Positions 1 to 35,491 of a DNA stretch of 35,491 nucleotides are shown piece after piece. Position 1 is the first letter of the stretch; each line of letters starts with the position of its first letter. Both the position numbers and the translations under genes were made by a program. Below the pieces are notes generated by a model that had not been told where the DNA came from, searched no databases, and saw only the letters and a program-made list of their open reading frames with translations. The DNA is from Acidithiobacillus sp. (GTDB lineage Bacteria; Pseudomonadota; Gammaproteobacteria; Acidithiobacillales; Acidithiobacillaceae): contig JAQVDS010000026.1 in the NCBI GenBank assembly GCA_028697715.1, positions 1 to 35,491 on the forward strand, given 5' to 3'.

Positions 1-50
1 GCAAACCGCTTGAGCTCCCGCTCGCTCATCTCTATCCGCTCCTGCGTCAT
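1..50 (-). CDS. Insertion sequence transposase, N-terminal fragment
   Basis: The minus strand starts ATG at 50 and encodes 16 residues beginning MTQERIEMSERELKRF before leaving the window. This resembles, from memory, the N-terminus of ISNCY/IS1202-like transposases, which begin with a similar helical segment ahead of a helix-turn-helix. Only the extreme N-terminus is present, so the assignment rests on this short match and on the IS-like repeats just upstream of the start (77-114). The rest of the gene lies left of the window. Confidence 0.5.
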   Translation of the reverse strand, partial: MTQERIEMSERELKRF

Positions 51-76
51 TCGTCCTTGCCTCTCTACTCTTCCAG

Positions 77-114
77 GCGGACATTTCTAACGTGCCGAAA
101 GCGGACATTACTAA
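77..114. repeat. Subterminal direct repeats at an insertion-sequence end
   Basis: GCGGACATTTCTAA at 77-90 and GCGGACATTACTAA at 101-114 are 14-bp direct repeats with one mismatch, 24 bp apart, lying between the transposase start and the tRNA promoter. Repeats of this kind are expected as transposase-binding sites at an IS terminus. The exact IS tip cannot be fixed here but should lie near 114-125. Confidence 0.5.
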
Positions 115-142
115 TTTGCTGCTACACTGCGATTACCGGCGG

Positions 143-172
143 TTGACCCTACAGGGGTGGACAACGCATAAT
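143..172 (+). promoter_or_regulatory. Candidate promoter of tRNA-Lys
   Basis: TTGACC (143-148) and CATAAT (167-172) are separated by 18 bp and lie 11 bp upstream of the mature tRNA 5' end. They are close to sigma-70 consensus. Transcription would begin at about 179. Confidence 0.5.
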
Positions 173-182
173 TCTTGGCCCC

Positions 183-258
183 GGGGGTGTAGCTCAGTCG
201 GTAGAGCAGCGGCCTTTTAAGCCGTGGGTCGAGGGTTCAAATCCCTCCGCTCCCACCA
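183..258 (+). tRNA. tRNA-Lys (anticodon TTT), chimeric at the attL site
   Basis: A 76-nt cloverleaf can be folded by eye. The acceptor arms are GGGGGTG (183-189) and CGCTCCC (248-254), followed by A and an encoded CCA (256-258). The anticodon loop CTTTTAA gives anticodon TTT, so the charge is lysine. The T-arm is GAGGG-TTCAAAT-CCCTC. The part from 213 onward belongs to the integrated element, because a second and different copy of the tRNA 3' half is found at 7565-7610. The gene should still be functional because the element restores the 3' half. Confidence 0.95.
213..230 (+). repeat. attL core (18-bp direct repeat)
   Basis: CCTTTTAAGCCGTGGGTC covers the anticodon loop, the 3' anticodon stem and the variable loop of tRNA-Lys. 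It is identical to 7565-7582. Homology breaks immediately upstream (GG at 211-212 against GC at 7563-7564), so strand exchange lies in or near the anticodon loop. Confidence 0.92.
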
Positions 259-305
259 TTAAAAACAGTTAGTTACAGGTTATTTCATCCTTTCAAAATG
301 CTGTC

Positions 306-457
306 ATGGGGCACTCTTGGGACACTAAGCCGCAACTCGCGGGCATCCTTGAGAACTCAGACCGCACCCTTTAGCCTTCCCTTTGGCGTCACCGAGACAA
401 CCGCCCGGCCTGTGGATAAGTGCCCCATTTTTTCCCGCGCTGCCCCATGAGTGTCCC
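306..457. repeat. Left-end inverted motif pairs, candidate integrase arm sites
   Basis: ATGGGGCA (306-313) and GGGACACT (319-326) recur in inverse orientation as TGCCCCAT (441-448) and AGTGTCCC (450-457); a further TGCCCCAT is at 421-428. GGGACACT also occurs twice near attR (7430-7437 and 7441-7448). Repeats shared by both ends of an integrated element are expected of arm-type recombinase or excisionase binding sites. Function is inferred. Confidence 0.45.
411..419 (-). promoter_or_regulatory. DnaA box, element left end
   Basis: TGTGGATAA is the perfect complement of the strong DnaA box TTATCCACA. A second perfect copy, in the other orientation, is at 7468-7476. In the excised circle the two would flank the attachment site about 300 bp apart. 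Confidence 0.45.
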
Positions 458-472
458 ATGCCTCATTATGGC

Positions 473-484
473 GGAATATATTCC
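473..484. promoter_or_regulatory. Perfect 12-bp palindrome, possible operator
   Basis: GGAATATATTCC is a perfect palindrome about 50 bp upstream of the candidate integrase promoter. It may be a dimeric repressor site. No regulator can be assigned. Confidence 0.25.
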
Positions 485-535
485 CTGATAATTCATTGCC
501 TTGTGTTGCGTATGCTTTGGCTTATTAAGCCCTTG

Positions 536-563
536 TTGCGCTTTTTTGCCGTGAATGTATAAT
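536..563 (+). promoter_or_regulatory. Candidate promoter of the integrase operon
   Basis: TATAAT at 558-563 is preceded by TG (extended -10), with a weak -35 TTGCGC at 536-541 and a 16-bp spacer. It is the best promoter-like sequence between the tRNA and the integrase. The 5' leader would be about 65 nt to the small ORF at 636. Confidence 0.45.
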
Positions 564-635
564 AAAAAACAGGCCGGGGGGTGTAATCAGCACCCGCCCG
601 ACCCTACCACCGCAAAGCCTAAGCAGGAGGCCGCA

Positions 636-692
636 ATGGATACCCTCAGTTTACCGCATACAGCGCCAGCCCTCACCCCTTGGAGGGCGTAA
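636..692 (+). CDS. 18-aa leader peptide upstream of the integrase
   Basis: ATG 636 follows a consensus Shine-Dalgarno AGGAGG (624-629) at 6-bp spacing. It opens an 18-codon ORF (MDTLSLPHTAPALTPWRA) ending with TAA at 690-692, two bases before the integrase ATG at 695. The better ribosome site belongs to this ORF, and its 3' end contains the integrase's own GGAGGG. This suggests translational coupling or a leader peptide. No homology is recognised and the peptide itself may have no function. Confidence 0.4.
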   Translation: MDTLSLPHTAPALTPWRA

Positions 693-694
693 CC

Positions 695-1759
695 ATGGCC
701 GCCATCGAGAAGCGCACCGGAGCCGACGGCAGCACCAGCTACCGGGTAAAAATCAGACTCAGGGGGCACCCTGTCCAGTCTGCCACCTTCGCCAGTCTCA
801 CCAAGGCCAAGCAGTGGGGCACCCAGACGGAAGCCGCCATAAGGGAAGGCCGCTATTTCCAGACGGCGGAAGGCAAACGCCACACTCTGGCGGAAGCTAT
901 CGAGCGATACGAGCGCGAGAAGCTGGGCACCATGCGGGCCAAGGACGCCCGAAAGCAGCACCTCGACTACTGGCGGGCAGAGCTTGGCACCCTCACGCTT
1001 GCCGACATTACCCCGGCCATCATCAAGGAACGCCTAGCACGTCTTGCCGATGAACCCAGCCAGCGCACCGGGAAGCTGCGGAGCGCGTCCACTCTGAACC
1101 ATTACCGGCAGGCCCTCGCCAGCGTCCTGACTGAGGCTGTCAAAAATTGGGAATGGCTGGACGCCTCGCCAATGGTGAAGGTGGGCAAGAAAACCGAGCC
1201 AAGGGGCCGCGTGCGTTTCCTGAGTGACGACGAGCGCGAGCGATTGCTTACCGCGTGCAAGGAGTCGAGCAACCCCGATTTATACTTGGCCGTTTTGCTG
1301 AGCTTGACGACAGGCGGCAGACAGGCCGAGACGATGGGCGCGACGTGGAAGCAGGTAGACCTGAGCCGGGCCACCCTACAGCTAGAGGAAACCAAGAACG
1401 GCACCCGCCGCGCTCTCCACCTTACCGTTCCAGTCTTGGAATTGCTCAGAGAACGGGCCAAGGTGCGCCGGATAGACACGGACTTGCTGTTCCCGTCCAA
1501 GGTGAACCCGCGCCAGCCCGTGGACCTGCGGCAGCCGTGGGAAAAAGCACTGCAAGCTGCTGATATTAAAGACTTCCACTGGCATGACCTGCGGCACACT
1601 TTCGCCAGCTATGCCGCCATGAGTGGGGCAACCCTTCCCGAACTCGCCGCGCTGCTGGGGCATAAGACGCTTGCGATGGTGCAGCGATATGCTCACCTGT
1701 CGCCTGCCCATACCGCCAAGATTGCCGAGCGGGTGGCCGCTCAGATGGTGCAGGCATGA
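695..1759 (+). CDS. Tyrosine recombinase (integrase)
   Basis: This site-specific recombinase should integrate and excise the element at tRNA-Lys. It is 354 aa from ATG 695, which has GGAGGG just upstream; an in-frame TTG at 680 is less likely. Residues about 1-60 form an arm-DNA-binding-like N-terminus (SYRVKIRLRG). Residues about 65-160 form the SAM-like core-binding domain. The catalytic domain from about 175 shows Arg209 (TTGGRQAE), His297 and Arg300 (HDLRHTF), His323 (LGHKT) and nucleophile Tyr332 (QRYAHLS). The length is typical of phage and island integrases. Its stop overlaps the next start in ATGA, so the two are translationally coupled. Confidence 0.96.
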   Translation: MAAIEKRTGADGSTSYRVKIRLRGHPVQSATFASLTKAKQWGTQTEAAIREGRYFQTAEGKRHTLAEAIERYEREKLGTMRAKDARKQHLDYWRAELGTLTLADITPAIIKERLARLADEPSQRTGKLRSASTLNHYRQALASVLTEAVKNWEWLDASPMVKVGKKTEPRGRVRFLSDDERERLLTACKESSNPDLYLAVLLSLTTGGRQAETMGATWKQVDLSRATLQLEETKNGTRRALHLTVPVLELLRERAKVRRIDTDLLFPSKVNPRQPVDLRQPWEKALQAADIKDFHWHDLRHTFASYAAMSGATLPELAALLGHKTLAMVQRYAHLSPAHTAKIAERVAAQMVQA

Positions 1760-2622
1760 GCGCCTATGACGCCGCCCCTTTCCCTGAAGAATTGCGCCGC
1801 CAGATTGCCGACGCCTTCGAGCAGGCGCACGCTGCGGGGGCAGAGCACTATGCACAAGCCTTCGAGCGTGCCCATGCTGAGGGGAAAATCTCAGATAGGC
1901 AATTTGCCCGCCATCGCATCGAGGGAGCACTTGCCGCGTGGCATCTGCAAGCGTGGCGGGATGCAGGCAGGCCGGAACCCATACCCGATGGTATTACGGC
2001 GGGAAGGCCGCCAATAGAGCGCGTGGGCATCCCTGCCGTGGACGCTGCGCTACCGCTCACCACCAAGCCCGCGCATGTATTCCTGAGTACCCTTGCCTAC
2101 CTAATGCGGGAGAGCGATGACGCCTTAGAGATTGCAGGCGCAAGGGCCGAGAAGTGCGACAGGGCCGCCGCCTTGCTCAGGGAGGCTGCCGAACTCTTGA
2201 AGCAGGCCGAAAACGAACCTCTAGGACACTTGGCGGCATCTCTCGCACCATGGGCAGAGCGCGCCAAGTTTGGGTGCGTGTATCCCACACGGTGGGAAGG
2301 TAGATACCTTTTTGCCGAACAGGAAATAGACGCTCTCAGCGCCAGCCTACAGGGGAAGCGAGGGAGGGCGACACGGCAAGCGGCAGTTATTAAGGCTCTG
2401 GCGGCGCTGTTTCCCCAAGAGCCGGTATTCTGGGAAGGCGGCGGGTATTCTCTCGCCGCAAGACTGGCGACGCTTTGCATAGGGCACAAAGTAACCCCCC
2501 AGGCAGTGAATAGCGTAGTCAAACAGGCCCAGCGAACAGCACCAGCACCCAAGCCGGAGCGTGCCAAGGAGAGAGACACCGGAGACTATCTGGTGCGCCT
2601 ATTTAGAAACCCTAAACAATAA
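1756..2622 (+). CDS. Hypothetical protein of the integrated element (288 aa)
   Basis: I do not recognise this protein. ATG 1756 overlaps the integrase stop, so it is co-translated with the integrase. The N-terminal 60 residues are Ala/Glu-rich and predicted helical. Residues about 125-155 form another charged helical segment (ALEIAGARAEKCDRAAALLREAAELLKQAEN). The C-terminal third (about 195-260) has an Arg/Lys-rich helical region and ends in a basic tail. There are no signal peptide or membrane segments. Position suggests an accessory role in integration or replication, but that is inference only. It is followed by a 120-bp gap that ends the first transcriptional block. Confidence 0.7.
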   Translation: MSAYDAAPFPEELRRQIADAFEQAHAAGAEHYAQAFERAHAEGKISDRQFARHRIEGALAAWHLQAWRDAGRPEPIPDGITAGRPPIERVGIPAVDAALPLTTKPAHVFLSTLAYLMRESDDALEIAGARAEKCDRAAALLREAAELLKQAENEPLGHLAASLAPWAERAKFGCVYPTRWEGRYLFAEQEIDALSASLQGKRGRATRQAAVIKALAALFPQEPVFWEGGGYSLAARLATLCIGHKVTPQAVNSVVKQAQRTAPAPKPERAKERDTGDYLVRLFRNPKQ

Positions 2623-2650
2623 TAGCCATTTTTACCCCCTAAATTGTTTA

Positions 2651-2670
2651 GCCCCTTAATTGGGGCATTT
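2651..2670 (+). terminator. Weak hairpin terminator after the integrase block
   Basis: GCCCC (2651-2655) pairs with GGGGC (2662-2666) around a TTAATT loop, followed by ATTTCC. The stem is short and the T-run poor, so termination would be partial at best. Confidence 0.3.
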
Positions 2671-2698
2671 CCGTTTAATAGTTGCCGTTTCTTACGCT

Positions 2699-2734
2699 CT
2701 CCACATCGCCGCAATAACGCGGCAATCTGTGGAG
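2699..2734 (+). promoter_or_regulatory. Leader hairpin covering the Shine-Dalgarno of the AlpA-like gene
   Basis: CTCCACA (2699-2705) pairs with TGTGGAG (2728-2734), and GCCGC (2708-2712) pairs with GCGGC (2719-2723) around AATAAC. The outer right arm contains GGAG (2731-2734), the ribosome-binding site for ATG 2744. As RNA it could hide the ribosome site; as DNA it could be an operator for the adjacent DNA-binding protein. Confidence 0.45.
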
Positions 2735-2743
2735 ACAGCACCC

Positions 2744-2971
2744 ATGCAAAACGCAACTGAAACCCCCGAATATAAAACCGTTGTACAGTTCGCTGAAAAG
2801 CATGACGCCTTTAGCGTTGGCGGACTCAGAAGCGCCATATTTTGGAAGCGCGCCGAACTGGAGCAGGCCGGGGCCATCGCGCAGATGGGGCGGCGCGTCC
2901 TGATAAATGAGCCGGTATTCCTGCAATTCGTGGCCTCTGGTGGCCTTAAATCTGTGCGAGGCTCGAAATGA
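2744..2971 (+). CDS. AlpA/excisionase-like small DNA-binding protein
   Basis: 75 aa from ATG 2744, preceded by GGAGA in the leader hairpin. The pattern is that of short helix-turn-helix proteins found beside replication genes of plasmids and islands: TVVQFAEKHDAFSVGGLRSAIFW, then a Gly-Arg-Arg wing (MGRRVLIN) and EPVFLQFV. The GRR wing is typical of AlpA- and MerR-like excisionase folds. It may act as recombination directionality factor for the integrase, or as regulator of the downstream replication genes. The stop overlaps the next start (ATGA at 2968). The family resemblance is from memory. Confidence 0.6.
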   Translation: MQNATETPEYKTVVQFAEKHDAFSVGGLRSAIFWKRAELEQAGAIAQMGRRVLINEPVFLQFVASGGLKSVRGSK

Positions 2972-3408
2972 GCCGCCGCAAGCAGCCGAGCCAGCCGGAC
3001 TTGCTGGCCGATATTTCCAGCCTCTCGCAATTCCCGCGCCGTAAGCCTAGACACCCCGCCAAGTTCGACGGGCCAAGGAATCCACGAGAAGCCCGCGCGC
3101 TGAGGGTGCTGTTAAAAACCTACTTGACGCGGGAAGCCCTCGACGAAGTGGCCGGAGCATCCAACGGGCCGGAAATCGTCAACCAACTGCGGAGCCGTGG
3201 TTTAGAGCTTCCATGCTACAGGCTGGGAACGATGGACCGTGACGGGGTTTGGGTTTACCGGGGCTTGTACGCCTTGAGCTACGGAGACAGGAGACAGGTA
3301 GCAAGGGCGCTCTCTGGTGGGGATGGTGGCGCGGGCAACGCCACCAAAGGAACAGCGCGAGAGACGGAAGCCAAGAGCAAAAAGGGAGGCCGCCGCTATG
3401 CAGAATGA
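2968..3408 (+). CDS. Winged-helix-like protein, possible replication initiator or regulator
   Basis: 146 aa from ATG 2968, overlapping the AlpA-like stop. Residues about 45-110 look like a small DNA-binding domain: helices in RALRVLLKTYLTREALDEVAG and SNGPEIVNQLRSRG, then strands CYRLGTMDRDGVWVYRGLYAL and DRRQVARAL. Similar domains occur in phage and plasmid replication regions. The N-terminus is basic and Pro-rich, and the C-terminal 35 residues are Gly/Lys-rich and disordered. As the only other candidate DNA-binding protein ahead of the primase and helicase genes, it might recognise the repeats at 6806-7208. That role is inference. Confidence 0.5.
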   Translation: MSRRKQPSQPDLLADISSLSQFPRRKPRHPAKFDGPRNPREARALRVLLKTYLTREALDEVAGASNGPEIVNQLRSRGLELPCYRLGTMDRDGVWVYRGLYALSYGDRRQVARALSGGDGGAGNATKGTARETEAKSKKGGRRYAE

Positions 3409-3502
3409 TAGCACATACAAGGAGATACGCAGCAACCTCGCCCGCCTTTGGTGGAACTTCCGCAAGCTGCGCCGGGCCTTGGGGGTGCAACATGGCAAAT
3501 AA
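3398..3502 (+). CDS. Small basic protein (34 aa)
   Basis: ATG 3398 lies 11 bp inside the previous gene and has GGGAGG about 10 bp upstream. The product is strongly basic (IRSNLARLWWNFRKLRRALG) and could form one amphipathic helix. Its end overlaps the next gene by 11 bp. It fits the tightly overlapped operon, but no family is recognised. Confidence 0.45.
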   Translation: MQNDSTYKEIRSNLARLWWNFRKLRRALGVQHGK

Positions 3503-4376
3503 CCCCATTGCAGCCTTTCGTGAAGCCTTGGCGTCTGCTGGTGTAATCCTTCACCCGTCCGAAACAATCCGCGCTGATGGTGTCTTGCATCGCGCCAGAA
3601 GTGCCGAGGATACGCCCGGCAAAGTGTCCTGCTGGTATCGCCTGCACCTCGACAATCCGCCCGCTGGCGCTGGTGGCGATTGGCGCACGGGGGCGCGGGT
3701 GAACTGGTGCGCCAAATCTCAGCGCTCACTTACCGCCAAGGAAAGGGACGAACTGCGCCAGCGTATCCAACGCGAGCAGGCCGAACGTAAGGCCGAGGAA
3801 CAGGCACGGCACCGGGAAGCCGCCCAGCGGGCTGCATGGGTATGGAATCATGCCCAGCCAGCCGACGCCCGGCACCCGTACCTATCACGCAAGCACCTTG
3901 CGCCCGGTATCGCCAGACAGCGCGGGGCCTCGCTGGTGCTGCCCGTTCTCGACTTTGGCGGATACCTGCGCGGGGTGCAGTACATACAGCCGGACGGGCA
4001 AAAACGATTCATTGCAGGCATGAAGAAAGCCGCCGCGTGGATACCTGCTGGCCCAAGGCCGGACGGAAGCCGCCCGCTCTGGATTGCCGAGGGCTGGGGC
4101 ACTGCCTGCGCTTTGCAGGCCATGCGCCCGGAAGTGTGCTGTGTCGCGGGCCTCGACGCCGGAAACCTCGCCAGCGTAGCCATAGAAGCCCGGAAACGCT
4201 GGCCCGCGCTGGATATTGTGATATGCCCGGACTTCGACGCGATAGGCCGCCAAAAAGGGCAGGAAGCGGCAGAGAAGGCCCGCGCCCGTATCGTTCCGCC
4301 GCCTGCTGATATTCCCCCAGGTGCTACGGATTGGCTGGACGTGCTGAACGCGCGGCAGGGGGTGGCCCATGCTTAG
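3492..4376 (+). CDS. Toprim-domain primase-like protein
   Basis: 294 aa from ATG 3492. The N-terminal 110 residues resemble the small non-catalytic region of plasmid and phage primases, with a charged coiled segment at about 82-113. Residues about 145-290 form a Toprim domain: Glu200 in WIAEGWGTA, and the acidic pair Asp247 and Asp249 in CPDFDAIG, the metal-binding signature shared by DnaG-type primases and topoisomerases. It probably synthesises primers or assists replication of the excised element together with the ATPase encoded next (8-bp overlap). No zinc-ribbon primase N-terminus is evident, so primase activity is inferred from family and context. Confidence 0.8.
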   Translation: MANNPIAAFREALASAGVILHPSETIRADGVLHRARSAEDTPGKVSCWYRLHLDNPPAGAGGDWRTGARVNWCAKSQRSLTAKERDELRQRIQREQAERKAEEQARHREAAQRAAWVWNHAQPADARHPYLSRKHLAPGIARQRGASLVLPVLDFGGYLRGVQYIQPDGQKRFIAGMKKAAAWIPAGPRPDGSRPLWIAEGWGTACALQAMRPEVCCVAGLDAGNLASVAIEARKRWPALDIVICPDFDAIGRQKGQEAAEKARARIVPPPADIPPGATDWLDVLNARQGVAHA

Positions 4377-5829
4377 CCCTGACGATTGGGACAGCGTGCC
4401 GCCCTACTCTGGCGACGAACAGCCCGCCAGCGCCGGGCCTGAGACACTGGAACCAGCGCCGCCAGTGGAAATCCCAACCGTGGACGTGGCCGGGTGTATC
4501 GACAACCCCTCACCCGCGCCGGATTTTGTCTGGGCGGACAGGATACCTCGCGGGCATGTTTGCCTGCTGTCCGGGCATGGTGGCGGCGGCAAATCAACGC
4601 TTGGCCTGCAACTCGCCGTAGCCGTGGCAATGGGTGCGCCGCTGCTGGGTGTAGGCACCGAGCGGGGCCGGGTGCTGGTATTCTCTGGCGAGGACGCGGG
4701 GCCACTGCTGCGCCATAGGCTGGCCGCCGTGTGCCGTAGTCTGGACGTGAACCCGCGCGCCTTGGCGGAAAAGCTGCTAGTGCTGGACGCTACCGGCGAG
4801 CCGGGGCTATATCGGGAACTGTCCGAGTTCGGACGGCATACCGTAGAGCCTACGCCGATATTCCACCGACTGGCGGAAATCATAGCCGAGCAACAGCCCG
4901 CGCTAATCGTGATTGATAACGCCTCGGACACCTACGAAGCCAGCGAAAACGACAGGGCGCAGGTGAGGGCTTTTGTCCGAGGGCTTGCGAACCTGAGCCG
5001 CCAGACTGAGAGCCGCCCAGCAGTGCTGCTACTCACCCATACGCCAAAGCAAGCGGTAGGGGGCCGGGGTGAGAGCTACAGCGGTAGCACGGCATGGCAT
5101 AACTCAGCACGCGCGCGCCTATCGCTTACGCCAGACAAGGACGACGCAAGCCGCGTAACCCTGAGCCTCGACAAGATGAACCTTGCACCAGCAACAGCCG
5201 AGCCGCTGCGCTTGGTGCGCTCACATGGTGGCGTACTGGTGCTGGACGATTCCGCCAGAGAGACAGACGACGCCGATGGCCTGCCCGAACTGCCAGAAAT
5301 CGCCCTGCTGCGGGTGCTGGCGGACTTCAACCGACGCGGGGAACACGTCAGCCCGGAACAGAGCGCGCGAAACAACGCATGGAAGATGCTGCGCCCAGAG
5401 CCGGGATTCCCAAAGCGCACCTACAAAGCCGCCGGGCCGCTGTTCGCCGCCATGAGGCAGGCAGAACGTGATGGGCTTATCGAGCGGGCCGGGTACGTCA
5501 ACGCGCACCGCAAGCGATACGAGGAATGGCTTTTGACCGCCAAAGGGTGGGAAGCAATCGGGGAATCTGCGCCCACTGCGCCCACCGCGCCCACGTCAGG
5601 GGTAAGCGCACTAGACGCAGGCTTGCCACAGGGTGCGCCTACCGCGCCCACCTCTGGGGCTAGAGAGTGTGAGAGAATAGGAGAGCGCACAAAGGTGAGC
5701 GCAAATCCCACTATGGCGGCACCTACCCCCCGCGAGCTTGGCACCAATCCCAGAGCGCAAGGCACAAACCCAAGAGCCAAGGGAACGAATCCCCGCGCAT
5801 TGCGTAAGCGCAAAGGGGGCGCGTCATGA
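4369..5829 (+). CDS. RepA-like AAA ATPase (replicative helicase type)
   Basis: 486 aa. The P-loop GHGGGGKST (69-77), Walker B LIVID (Asp183) and a sensor-like LLLTHTPKQA followed by SYSGSTAWHNSARARL (about 236-251) match the RepA/RecA-like hexameric helicase group of broad-host-range plasmids and islands. It would unwind DNA ahead of replication of the excised element. Residues about 300-395 form a winged-helix-like C-terminal region. The last 90 residues are low-complexity, with APTAPTSG repeats and three tandem GTNPRA units before a basic end (RKRKGG). ATG 4369 overlaps the primase gene by 8 bp. Confidence 0.85.
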   Translation: MLSPDDWDSVPPYSGDEQPASAGPETLEPAPPVEIPTVDVAGCIDNPSPAPDFVWADRIPRGHVCLLSGHGGGGKSTLGLQLAVAVAMGAPLLGVGTERGRVLVFSGEDAGPLLRHRLAAVCRSLDVNPRALAEKLLVLDATGEPGLYRELSEFGRHTVEPTPIFHRLAEIIAEQQPALIVIDNASDTYEASENDRAQVRAFVRGLANLSRQTESRPAVLLLTHTPKQAVGGRGESYSGSTAWHNSARARLSLTPDKDDASRVTLSLDKMNLAPATAEPLRLVRSHGGVLVLDDSARETDDADGLPELPEIALLRVLADFNRRGEHVSPEQSARNNAWKMLRPEPGFPKRTYKAAGPLFAAMRQAERDGLIERAGYVNAHRKRYEEWLLTAKGWEAIGESAPTAPTAPTSGVSALDAGLPQGAPTAPTSGARECERIGERTKVSANPTMAAPTPRELGTNPRAQGTNPRAKGTNPRALRKRKGGAS

Positions 5830-6098
5830 AGCCCAGCAACGCAACGGAAGGCAACCATACCACCCCACCCCAGAAAATCGCACAGCGGGCAGATTTGGGG
5901 CCTTTACGGGCCTCTGTTCGCTGCGGGGATTGCCAGCACTTCACCCCGGACGCGGTAAACCCGCCGCAAGGCATGGGAACTTGTGCCCTGACACTGACGG
6001 GACTGCCCCCGCCGCCTATCCATGGGAACGATATGCGCTGCTGCTATCCCATGGCGCCGAGAAGGTGCGCCAGCTATGCACCCAAGGGGGCCGCATGA
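5826..6098 (+). CDS. Cys-rich small protein, possible zinc binding
   Basis: 90 aa from ATG 5826, overlapping the repA-like stop (ATGA). The C-terminal 60 residues contain CGDCQHF, then GTCALT, MRCCYPMAP and RRCASY, a spacing compatible with a small zinc-binding fold. Similar short Cys-rich proteins accompany repA-like helicase genes in other plasmids and islands, as far as I recall. The role is unknown. Confidence 0.6.
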   Translation: MKPSNATEGNHTTPPQKIAQRADLGPLRASVRCGDCQHFTPDAVNPPQGMGTCALTLTGLPPPPIHGNDMRCCYPMAPRRCASYAPKGAA

Positions 6099-6271
6099 CG
6101 AACGACGAACTACGCGCCCAAGCCATCGCCGCCGTTTCAGATAGGCGACTGCGCCAACTGCTGGCGCTCTGCTGGGCTACCGACGCACAGAAAGCCGCCG
6201 AGAGGCAGGCACGCAATGCCAAGGCAACCGAACCGCAACCGCAACGAGGAAAGAGCCATGCAAGAGATTGA
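6095..6271 (+). CDS. Hypothetical small helical protein (58 aa)
   Basis: ATG 6095 overlaps the preceding stop (ATGA), with a G-rich stretch just upstream. The product MTNDELRAQAIAAVSDRRLRQL and following residues are mostly helical and charged, with a basic tail. No family is recognised. Overlapping starts and stops on both sides support translation. Confidence 0.45.
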   Translation: MTNDELRAQAIAAVSDRRLRQLLALCWATDAQKAAERQARNAKATEPQPQRGKSHARD

Positions 6272-6401
6272 CGATATACCCGCCCTACTGGTGGCCGAGC
6301 TACCCCAGCCACTCACCGACGCCGAACTACTCGCCAGTCTTCCAAGTGCTGACGAACTCGACGCACCACTACCGACGCCAGAGGATTACCGCCATGAATG
6401 A
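6258..6401 (+). CDS. Hypothetical acidic small protein (47 aa)
   Basis: ATG 6258 has GAGGAAAG about 5 bp upstream and overlaps the previous gene by 14 bp. The product is strongly acidic and Leu/Pro-rich (ALLVAELPQPLTDAELLASL), unlike its basic neighbours. No family is recognised. Confidence 0.45.
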   Translation: MQEIDDIPALLVAELPQPLTDAELLASLPSADELDAPLPTPEDYRHE

Positions 6402-6600
6402 AACCGAACGCGCCGCCGTGCGCCAGCTATTCGCAAGCCTGCCAGCCCTCGACGGGGCCGAACTCACCCTTGGCGGCACCCGTTACCGCTGCACCCGCTC
6501 AGGGCCTTGGGTGTTGATAGACAGGAAGAAGGCAGGCAGAGGGTGGGAAATGCTCACCGAGTGCAAGCCGGACGCGGTAAACCGGCGTAAAGGGGCCTAG
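6394..6600 (+). CDS. Hypothetical protein (68 aa), last gene of the element
   Basis: ATG 6394 overlaps the preceding stop by 8 bp. The product has a helical N-terminus and a strand-rich middle (AELTLGGTRYRCTRSGPWVLID). No family is recognised. It closes the operon; the next 960 bp contain repeats and no convincing gene. Confidence 0.45.
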   Translation: MNETERAAVRQLFASLPALDGAELTLGGTRYRCTRSGPWVLIDRKKAGRGWEMLTECKPDAVNRRKGA

Positions 6601-6805
6601 CGCGCCCTGTAAGCGATTCTCTGGCCTTGCTGGTAGATTGGGACACCACCCCAGCCGCCCGCGTGGATTCTAGGGCCGTTTCTGGCCGATTCTCTGCGCG
6701 GCAAAAGAAACAGCTATCCCCAAGCGTGGCGGGGGCCTCAATTTGAACTCTATAAAAAGAGTTTGAGTGCAAGAACACCTCGCCGCCACTGCTGAAAAAC
6801 GCAGA

Positions 6806-7099
6806 CTCGCGCGCGCAATGGGTGAACTCCTAAAAAATCCTAAAACCCTCGCGCGTAAGAGTGGCCGCCGCAGCTTGTGGCAAATTTGCCCGAGGGTCTG
6901 CAACCCTCGCGCGTAAGGCCTGCCCTTCTGGTGGAAAAACTCGGAATTCCTCGCGCGCGTAACCTTCCGAAAACTCGCCGCCATGTTCACAAATGCTCAC
7001 ATTCTCGCGCGTAAGGCTGGCCGCCATGTTGAGAAATGTTGAAACCCTCGCGCGTGTAGGGTGAGGCTGCAAAACCCTTTAATCTCGCGCGCGCGTACA
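6806..7099. repeat. Seven iteron-like CTCGCGCG repeats, putative replication origin
   Basis: CTCGCGCG starts at 6806, 6848, 6906, 6950, 7004, 7047 and 7084. Three copies extend to the 12-mer CTCGCGCGTAAG (6848, 6906, 7004); the others are variants. Spacing is 37-58 bp, so copies are not strictly phased. A secondary motif, GCCGCCATGTT, is shared by two intervals (near 6977 and 7022). Such non-coding repeat arrays beside helicase and primase genes are typical of plasmid origins, where an initiator binds iterons. They could instead bind the recombinase or partition proteins. There is no CRISPR-like uniform spacer length. Confidence 0.6.
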
Positions 7100-7143
7100 T
7101 TTCTCGAAATTCTCAGCCCGTAACCGTTACAGCGTAAGCCCGC

Positions 7144-7208
7144 CATTGTGAGCGGCAATCCTCAAGGCTGGCGCGGGCTGGCCGGGCATTGTGAGCGCAT
7201 TGTGAGCG
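7144..7208 (+). repeat. Three 11-bp repeats CATTGTGAGCG
   Basis: Perfect copies lie at 7144-7154, 7187-7197 and 7198-7208; the last two abut head to tail. They form a second repeat family directly after the CTCGCGCG array. A second class of initiator or host-factor site within one origin is a plausible reading. Confidence 0.55.
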
Positions 7209-7281
7209 CCTGTATGAATTTTACTCACGTCCTGATGGCGCAATGTGCCGTCTATAAAAAAGGGGGGTGGCGGGTGTGGTG

Positions 7282-7380
7282 GCAGGGTGCAACCACAAAA
7301 AAAAGAAGTGGCCGGGCAAGTAGCCAGTGGCCGCCACAAAAAAAAGAGGTCGCGCCCTAGTCGCACCCTGCAACCATAAA
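7282..7380. repeat. A-tract repeats and 9-bp inverted repeat
   Basis: GCAGGGTGC (7282-7290) is inverted as GCACCCTGC (7363-7371). Between and after them, three units of the form CCACAAAAAAAAGA (near 7293 and 7335) or CCATAAAAAAGG (near 7374) recur at about 40-bp intervals. A-tracts at this spacing would bend DNA or supply an easily melted stretch beside the repeats. A terminator role is possible but less likely. Confidence 0.4.
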
Positions 7381-7429
7381 AAAGGCTGGCGCTGTTACTG
7401 CGTAACGACACACTGACTAACTGCCCCGT

Positions 7430-7448
7430 GGGACACTGGCGGGACACT
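7430..7448 (+). repeat. Right-end GGGACACT pair, candidate arm sites
   Basis: GGGACACT occurs at 7430-7437 and 7441-7448, an 11-bp direct periodicity close to one helical turn, about 120 bp inside attR. The same octamer lies 90 bp inside attL (319-326) and, inverted, at 450-457. This is consistent with integrase or excisionase arm binding. Confidence 0.45.
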
Positions 7449-7467
7449 CAGGGGCGAAAAGCGGGAG

Positions 7468-7476
7468 TTATCCACA
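7468..7476 (+). promoter_or_regulatory. DnaA box, element right end
   Basis: TTATCCACA is a perfect strong DnaA box at the right edge of the repeat region, as expected for a replication origin that loads host factors. It is paired with the inverted copy at 411-419. Confidence 0.5.
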
Positions 7477-7564
7477 ACACAAGGGAAAAGCCGCTGGATG
7501 GTAAGGCTCTGTTTTTATAGTCGCATTTATTGCCCGTTTGTTGCGGAGTGTGCAACGTCCCTGC

Positions 7565-7610
7565 CCTTTTAAGCCGTGGGTCATGGGTTCGAATCCCATC
7601 GCTCCCACCA
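7565..7610 (+). pseudogene. attR with displaced 3' half of the original tRNA-Lys
   Basis: The 18-bp core (7565-7582) is followed by ATGGG-TTCGAAT-CCCAT, then CGCTCCC and ACCA, i.e. a complete T-arm, acceptor 3' strand and CCA. There is no tRNA 5' half, so it is a remnant. Its T-stem pairs differ from those of the intact gene at 183-258 (A-T and T-A replace G-C and A-T), with base pairing preserved. It marks the right boundary of the integrated element. Confidence 0.92.
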
Positions 7611-7881
7611 TGTCAAATTTTGGTCTCTCCTGTCGCGTGCCTGCTCGTGCCAGCGCAAGTCCGACCATGGTTGGCAGCGAGCGACTCCGCGGCCTGGACT
7701 CGAATCCCTTGCAATGCGCAGGATATGCTCTAATCTCTACCATTGCGGGGTGATGTGTCTGCCAGCTAGGAGAACGAGGAGCGTTTCCTATTTTCGGCTT
7801 TCCGCCATCAGTATGGTGGGTGCAAAGGAAGTAGGAACAGATCACCCGATTAAGAGAATGGCGAACAACCTGGAGGATTGG
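7611..7881. other. Intergenic stretch right of attR, no gene seen
   Basis: About 270 bp between the element and the globin-like gene. Short ORFs run across attR here but none has a Shine-Dalgarno or recognisable product. A weak promoter-like TTGCAA (7709-7714) with TAATCT (7731-7736) could serve the next gene. No convincing terminator or repeat was found. Confidence 0.4.
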
Positions 7882-8421
7882 ATGGAGTTGTTAGAGTGTG
7901 CCCAGCAAGACTCGCAGTTACAGGCTTTCATTACAATCGCCGGGATTACTGCAGAGGATCTTTGCTTGTTGCAGCGGGCAGCACCCAAAATTGTTCCGAT
8001 CGTTCCCGAGGTGGTGGATCTGTTGCAGGCCAATCTGTTGCAGCAGGAGCAAATTGCCGCCAAGCTCGGCCAGGCTTATGGTAACTACGCAGCGCACCTC
8101 GGCCAGTGGTTGACGAATCTTTTTTCGGGTCCGCACGATGCCGGCTTCCTGCGCCAACAAGAGGAGTTGGGCAAACAAAATGTACAACATAAAATCCCGC
8201 CCCTGTATAACGCCTTTATCATGAGCTTTTTGCGCGCGGCATTGCCGCATTCCTTTGGTAAGAATGCCATTGCCCGAGAGTTTCCGGACGGTGCGCTGAC
8301 CGCGGCTACCCTTCGGCTTCTCGATTTGTGTCAATATCTTACGGATCGAGCGTATACTACCCGTCTACTGGAGGTTACCGGTATCTCAAAATCACTCCTT
8401 GATCGTTTGATGACCGCATGA
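7882..8421 (+). CDS. Protoglobin-like sensor domain protein
   Basis: 179 aa from ATG 7882, which has GGAGG at 7872-7876. Earlier in-frame ATGs (7858, 7813) lack this site. The all-helical sequence matches the globin-coupled-sensor/protoglobin pattern: an N-terminal segment with GITAEDLCLLQRAAP, a central LGQWLTNLFSG, then LGKQNVQHKIPPLYNAF and a helical end. In haem-binding members the position of Asn100 is normally the proximal His (G-x-x-H-x-x-x-G-x-P); here the nearest His is 103. Haem binding is therefore uncertain. The gene sits 7 bp upstream of an EAL-HDOD gene, suggesting joint signalling. The assignment is by pattern only. Confidence 0.65.
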   Translation: MELLECAQQDSQLQAFITIAGITAEDLCLLQRAAPKIVPIVPEVVDLLQANLLQQEQIAAKLGQAYGNYAAHLGQWLTNLFSGPHDAGFLRQQEELGKQNVQHKIPPLYNAFIMSFLRAALPHSFGKNAIAREFPDGALTAATLRLLDLCQYLTDRAYTTRLLEVTGISKSLLDRLMTA

Positions 8422-8428
8422 CGACTGT

Positions 8429-9679
8429 ATGACTGAAGAATCAGATAAAAGCGCCGCAAACCTGGACTTGGTAGCCCGTCAGGCCATCCTGGATGCCAAA
8501 GGCAACGTGCAGGCCTACGAATTGTTGGCGCGGGAAGAGTATAGCCCAACCGAAGACCCGTTTCTGGCTTCGGCACAGGTTTTGGTAAAGGTGTTTTCGA
8601 TCTACCAACTGGAGCAGCTTCTCGACGGGAAAAGAGCCTTTATCAATTTTACAAATAGTTTGTTTGATGAAAAAACGTTGGAATTGTTTCCCTGCGATCG
8701 CGTCGTTCCGGAGTTCACTATTACCGAAGCACCAAATCGCGAATTTTTGGGAAAAATACAGTACTTGAAGAAGGCTGGTTTTCGGATTTCCCTCGACAGG
8801 TTTTCTGGTAAAGCCTGGGAAGTTCCGCTGTTACCATGGATGAATTATGTAAAAATTGATGTGCACGAGATTGCTGCGGCGGATATGCAAAATTTACTGA
8901 AACTAGTCCGCGCACAGAAGTATGCTACCGGCATGCCGTTACTCATTGCTACCCGTGTAGAGACGCGGGAACAGGCGGCCAACTGTTTCGGCACTGGTTT
9001 TGACTGGAGTCAGGGATACTTTTTCATGCGGCCGCAAGTCGTGTCCAATCCTCGTGTCGGCAACGATCAAAGAAATCTCTTTCAGCTATTGAATTTGCTC
9101 TCCGAGGACGGACCGATTGATGAGATTGAGGAGGGCTTTCGTCGCGATCCGGCCTTGTCGGTGCAACTGCTGCGCTATCTTAATTCTGCGGGCATGCGCC
9201 GTGGTCGCGAAATCGATAGTATCCGGCAAGCCTTGCTTGTCTTGGGTCGAGTTCCCCTGCAACGCTGGCTGACGCTGCTTATGTTCACCAGTCAGGGGCC
9301 ACGCAAGCACTCCCTGCTGGCAATGGCCAGTAGCCGTGCGCGCCTTGCGGAATTGCTGCGCCAAGAGAGTACACATCTGGAGCAATCACCGGAGGCGTTG
9401 CACCGCTCATTTCTGGTGGGAATGTTGTCGCTGGTTGATGCCCTGTTCGACCAGCCGCTGATAGACATCCTGAAAGAACTGAAACTGCACCCCTCAATCA
9501 CTACGGCATTGTTGGAGCGTGATGGTGAGGATGGTGTCCTGCTCCGGCTTCTCGAGAGTGTAGAGCGGGGAGATTACCGGGCGATACAACAGTGGGCGAC
9601 CCAAGTGGGAGTTCCGGTGGAGAGCGTCAATCGCTTAGCCCTGGAGGCCATGGCCTGGACTGCGGCGCTGCCGCGTTAG
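8429..9679 (+). CDS. EAL-HDOD (YuxH-type) signalling protein
   Basis: 416 aa from ATG 8429, 7 bp after the globin-like gene. Residues about 10-205 form a divergent EAL domain: VARQAILDAKGNVQAYELLAR and, later, ISLDRFSGKAWEVPLL. The ELLAR motif is kept, but most metal and catalytic acids of active c-di-GMP phosphodiesterases are not evident. Residues about 215-410 form an HDOD domain (DPALSVQLLRYLNSAGM, IRQALLVLGRVPLQRWL). COG3434 proteins with this order are usually catalytically inactive regulators. The stop overlaps the convergent TonB-like gene by 4 bp. Confidence 0.85.
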   Translation: MTEESDKSAANLDLVARQAILDAKGNVQAYELLAREEYSPTEDPFLASAQVLVKVFSIYQLEQLLDGKRAFINFTNSLFDEKTLELFPCDRVVPEFTITEAPNREFLGKIQYLKKAGFRISLDRFSGKAWEVPLLPWMNYVKIDVHEIAAADMQNLLKLVRAQKYATGMPLLIATRVETREQAANCFGTGFDWSQGYFFMRPQVVSNPRVGNDQRNLFQLLNLLSEDGPIDEIEEGFRRDPALSVQLLRYLNSAGMRRGREIDSIRQALLVLGRVPLQRWLTLLMFTSQGPRKHSLLAMASSRARLAELLRQESTHLEQSPEALHRSFLVGMLSLVDALFDQPLIDILKELKLHPSITTALLERDGEDGVLLRLLESVERGDYRAIQQWATQVGVPVESVNRLALEAMAWTAALPR

Positions 9680-10269
9680 AGAAAGTTCCAGGTCCTGATG
9701 ATTCGCAGATTCTGTGGTGGCCGTTGCCAGGCTGGCGGCAGGGGGGGGAACGGCGCTGCGCTGATCAGGATTTCCCGTACCGCTTTGGCAAGGATCTGGT
9801 TGTTCTCGCCCTCTACTATCTCTATGCCCAGTAATTCCCCGGAAGGTGAGATCGTCACGGCGACCACGATCTTGCCAGTGGGGAGTTTTTCTCGGGTGAG
9901 CTGGGCTTTGGCCATATCGACGATATGTTTTTGCCAGAGTAGGAGATAGTCGGCGAGTTCCCGTTGTTTGAGTGTCGTTGGCGGGGTCTCGGCCCGTTCC
10001 TGGCTGCTGGGTAGCCCTGGTCCTTGTGCCAGACTCGGGATATCGCTGGCCGGATGGAGCTGGTGGCGTTGCGGCAGGGGGGCCAGGGTGATTTCTACCC
10101 GTGAATCATGCGCTCGCTGCGCATTCTGGATGGTTTGCTGTGCGGGCATGAGAGCTGCCCAAAACAGCAGGAGGAGAGATCCGATGACCGCAGTAGCGGC
10201 AAGCAGCCAGGGGAAGAGTTGATCGAGATCGTCTGCCTTGGGTACGAATAGTCGAGCCAAGTACAGCAT
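9676..10269 (-). CDS. TonB-family C-terminal domain protein
   Basis: 197 aa from ATG 10269; an in-frame TTG at 10308 would add 13 residues, and neither start has a clear Shine-Dalgarno. One membrane anchor is predicted at about residues 20-40 (FPWLLAATAVIGSLLLLFWAAL). A polar linker and a short helix (about 105-125) follow. The C-terminal 75 residues match a TonB/TolA-type energy-transducer domain (LPTGKIVVAVTISPSGELLGIEI, then AAPFPPLPPAW). It probably spans the periplasm and contacts an outer-membrane partner. No ExbB, ExbD or receptor gene is adjacent. It lies 90 bp after hemB on the same strand. Confidence 0.7.
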   Translation of the reverse strand: MLYLARLFVPKADDLDQLFPWLLAATAVIGSLLLLFWAALMPAQQTIQNAQRAHDSRVEITLAPLPQRHQLHPASDIPSLAQGPGLPSSQERAETPPTTLKQRELADYLLLWQKHIVDMAKAQLTREKLPTGKIVVAVTISPSGELLGIEIVEGENNQILAKAVREILISAAPFPPLPPAWQRPPQNLRIIRTWNFL

Positions 10270-10358
10270 CGTACTTATGGAAATCACCCGAAGCCAGAAC
10301 CATGGCAAGGCCAGTGATTCTCGGATCCGGGATCGACGGCGACGGGAAGCGGCTGGAT

Positions 10359-11345
10359 TTACCGGAGCCAGTCACAAACCTCCACGGCCGAATAGGTGAT
10401 GATACCGTCGGCGCCCGCACGTTTGATGGCAAGCAGGGACTCCAACACCGAATTTTGTAGATCTAGGTAACCGGCCTGGGCCGCAGCGCGCAACATGCTG
10501 TATTCCCCCGACACCTGATAGGCGAAGACGGGAAAGTCGCAACGTTCCCGTACATCGCGGATGAGGTCCAGATAGGCCATAGCCGGTTTGACGATGACCA
10601 TGTCGGCCCCTTCTTCCAGGTCCAGGTCCAGTTCGCGAAAGGCTTCGCGACGATTGGCCGGGTCCATCTGATAGGCGCGGCGATCCCCAAAACTGGGGGC
10701 GCTGTCGGCCGCATCGCGAAACGGTCCATAAAAAGCGCTAGCATACTTGATGGCGTAGGAGAGAACCGCTACGTTTTCGTGCCGTGCTGCATCCAGCGCC
10801 TCGCGAATGGCCAGTACCATACCATCCACCATCCCCGAAGGGGCGATGACATCTACCCCCGCCTCGGCGTAGGAGAGAGCTTGCTGCTGCAGATTTTCCA
10901 GGGTGGCATTGTCGTCGCGATCACCGTGCGCATCGAGCACGCCGCAGTGGCCGTGATCGGTGTATTCGCAAAAGCAGGCATCGGCAATCACCAGAAGATT
11001 CGGGAAGCGTTCCTTGATGGTGCGGCTGGCGCGCTGTACCAGTCCCTCACTCGCCCACGAGGCGCTGCCCACGGCGTCCTTGGCCGGGGCATCCAACACG
11101 CCAAACAGCAGTACCCCTGGAATGCCACGATCCACGGCATCGCCACAGAGGCGTAACGCCGAGTCGATACTGTGGCGAAACACTCCAGGCATGCTGGCGA
11201 TTTCGCTGCGAATCGCCTCGCCCTCTACGAGAAAGATTGGTAACAGAAAGTCGCTGGGATGCAGATGGGTCTCGCGCAACAGGGCGCGCATGGCTGCCTG
11301 GCGACGCAGGCGGCGGGGCTGATGGCGCAAGGAATGGAGTTTCAT
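10359..11345 (-). CDS. hemB: Delta-aminolevulinic acid dehydratase (porphobilinogen synthase)
   Basis: 328 aa, normal for the family. It condenses two 5-aminolevulinate molecules to porphobilinogen in cytoplasmic tetrapyrrole synthesis. Schiff-base lysines are Lys200 (SYAIKYASAFYGPFR) and Lys253 (VIVKPAMAYLD). The metal site DACFCEYTDHGHCG supplies Cys124, Cys126 and Cys134, so a zinc-dependent type is expected. ATG 11345 has AGGAGGAAAG upstream and overlaps the hemD stop (ATGA), indicating translational coupling. It follows hemC and hemD in the same operon. Confidence 0.97.
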   Translation of the reverse strand: MKLHSLRHQPRRLRRQAAMRALLRETHLHPSDFLLPIFLVEGEAIRSEIASMPGVFRHSIDSALRLCGDAVDRGIPGVLLFGVLDAPAKDAVGSASWASEGLVQRASRTIKERFPNLLVIADACFCEYTDHGHCGVLDAHGDRDDNATLENLQQQALSYAEAGVDVIAPSGMVDGMVLAIREALDAARHENVAVLSYAIKYASAFYGPFRDAADSAPSFGDRRAYQMDPANRREAFRELDLDLEEGADMVIVKPAMAYLDLIRDVRERCDFPVFAYQVSGEYSMLRAAAQAGYLDLQNSVLESLLAIKRAGADGIITYSAVEVCDWLR

Positions 11346-12130
11346 GCGCTTTCCTCCTGTTGGCTCGCCCAATCCTCCAAGGCGGCGATCAAGCCGGCAT
11401 TGCTTGCCTCCGGTGCCACCCAAGGAGCGGGTAGGCCCTTGCTGGTGATAGCTTCTGCCGTCAGCGGGCTGATGGCGATGATGGGGGTCTTTTTCAGCCA
11501 GCGCTGCCCAAGCCCCCCGACCATCTGGTAAAAATTGTGAAAAATTTCTGGGCTGGTGACGGTGACCGCATTGAGCTCGCCCCGCGCCCAGGCATGCAGC
11601 AGTGGCGTTGGGTTCGCCCCGGGAACGACGCGGCGGTAGCAGAAAATCTTCTCTACCATGGCGCCCCGCTCTTCGAGGGTCTGCTCGATGAGCTCGCGCC
11701 CCTGGTCGCCGGCAAAGAGAGCGAAGCGTTGACTAGCCACCGTCTGCCACTCCGGGTTTTCCAACAGGCCTTCCGAGCCTGCGCGCTTGGGTGCCAGGGC
11801 TACCTCGATGCCAAACTCGGCAATGGCTTTGGCACTCTCTCGGCCGATGGCGGCAACCTGGACCGATGCCGGCCACGCATGTTGCCCGCGACTCTGCCAT
11901 CGACTCAAGGCAAAATGCACGGCATTGCGGCTGGTAAACACGGCCCAATCAAATGAATCGAGTTGGTCCAGGGCCGCATCCAGGGAATGCCAGGTCGCAG
12001 GCGCATCGATCTGTAACGCCGGGAAGGCGATGGCGCGTGCGCCCAGGCGTTGCAGCTCCGCGATCAGTTCGGTGGACTGTTCCTTCGGCCGGGTGACGAC
12101 GATACCTTTGTTTTGCAGGATAACGCTCAT
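11342..12130 (-). CDS. hemD: Uroporphyrinogen-III synthase
   Basis: 262 aa. It cyclises hydroxymethylbilane from HemC to uroporphyrinogen III, inverting ring D. Recognisable elements are GIVVTRPKEQSTELIAEL at the N-terminus, DWAVFTSRNAVHF, then FALFAGDQGRELIEQTLEERG and the C-terminal AISPLTAEAI. The family is very divergent, so the position between hemC and hemB matters for the call. ATG 12130 overlaps the hemC stop in ATGA, and its own stop overlaps hemB. Confidence 0.93.
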   Translation of the reverse strand: MSVILQNKGIVVTRPKEQSTELIAELQRLGARAIAFPALQIDAPATWHSLDAALDQLDSFDWAVFTSRNAVHFALSRWQSRGQHAWPASVQVAAIGRESAKAIAEFGIEVALAPKRAGSEGLLENPEWQTVASQRFALFAGDQGRELIEQTLEERGAMVEKIFCYRRVVPGANPTPLLHAWARGELNAVTVTSPEIFHNFYQMVGGLGQRWLKKTPIIAISPLTAEAITSKGLPAPWVAPEASNAGLIAALEDWASQQEESA

Positions 12131-13044
12131 GCTGGTTGCAACTCCTTGATGATCTTTCCCGCCCCTTGCTGCAGAAGGTCCTCTGCAACCCGCTCGCCCA
12201 AGGCGACAGGGTCGCTGCCGGCTGCCTCTGCGCGCAATACCGTCTCGCCGTCCGGGCTCGCCACGCGGCCTTCGAGTTTCAGCATACCTTCTTCCCAACG
12301 AGCGAGGGCGGCTACCGGTAGACGGCAGTCGCCGCCCAGGGTGCGATTCATGGCCCGTTCCGCGCGGACACAAAGACTGGTTTCCAGATGGGCAAGGGGC
12401 AGTACCAAGGACCGCGTTTTTTCGTCATCGGCGCGGATCTCGATGCCAATCGCTCCTTGTCCTACCGCTGGCAAGGAATCTTCCACCGCAAAGAAGCTGC
12501 GGATCCGTTCCTCCATCCCCAAGCGCTTGAGTCCGGCCGCTGCAAGAATGATCGCGTCATAGTCGCCGCGGTCGAGCTTGGCCAGGCGGGTGGCGACATT
12601 GCCACGCAAGTCATCGAGTTGCAGGTCGGGTCGCCGGTGCAGTAGCTGCGCCCGCCGCCGCAGGCTGGAGCTTCCCACCCGCGCGCCTTTGGGCAGCGCC
12701 ATTTCATTCTCGTACTGCGCGGCGACAAAGGCGTCGCGCACATCTTCCCGCTCCAGGATCACGGCCAGCTCTAGACCCTCGGGCTGCAGCGCGGGTACAT
12801 CTTTCATGGAATGGACGGCGAGATCGACCTCGCCTGCGAGTAGCGCACTCTCGATTTCTTTGACGAATAGACCCTTGCCTCCCAATTGATGCAAGGGGGC
12901 TGCCAGCTCGCGGTCGCCAGTCGTGGTCATTGGTACGAGGTCCACGGAGAGGAAAGGATCCCGTGTCAGCAAGGCCTCGCGCACGTGCTCTGCTTGCCAG
13001 AGTGCGAGGGGGCTGGCGCGAGTGCCGATACGCAATGGGTCCAT
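12127..13044 (-). CDS. hemC: Porphobilinogen deaminase (hydroxymethylbilane synthase)
   Basis: 305 aa from ATG 13044. It polymerises four porphobilinogens to hydroxymethylbilane on a dipyrromethane cofactor held by Cys240 (GGDCRLPVAA). Other signatures are the N-terminal LRIGTRASPLALWQA, and HSMKDVPA with its catalytic Asp nearby. An in-frame ATG at 13083 would add 13 residues, but a good promoter (-35 at 13106-13101, -10 at 13084-13079) overlaps that codon, so the start at 13044 is preferred. First gene of the hemC-hemD-hemB operon. Confidence 0.97.
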   Translation of the reverse strand: MDPLRIGTRASPLALWQAEHVREALLTRDPFLSVDLVPMTTTGDRELAAPLHQLGGKGLFVKEIESALLAGEVDLAVHSMKDVPALQPEGLELAVILEREDVRDAFVAAQYENEMALPKGARVGSSSLRRRAQLLHRRPDLQLDDLRGNVATRLAKLDRGDYDAIILAAAGLKRLGMEERIRSFFAVEDSLPAVGQGAIGIEIRADDEKTRSLVLPLAHLETSLCVRAERAMNRTLGGDCRLPVAALARWEEGMLKLEGRVASPDGETVLRAEAAGSDPVALGERVAEDLLQQGAGKIIKELQPA

Positions 13045-13078
13045 GCCAAATTTCGTCGATTGCCGGAGAATGTTCCTC

Positions 13079-13106
13079 ACCATAGCAGTGCCACTACTCC
13101 TGTCAA
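13079..13106 (-). promoter_or_regulatory. Candidate hemC promoter
   Basis: On the minus strand, TTGACA (13106-13101), a 16-bp spacer and TATGGT (13084-13079). It would start transcription near 13072, downstream of the alternative hemC ATG at 13083, and so supports ATG 13044. Confidence 0.5.
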
Positions 13107-13124
13107 GCAGTTGTGGATGAATGA

Positions 13125-13154
13125 TTGCTGAATTTCCAGTGCCTGCGATACAAT
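13125..13154 (+). promoter_or_regulatory. Candidate pal promoter
   Basis: TTGCTG (13125-13130), 18-bp spacer, TACAAT (13149-13154), 27 bp before the pal start codon. It is divergent from the hemC promoter within a 137-bp intergenic region. Confidence 0.5.
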
Positions 13155-13181
13155 CCCTATTATTCCTTTGGAGAAGAAACC

Positions 13182-13757
13182 ATGCAGCTTCGCAGTGTCG
13201 TCGTCGTGTTCGGCCTCTCTTTTTTGGCGCTGTCTGGTTGCGCGCGCAATGTCGGCAGTGGTGCCCCCACCGCAGTCACGCCCGTGGCGCCGGTGAGCTC
13301 GGTCGCTACCAATGGCTACAATGGCCAGGGCGTCGGCTCTCAGGACCTCAACACCAACGGTCCCATTGGCGGTAGTAACCGCGGCCTGACGGCGGCGGAA
13401 TTGGCGGCATTGCCCAGCCATCTGCGTGTTCACTTTCCCTTCGACAGCGACAGTATGGATGCCAACGGCCAGGCCATTGCTGCCGAAAACGCCCAGTTCA
13501 TGATGAATCATGCCCACGTACAGGTGCGCCTGGAAGGCAACACCGATGATCGGGGCACGCAGGAATACAATCTGGCCCTGGGCGAACGGCGTGCGGAAAC
13601 TGTCAAGCGCTATCTGGAGTCTCAGGGAGTAAGCGCTGCCCGTATCAGTACGGTCAGCTTTGGCAAGGACAACCCTCTCTGCAGCCAGAATGATCAGGCA
13701 TGCTGGGCGCGCAATCGGCGCGTCGACTTTGTGTACAGCGGGGGGTACAACGGCTGA
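13182..13757 (+). CDS. pal: Peptidoglycan-associated lipoprotein Pal
   Basis: 191 aa from ATG 13182, with GGAGAAG upstream. The lipoprotein signal peptide ends at LSGC (Cys20), followed by a Ser/Gly/Asn-rich linker to about residue 75. The OmpA-like peptidoglycan-binding domain follows: VHFPFDSDSMD, LEGNTDDRGTQEYNLALGERRA and SFGKDNPLC to the end. It ties the outer membrane to the cell wall as part of Tol-Pal. The Tol genes lie 2.9-6.2 kb away on the opposite strand instead of directly upstream. Confidence 0.96.
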   Translation: MQLRSVVVVFGLSFLALSGCARNVGSGAPTAVTPVAPVSSVATNGYNGQGVGSQDLNTNGPIGGSNRGLTAAELAALPSHLRVHFPFDSDSMDANGQAIAAENAQFMMNHAHVQVRLEGNTDDRGTQEYNLALGERRAETVKRYLESQGVSAARISTVSFGKDNPLCSQNDQACWARNRRVDFVYSGGYNG

Positions 13758-13774
13758 TCTGGAGGTCGTTTTCG

Positions 13775-14587
13775 ATGAAGGGTAAGTGGACTGCAGTTGT
13801 GGTTGCTGGGCTCCTGGCTGTTAGTTCTCCGGCTTGGGCAGAATCCCAGGGGCAGCAGATTCTGCAGCTGCAACAGCAGGTGGCGGTGATGCAGGGCGAA
13901 ATCCAAAGCCTCATCGCGGTGCAAAAGGCTAGCCGGGGCAGTCAGTCTGCCCTCGGTGATCTACTCAATCGCTCGCAGCAGATGCAACAGGAAATCCGTG
14001 AGCTGCGCGGCGAGCTCGAAAGCAAAACCCACGCCCTTTCTGCTGCACAACAGGAAATCGATACCAAGCTGGTGGCGCTGTCTGCTGCTGTCGCGAGCAG
14101 CGGTGCTGCCACGGCGGTCACCGCCAGCAGTTCGAATGTCGCGCTGCTGAATCAGGCGCCAAGCAGTGCCATTGCTGCCGAGGCCAGCAGCGCGGCCAGT
14201 TCGCCCGTGCAGGGGTTGGGGCAAGCGGATTATCAGCGTGCCTTTGATCTATTGCGCTCGGGGAAATATGGAACGGCAGCCACTGCACTGCAGGACTTCA
14301 TCCATAAATATCCGCAAAGCAGCCTCGTCGTAGATGCCTATTACTGGCTCGGGCAGGCGCAGTATGTACTCGGACAGAATGACGCCGCCATCAAGAGCCT
14401 CAGCGCCGCTGCCCAGCATACGCAGAGTAGCAAAGCGCCAGATGCACTCTTGCGCATGGGTCAGATCTACCAGGCCATCGGACAGCCGGCCAAGGCGAGA
14501 GCCACCTTCAACCGGATTCTGAAGCAGTTCCCCAACACCCCGGCGGCGCAAAAGGCACAAACCCAGCTACAGGCCAGCGGCCAGTAG
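13775..14587 (+). CDS. cpoB: Cell division coordinator CpoB (YbgF)
   Basis: 270 aa from ATG 13775, 17 bp after pal, with GGAGG upstream. Residues 1-22 are a Sec signal peptide ending AWA. Residues about 25-110 form a coiled-coil trimerisation region (QILQLQQQVAVMQGEIQSL and following). An Ala/Ser-rich linker leads to three TPR repeats from about 155 (YQRAFDLLRSGKYGTAATAL, YYWLGQAQYVLGQNDAAI, LLRMGQIYQAIGQPAKARA). In the periplasm CpoB links Tol-Pal with septal peptidoglycan synthesis. The order pal-cpoB-queE-queC is the usual one. Confidence 0.94.
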   Translation: MKGKWTAVVVAGLLAVSSPAWAESQGQQILQLQQQVAVMQGEIQSLIAVQKASRGSQSALGDLLNRSQQMQQEIRELRGELESKTHALSAAQQEIDTKLVALSAAVASSGAATAVTASSSNVALLNQAPSSAIAAEASSAASSPVQGLGQADYQRAFDLLRSGKYGTAATALQDFIHKYPQSSLVVDAYYWLGQAQYVLGQNDAAIKSLSAAAQHTQSSKAPDALLRMGQIYQAIGQPAKARATFNRILKQFPNTPAAQKAQTQLQASGQ

Positions 14588-14589
14588 CT

Positions 14590-15228
14590 ATGGCGCGGCT
14601 GCGCATCACGGAAATTTTTCATAGCCTGCAGGGGGAAACCAGTGCCATGGGTCGTCCGGCGACCTTCGTTCGCCTTACGGGCTGCCCGCTGCGCTGCCAA
14701 TACTGTGACAGTGCCTACGCCTTTCACGGGGGCGAATGGATGGAGCTCGAAGAGATCCTCGCCCGGGTAGAGGAGCGTACAGACCAACTGGTTGTGGTGA
14801 CTGGGGGTGAACCCCTTGCCCAAGCCGGGGTGCATGATCTGCTTCAGAGTCTCTGTAACGCTAATCGTGAGGTCTATCTCGAGACCAGCGGCGCCCTTTC
14901 CGTGCGCGACCTCGATCCACGAGTGGTCAAGATTCTCGATATCAAGACCCCGGGCTCCGGGGAGAGCGAAAAAAATCATTGGCAGAATCTGCAGTACCTG
15001 AGTGCCCGCGATCAGGTAAAGTTCGTTCTGTGTGACCGCAAGGATTACGAATGGGCACGCGACGTTGTGCGCGAACATCCCTTGCCGGTTGCGGAGTGGC
15101 TCTTCTCTCCCAGTTATGGCGAGCTGGATCTGCGCGAGCTGGCCGAGTGGATACTGGCGGATCAATTGCCAGTCCGTTTGCAGGTGCAACTGCACAAATG
15201 GATTTGGGGCGACATCCCGGGTCACTAA
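14590..15228 (+). CDS. queE: 7-carboxy-7-deazaguanine synthase
   Basis: 212 aa, 2 bp after cpoB. A radical-SAM enzyme that contracts 6-carboxytetrahydropterin to 7-carboxy-7-deazaguanine in queuosine and preQ0 synthesis. The cluster motif CxxxCxxC is in TGCPLRCQYCDSAYAF (Cys32, Cys36, Cys39), preceded by SLQGETSAMGRPATFVRLTG. VTGGEP (SAM binding) and LETSGAL follow. The C-terminal QVQLHKWIWG is typical of QueE. It makes the substrate for QueC, encoded next. Confidence 0.96.
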   Translation: MARLRITEIFHSLQGETSAMGRPATFVRLTGCPLRCQYCDSAYAFHGGEWMELEEILARVEERTDQLVVVTGGEPLAQAGVHDLLQSLCNANREVYLETSGALSVRDLDPRVVKILDIKTPGSGESEKNHWQNLQYLSARDQVKFVLCDRKDYEWARDVVREHPLPVAEWLFSPSYGELDLRELAEWILADQLPVRLQVQLHKWIWGDIPGH

Positions 15229-15238
15229 TGGAGGGGGC

Positions 15239-15916
15239 ATGACGGCTAACGAAGCGATTCTGTTGCTTTCCGGGGGCCTCGACTCGGCTACCGTGGCAGG
15301 TCTTTTGCGGCGCGATGGTCGTGTCCTCCACGCCTTGTCTTTCGACTACGGGCAGCGTCATCAAAACGAACTGGATTACGCTCGTGCCGTGGCTCAGGCC
15401 GTGGGGGTGGCCAGTCATCGGATTCTCAAGATCGACCTGGGAGGGTTGGGCGGTTCGGCCCTCACCGATGCAGCCCTGGCGGTTCCGGAGACCGGCGTTG
15501 GCGATGGGATTCCGATCACCTACGTGCCGGCGCGTAACACCGTATTCCTCTCTTATGCCTTGGCCTTGGCGGAAGTGCTGGAGGTTACGGATATCTATGT
15601 CGGGGTCAATAGTCAGGACTACAGTGGCTATCCTGATTGCCGACCTGCCTTTATCGATGCCTTCAATCATCTTGCGACGGTGGCGACCAAGCTTGGCGTG
15701 GAAGGTGCAGCGCCACAGATACACGCACCCTTGCAGCAGTTGCGCAAGGCAGAGATCATCCGCGCCGGACTCGATGTTGGCGTCGACTACAGTCTCACCC
15801 GTTCCTGCTATCAGCTGGATTCTGCGGGACGCTCCTGCGGCCGTTGTGATGCCTGTCGCCTGCGCCTGGCGGCCTTTGCCGAACTCGGCATTGCCGATCC
15901 GGCCCCGTATCGCTAA
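15239..15916 (+). CDS. queC: 7-cyano-7-deazaguanine synthase
   Basis: 225 aa from ATG 15239, directly after GGAGGGGG. An ATP-dependent enzyme that converts 7-carboxy-7-deazaguanine to preQ0. The PP-loop SGGLDSATVAG (11-21) binds ATP. YVPARNTVFLSYALALAE and GVNSQDYSGYPDCRP are family signatures. A C-terminal zinc site is formed by CYQ...SCGRCDAC. The stop overlaps the convergent LysE-type gene by 4 bp. Confidence 0.97.
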   Translation: MTANEAILLLSGGLDSATVAGLLRRDGRVLHALSFDYGQRHQNELDYARAVAQAVGVASHRILKIDLGGLGGSALTDAALAVPETGVGDGIPITYVPARNTVFLSYALALAEVLEVTDIYVGVNSQDYSGYPDCRPAFIDAFNHLATVATKLGVEGAAPQIHAPLQQLRKAEIIRAGLDVGVDYSLTRSCYQLDSAGRSCGRCDACRLRLAAFAELGIADPAPYR

Positions 15917-16611
15917 AAGTGCAGCTCAGCAATCGCCAGGGCTAGCAGCGCCAGTCCAAGAAGCACGAAAATCCCTCCAGTCCACTGTTGTAGACGTTTT
16001 TTCGCGATGGGGCCGCGTAACCACCGGGCAAGACGCGCGCCTGCAGCGGAGTAGACGATATACCAACTGAATTCAATGACGGCAAAGCTGAGAATCAACT
16101 CGGCAAATTGCAGCTGCAGATTATCCTGGTAGCGCATGAATTGCGGCACCAGAGCTAGGGTAAAAAGGATGGCCTTGGGATTGCTCATGGCTACCAGAAA
16201 CCCGGTGCGATACAGGACGCCCGGTGAGTGTCTACCGGTTTCTGGCTCTGCGTCAGTCCCTTGCGGTTCTGCTGATGCGCTGCCGTTCCTGCCTGCCTGT
16301 CGCCAGGCCGAGATGCCGAGATAGAGCAAATACAGGGCTCCAATGACGCGCACGAGGGTAAAGAGCCGAGGCCAGCTTTGCAGAAACAGGCCAAGGCCGC
16401 CTACGGAAACCAGCATCATCAACAGCAATGCAGAAAAGCAGCCAAACATGGTAGCGACCGAACGCCTCAGGCCGTGTATTGCACCATGGGTCATCAGCAG
16501 GAGCATGTTGGGTCCTGGGATTCCGGAAATGACCAGGACCGTCAGTACATAGAGAAGCCAAAGATGCAGGCTCATCGGCGCCGCGGAACCAAGACGGAGA
16601 GTGTCTACCAC
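15913..16611 (-). CDS. LysE/RhtB-family exporter
   Basis: 232 aa. An inner-membrane amino-acid or metabolite exporter with about six hydrophobic segments. The family signature lies in the first helices (VISGIPGPNMLLLMTHGAIHGLRRS); MSNPKAILF follows in the middle. A polar, poorly conserved loop at about residues 105-130 separates the halves. GTG 16611 is chosen because AGGGGGG lies 3 bp upstream; ATG 16575 has no ribosome site. The substrate cannot be told. It separates tolB from the inverted pal-queC block. Confidence 0.88.
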   Translation of the reverse strand: MVDTLRLGSAAPMSLHLWLLYVLTVLVISGIPGPNMLLLMTHGAIHGLRRSVATMFGCFSALLLMMLVSVGGLGLFLQSWPRLFTLVRVIGALYLLYLGISAWRQAGRNGSASAEPQGTDAEPETGRHSPGVLYRTGFLVAMSNPKAILFTLALVPQFMRYQDNLQLQFAELILSFAVIEFSWYIVYSAAGARLARWLRGPIAKKRLQQWTGGIFVLLGLALLALAIAELHF

Positions 16612-16624
16612 TTCCCCCCTTTCT

Positions 16625-17890
16625 TTAGTGTGACCAGGCCGGCTGGCTATCCTCCCCCGCGCCGTGCAAGATCGCCAGGGTACGACCGTCGACGCTGGCC
16701 TCGGCCAAAACCTTGCGGCCGCCGCGGTGGGTACCGTAGATCACCATTTCGCCATTGTCGGCAAAACTTGGGTGGTCACAGTTGCCTTGGGCATCGAGAA
16801 CCTTCAGATCGCCGCCCGCGGCATTCATCACTGCCAGGGCATAGACGCCATCGGTACGATGGATGAAGGCGATGCGCTGCCCATTGGGGGAAAAGGCCGG
16901 GCTAGCATTGTAGTTGCCGCTGTAGCTAATGCGGTGTTGGCCGCCACCCTGGGCGTTCATGACAAAGATCTGCGGACCACCGTCTCGGTCCGACACGAAG
17001 GCGATTTGCCCTCCACTGGGAGACCAGCTGGGGGAGGTATTGATGCTGCCACCGTGGGTCAATTGTTGCCGCTGCCCAGTACGCAGATTGACGCTGAAGA
17101 TGTTGGTTTCGCCGCCTTCCGAGCGCGCATAGGCGAGTTCTTCTCCGTTGGGCGAAAAACTGGGCGCACTGACGATCTGGCCTCCCGGGGCAATGGCCTG
17201 ACGCGTGCCCGTGGCGAGGTTCTGCACGAAGATGGTGGCCCGCGAATTCACATACGTTACGTAGGCCAGCCGTTGGCTGTCTGGAGACCAGACCGGGGAG
17301 AGCAGAGGCATGCGCCCCTGCACCACCACGTGCGGATTCCAGCCGTCCGATTCCGCCACAATCAGCGAATACTCGGCCCCTACCTGACGCACATAAGCGA
17401 TGCGGCTGGCAAAGGGGCCGGGTTTGCCGGTGAACGCCTGATAGATCACGTCGGCTACGTGGTGCGCGGTCATATGCAATTCTGCCGGCGAGCAGGTGAA
17501 GCGTTTGGCGGCGAGTTCTTGGCCGGTGGCCACATTATAGACATAGACGGTGACCGTATAACCCGCGGCGCTTTTTTTCACCGCACCGACGGCGAGACCC
17601 GTGGCGCCGATGCCGGTCCAGGCACTGGACTGCACCGCACCCGGTGCCTGTGGGTCACTCGGATAGCTGGCTGGGCTGAGAACCCGGAACAGGCCGCTAT
17701 GACTAAGATCGGCCCGCACCACGTCGGCCACTGTCGGTTGTCCCGCAATGCCAGGGCCGAACGAGGGAATGGCAATCGGCAAGGCTGTGGAGACGCTCTT
17801 GGTCACCTGGACGGTCAGGGCCGCCTCGCTGGGCAAAACGAAAGCGAGGGCCAATAGTCCCAGAAGAAATACGATGACGCTCTTACGCAT
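16625..17890 (-). CDS. tolB: Tol-Pal system beta-propeller protein TolB
   Basis: 421 aa from ATG 17890, inside the end of tolA (8-bp overlap). Residues 1-23 are a Sec signal (MRKSVIVFLLGLLALAFVLPSEA). Residues about 25-160 form the TolB N-terminal domain. A six-bladed propeller of WD40-like (PD40) repeats follows, recurring as SPVWSPDSQRLAYV, APSFSPNGEELAYA, SPSWSPSGGQIAFVSDRDG and SPAFSPNGQRIAFI. It is the periplasmic partner of Pal, released or loaded by energised TolA. Last Tol gene of the minus-strand operon. Confidence 0.96.
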   Translation of the reverse strand: MRKSVIVFLLGLLALAFVLPSEAALTVQVTKSVSTALPIAIPSFGPGIAGQPTVADVVRADLSHSGLFRVLSPASYPSDPQAPGAVQSSAWTGIGATGLAVGAVKKSAAGYTVTVYVYNVATGQELAAKRFTCSPAELHMTAHHVADVIYQAFTGKPGPFASRIAYVRQVGAEYSLIVAESDGWNPHVVVQGRMPLLSPVWSPDSQRLAYVTYVNSRATIFVQNLATGTRQAIAPGGQIVSAPSFSPNGEELAYARSEGGETNIFSVNLRTGQRQQLTHGGSINTSPSWSPSGGQIAFVSDRDGGPQIFVMNAQGGGQHRISYSGNYNASPAFSPNGQRIAFIHRTDGVYALAVMNAAGGDLKVLDAQGNCDHPSFADNGEMVIYGTHRGGRKVLAEASVDGRTLAILHGAGEDSQPAWSH

Positions 17891-18881
17891 GGTTGAGATC
17901 CTCGGCGTTGAATCGGATGACGACGCTTTTGTAGGCGCTATAGGGTAGACCAATGGGAGGAACAAAAGGTGCCGCAGCTTCGACTGCGCGAATTACTGCC
18001 TGATCAAAGGCGGGATTGCCGCTGCCGCTGACTACGCGTGGCTGACCGATAATCGCTCCCGTTGGCGTCAGCTCGATCGCCACCTCGCATTTCAGCGATG
18101 CGGCAAAGGTGGTATCCCAGGCGCGGTATACCCGACGCTGTATTTTCTGTCCAAAGAGCGCCGCCAGGCGTTGATCCTCAGCGGCCTGCTGTGCCCGCGC
18201 TGCCGCCAGATTGGCCTCGGCCTGTGCCTTGGCCTGTGCCTCCAATTGTTGTTGCAGGGCCTTGGCCCGTGCTGCCTGGGCGGCCTTGGCCGCTTCCTCG
18301 GCCATTTGCTTCTTCAGCGCGGCGGCTCTGGCTGCTGCTGCCTTTTCTGCTGCAGCCTTCTCGGCAGCCTCTTTGGCGGCCCGTTCTTCTGCTGCCTTTT
18401 GCGCTGCGGCTTTGGCCGCCGCACGTTCGGCCGCCTTTTGTGCCGCAGCTTTCTCCGCTGCGGCTTTTTGTTCGGCGGCCCGTCGGGCAGCTAGCTCCTC
18501 CGCGTGTTTTTCCGCAGCCGCCCGCTCCGCCGCGAGCTGGGCGGCAGCTTCCCGTGCCTGCTTTTCGACTTGGGTGGGCGAGGGCTTCGCAGGCTGCGGC
18601 GCTGGCTTGGGCTCTGGCTCCGGCTTAGGTCTCGGGATCGGCGCTGGGGCAGGTTTTGGTGCCGGCTGTGGCACTGGCCTGGGGGCCGGTGCGGGGACGG
18701 GTGCAGGCTTTGCCGCTGGAGCGGGAGCCGGGCTTGGCAGAGTGCTCTCCAGCGTCGCCTGCATGGCGGCGTGCCCAGCAGCCGGGATATTGACGTGGAA
18801 GGTCCAGAACAATGCCACTAGGACCGCCACATTGAGGATGACGGCCAGCAGTAGCGGCAGGATGCGGGGTTGTTCGTTCAA
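17883..18881 (-). CDS. tolA: TolA, periplasm-spanning Tol-Pal energy transducer
   Basis: 332 aa. One N-terminal membrane helix (LPLLLAVILNVAVLVALFWTF), then a Pro/Ala/Lys-rich stretch (about 45-105) and a long Ala/Lys/Glu helical domain (about 110-235) rich in AEKAA-type repeats. A C-terminal TonB/TolA-like domain follows (ALFGQKIQRRVYRAWDTTF to the end). It transmits TolQR motor force to TolB-Pal. The start overlaps the tolR stop by 4 bp. The Ala-rich repeat gives long false ORFs on the opposite strand. Confidence 0.94.
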   Translation of the reverse strand: MNEQPRILPLLLAVILNVAVLVALFWTFHVNIPAAGHAAMQATLESTLPSPAPAPAAKPAPVPAPAPRPVPQPAPKPAPAPIPRPKPEPEPKPAPQPAKPSPTQVEKQAREAAAQLAAERAAAEKHAEELAARRAAEQKAAAEKAAAQKAAERAAAKAAAQKAAEERAAKEAAEKAAAEKAAAARAAALKKQMAEEAAKAAQAARAKALQQQLEAQAKAQAEANLAAARAQQAAEDQRLAALFGQKIQRRVYRAWDTTFAASLKCEVAIELTPTGAIIGQPRVVSGSGNPAFDQAVIRAVEAAAPFVPPIGLPYSAYKSVVIRFNAEDLNHA

Positions 18882-19297
18882 TGCCGTTCCGGTCGGGTAA
18901 GCAGGCCCACGTGGGAAATGCCTGCCTGCTGCAGGGCCGCCATGACTGCCATCACCTTGCCGTAGTCCGCATGGGCATCGCCACCGACCAGCACCTGTAA
19001 CTGCGCCGGATTACCAGCCCCGATCTTTTCTATGGAGTTCGCGAGGTTTTGTAGTTGCGGGCTCAGATGTTGATCCTTGTACTGGAGGTCGAGCTTGCCA
19101 TCCTTGGCTACCGAGATGACGATAGGCGGGATTTTGTCCGGCACGGGTTTGCTCACGCCCTTGGGCAGATTGACGTTGACACCCTGGGTCAAGAGTGGCG
19201 CGGAGAGCATGAAAATCACCAGCAGCACCAACGATACGTCGATGTAGGGCACGACGTTCATCTCGGCGAGCAAACGACGGCGCTTACGGCTTCTCAT
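18878..19297 (-). CDS. tolR: TolR, Tol-Pal motor subunit
   Basis: 139 aa, an ExbD/TolR protein. A basic cytoplasmic N-terminus (MRSRKRRRLLAEMNVVPYID) is followed by one membrane helix, VSLVLLVIFMLSAPLL, with the proton-path Asp20 at its start. A periplasmic domain follows with KGVSKPVPDK and LVGGDAHADYGKVMAVMAAL. With TolQ it forms the proton-driven motor. Overlaps tolQ and tolA by 4 bp each. Confidence 0.95.
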   Translation of the reverse strand: MRSRKRRRLLAEMNVVPYIDVSLVLLVIFMLSAPLLTQGVNVNLPKGVSKPVPDKIPPIVISVAKDGKLDLQYKDQHLSPQLQNLANSIEKIGAGNPAQLQVLVGGDAHADYGKVMAVMAALQQAGISHVGLLTRPERH

Positions 19298-19983
19298 ACT
19301 TTGCTCTCAGGCAATTGGCGATGCAGGATGTTGGTGAACTCATCCATGAAGACTTCATAATGGGCATCGAGTTCATCGAGGCGATGGACAAAGCGGTTAT
19401 AGAAAAAAGTGGCCGGGATGGCGGCAAACAGACCCGCGAGGGTCGCGATCAGCGCCTCGGCGACGGGTGGTGCCACCGCTGCCAGAGTTGCCTGTTGTGC
19501 CATACCGATGTTCATGAAGGTGGTCATGATGCCCCAGACCGTGCCGAGGAGGCCCACGAAGGGGGCTACGGAAGAAATCGAAGCAAGCAGGGGAAGATTG
19601 CTCTCCAGCTGGCCAATCTCGCGGATCTGGGCGCCGCGCATGGCGCGCCGCGCGGCATCCAGGGCATCGCCAGCGTGCCCCTTGCGCTGTCGCTGAAATT
19701 CTTCATAGCCTGCGCAGAAGATGCTTCCGGCGCCCATTTCCAACTGCGGATTGTTACTCACATTCTGGTAGATCTGTGCCATTTCACCGCCACTCCAGAA
19801 GCGTTTTTCAAAGCGTTTCAGAGCCCGATGTGCGCTGGAGAACACCATCCCTTTTTGAAAGATGACGAACCACGATACAACGGATGCGATCAGCAACAAG
19901 AGCAGGATACCCTGCACGACCGGACTGGCATGCAGGATCAGGTGGCTGAGGGATAGATGTTGGGCTGGGGCAGTGGTGTCCAT
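19294..19983 (-). CDS. tolQ: TolQ, Tol-Pal motor channel subunit
   Basis: 229 aa, an ExbB/TolQ/MotA protein with three membrane helices: about 20-42 (VQGILLLLLIASVVSWFVIF), about 130-155 (SISSVAPFVGLLGTVWGIMT) and about 165-190 (VAEALIATLAGLFAAIPATFF). The conserved GLLGTVWGIM and TLAGLFAAIPA segments line the proton path. The start lies 12 bp after ybgC. First of the tolQ-tolR-tolA-tolB genes. Confidence 0.96.
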   Translation of the reverse strand: MDTTAPAQHLSLSHLILHASPVVQGILLLLLIASVVSWFVIFQKGMVFSSAHRALKRFEKRFWSGGEMAQIYQNVSNNPQLEMGAGSIFCAGYEEFQRQRKGHAGDALDAARRAMRGAQIREIGQLESNLPLLASISSVAPFVGLLGTVWGIMTTFMNIGMAQQATLAAVAPPVAEALIATLAGLFAAIPATFFYNRFVHRLDELDAHYEVFMDEFTNILHRQLPESKV

Positions 19984-19995
19984 GGGGTCTCGTGT

Positions 19996-20418
19996 TCAGG
20001 GCTGGTCAGGGAAGAAGGCACGCAGCACGTGCCTGGGTATGGGGGTGGGGCGAAAATCAGCAGCCGTCAGACAGGCAACCTCGACCTCGCCGTGGCAAAG
20101 CAGCATCCCGGCATGCGCAACCTGCTGGGTAAAGCGCATGCGCAGGGGACGGACTTCGTCAATTTGGGTCTCGATGTCCAGCAACTGATTGAACCGGGCC
20201 GGAGCGCGGAAGTCGAGGCGCGCGCGGCGCACCGCAAAAATCACGCCATCGTCTCGCTCCAACTGGTCCAACTCGAGGCCCCTCTCGCGTAACATTTCCG
20301 TGCGGGCGCGCTCCATAAAGCGCAAATAATTGGCATGATACACCACGCCGCCGTGATCCGTATCTTCATAATATACGCGCACGGCGAAGTGACCTTGTGG
20401 CGTAGCGCTAGCCCGCAT
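19996..20418 (-). CDS. ybgC: Acyl-CoA thioesterase YbgC, Tol-Pal associated
   Basis: 140 aa from ATG 20418, which lies 11 bp inside the end of ruvB. A hot-dog-fold thioesterase with the family active-site segment [24 protein letters not shown]. It usually precedes tolQ, as here. It hydrolyses acyl-CoA or acyl-ACP, and its cellular role in envelope lipid metabolism is not settled. Confidence 0.93.
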
Positions 20419-21454
20419 CGAAGAGACTCCCGGACTGCCCGGATTCCGGTCGTGGCAGCCCCAGGGCAAGGTAGCTCTGCGCCGTTGCGCAGCGGCCACG
20501 GGGCGTGCGGATGAGGTAGCCGGACTGGATAAGAAAGGGCTCGAGTACATCTTCGATGGTGCCCCGATCCTCGCCCAGCGCTGCGGCCAGGCTCTCCACC
20601 CCCACCGGTCCACCGCCAAAGCGCTCGATGATGATGCCGAGCAGGCGACGATCCTGGGGATCAAAGCCGTGCTCATCCACTTCCATCAGCTCTAGGGCGG
20701 CGCGGGCGGTGGCATGGTAGATCGTGCCATTGCCGCGTACCTGGGCATAGTCGCGTACCCGGCGCAGCAAGCGGTTCGCGATCCGTGGGGTACCGCGGGC
20801 ACGCGCGGCGATTTCACGCACGCCTTCCGGGGCCGCAGGTACCTGCAGAATCCCCGCCGAACGTGCGACGATGCGACTCAGCTCCTCGACGCTGTAAAAC
20901 TCCAAATGAAAACTGATGCCAAAGCGATCGCGCAGCGGCGAAGACAGGAGCCCGGCACGGGTGGTAGCGCCGATCAAGGTGAAAGGCGGCAAGCCGATCT
21001 TGATGGAGCGGGCCGCCGGACCTTCGCCAATTAGGATATCCAGTTCAAAATCCTCGAGCGCCGGGTAGAGGATTTCTTCCACTACCGGGCTGAGGCGATG
21101 GATCTCATCGACAAAGAGCACATCATGGGGTTGCAGATTGGTGAGGATGGCGGCCAGATCGCCGGCCTTGTCGAGAATCGGGCCAGAGGTCACCTTGAGG
21201 CCAGCGCCCATTTCCTGGGCAATGATGTGCGCCAGGGTCGTCTTGCCGAGTCCCGGGGGACCAAAGAGCAGGACGTGGTCCAGTGCCTCCTGTCGTTGCC
21301 GCGCCGCGTCGATGAACAATGACAGAGATTCGCGCAGGCGTTCCTGCCCCAGATACTCCTGCAGCAACCGTGGGCGCAGGGCGTGATCGACCTTGTCGCC
21401 AGATTGCTCGGTAGCACTCAAGTGGTCTCGGTTCATGGCGCTGGGAGTACTCAT
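20408..21454 (-). CDS. ruvB: Holliday junction branch-migration helicase RuvB
   Basis: 348 aa from ATG 21454; TTG 21463 and ATG 21436 are alternative in-frame starts with no decisive ribosome site. The AAA+ motor shows Walker [10 protein letters not shown], Walker [11 protein letters not shown], sensor 1 [11 protein letters not shown] and arginine-finger region [10 protein letters not shown]-terminal winged-helix domain follows ([22 protein letters not shown], then TPRGR). It drives branch migration with RuvA and hands junctions to RuvC. The minus-strand order is ruvC-ruvA-ruvB-ybgC-tolQ. Confidence 0.97.
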
Positions 21455-21471
21455 GGTCGACAAAGTTCCCG

Positions 21472-22053
21472 TTAACGACGCGCAAGAATTTGTAAAGATT
21501 GACGAATCAGTTCTTCGACGGGGAGCTCTCCCGACATCCCATCGACTACCCGTTGCGCCTCGATGGCCTTGTAACCCAGGCTCTGCAAGGCAGCGATAGC
21601 CTCCTGCTTGGGATCACTGGTCAGCGTGCCGGGCTGCAAAGGGGTGCCGCCAGCAGTGATCTTATCCTGCAACTCGATGATCATGCGCTCCGCCGTTTTG
21701 GCCCCAATGCCGGGAATGGCCGTGAGCCGTCTTTTGTCGCCCAGGAGCAATGCCTCGCGCAACTGTCCCACTTCCAGTCCCGCCAGGCAGGCGAGGGCTA
21801 CCTTGCCGCCAATGCCATTGACCTTGATCAGCAGACGAAAGAGTTCGCGCTCGTCGAGAGTCAGAAAGCCATAGAGTAGTTGGGCATCTTCACGCACGAC
21901 AAAATGCGTAAAGACCTGCAACGGACTCCCCTCGGCGGGGAGTCGGTAGAAGCAGGAAAGCGGCATCTCGATTTCGTAGCCCACGCCGGAGACGTCGAGC
22001 CACAGCCAGGGTGGGCGGCGCTGCAGGATCTTGCCGTGCAGGCTGGTGATCAT
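21472..22053 (-). CDS. ruvA: Holliday junction DNA-binding protein RuvA
   Basis: 193 aa, typical length. Begins [20 protein letters not shown] (OB-fold domain). Tandem helix-hairpin-helix motifs follow ([20 protein letters not shown] and [20 protein letters not shown]). The C-terminal domain (about 145-193) binds RuvB. RuvA tetramers hold the junction open. Its start overlaps the ruvC stop by 4 bp. Confidence 0.97.
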
Positions 22054-22559
22054 CGCCCGATGATCTCCCGGGACTGCCAGAACTGTTGCGTGCCGGCGCT
22101 GTGGGCGTGGCAGATGGCACAGGCCAGGGCATCGGCAGCGTCGGCCTGGATCGCCTCGTGCACGCCGAGGAGACGCCGCACCATGTGCTCCACCTGCGTC
22201 TTGTCGGCATGGCCGCCACCAACGGTCGCCTTTTTGATCTGCAGCGCCGTGTATTCACAGACCGGTAAATCATGCTCCAAGAGGGCGACCAGCGCCGCGC
22301 CGCGCGCCTGCCCAAGCTTTAGCGCAGAATCGGCATTGCGCGCGAGAAAGACCTGTTCTACGGCAGCGCTTTGCGGCGCGAAATCTCGTAGTACCTGCCG
22401 CAGTCCTCGATGGATGGCGGCAATGCGTTCTAGAAACGGCCGCCCGCTCACGTTGACGCAGCCGTGGGTGATATGGCGCAGACGTCCTGCGCAATCAGCC
22501 TCGATGATGCCGTAGCCAGTGCGCAGGGAGCCGGGATCGATGCCGATGATACGTTGCAT
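22050..22559 (-). CDS. ruvC: Holliday junction resolvase RuvC
   Basis: 169 aa. An RNase-H-fold endonuclease with metal-binding acids Asp8 (IIGIDPGSLRTGYG), the Glu in AAVEQVFLARNADSALKLG, and a C-terminal acidic pair in QADAADALACAICH. It cleaves Holliday junctions symmetrically. It lies 35 bp after yebC and overlaps ruvA. Confidence 0.97.
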   Translation of the reverse strand: MQRIIGIDPGSLRTGYGIIEADCAGRLRHITHGCVNVSGRPFLERIAAIHRGLRQVLRDFAPQSAAVEQVFLARNADSALKLGQARGAALVALLEHDLPVCEYTALQIKKATVGGGHADKTQVEHMVRRLLGVHEAIQADAADALACAICHAHSAGTQQFWQSREIIGR

Positions 22560-22594
22560 GGTTGCTGGCGTTTGTTTCGTCGCTCACCGCATCC

Positions 22595-23350
22595 TCAGGA
22601 TGCCGCTGCCTCCAGCCGTGCCATCTCTTCTTCACTCAGTTCATAATTGGCGTAGACGTTCTGCACGTCGTCATTTTCCTCCAGAAACTCGATCAGGCGC
22701 AGGAGCTTTTCCGCATCCTCGCCGCTGACTTCAATGGTGTTTTCGGGGATCATGGTGATTTCGCTATCTTCGGATTGTAGACCGGCGTCTGTCAGTGACT
22801 GGGTCACTGCGTGCAGGTCGGTGGCCGCGGTGTATACGGCGATCCGTTCTCCCTCGTTGACCACATCCTCTGCCCCGGCCTCCAGGGCTGCCTCCAGAAT
22901 ACGGTCTTCATCGGCATCGGCAGGGAAGGTGATCAAGCCCAGCTTTTTGAATTGATAGGCTACCGAACCCGCGTTGCCCATATTGCCGCCGCGCTTGGAA
23001 AAGATGTGGCGAATCTCGGCTACCGTGCGCACCTTGTTGTCGGTCATGGTCTCCACCAGGATGGCGACGCCACCGGGGCCGTAGCCCTCATAGGTGACCT
23101 CCTCGTAGTCCACGCCCTCCAGCTCTCCGGTGCCCCGCTTGACGGCGCGCTCCACGGTATCCTTGGCCATATTGGCCGCATAGGCCTTGTCGAGGGCGAG
23201 ACGCAGCCGAGAGTTGCTGCCCGGGTCACCGCCACCGGCGCGCGCCGCCACGGTAATTTCGCGAATGAGGCGAGTAAAGATCTTGCCTCGTTTAGCGTCT
23301 TTGAGTGCCTTCTTGAATTTGATGGTGGACCATTTGCTATGACCGGACAT
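22595..23350 (-). CDS. yebC: YebC/PmpR-family regulator or translation factor
   Basis: 251 aa from ATG 23350, with AGGAG about 7 bp upstream. It begins with the family signature MSGHSKWSTIKFKKALKDAK and has RLRLALDKAYAANMAKDTVERAVKRGTG and VTYEGYGPGGVAILVE. YebC-type proteins are described as DNA-binding regulators and, for some members, as ribosome-associated factors that help translate proline stretches. The place upstream of ruvC is the common one. TolA in this window is Pro-rich, but a link is only speculative. Confidence 0.95.
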   Translation of the reverse strand: MSGHSKWSTIKFKKALKDAKRGKIFTRLIREITVAARAGGGDPGSNSRLRLALDKAYAANMAKDTVERAVKRGTGELEGVDYEEVTYEGYGPGGVAILVETMTDNKVRTVAEIRHIFSKRGGNMGNAGSVAYQFKKLGLITFPADADEDRILEAALEAGAEDVVNEGERIAVYTAATDLHAVTQSLTDAGLQSEDSEITMIPENTIEVSGEDAEKLLRLIEFLEENDDVQNVYANYELSEEEMARLEAAAS

Positions 23351-23415
23351 ACCCAACTCCTAAACCTTCACAACTCGCTGATAGCGCGCATGATAGCCCA
23401 AATACCACGCAAACG

Positions 23416-24021
23416 TCATGCCAGGGTGGTGATGGCGCTGCGCGTCGCACCGAGGATCTCGCCGGCATCGGCATCCGGATGAAAATGCAGGGGAACTCCG
23501 TAGCGCAGCACGGGATGCTGGCGCCGCAGCCAGGTCTGCCAATCGGAGGAATGCTGACGCACCCCCAGGACGCGGGCGGGGACGACCGGCGCCGCGCTCT
23601 CACGTACCAGCCAGGCCAGGCCCTTTTCCATCCCTTCCCGGGCAATGCCGCCTTCGGGAAAAATGCCGAGAACCCGCCCGGCCTGCAATAGCCGACGCGC
23701 CTGCAGCAGCGCGCGCAGGTCGCGACCATCGCGTCGCACCGGGATGCACGCGCTCAGGTCCAGCCACGGGCGCAGCCAGCGGAGATCGTAGTATTCCTGT
23801 GCCACCAGAAAGGAAATCAGGCGCTGATTGCTGGCGATAAGAAGCAGGGGGTCAAGCACCGAAAGGTGATTGCAGGCGATGATGGCGGCGCCGGACACCG
23901 GAACCGTGCTGGCGTCCCAATAGCCTCCTTGGTACTGTCGTGCGTAGCAGAGGATTCCCCGATGTACGGCACGTTGTGAAAATGTCCAGTCGCTGCTCTG
24001 ATCGGCGGCAGCCGCCGGCAT
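23416..24021 (-). CDS. PlsC-family 1-acylglycerol-3-phosphate acyltransferase
   Basis: 201 aa from ATG 24021, 8 bp after nadA, without a clear Shine-Dalgarno. The acyltransferase motifs are NHLSVLDP (HxxxxD catalytic pair), then VRRDGRDLRAL and FPEGGIAREG. There is no long N-terminal membrane helix, so it is shorter than typical PlsC (about 240 aa) and may be a peripheral membrane protein. Expected activity is acylation of lysophosphatidate or a related lysophospholipid. Confidence 0.85.
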   Translation of the reverse strand: MPAAAADQSSDWTFSQRAVHRGILCYARQYQGGYWDASTVPVSGAAIIACNHLSVLDPLLLIASNQRLISFLVAQEYYDLRWLRPWLDLSACIPVRRDGRDLRALLQARRLLQAGRVLGIFPEGGIAREGMEKGLAWLVRESAAPVVPARVLGVRQHSSDWQTWLRRQHPVLRYGVPLHFHPDADAGEILGATRSAITTLA

Positions 24022-24029
24022 CGTCGCGC

Positions 24030-25121
24030 TCAGGACTGCTCCAGCATGCGTTGCAGGGCGACGCGTGCCTCTGCGGCGGTCTGTTCGGCTACGCGAATGA
24101 CATTGCGCTCGCGACCGGCGACCAATTCCTCCAGCGTCAGCGCCAACTGCTCCGGGTCGATGCGAAACATGGTCGAGCACATGCAGACCATGGGCGACAT
24201 GAATTCCACTGTCTTCCCCTCGGGGCGCACCTCTTCCGCCAGACGGGTGACGAGGTTGATTTCCGTACCCACCAGCCACTCGCTGCCGGGTTCCGCGGCC
24301 TTCACGGTTTTCAGGATGAAATCCGTGGAGCCGACGGCATCGGCCATGGAACAGACCTCAAAGGCGGCCTCCGGGTGGGCGATAACCTTGCCCTGGGGGT
24401 GTGCGGCGCGCCAGCGTTCGATATGAATGGGCTGGAACATCTGATGTACTGAGCAGTGCCCTTTCCAGAGCAGGATATTCGCCTGGCGAATCTCCTCGGG
24501 AGAGAGCCCTCCCAGAGGCAGCGCGGGATCCCAGACCGGCATCTTTCGCAAGGGAATGCCCAATTGATGTCCACTCCAGCGCCCCAGATGCTGATCGGGA
24601 AAAAAAAAGGCCTTGGGACGCTGGTGGAAGCCCCAGTCCAGGATCTTGCAAGCATTGGATGAGGTGCAGACCGTGCCACCATGGCGCCCACAGAAGGCCT
24701 TGATTTCGGCGCTGGAATTGACATAGGTGACGGGGGTGATCTCCGCATCGGGATCAAGCACGGTGCGCAGTTCCTCCCAGGCGCGCTCCACCTGCTCGAT
24801 ACTTGCCATGTCGGCCATGGCACAGCCCGCCTGTAGGTCGGGCAGGATGCTTTTCTGCTCGGGGCGGCTGAGAATGTCCGCCACCTCAGCCATGAAATGG
24901 ACCCCGCAAAACACAATATATTCGGCATCCAGTTCGGCGGCTGCCCGCGATAGTTGCAGGGAATCGCCATGGAAGTCGGCATGGCGATATACTTCCTCGC
25001 GCTGGTAGTGGTGCCCGAGGATGACGGCACGCTTGCCCAGCGCCGCCTTGGCGACGCGAATTCGGGTATCGACCTCCGCCGCTTCGTTGCGTCCGCGAAA
25101 TTGCACCGTGTCGACCGTCAT
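24030..25121 (-). CDS. nadA: Quinolinate synthase
   Basis: 363 aa from ATG 25121, with GGGGTGG about 5 bp upstream; GTG 25127 is an alternative. It condenses iminoaspartate with dihydroxyacetone phosphate to quinolinate in NAD synthesis, using a 4Fe-4S cluster. Signatures are ILGHHYQREEVYRHADFHGDS, FCGVHFMAEVADIL (Cys72), the Cys in TVCTSSNA, and VCMCSTMFRIDP near the C-terminus. nadB and nadC are not in the window. Confidence 0.97.
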   Translation of the reverse strand: MTVDTVQFRGRNEAAEVDTRIRVAKAALGKRAVILGHHYQREEVYRHADFHGDSLQLSRAAAELDAEYIVFCGVHFMAEVADILSRPEQKSILPDLQAGCAMADMASIEQVERAWEELRTVLDPDAEITPVTYVNSSAEIKAFCGRHGGTVCTSSNACKILDWGFHQRPKAFFFPDQHLGRWSGHQLGIPLRKMPVWDPALPLGGLSPEEIRQANILLWKGHCSVHQMFQPIHIERWRAAHPQGKVIAHPEAAFEVCSMADAVGSTDFILKTVKAAEPGSEWLVGTEINLVTRLAEEVRPEGKTVEFMSPMVCMCSTMFRIDPEQLALTLEELVAGRERNVIRVAEQTAAEARVALQRMLEQS

Positions 25122-25160
25122 TGCCACCCCCGTCCGATCATCCGCACTAACACTACCAAG

Positions 25161-25610
25161 CTAAGAGGCTACACGCCCGGCGTCAAGATTACCAAAGAGT
25201 CGAATGATGGCGTTGCGGTTGGTCCACGAACCGCAGCGTTCCGCCGCTTCGGTGGGGGATAGCCAAGCAAAGGCGCAATGCTCCTCCGGCCGCAGGCGTG
25301 GCGTTTCCGTCCTTGCCAGACAGAGAGTGAAGATTCGCTCCTCGTTTTCTTTTACTCCTGGCGCATAGCGCTCCGACCAGGGCGGAACGATGGGAAAACG
25401 GTTACGCACGCCGGTGTCGATCAGACCCGTGGCGGCAAAACCGGTTTCCTCGCGCAGCTCCCGCTCTGCCGCTTGTTGCCAGTTTTCTCCCGCTTCGAGG
25501 CTGCCGGTGACCGACTGCCAAAAACCTTGAGGCCGTACTCGTTCCAGCAGCAGCACTTGGGTTGCGGTATGAACAAGAACGAGTACTGACTTAGGGATTT
25601 TGTAGTCCAT
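25161..25610 (-). CDS. nudB: Dihydroneopterin triphosphate diphosphatase (Nudix)
   Basis: 149 aa from ATG 25610, overlapping the end of aspS by 20 bp. The Nudix box [23 protein letters not shown] fits GX5EX7[22 protein letters not shown] is a close match to E. coli NudB, and the aspS-nudB neighbourhood is the same as in enterobacteria. It would remove pyrophosphate from dihydroneopterin triphosphate in folate synthesis. A general (d)NTP house-cleaning role cannot be excluded. Confidence 0.9.
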
Positions 25611-27381
25611 CTCCCACTCCCGGCCGGAGCCGGATACCAAGCTCCCGCAACTGGCGGTCGGCCACTGGACTGGGTGCTGCGGTGAGCAGGCAACCCGCCT
25701 TTTGCGTCTTGGGGAAAGCGATGACGTCGCGAATGCTATCACTGCCACTCATCAACATCACCAGGCGATCGAGTCCGAAGGCCATGCCGCCATGGGGTGG
25801 TGCACCAAAGCGTAATGCATCGAGCAGAAAGGCGAACTTGTCCTGCGCTTCCTCGGGTCCGATTCCCAGAGCCGCGAAGACCTCCTTTTGCACCTCCTCA
25901 CGATGGATGCGAATGCTCCCGCCACCAATCTCGTTACCGTTCAGTACCAGATCATAGGCGCGAGCGAGGGCGTGTTCCGGATCCGTTCGCAGTGTTGCCA
26001 GATCGGTGGACTGGGGCGCGGTAAAGGGGTGATGGGTGGAGCTCCAGCGCTCCTCTTTCTCGTCAAACTCGAACATCGGAAAGTCGGTGATCCAGACTGG
26101 TTTCCATCCTGCCTGTACGAGCCCGAGATCCGCCCCGACGCGGTTGCGCAGGTTACCCAGGGCCTCGTTGACGATCTTGGCGTGGTCGGCCCCAAAGAAG
26201 AGGATGTCGCCATCCTCGGCGCCACTACGCTGCAGGATCTCTTGCAATACGGGTTCAGGCAGGAATTTGACGATGGGCGACTGCAGGCCCGCGGCCCCCG
26301 AAGCCAGATCATTGACCTTGATCCAGGCCAACCCCTTGGCGCCATAGATGGAGACAAACTCGGTGTAGCCATCGATCTGTGCCCGGCTGAGACTCGCCCC
26401 ACCGGGCACCCGCAGGCAGGCCACGCGGCCACGCGGTGCATCGGCAGCAGCGCGAAAGACCTTGAATTCGACACTGCGCATCAGATCGGTCAGCTCGGTG
26501 AGCTCCAGCGGGTTGCGCAGGTCGGGGCGATCCACGCCAAAACGCTGCATGGCCTCGCCATAGGTCATGTGTGGGAAGGGGTCTGGCAATTCTGTCTGCA
26601 AGACGTCACGGAATAAGCCGCGAATCATTGGCTCAGCCAGAGCCATGACGTCTTTCTCTTCGACGAAAGACAGCTCGATGTCGATCTGCGTAAACTCCGG
26701 TTGCCGATCAGCGCGCAAATCCTCGTCACGGAAACACTTGGTAATCTGGTAGTAGCGATCAAATCCCGCCACCATCAACAGCTGTTTGAAGAGTTGCGGG
26801 CTTTGCGGCAGGGCGAAGAATTCCCCCGGGTAGGTGCGCGAGGGTACTAGATAGTCGCGCGCACCCTCGGGTGTGGAGCGCGTCAGTACCGGGGTTTCCA
26901 CATCGATACAGCCGGCTGCATCAAGGTAATTGCGCACGTAGCGCGTGATCTGATGGCGCAGGCGCAGATTGTGCAGCATCTGCGGTCGTCGCAGATCGAG
27001 ATAGCGATATTGCAGACGCAGGTTCTCGCTGATGCCCTCTTCATCCAGAGGAAAGGGCAGGGCATCGGAGCGGCTCAAAATTTCGATTTCCTGCGCTAGA
27101 ATCTCCACCTTGCCGCTGGGCAGCTGCGGATTTTCCGTCCCAGCAGGGCGCGCCCGCACCTTACCGACCACCCGCACGACAAATTCCGAGCGACAGTCTT
27201 CGGCGCTGGCAAAGGCCGCTGGGCGATCGGGATCGACCACCACCTGCACCAGACCCTCACGATCGCGCAGATCGAGAAAGATCACTCCGCCGTGGTCGCG
27301 CCGCCGTTGTACCCAAGCGCAAAGGGTGACCGACTCGCCGATTTGTTGTTCTGTGACCTGGTGACAATAATGACTGCGCAT
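25591..27381 (-). CDS. aspS: Aspartyl-tRNA synthetase, probably non-discriminating
   Basis: 596 aa, the bacterial-type length. The N-terminal OB-fold anticodon domain (1-105) is followed by the class II catalytic core (KYRYLDLR-like [42 protein letters not shown]), the GAD insertion and motif 3 (AFGLDRL). His30 (RRRDHGG) and Gly81 (RPAGTEN) match the residues reported for non-discriminating bacterial AspRS such as that of Pseudomonas aeruginosa, where E. coli has Leu and Lys. It should therefore charge both tRNA-Asp and tRNA-Asn, with GatCAB finishing Asn-tRNA. Confidence 0.96.
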
Positions 27382-27396
27382 AGGGTGTATCCTGGC

Positions 27397-27422
27397 AAAA
27401 AAATGAGGGCCCGACCGGGCCC
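27397..27422 (-). terminator. Rho-independent terminator between fmdB and aspS
   Basis: On the minus strand GGGCCC (27422-27417), loop GGTC and GGGCCC (27412-27407) are followed within 3 nt by seven Ts (27403-27397). It lies only 16 bp before the aspS start codon. It may end the fmdB transcript or attenuate read-through into aspS. Confidence 0.6.
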
Positions 27423-27451
27423 GCTAATGGTGTCGCTCCCGACGCCCTACG

Positions 27452-27712
27452 TCAATGACAGGCGCAGGCGCCGCCCGCGCAAGGAGGTGCCGCGCTGGTG
27501 CCGCCCTCCTCGCTCTTGGTCGTTTTGCTGGAACCCTTGAAATCTGTTTCGTACCAGCCGCTGCCCTTCAGGGCAAAACCGCCAGCGCTGAGCTGCCGCT
27601 CCAATCCAGGCTTGCCGCAGGCCGGACAATCTACCAGGCGCGGGTCAGACATTTTTTGCTCAGCGCTGAGCTGATGCCCGCATTCCTTGCATACATATTC
27701 ATAAGTTGGCAT
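27452..27712 (-). CDS. FmdB-family zinc-ribbon protein
   Basis: 86 aa from ATG 27712. Begins MPTYEYVCKECGHQLSAEQK, with the zinc-ribbon pairs CKEC (8-11) and CPAC (about 29-32), then the family segment GGFALKGSGWYETDFK. The tail is Ser/Gly-rich and ends in extra Cys and His (CAGGACACH). FmdB-type proteins are often encoded just before aspS, as here. The biochemical role is not established. Confidence 0.9.
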   Translation of the reverse strand: MPTYEYVCKECGHQLSAEQKMSDPRLVDCPACGKPGLERQLSAGGFALKGSGWYETDFKGSSKTTKSEEGGTSAAPPCAGGACACH

Positions 27713-27831
27713 CGATGCTACTCCTTTCCTGTACCAATCAGCATATTATAAATATGTACTCGCTCTTGCCAATGCAAGGGAGTACCATCTGCCCGCCACA
27801 TTCTTTCTCGTCGTTTTCGAGGTACACAGAT

Positions 27832-28488
27832 TTGCTTGGCGCTGACATCCATGGCGCGTTGCGCACCCTCATCGCACTGCTCGCAATTCTCAATCCCATT
27901 GGAGCAGTCCCCATCTTCATCGCCCTCACCAACGATGAGAGTCCAGAGCAACGCCTGCAGACCGCCAAGATGGCGGCGCGTGCGGTGGCGGTGGTGCTCC
28001 TGATTTCTGCCTTTCTGGGGGAATACATCCTGCATTTCTTCGGGATCAGCATCGCTGCTTTTCAGGTCGCTGGTGGGATGATCCTGATGTTGCTCGCGTT
28101 CAATATGCTGCAGGCCAAGTCGGGGGGACGGTACAAGCATACCCCGGAAGAGGCGGCAGAGGGTATGCAGAAGGAGGCGGTGGCGGTAGTGCCCTTGGCC
28201 ATTCCCCTGCTCGCCGGACCGGGCACCATGGTTACCGTCATCATCGCCCACAATCGCAGCGATAGCTGGTTGGCTAGCGGCCTGCTGATTGTCGATATCC
28301 TGATCATCAGTCTGGTGGCGTATGCTGCCCTGCGCCTTGCCGAGCCCCTGAGCCAGAGAATGGGGGTAACCGGAATCAATATCTCGACGCGGATTTTTGG
28401 ATTGATCCTGGCCGCCATTGCGGTCACCTTTCTTGCGAATGGCTTGTCCACCCTTTTCCCCGGTCTGCACGCTGCTGCCATCTCATAA
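27832..28488 (+). CDS. MarC-family integral membrane protein
   Basis: 218 aa from TTG 27832, preceded by GAGG at 27819-27822. This gives the usual family length; ATGs at 27772 and 27754 are in frame but add a polar, non-homologous leader without a ribosome site. About six membrane helices. Family signatures are LLAILNPIGAVPIFIALT near the N-terminus and AIPLLAGPGTM in the middle. Once linked to antibiotic resistance, its function remains unknown. The start is uncertain, the family secure. Confidence 0.85.
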   Translation: MLGADIHGALRTLIALLAILNPIGAVPIFIALTNDESPEQRLQTAKMAARAVAVVLLISAFLGEYILHFFGISIAAFQVAGGMILMLLAFNMLQAKSGGRYKHTPEEAAEGMQKEAVAVVPLAIPLLAGPGTMVTVIIAHNRSDSWLASGLLIVDILIISLVAYAALRLAEPLSQRMGVTGINISTRIFGLILAAIAVTFLANGLSTLFPGLHAAAIS

Positions 28489-28572
28489 AGGAATCTAAAT
28501 CGCATATCAGACGCTGTTGTTGGTCAGAAAGCTCCTGTTTTGTGTACCATAATAATTAGCTGAGGGAACCGC

Positions 28573-28632
28573 ATGCCAGCGTTTTCTGGGCCGGATCAGG
28601 CCACAGGCACACGTTGTTTGGTAAGAATTTGA
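28573..28632 (+). CDS. 19-aa leader ORF in frame with the MshEN-DUF202 gene
   Basis: ATG 28573 has a strong Shine-Dalgarno (GAGGGA at 28562-28567) and reads MPAFSGPDQATGTRCLVRI before TGA 28630-28632. The following gene continues in the same frame 9 bp later. It may be a translated leader whose termination site overlaps the next gene's GAGG (28631-28634), or the true N-terminus of that gene interrupted by a stop codon. Confidence 0.4.
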   Translation: MPAFSGPDQATGTRCLVRI

Positions 28633-28641
28633 GGTACGACG

Positions 28642-30171
28642 ATTAACGCACAAGTACAAGAAAAAGATCTGCAACTCCAGGAGCTGTCTGCTCGCTATGA
28701 CTGGCCCACGGTCGAGTACGACGAATCGCTGACCGCTTCCGCCGCCATTTTGCGCCGACTGAATGTCGATTCACTGCGCGACGAATTATGGTTGCCCATC
28801 CGCTGGGATGATGACAGCGCTGAAGTCATCGTTTGCAACCCGGAAGATCCGCAGCTCATAGAGCACATCCGCAGCTCTTTGGGGGTGCGGGAACTCCGCT
28901 TTCGGGTGACGACGCCGTCGGATCTCGTGCGTCTGATCGAAAACAGTGCGGACCTCAACGAGCATTTCCCCGTGTATGCCGGGCGTACACCCCTGGCCAA
29001 GGTGCGCACCTATCTGGCCGGGTTGCGTACCCGCTATTCAGCGCAGAGGACACAGTTTGCCCGCAGTCGCACCGGCTTGGCGTTGGCGCGCACGGGACTC
29101 ACCTTCATCACCATCGCAGTTGCGTTTCTGCGCCTGTTTGGCGCTGGCGACCTGTTGATTTTCGAAATACCACTGCTCCTCTTCGGCATCCTCGCCATCG
29201 TCGATGGCCTGCTGTGGTATTTTCCGGCACGGGGCGAGTCACGCCGGATCAAGGTCTATCCCCCCTATCCAGTGCCACAGGAATTTACCGCCCTCGCCGT
29301 CGTCGATCCGGGGGGCGCGATGACGTTTCAGCGCAGCGCCATCGTCGCCGGTAGTACGGCGTTACGGCAAGACTGGGATGCCCTCTCGCCAGTAGAGCGG
29401 CGCCGCTTCCTGGCCAACGACCGTACCAACCTCGCCGAAGAGCGAACCATATTGGCCTATCTGCGGGTGATGATGGCCAAGGCCCGCACCGGGCTTGCCT
29501 TTGCACGCACTGGAGTCGCTTTTGCCGGCGTGGGTATTGGTTTTATCCGTAAATTCCCTGCTGGCCCCTGGTCGGTCTTCGACTGGAGCCTCATTCTGAT
29601 CGGCGTGCTGATGTTGATCGAAGGCTTCCTCTGGTACGCGCCCGGGCGCCACGCCGCCAACAGGGCGCTGGCAGCCGTGGCCGAGAAGCGAGATGTCGTT
29701 GGCCCGTGGGACACAATCTTTCCTTCCCGCTGTCTCTATGCGCAGGGCATCGATCCGGTGGCAGAGGCCAACTCGCCGCAGGCTCAGCCTGGCGTCTTCG
29801 CTACTACCGGGCTCGCCCTGGAGCGCACCACCCTGGCAGACAAACGCAATACCATGTCGCGGCTGCGAACGATCATGGCGCGGGCGCGCACCGGCATGGC
29901 CTTTATCCGTACCGGCTTCAGTGTCATGACCGTGGGTGCCGGCCTTTTCGTGTATTTTCACTTTACCGGCCACGTCGACATTGTCTGGACGCTCTTCGAC
30001 CTTGCCCTGGTCTTGGCCGGGCTGTATCTGATTGGTGATGGTTTACTCTGGTACCTCCCCGCGGAGCGGATCAAACGTCGCTCTGCCTACGTCGACAACG
30101 ACTTCGAAATCGCTGATGCAGACTACAGTCTGCCGCGCAGCGCCTGGAAGCGAGAGCTCTACCGTGAGTGA
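28642..30171 (+). CDS. GspE/MshE N-terminal-like domain fused to three DUF202-like membrane modules
   Basis: 509 aa if started at ATT 28642, the only plausible codon behind a GAGG ribosome site (28631-28634). The next standard-type start, TTG 28750, would cut a segment conserved in the neighbouring gene. Residues about 12-105 match the second half of a GspE/MshE N-terminal domain (LWLPIRWDDDSAEVIVCNPEDPQ). Three membrane modules follow at about 114-200, 259-337 and 390-478. Each has an Arg-Thr ladder (RT at 7-residue steps, then ARTGLA and RTG), two membrane helices and an end like GLLWYxPAxR. Function unknown; see findings. Confidence 0.75.
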   Translation: MNAQVQEKDLQLQELSARYDWPTVEYDESLTASAAILRRLNVDSLRDELWLPIRWDDDSAEVIVCNPEDPQLIEHIRSSLGVRELRFRVTTPSDLVRLIENSADLNEHFPVYAGRTPLAKVRTYLAGLRTRYSAQRTQFARSRTGLALARTGLTFITIAVAFLRLFGAGDLLIFEIPLLLFGILAIVDGLLWYFPARGESRRIKVYPPYPVPQEFTALAVVDPGGAMTFQRSAIVAGSTALRQDWDALSPVERRRFLANDRTNLAEERTILAYLRVMMAKARTGLAFARTGVAFAGVGIGFIRKFPAGPWSVFDWSLILIGVLMLIEGFLWYAPGRHAANRALAAVAEKRDVVGPWDTIFPSRCLYAQGIDPVAEANSPQAQPGVFATTGLALERTTLADKRNTMSRLRTIMARARTGMAFIRTGFSVMTVGAGLFVYFHFTGHVDIVWTLFDLALVLAGLYLIGDGLLWYLPAERIKRRSAYVDNDFEIADADYSLPRSAWKRELYRE

Positions 30172-31348
30172 CGACTTACGCATCTATGATGCCCTGCTCG
30201 ATAGAGGTGTTCTCACCACTGCGGAATTGATGGAGGCAAAGCGTCAGGCGGCTTGGCGTGGCATCGAGCTGGAGCGCGTTCTGCTGAGGGACTTTGCCGT
30301 AGCGCGTTGCGATTTGCTGACTGCGCTGGCAAAGCGTTACGGCTGCGCCTTCGCGCAATACGACGAGCGCTTGCCGATCCCTACCGAGCTCTTCGCAGGC
30401 CTGGATGCCAAGCTACTGCGAATGAATCTCTGGTTTCCGCTGCGGCGCGTCGACGACACGGTCATCATTGCCGCAGCCGATCCCAGCAATGAAGCGATGC
30501 GAGAAGAGGTACGGCGACTCATTCTCGCGCCGCACTACGAGTTTCGTGTTGCCCTACGCGAAGACATCCGCTGGTATATCCAGGACTACCTGCATGCCGA
30601 AGCATCGTTTCTCATCGGCATCGAACGCACGGGGCTTGCCTACTGGCGCAACACCATGGCGCATTGGCGCACCAAGCTGGCGGCACATCGTACGGCCCAT
30701 GCCCGCGCGCGGACATCAATGAAGCTCCTGCGCTGGGGCTTGACCCTGGTGGCCATATCCAGTGTAGTCTCGCATTTTCCGCACTCATTTCTGGCTCCCT
30801 ACCACTTGCCCATCTTGCTCTCGGGTGCGGTGCTGGCCGGTTTCGGATTGCTTGATTATCTCCAGGTGCGACGAGCGCGTATGGACTTGCCGTGCCAACG
30901 CGCGCTGATCGATATCACCACGCAAAATATCCGCTTTACCGAGCGTTATCATCTCCCCGAAGCGCCCATGGAAGCCGAGGACCAATCGGCGCTTGCCAAG
31001 CTCGCTGCCGCAATTCCCAACTACTGTTCGGTGTTGCGTCCGGTGCCCGCGAGTAAGGAACGCACCCATCTGGCGCGAGAACGCAATATCCTCGCCGCGC
31101 AACGGACTATCGCGGCCAGCCATCGTACCTCCTACGCTAGAGCCAGAACGGGGTTGTCCCTGATTCGTACGGGTGTTTCCTTCGTCGGCCTGGGCATTGC
31201 CATGCACAAGCTGCTGAATGCCAGCGCCTATAGTTTTACCGACTATGTTCTCATTGGCGCAGGATGTCTGATGTTCATCGATGGGCTTCTCTGGTACCTG
31301 CCCGCACGTCGTCTCAAATATGGTATCGGCCGCGACAGTAAACCTTGA
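30164..31348 (+). CDS. MshEN-type domain fused to two DUF202-like membrane modules
   Basis: 394 aa from GTG 30164, overlapping the preceding stop by 8 bp, so both are co-translated. Residues about 5-140 form a complete GspE/MshE N-terminal domain. Its two helical motifs RIYDALLDRGVLTTAELMEAK and ELERVLLRDFAVARCDLLTAL resemble the RLGxxLxxxGxxxxxxLxxxL pattern that binds c-di-GMP in MshE; a strand-helix half then has LWFPLRRVDDTVIIAAADP. Modules at about 153-236 and 298-383 carry Arg-Thr ladders and paired membrane helices. The first module is degenerate (ends GLLDYLQVRR). No ATPase domain is present. Confidence 0.85.
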   Translation: MSDDLRIYDALLDRGVLTTAELMEAKRQAAWRGIELERVLLRDFAVARCDLLTALAKRYGCAFAQYDERLPIPTELFAGLDAKLLRMNLWFPLRRVDDTVIIAAADPSNEAMREEVRRLILAPHYEFRVALREDIRWYIQDYLHAEASFLIGIERTGLAYWRNTMAHWRTKLAAHRTAHARARTSMKLLRWGLTLVAISSVVSHFPHSFLAPYHLPILLSGAVLAGFGLLDYLQVRRARMDLPCQRALIDITTQNIRFTERYHLPEAPMEAEDQSALAKLAAAIPNYCSVLRPVPASKERTHLARERNILAAQRTIAASHRTSYARARTGLSLIRTGVSFVGLGIAMHKLLNASAYSFTDYVLIGAGCLMFIDGLLWYLPARRLKYGIGRDSKP

Positions 31349-31351
31349 CCT

Positions 31352-31379
31352 AAAAAAGGTGGTCAGATATCGACCACCT
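31352..31379 (-). terminator. Rho-independent terminator after the porin-DsrE operon
   Basis: AGGTGGTC (31357-31364) pairs perfectly with GACCACCT (31372-31379) around a 7-nt loop. On the minus strand the hairpin is followed by a T-run (31357-31352). It lies 24 bp after the DsrE-like gene. It could also act weakly on the plus-strand gene that ends at 31348. Confidence 0.75.
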
Positions 31380-31403
31380 CAAGCGGGCTGAGAAAGCCTG
31401 AAA

Positions 31404-31910
31404 TTATGGTTTTACATAGTCAAAGCCGTGCGACTCCAGTTGCATGATGCGCACGATTCCCGCCGGAACGATGACTACTGACGGGTCGAGGGGAGGCAGG
31501 TGACCGGTCTTCTTTTTGAACGCCTCCATGCTGTTGTGACAGACATCAAATTCCACCCCCTCGGCGTTGATGGCAGCAATGCGGTCCGCGATTCCCTTGT
31601 TTTTCGGCAGGTACATCTTGATGCCGGGACCAAAGGCCACGACGACGATCTGCACCTGCTCCTGCCCAAAATAATTGAGTAAATTCTGCGCATTGTTGAG
31701 TGTCAGGTTCCAGCGCGCGGGTTCGGCCTGACTGACCTGCAGTACTACTTTGGCTTTGGCGAAGGGGTGGTCATGTGTGAAGCTCGGTTTACTGTAATTG
31801 AAATCGTGCAGCATCGACACATTGGCCCAGGCTGGACTTGTCCCGAGCACGAGGAATAGCGGAATGCCAAGCGTAAAGAGAACGTGGCGGAATAGCGAAG
31901 AGTGACGCAT
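31404..31910 (-). CDS. Periplasmic DsrE-family protein
   Basis: 168 aa from ATG 31910, with AAGGAG 7 bp upstream. Residues about 1-29 form a Sec signal peptide (LFTLGIPLFLVLGTSPAWA). The mature part has the DsrE fold pattern: KVVLQVSQAEP, ALNNAQNLL-like LTLNNAQNLLNYFG, QIVVVAFGPGIKMYL and GVEFDVCHNSMEAF, with a single conserved-looking Cys. Cytoplasmic DsrE proteins carry sulfur; an exported form with one Cys could handle sulfur compounds in the periplasm, but this is inference. It lies 19 bp after the porin gene and shares its operon. Confidence 0.82.
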   Translation of the reverse strand: MRHSSLFRHVLFTLGIPLFLVLGTSPAWANVSMLHDFNYSKPSFTHDHPFAKAKVVLQVSQAEPARWNLTLNNAQNLLNYFGQEQVQIVVVAFGPGIKMYLPKNKGIADRIAAINAEGVEFDVCHNSMEAFKKKTGHLPPLDPSVVIVPAGIVRIMQLESHGFDYVKP

Positions 31911-31929
31911 TTTGGGGCTCCTTATAACG

Positions 31930-33249
31930 TTAGAAAGCAATCATTGCTTGCAGGGCAAAGACATTATCGACAGCGCTGGCTACGCTCTCACTGGTGGCGT
32001 TCGGATGGGGAACATCCAGCGTGCGGAAATAATATCCCGCCATCACCTTGGTCAATGGCGTGAAATGGTATTGCAAACCCAGCGCATAGGTCTTGAAAAT
32101 CCGGTTTTGGGCAGGATTGTTGGGCAGGCGGTTGTAGTAATCGTACCGCAGATTTACTTCAATGTTTTTGGTCAGGAAAAGTCCGCCTTCCACCATATAC
32201 CCCCAAGCCTTGTTGCCAATGCCCGGATACAACTGGGTTTGGTACAGTGCTGCCTTTTTCAGATCGGCCTTGTTGAAGGCTGCAGGTGCATCGATCCAAC
32301 CGTTGCCGCGCATATATTCAAAACGAAACTGCCGACCCCAGCGATGCATGTATCCCTGCAGGTATTGCAAGTCGACACCGTAGCGGTTCATGTCATAATT
32401 CGTGCCATCAAAACGGGGTACGGCATGCTGGTACCAGATACCACCCTGAATATCGCTGCGGAACGGTCCTTTCCCGCCAAGGATATACGCTTCTTGCAAG
32501 CGCACCGCTTCCATAGGCTCGTTCGATTGGTTGCCTGCGGCGACGGTACCGTACATGCCGACCATGGCACCGTAGGTGAACTCCCAGGGGCCGTTGCGAA
32601 ACCAGTCAAAGACCATGGCGCCGGGGTAGCGATAGCCATTGACGCCCAGTTTTTCCGTGCCGGGAATCAGGTAGCCGGCGGGGCTATCTTTGCTGATGTA
32701 GGCGGAATTCAGCATGGGCTGGTCCATCAACTGGTTGATGACCGTCGCGCTGATGACATAATTATAACTCATAAAGCCCTGCATGGCGCCTTCGCTACTC
32801 GGAGCGCGAATCAGGCCCATCTCCACCCGGGCTCCGGGGATGTAGCTGAAAGTGACGTGACCATCGATCAAACCCGGCTGGTATCCGCCCCGTACACGGG
32901 TAAAGCCATTATTGCCAAATTCCCCGGCGACAAAGTACGAAATATTGGGATTCAGGTTCCCGCGAAACATGATGCGGGCGCGCAAAATCCCAGCGGTCGT
33001 ACCATGGCTAAAGTCTGGGCCGACCAGGTTGATGTGTGGTACCTCATGCAGCAGCCCATCTTCCGTGCCGGGTTGCGCCCAGATCGTCGGCTCGATAAAG
33101 CCCGATACCCCAAACAATGGCGCTTTCGCCGGAGAAATGCCCTGCAGTTCGAACCAGTTTGCGGCTTCAGCCCCCGGTGCATACAGAAGGCCAGCAGCGA
33201 GCGCGGCAGATACTACGCCAGACAACAGTAGCGGTTTCGTTCTGATCAT
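31930..33249 (-). CDS. Outer-membrane beta-barrel porin
   Basis: 439 aa from ATG 33249, with AGGGGTG upstream. Residues 1-29 are a signal peptide (LLSGVVSAALAAGLLYAPGAEA). The rest alternates hydrophobic and polar residues as in a barrel (NISYFVAGEFGNNGF, VTFSYIPGARVEMGL, VNLRYDYYNRL, ALGLQYHFTPLTKVMAGYYF) and ends in Phe (ALQAMIAF), as needed for outer-membrane insertion. It most resembles OprO/OprP-like porins. The substrate is unknown. Coupling to a periplasmic DsrE-like protein suggests uptake or export of a sulfur compound. Confidence 0.82.
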   Translation of the reverse strand: MIRTKPLLLSGVVSAALAAGLLYAPGAEAANWFELQGISPAKAPLFGVSGFIEPTIWAQPGTEDGLLHEVPHINLVGPDFSHGTTAGILRARIMFRGNLNPNISYFVAGEFGNNGFTRVRGGYQPGLIDGHVTFSYIPGARVEMGLIRAPSSEGAMQGFMSYNYVISATVINQLMDQPMLNSAYISKDSPAGYLIPGTEKLGVNGYRYPGAMVFDWFRNGPWEFTYGAMVGMYGTVAAGNQSNEPMEAVRLQEAYILGGKGPFRSDIQGGIWYQHAVPRFDGTNYDMNRYGVDLQYLQGYMHRWGRQFRFEYMRGNGWIDAPAAFNKADLKKAALYQTQLYPGIGNKAWGYMVEGGLFLTKNIEVNLRYDYYNRLPNNPAQNRIFKTYALGLQYHFTPLTKVMAGYYFRTLDVPHPNATSESVASAVDNVFALQAMIAF

Positions 33250-33312
33250 ATATCACCCCTATGATTGTGATGTGTAAAACCATAAGCAAGGCATGTGCCA
33301 CGATAGGTGCTC

Positions 33313-33390
33313 GCCCAAAATGCAATGGTTAATGGGCATTACTGCTGATGGACTGGATGTTGTTTAGCCAGCTTTGTGCGCCAAAATGCA
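33313..33390. promoter_or_regulatory. Repeated GCC(C)AAAATGCA motif upstream of the porin
   Basis: GCCCAAAATGCA (33313-33324) and GCCAAAATGCA (33380-33390) are direct repeats 66 bp apart in the 298-bp region between the porin and tyrS starts. They could be regulator sites for the porin operon. No clear promoter was found; a 6-bp hairpin without T-run lies at 33504-33519, nearer tyrS. Confidence 0.3.
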
Positions 33391-33547
33391 TTTTTTCTGT
33401 TCTCTAGGGAACACCAGAAAATTCGTATAAATTTATCGTTATTACCGACGGGTTTGGATAGTGCTGCATCAGTCACCCTCGCCCGGCTTCGCCCTGGTCG
33501 GCAGCGATGCTAACATCGCCCTCTGAATTTGGTACACGGAAGGCAAC

Positions 33548-34756
33548 ATGGATCACGCGACAGCTCTAGGCCAATTACAGCTCGGCGCAGCCGATATCCT
33601 GCCCGAGGGCGGTCTGGTCTCGCTACTGCAACGGGCAGAAAACGAAAAGCGGCCCCTACGGATCAAACTGGGCATGGATCCAACGGCCCCGGATCTCCAC
33701 CTTGGTCACACGGTTCTTCTACACAAAGCTCGCCAGTTTCAGGATCTGGGGCACGAATTGCTGTTTGTCATTGGTGATTTTACCGCACGCATCGGTGATC
33801 CCACCGGCAAGAACAGTACCCGCCCGCCGCTCAGCGCGGAGGATGTGCAGGCCAACGCCCAGACCTACCGCGAGCAGATTTTCAAGGTCCTCGACCCAAA
33901 ACGCACGCAAGTAGTGTTCAACTCCCAGTGGCTCGACCACTTCAGTCCAAGTGAAATGATCCACCTTGCGGCGCAGTCCACGGTGGCCCGCATGCTCGAA
34001 CGCGACGATTTCAGCAAGCGCTACGCTGCCGGGCAGGCCATCGCCATTCACGAATTTCTCTACCCCCTCCTGCAAGGGTACGACTCCGTTGCCCTCAAGG
34101 CTGATGTCGAGCTGGGTGGCACCGATCAGCGCTTCAATCTGCTGGTCGGCCGCGAGTTGCAGAAAAATTGGGGACAGCCCCAGCAGCTGGTTTTTACCAT
34201 GCCCATTCTCGAAGGGCTAGATGGCGTACAAAAAATGTCCAAGTCCCTGGGCAACTATATCGCCCTACAAGACCCTCCGGAGCAGATCTTTGGTAAGGTG
34301 ATGTCCATCTCCGATACCCTGATGTGGCGCTACTACAGTCTTCTGTCGCGTCTGCCGGCGGCAGAGCAGCAGCGCTGGCAGCGGGAATGTGAGAGCGGAA
34401 CGCGCAATCCCCGCGACTGTAAACTTGCCCTGGCGCAAGAGCTGGTCGCGCGTTTTCATGGCGCGGATGCCGGACAGATGGCGTATGATGGTTTCCTGGC
34501 CCAATTTCAACGGCATGAGCGTCCGGACAATCTTCCTTTGCAGGAAATTGTCATGGACCCGCCATATGGTATCGCGCGCCTTCTGCAGTACCTGGGTTGG
34601 GTGCGCAGCAGCAGTGAGGGGATGCGCAAGGTGCGCGAGGGCGCCGTTCGCCTGCAGGATGCGCGCATCGAAGACCCCGGGCTGGCCCTTTCTCCCGGCG
34701 AAGAATATCTCGTGCAGTACGGCAAAAAGCATTTCGCCCGCGTGATCTTGCGGTAA
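33548..34756 (+). CDS. tyrS: Tyrosyl-tRNA synthetase
   Basis: 402 aa from ATG 33548, with GGAAGG upstream. A class I synthetase with the HIGH-like motif HLGH (51-54, [21 protein letters not shown]) and KMSKS in [13 protein letters not shown] (about 230). [20 protein letters not shown] and [17 protein letters not shown] are tyrosine and AMP site segments. A C-terminal S4-like RNA-binding domain ends the protein. The sequence is of the TyrRZ type rather than the E. coli TyrS type. It precedes gpx and an rRNA promoter. Confidence 0.96.
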
Positions 34757-34770
34757 AGAGGCAGGCCCTG

Positions 34771-35265
34771 ATGACAGAAAAAACGGAACTCTACGATTTT
34801 TGTTTGCCTTTGCTAAACGGCAAAGACTGCTGCCTGGGCGATTTCGCCGGACAGGTCTTGCTCATCGTCAATACGGCTAGCCTCTGTGGCTTTACACCGC
34901 AGTATCAGGGCTTGCAGGCGCTCTATGAGCGCTACCGGGAGCGCGGCTTCACCGTGCTGGCCTTCCCCTGTAACCAGTTCGGTCACCAGGAGCCCGGCAA
35001 CGCCGATGCCATCGGCGATGTCTGCTATGGGCGCTTCGCCGTCAGCTTTTCCGTTTTCGCCAAGGTCGATGTCAACGGACCGAATGCTGAACCCCTCTTC
35101 GACTATCTGAAAACCGCCCTGCCTGGCTGGCTGGGACCACGCATCAAATGGAATTTCACCAAATTTCTGATTGATCGCAGTGGCAAACCCCGGCGTCGTT
35201 ACTCGCCCCGGGTCTCGCCGCAGAAGATCGCACCGGCCATCGAAGCCCTGCTGCAACGCCCCTGA
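34771..35265 (+). CDS. Glutathione peroxidase-family (thioredoxin-type) peroxidase
   Basis: 164 aa from ATG 34771, 14 bp after tyrS. The peroxidatic Cys39 is in IVNTASLCGFTPQY, with the tetrad partners Gln73 (FGHQEPGNAD), Trp127 and Asn128 (IKWNFTKFLID). A second Cys, Cys85, sits where Cys-type enzymes have the resolving residue, so thioredoxin rather than glutathione is the likelier reductant. Close to BtuE-like proteins. It reduces hydrogen peroxide and lipid hydroperoxides. Only 19 bp separate its stop from the rRNA promoter. Confidence 0.93.
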   Translation: MTEKTELYDFCLPLLNGKDCCLGDFAGQVLLIVNTASLCGFTPQYQGLQALYERYRERGFTVLAFPCNQFGHQEPGNADAIGDVCYGRFAVSFSVFAKVDVNGPNAEPLFDYLKTALPGWLGPRIKWNFTKFLIDRSGKPRRRYSPRVSPQKIAPAIEALLQRP

Positions 35266-35284
35266 AAGAGATTTTGTGAAACTG

Positions 35285-35312
35285 TTGACAGCCCTTCGAG
35301 GCTGCGTATAAT
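35285..35312 (+). promoter_or_regulatory. rRNA operon promoter
   Basis: TTGACA (35285-35290), 16-bp spacer and TATAAT (35307-35312) are both perfect consensus. The GC-rich discriminator GCGCCCTC follows, typical of stringently controlled stable-RNA promoters. Transcription should begin near 35320. Confidence 0.85.
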
Positions 35313-35319
35313 GCGCCCT

Positions 35320-35491
35320 CACCACGCAGCGATGCTGCTGCGAGGGAGGCCAGGAAGGCTCCCATTGTTCTTTCAAAACCGAGTGGAGATGTGTGGGGTT
35401 TAGGCCCTTGCGTGGTGTAGGTACTGGGTGTGTGTAGTGGTTCTGCTGCTATGTACATTGAGTATTTATGCTACGTAAAGTTTTGAGAATT
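35320..35491 (+). other. rRNA operon leader (16S gene lies beyond the window)
   Basis: No coding gene is seen. A hairpin CGCAGC/GCTGCG (35325-35342) and a boxA element (35366-35378) are present. The sequence runs to the window edge without the 16S 5' signature AGAGTTTGATC, so the 16S gene should start shortly after 35491. Confidence 0.7.
35366..35378 (+). promoter_or_regulatory. boxA antitermination element
   Basis: TGTTCTTTCAAAA is close to the rRNA-leader boxA consensus TGCTCTTTAACAA. NusB/NusE-dependent antitermination would act here on the rRNA transcript. Confidence 0.65.

Follow-up and report, generated by a model that had tools for sequence, protein, structure and literature searches.

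Two overlapping genes in a 35,491-nt stretch of Acidithiobacillus sp. DNA (contig JAQVDS010000026.1; hereafter, the window) encode membrane proteins in which an MshEN-type domain is followed by three and two DUF202 modules, respectively, and this 3 + 2 count is conserved. From the sequences we tentatively predict, at somewhat less than even confidence, that the two proteins would close into one pseudo-pentameric, arginine-lined tube that may carry or retain a polyanion, with polyphosphate the likeliest. We infer a five-part tube because of the fixed count, the position-specific modules, the 29 ladder arginines, a register shared with the pore of yeast VTC and the hairpins predicted by AF2; five modules per pair are no proof that a complex holds one copy of each chain. 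The gene pair and its domain make-up had been noticed in a preliminary description of this DNA, and both are confirmed here. That description had not drawn out the sum of five, the VTC register or the conserved neighbours.

Table 1. Features of the gene pair and its surroundings, in window positions.
Feature	Position	Strand	Description
Predicted translation start, gene 1	28630..28644	+	Shine-Dalgarno-like TGAGGT (28630-28635), ATT (28642-28644)
Gene 1	28642..30171	+	509 aa; MshEN-like N-terminal part, then three DUF202 modules
MshEN match, gene 1	28723..28944	+	Residues 28-101 (Pfam); without the helical N-terminal half of MshE
Gene 1 module 1	28984..29244	+	Ladder R115-R150, return helix to residue 201
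Gene 1 module 2	29389..29691	+	Ladder R254-R289, return helix to residue 350; best DUF202 match
Gene 1 module 3	29791..30081	+	Ladder R395-R423, return helix to residue 480
Overlap gene 1/gene 2	30164..30171	+	8 bp
Gene 2	30164..31348	+	394 aa; GTG start at 30164; MshEN domain and two DUF202 modules
MshEN domain, gene 2	30170..30592	+	Fold match residues 3-143; Pfam 68-147
Gene 2 module 1	30626..30880	+	Ladder R155-R190, return helix to residue 239
Gene 2 module 2	31061..31333	+	Ladder R300-R335, return helix to residue 390
Terminator-like hairpin	31356..31380	-	10-pair stem, T run; separates the pair from the convergent DsrE-like gene
DsrE/F-like protein	31404..31940	-	E 2.4e-4, 21.7 bits, just below the 22.7 cut-off
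Probable outer-membrane barrel	31930..33249	-	Neighbours the pair in 9 of the 11 Acidithiobacillaceae loci, counting the window

The frame of gene 1 is open after an in-frame TGA at 28630, carries ATT at 28642 and closes with a TGA that ends at 30171. ATT, ATA or ATC occupied the corresponding place in 13 of 14 Acidithiobacillaceae loci aligned by eye, and gene 1 of these bacteria probably uses one of the three as its start codon. The earlier placement of the start at 28642 is compatible with such an unusual ATT start, and the two genes and their 8-bp overlap lie where they had been placed.

The fixed number of modules is the first line of evidence. Three ladders were present in 119 of the 120 gene 1 homologues listed, the exception (P0018) being a 338-aa fragment, and two ladders in 120 of the 120 gene 2 homologues listed. 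The three copies and two copies counted before in the window are thus the rule. The two genes are kept adjacent in bacteria from several phyla, and the order 3 then 2 holds in 69 of 81 loci (80 loci and the window). In a tree of 95 modules, grouping was by position across phyla: modules 1 to 3 of gene 1 each formed one group of 19 (support 98/98, 98/100 and 100/99), and those of gene 2 grouped likewise, save two rows that came in error from an unrelated ORF. The inner forks of this tree are uncertain because the modules offer few columns. An apparent natural fusion of gene 2 to a histidine kinase (an 873-aa frame in G767) was rejected; the frame departs from the gene 2 sequence partway through module 2 and continues as the kinase, and was therefore taken as a frameshift.

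DUF202 (PF02656) was detected in gene 1 at 43.7 bits over four stretches (cut-off 23.4), and single modules cut out of six loci, including the window, all matched the same profile as ordinary DUF202 or YidH-type proteins (30 of 30 at E <= 0.1). The modules thus belong to DUF202. Both domain calls of the preliminary description were recovered by Pfam, although gene 2 as a whole protein reached only 18.9 bits for DUF202, under the cut-off. The genome also has two ordinary DUF202 proteins with one PF02656 stretch each, whereas the pair has 3 + 2 modules, each bearing a ladder of five or six arginines.

The heptad-spaced Arg-Thr ladder described earlier is real. At every one of the 29 ladder positions, arginine accounts for at least 97% of the aligned residues (two 121-row alignments), and mean conservation was 0.999 at the ladder R positions vs. 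0.72-0.97 at the other heptad positions. The ladder ends in RTG, as had been reported, in four of the five modules, but gene 2 module 1 ends in RWG. In each module, one ladder arginine (R150, R289, R423, R190 and R335) falls within the hydrophobic stretch at the first membrane helix; in gene 1 module 1, this stretch continues into the second helix. AF2 models of the single chains (gene 1, pLDDT 78.8 and pTM 0.71; gene 2, pLDDT 76.8 and pTM only 0.50) have a hairpin in all five modules, with a first helix of 51-58 residues. The assignment of both as membrane proteins is supported.

Yeast VTC (Vtc1/Vtc3/Vtc4), a polyphosphate channel and polymerase, is described in PMC9911596 as a 3:1:1 pentamer whose channel is built from five TM1 helices and lined by K24 and R31; it is a DUF202 relative with a known ligand, polyphosphate. 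A profile of the two ordinary DUF202 proteins of the genome matched Vtc1 in the PDB (best E 0.0075) and gave a weak match to Vtc4 (best E 0.069). Position 1 of PF02656 corresponds to R275 of gene 1 and to residue 103 of both ordinary proteins, and through this alignment R275 falls on Vtc1 K24 and R282 on R31. By way of that position, the pair has a DUF202-type helix with basic residues where VTC has its pore residues. The profile of the modules themselves matched no VTC sequence in the PDB, so the VTC link goes via the ordinary DUF202 proteins, at that modest E value. VTC was not among the 50 Foldseek matches listed for either chain.

The pair and VTC are alike in their DUF202-type membrane helices, in having five membrane units (in the pair, five modules as 3 + 2) and in the heptad spacing of their basic residues. 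They differ in that (i) VTC carries SPX and polymerase domains and the pair MshEN domains instead, SPX and polyphosphate-polymerase domains being absent from the Pfam scan of both chains; (ii) VTC has three TM helices per unit and the pair two predicted per module; (iii) VTC has separate Vtc1 chains, whereas the pair holds five units in two chains; and (iv) the basic stripe of VTC is shorter than ladders of five or six arginines. The VTC polymerase domain (PF09359) had no match in the genome, vs. 3 of 14 control genomes. DUF202 does occur together with polyphosphate in the literature, e.g., in a paper on dinoflagellate SPX proteins. DUF202 with MshEN, or DUF202 with Acidithiobacillus, was not found in the open-licence PMC literature, whose coverage makes this a weak absence.

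In the proposed tube, each module would form a hairpin of helices, the long first one lining the lumen. The ladder would run from the cytosol into the membrane, where up to six tiers of arginines may lead the polyanion to the pore, and the MshEN-like domains, cytosolic at the mouth, may gate the tube or dock a partner, probably not via c-di-GMP. In loci of the Nitrospirota/Desulfobacterota type, the gate might be coupled to a neighbouring histidine kinase, receiver and PEP-synthase-like protein. The genome encodes a polyphosphate kinase (PF02503, 201 bits), on another contig than the pair, and can therefore make the polymer; the enzyme is common (present in 7 of 14 control genomes), so its occurrence here says little. 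A bolder version, which we consider unlikely, is a bacterial counterpart of eukaryotic VTC: the 3 + 2 tube would thread polyphosphate or another linear polyanion across the inner membrane, and the PEP-synthase-like neighbour, an ATP-binding, phosphohistidine phosphotransferase, would make or load the polymer at the mouth.

MshEN (T2SSE_N) domains are known on the MshE, PilB, XpsE and GspE ATPases and on NfrB. Both proteins of the pair are members by profile (PF05157: gene 1, 44.4 bits; gene 2, 58.9 bits; cut-off 23.1) and by fold matches to MshE and XpsE. Gene 1 aligned to these only from about MshE/XpsE residue 44-49 onward, and the cautious wording that the proteins begin with "(part of)" the domain is correct for gene 1 because the helical N-terminal half of the MshE-type domain is missing there. 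A PilB model on gene 2 gave a match confined to residues 8-149, and the Pfam scan found no ATPase or glycosyltransferase domain in either chain. Thus, unlike the known carriers, the pair has neither catalytic domain and, with the ATPase domain absent, does not belong to the GspE/PilB secretion or pilus ATPases.

The published c-di-GMP motif of MshEN consists of two RLG...Q stretches (PMC5013675). Counted by hand, gene 2 of the window has R-I-Y...A and E-L-E...R instead: the first R is kept (R6), whereas the second R and each G and Q of the motif are replaced. Against the curated NCBI model of this motif (NF053729), gene 2 scored 12.0 bits (cut-off 38) and gene 1 gave no match, whereas a CheA-like protein of the same genome, the positive control, passed at 39.6 bits. 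We relied on this profile rather than on a regular expression, which matched 0 of 120 gene 1 and 0 of 120 gene 2 sequences; its relaxed form also missed the control and the GspE-type loci L086-L088. The proposal of a c-di-GMP-responsive membrane complex is therefore very improbable here: the MshEN fold of both proteins, the retained R6 and weak matches to the model in 12 of 19 gene 2 (best E 4.6e-5) and 3 of 21 gene 1 sequences (best E 0.0098) speak for it, but the window proteins miss the motif at the curated cut-off, and the domain half that would hold it is missing from gene 1. The EAL-HDOD protein that had been cited in its favour matches the EAL profile only in part (positions 105-236 of 236) and, at 30.1 bits, falls short of the 31.3 cut-off. 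A nucleotide-responsive complex is possible, and the earlier interpretation as a whole is partly supported.

Neighbouring genes, called by tblastn with reference proteins, bear on two other readings. A membrane sensor with no channel, whose ladders bind an anion or polyanion and whose MshEN-like domains relay that state to the histidine kinase and receiver encoded alongside, is a real though lesser possibility. Among 49 Nitrospirota/Desulfobacterota-type loci with 4.5 kb downstream, a histidine kinase was found in 44, a receiver in 46 and a PPDK-like protein in 39 (same strand, within 6 kb), the pair usually preceding the kinase, the receiver and this PEP-synthase-like protein. In the 395 genomes of the phylum of locus L026, a close PPDK-like relative was present in 36 of 40 with the pair vs. 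9 of 355 without. However, kinase, receiver and PPDK-like protein were unmatched within 6 kb in 11 Acidithiobacillaceae and 4 other proteobacterial loci (4.5 kb downstream present in 5 of 11 and 3 of 4), so the pair seems to work there without such partners. In the genome of the window, the best match to the PEP-synthase-like partner covers residues 133-596 of 879 at 36%, with both terminal parts missing, and is therefore probably an ordinary PEP synthase.

A tube for sulfur anions (sulfite, thiosulfate, polythionates or polysulfides) instead of polyphosphate is rather doubtful. In the same phylum, 38 of the 40 genomes that carry the pair also have dsrA, vs. 140 of the 355 that lack the pair, but this link may reflect descent only. 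Of 49 sufficiently long loci, 24 have a TauE gene upstream, although that name does not fix the substrate, and in 10 of 11 Acidithiobacillaceae loci, including the window, the pair borders on a DsrE-like gene. The ligand of VTC (PMC9911596) argues the other way. The hairpin next to the DsrE-like gene is one of 5 terminator-like sites found, vs. 2.3 expected in shuffles. The barrel beyond was considered as a polyphosphate-selective porin and rejected: it matched no Pfam family at cut-off and no NCBIfam, and a PDB sequence search gave only two matches (E 0.3 and 1). The named conserved neighbours point to sulfur metabolism and signalling, which counts against a polyphosphate tube. Equally doubtful is a purely structural role of the ladders, with Arg and Thr serving to pack helices or to bind lipid head groups and the pair acting as a poreless scaffold for other membrane proteins; the ladder segments of the window have few acidic residues to set against the arginines (0-3 D/E to 8-9 K/R), and the R position is the most conserved, which is unusual for mere packing.

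The pair is a further case in which the MshEN fold is kept without the c-di-GMP motif, outside ATPases. In Pfam, DUF202 is still entered as a domain of unknown function; the proposed arginine-lined tube turns the pair into a specific, testable claim about these modules, namely that they would assemble in fives round an anion path. Such a tube would bear on how bacteria move or shelter long polyanions across the inner membrane.

The preliminary description had proposed that two overlapping genes each join an MshEN domain to repeated DUF202-type membrane modules, and both genes lie within the limits that it assigned. In the Pfam scan, MshEN scored 44.4 bits in gene 1 and 58.9 bits in gene 2 (cut-off 23.1), and DUF202 scored 43.7 bits in gene 1 and 18.9 bits in gene 2 taken as a whole protein (cut-off 23.4). 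All 30 single modules excised from six loci, including the window, matched PF02656 (E up to 0.1). The domain calls stand, because the Pfam matches and the excised modules both bear them out. The pair is a real finding, and its regularity is greater than was first recognized.

Coordinates of the pair, its ladders and other genes (window positions unless a locus is named; ladders as residue numbers)
Feature	Position	Strand	Remarks
Gene 1	28642-30171	+	MshEN and DUF202 by Pfam
Gene 2	30164-31348	+	MshEN by Pfam; DUF202 below cut-off as whole protein
Gene 1 ladders	R115-R150, R254-R289, R395-R423		First helix, seven-residue spacing
Gene 2 ladders	R155-R190, R300-R335		First helix, seven-residue spacing
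DsrE-like protein and probable outer-membrane barrel	31404-33249	-	Next to the pair
EAL-HDOD protein	8429-9679	+	EAL match partial only, below Pfam cut-off
PPDK-like (PEP-synthase-like) protein, 879 aa	L026:12938-15577		ATP-binding and phosphohistidine domains; terminal parts without assignment

Every module was predicted as a hairpin, in which a helix of 51-58 residues is followed by a return helix. The ladders hold 29 arginines over both proteins, and R made up at least 97% of residues at each of these positions (121-row alignment per protein). Mean conservation by heptad position was 0.999 for the ladder arginine, 0.97 for the residue after it, usually T or N, and 0.72-0.88 at the remaining positions, the commonest pattern being R-T-x-L/M-A-x-x. 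The ladder segments of the window proteins contain 8-9 K/R and only 0-3 D/E, and one ladder arginine (R150, R289, R423, R190 and R335) falls within the hydrophobic stretch of each first membrane helix; in gene 1 module 1 the stretches of the first and second membrane helices are fused.

Protein searches returned 854 homologues of gene 1 and 943 of gene 2 (E up to 0.001), and ladders were counted in 120 of each (240 in total). Among the matches listed, three ladders were present in 119 of the 120 gene 1 homologues, the exception (P0018) being a 338-aa fragment, and two in all 120 gene 2 homologues. When one genome per species (GTDB 220) was scanned, gene 2 relatives were found at 110 places, of which 80 were kept; with the window added, 69 of 81 loci read three ladders, then two. 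Judged from locus coordinates, a contig end or broken frame costs all or part of gene 1 in seven of the other 12 (L019, L021, L042, L048, L075, L082 and L083), two are in pieces (L012 and L066), and the rest have a single gene 2 ladder detected by the pattern (L049), a spurious third ORF (L013) or an extra gene-1-like gene (L024). This last gene (L024:6509-8152), directly upstream of the pair, encodes MshEN and three DUF202 stretches.

A tree of 95 modules (five per locus from 19 loci, except that L049 gave no gene 2 rows and two rows came from the unrelated L013 ORF; few columns, with a tool warning) grouped by position rather than by organism. Gene 1 modules 1, 2 and 3 formed single groups (supports 98/98, 98/100 and 100/99), as did both gene 2 modules apart from the two L013 rows. 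Since the modules sort by position, the five positions were already distinct before the lineages split.

By their labels, the loci came from Acidithiobacillus and related taxa, Acidihalobacter, further Gammaproteobacteria, Nitrospirae, Desulfobulbaceae (one a Candidatus Electronema) and other 'Deltaproteobacteria', with a few bins placed under Deferribacteres, Actinomycetes or Actinobacteria. At E < 1e-100, gene 2 was found in 40 of 395 sampled genomes of the phylum of L026 (Nitrospirae), broken in one (G767), and gene 1 in 16 of 29 genomes of the window's own family (Acidithiobacillaceae, as close loci are labelled), with a complete or fragmentary gene 2 adjoining in each. Among 398 sampled genomes of the window's phylum, full-length gene 2 occurred in the window's own genome only, and the remaining 83 matches were partial, mostly to MshEN. 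Three frames of ~770 aa (L086-L088) have an MshEN domain that fits the gene 2 profile well; L086, the one of the three that was read, is a GspE-type ATPase. Such frames are a possible source of the pair's MshEN domain.

From the upstream stop (28630) to the VEY domain core, the window's gene 1 has no ATG, GTG or TTG, and the first canonical start codon, TTG at 28750, is within the MshEN match. TGAGGT lies six bases upstream of an ATT (28630-28644). In 14 Acidithiobacillaceae loci aligned by eye (L093-L106, window included), 13 have ATT (3), ATA (8) or ATC (2) at the corresponding place; canonical codons are wholly absent before the domain core in six, and in the other eight they occur further up or inside the domain. 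Because these are isoleucine codons and eight loci have canonical codons, conservation alone is no proof of initiation. The sequence suggests ATT as the start of gene 1 in the window, and ATA or ATC in other Acidithiobacillaceae. Known examples of AUU initiation are infC and pcnB.

The neighbours were compared in 65 Nitrospirota/Desulfobacterota-type loci, a group defined by exclusion, in which a few bins carry other labels. In the 49 with at least 4.5 kb downstream, a histidine kinase (44/49), a receiver protein (46/49) and a PPDK-like protein (39/49) were encoded within 6 kb on the same strand; where at least 3.5 kb was available upstream, TauE and Alph_Pro_TM were each found in 24/49 loci and two Usp references were matched in 22/49 each. 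The PPDK-like protein shares its ATP-binding and phosphohistidine domains with PEP synthase and differs in its N- and C-terminal parts. The close form of this protein, for which the limit of E 1e-190 was chosen after the list was seen, occurred in 36 of the 40 genomes that have the pair vs. 9 of the 355 that lack it, and is strongly tied to the pair in the phylum of L026. In the same genomes dsrA was present in 38/40 vs. 140/355, and common ancestry may account for much of this co-occurrence.

Neither kinase, receiver nor PPDK-like protein was matched within 6 kb in 11 Acidithiobacillaceae loci, window included (5/11 hold 4.5 kb downstream). A DsrE-like gene adjoins the pair in 10/11 and a probable outer-membrane barrel in 9/11; this adjacency is kept in two different arrangements, which speaks for a functional tie with the pair. 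Four other proteobacterial loci had none of the named neighbours, except L014, where TauE and Alph_Pro_TM are on the opposite strand. Elsewhere in the window, the EAL-HDOD protein is, by its sequence, probably not an active phosphodiesterase, and positions 183-5829 (tRNA-Lys, then a phage-type integrase, a Toprim protein and an AAA_25 protein) look like an integrated mobile element.

Another contig of the window's genome encodes two ordinary DUF202 proteins (L001 and L002). Searched against the PDB, their profile matched Vtc1 (9umg, 8i6v and 7ytj), with a best E of 0.0075, and gave a weak match to Vtc4 (best E 0.069). The yeast VTC complex is described as a pentamer of Vtc1, Vtc3 and Vtc4 (3:1:1) whose channel is formed by five TM1 helices and whose basic wall residues include Vtc1 K24 and R31 (PMC9911596). 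Residues 103 and 110 of the ordinary proteins align with K24 and R31. In both proteins residue 103 corresponds to PF02656 position 1, as does R275 of gene 1; this register places R275 and R282 at positions that line the pore in VTC. The pair differs from VTC in that (i) the gene 1 module 2 ladder extends the basic stripe three heptads more toward the N terminus; and (ii) neither chain has SPX or polymerase domains in the Pfam scan. Because of (ii), the pair was not classed as a VTC complex and was filed with DUF202-type assemblies. A polyphosphate kinase is encoded on another contig of the window's genome, and no VTC polymerase domain was found in that genome.

Several readings of the pair were weighed. 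That it is a sensor is unlikely; that it handles sulfur anions is less probable still, and a structural role for the ladders is just as improbable. Somewhat short of an even chance, the reading that we tentatively prefer is an arginine-lined membrane assembly of two chains and five modules, with the VTC channel as a relative and polyphosphate as its weakest step. Since three and two modules make five and the VTC register holds, one copy each of the gene 1 and gene 2 proteins would form a pseudo-pentameric tube.
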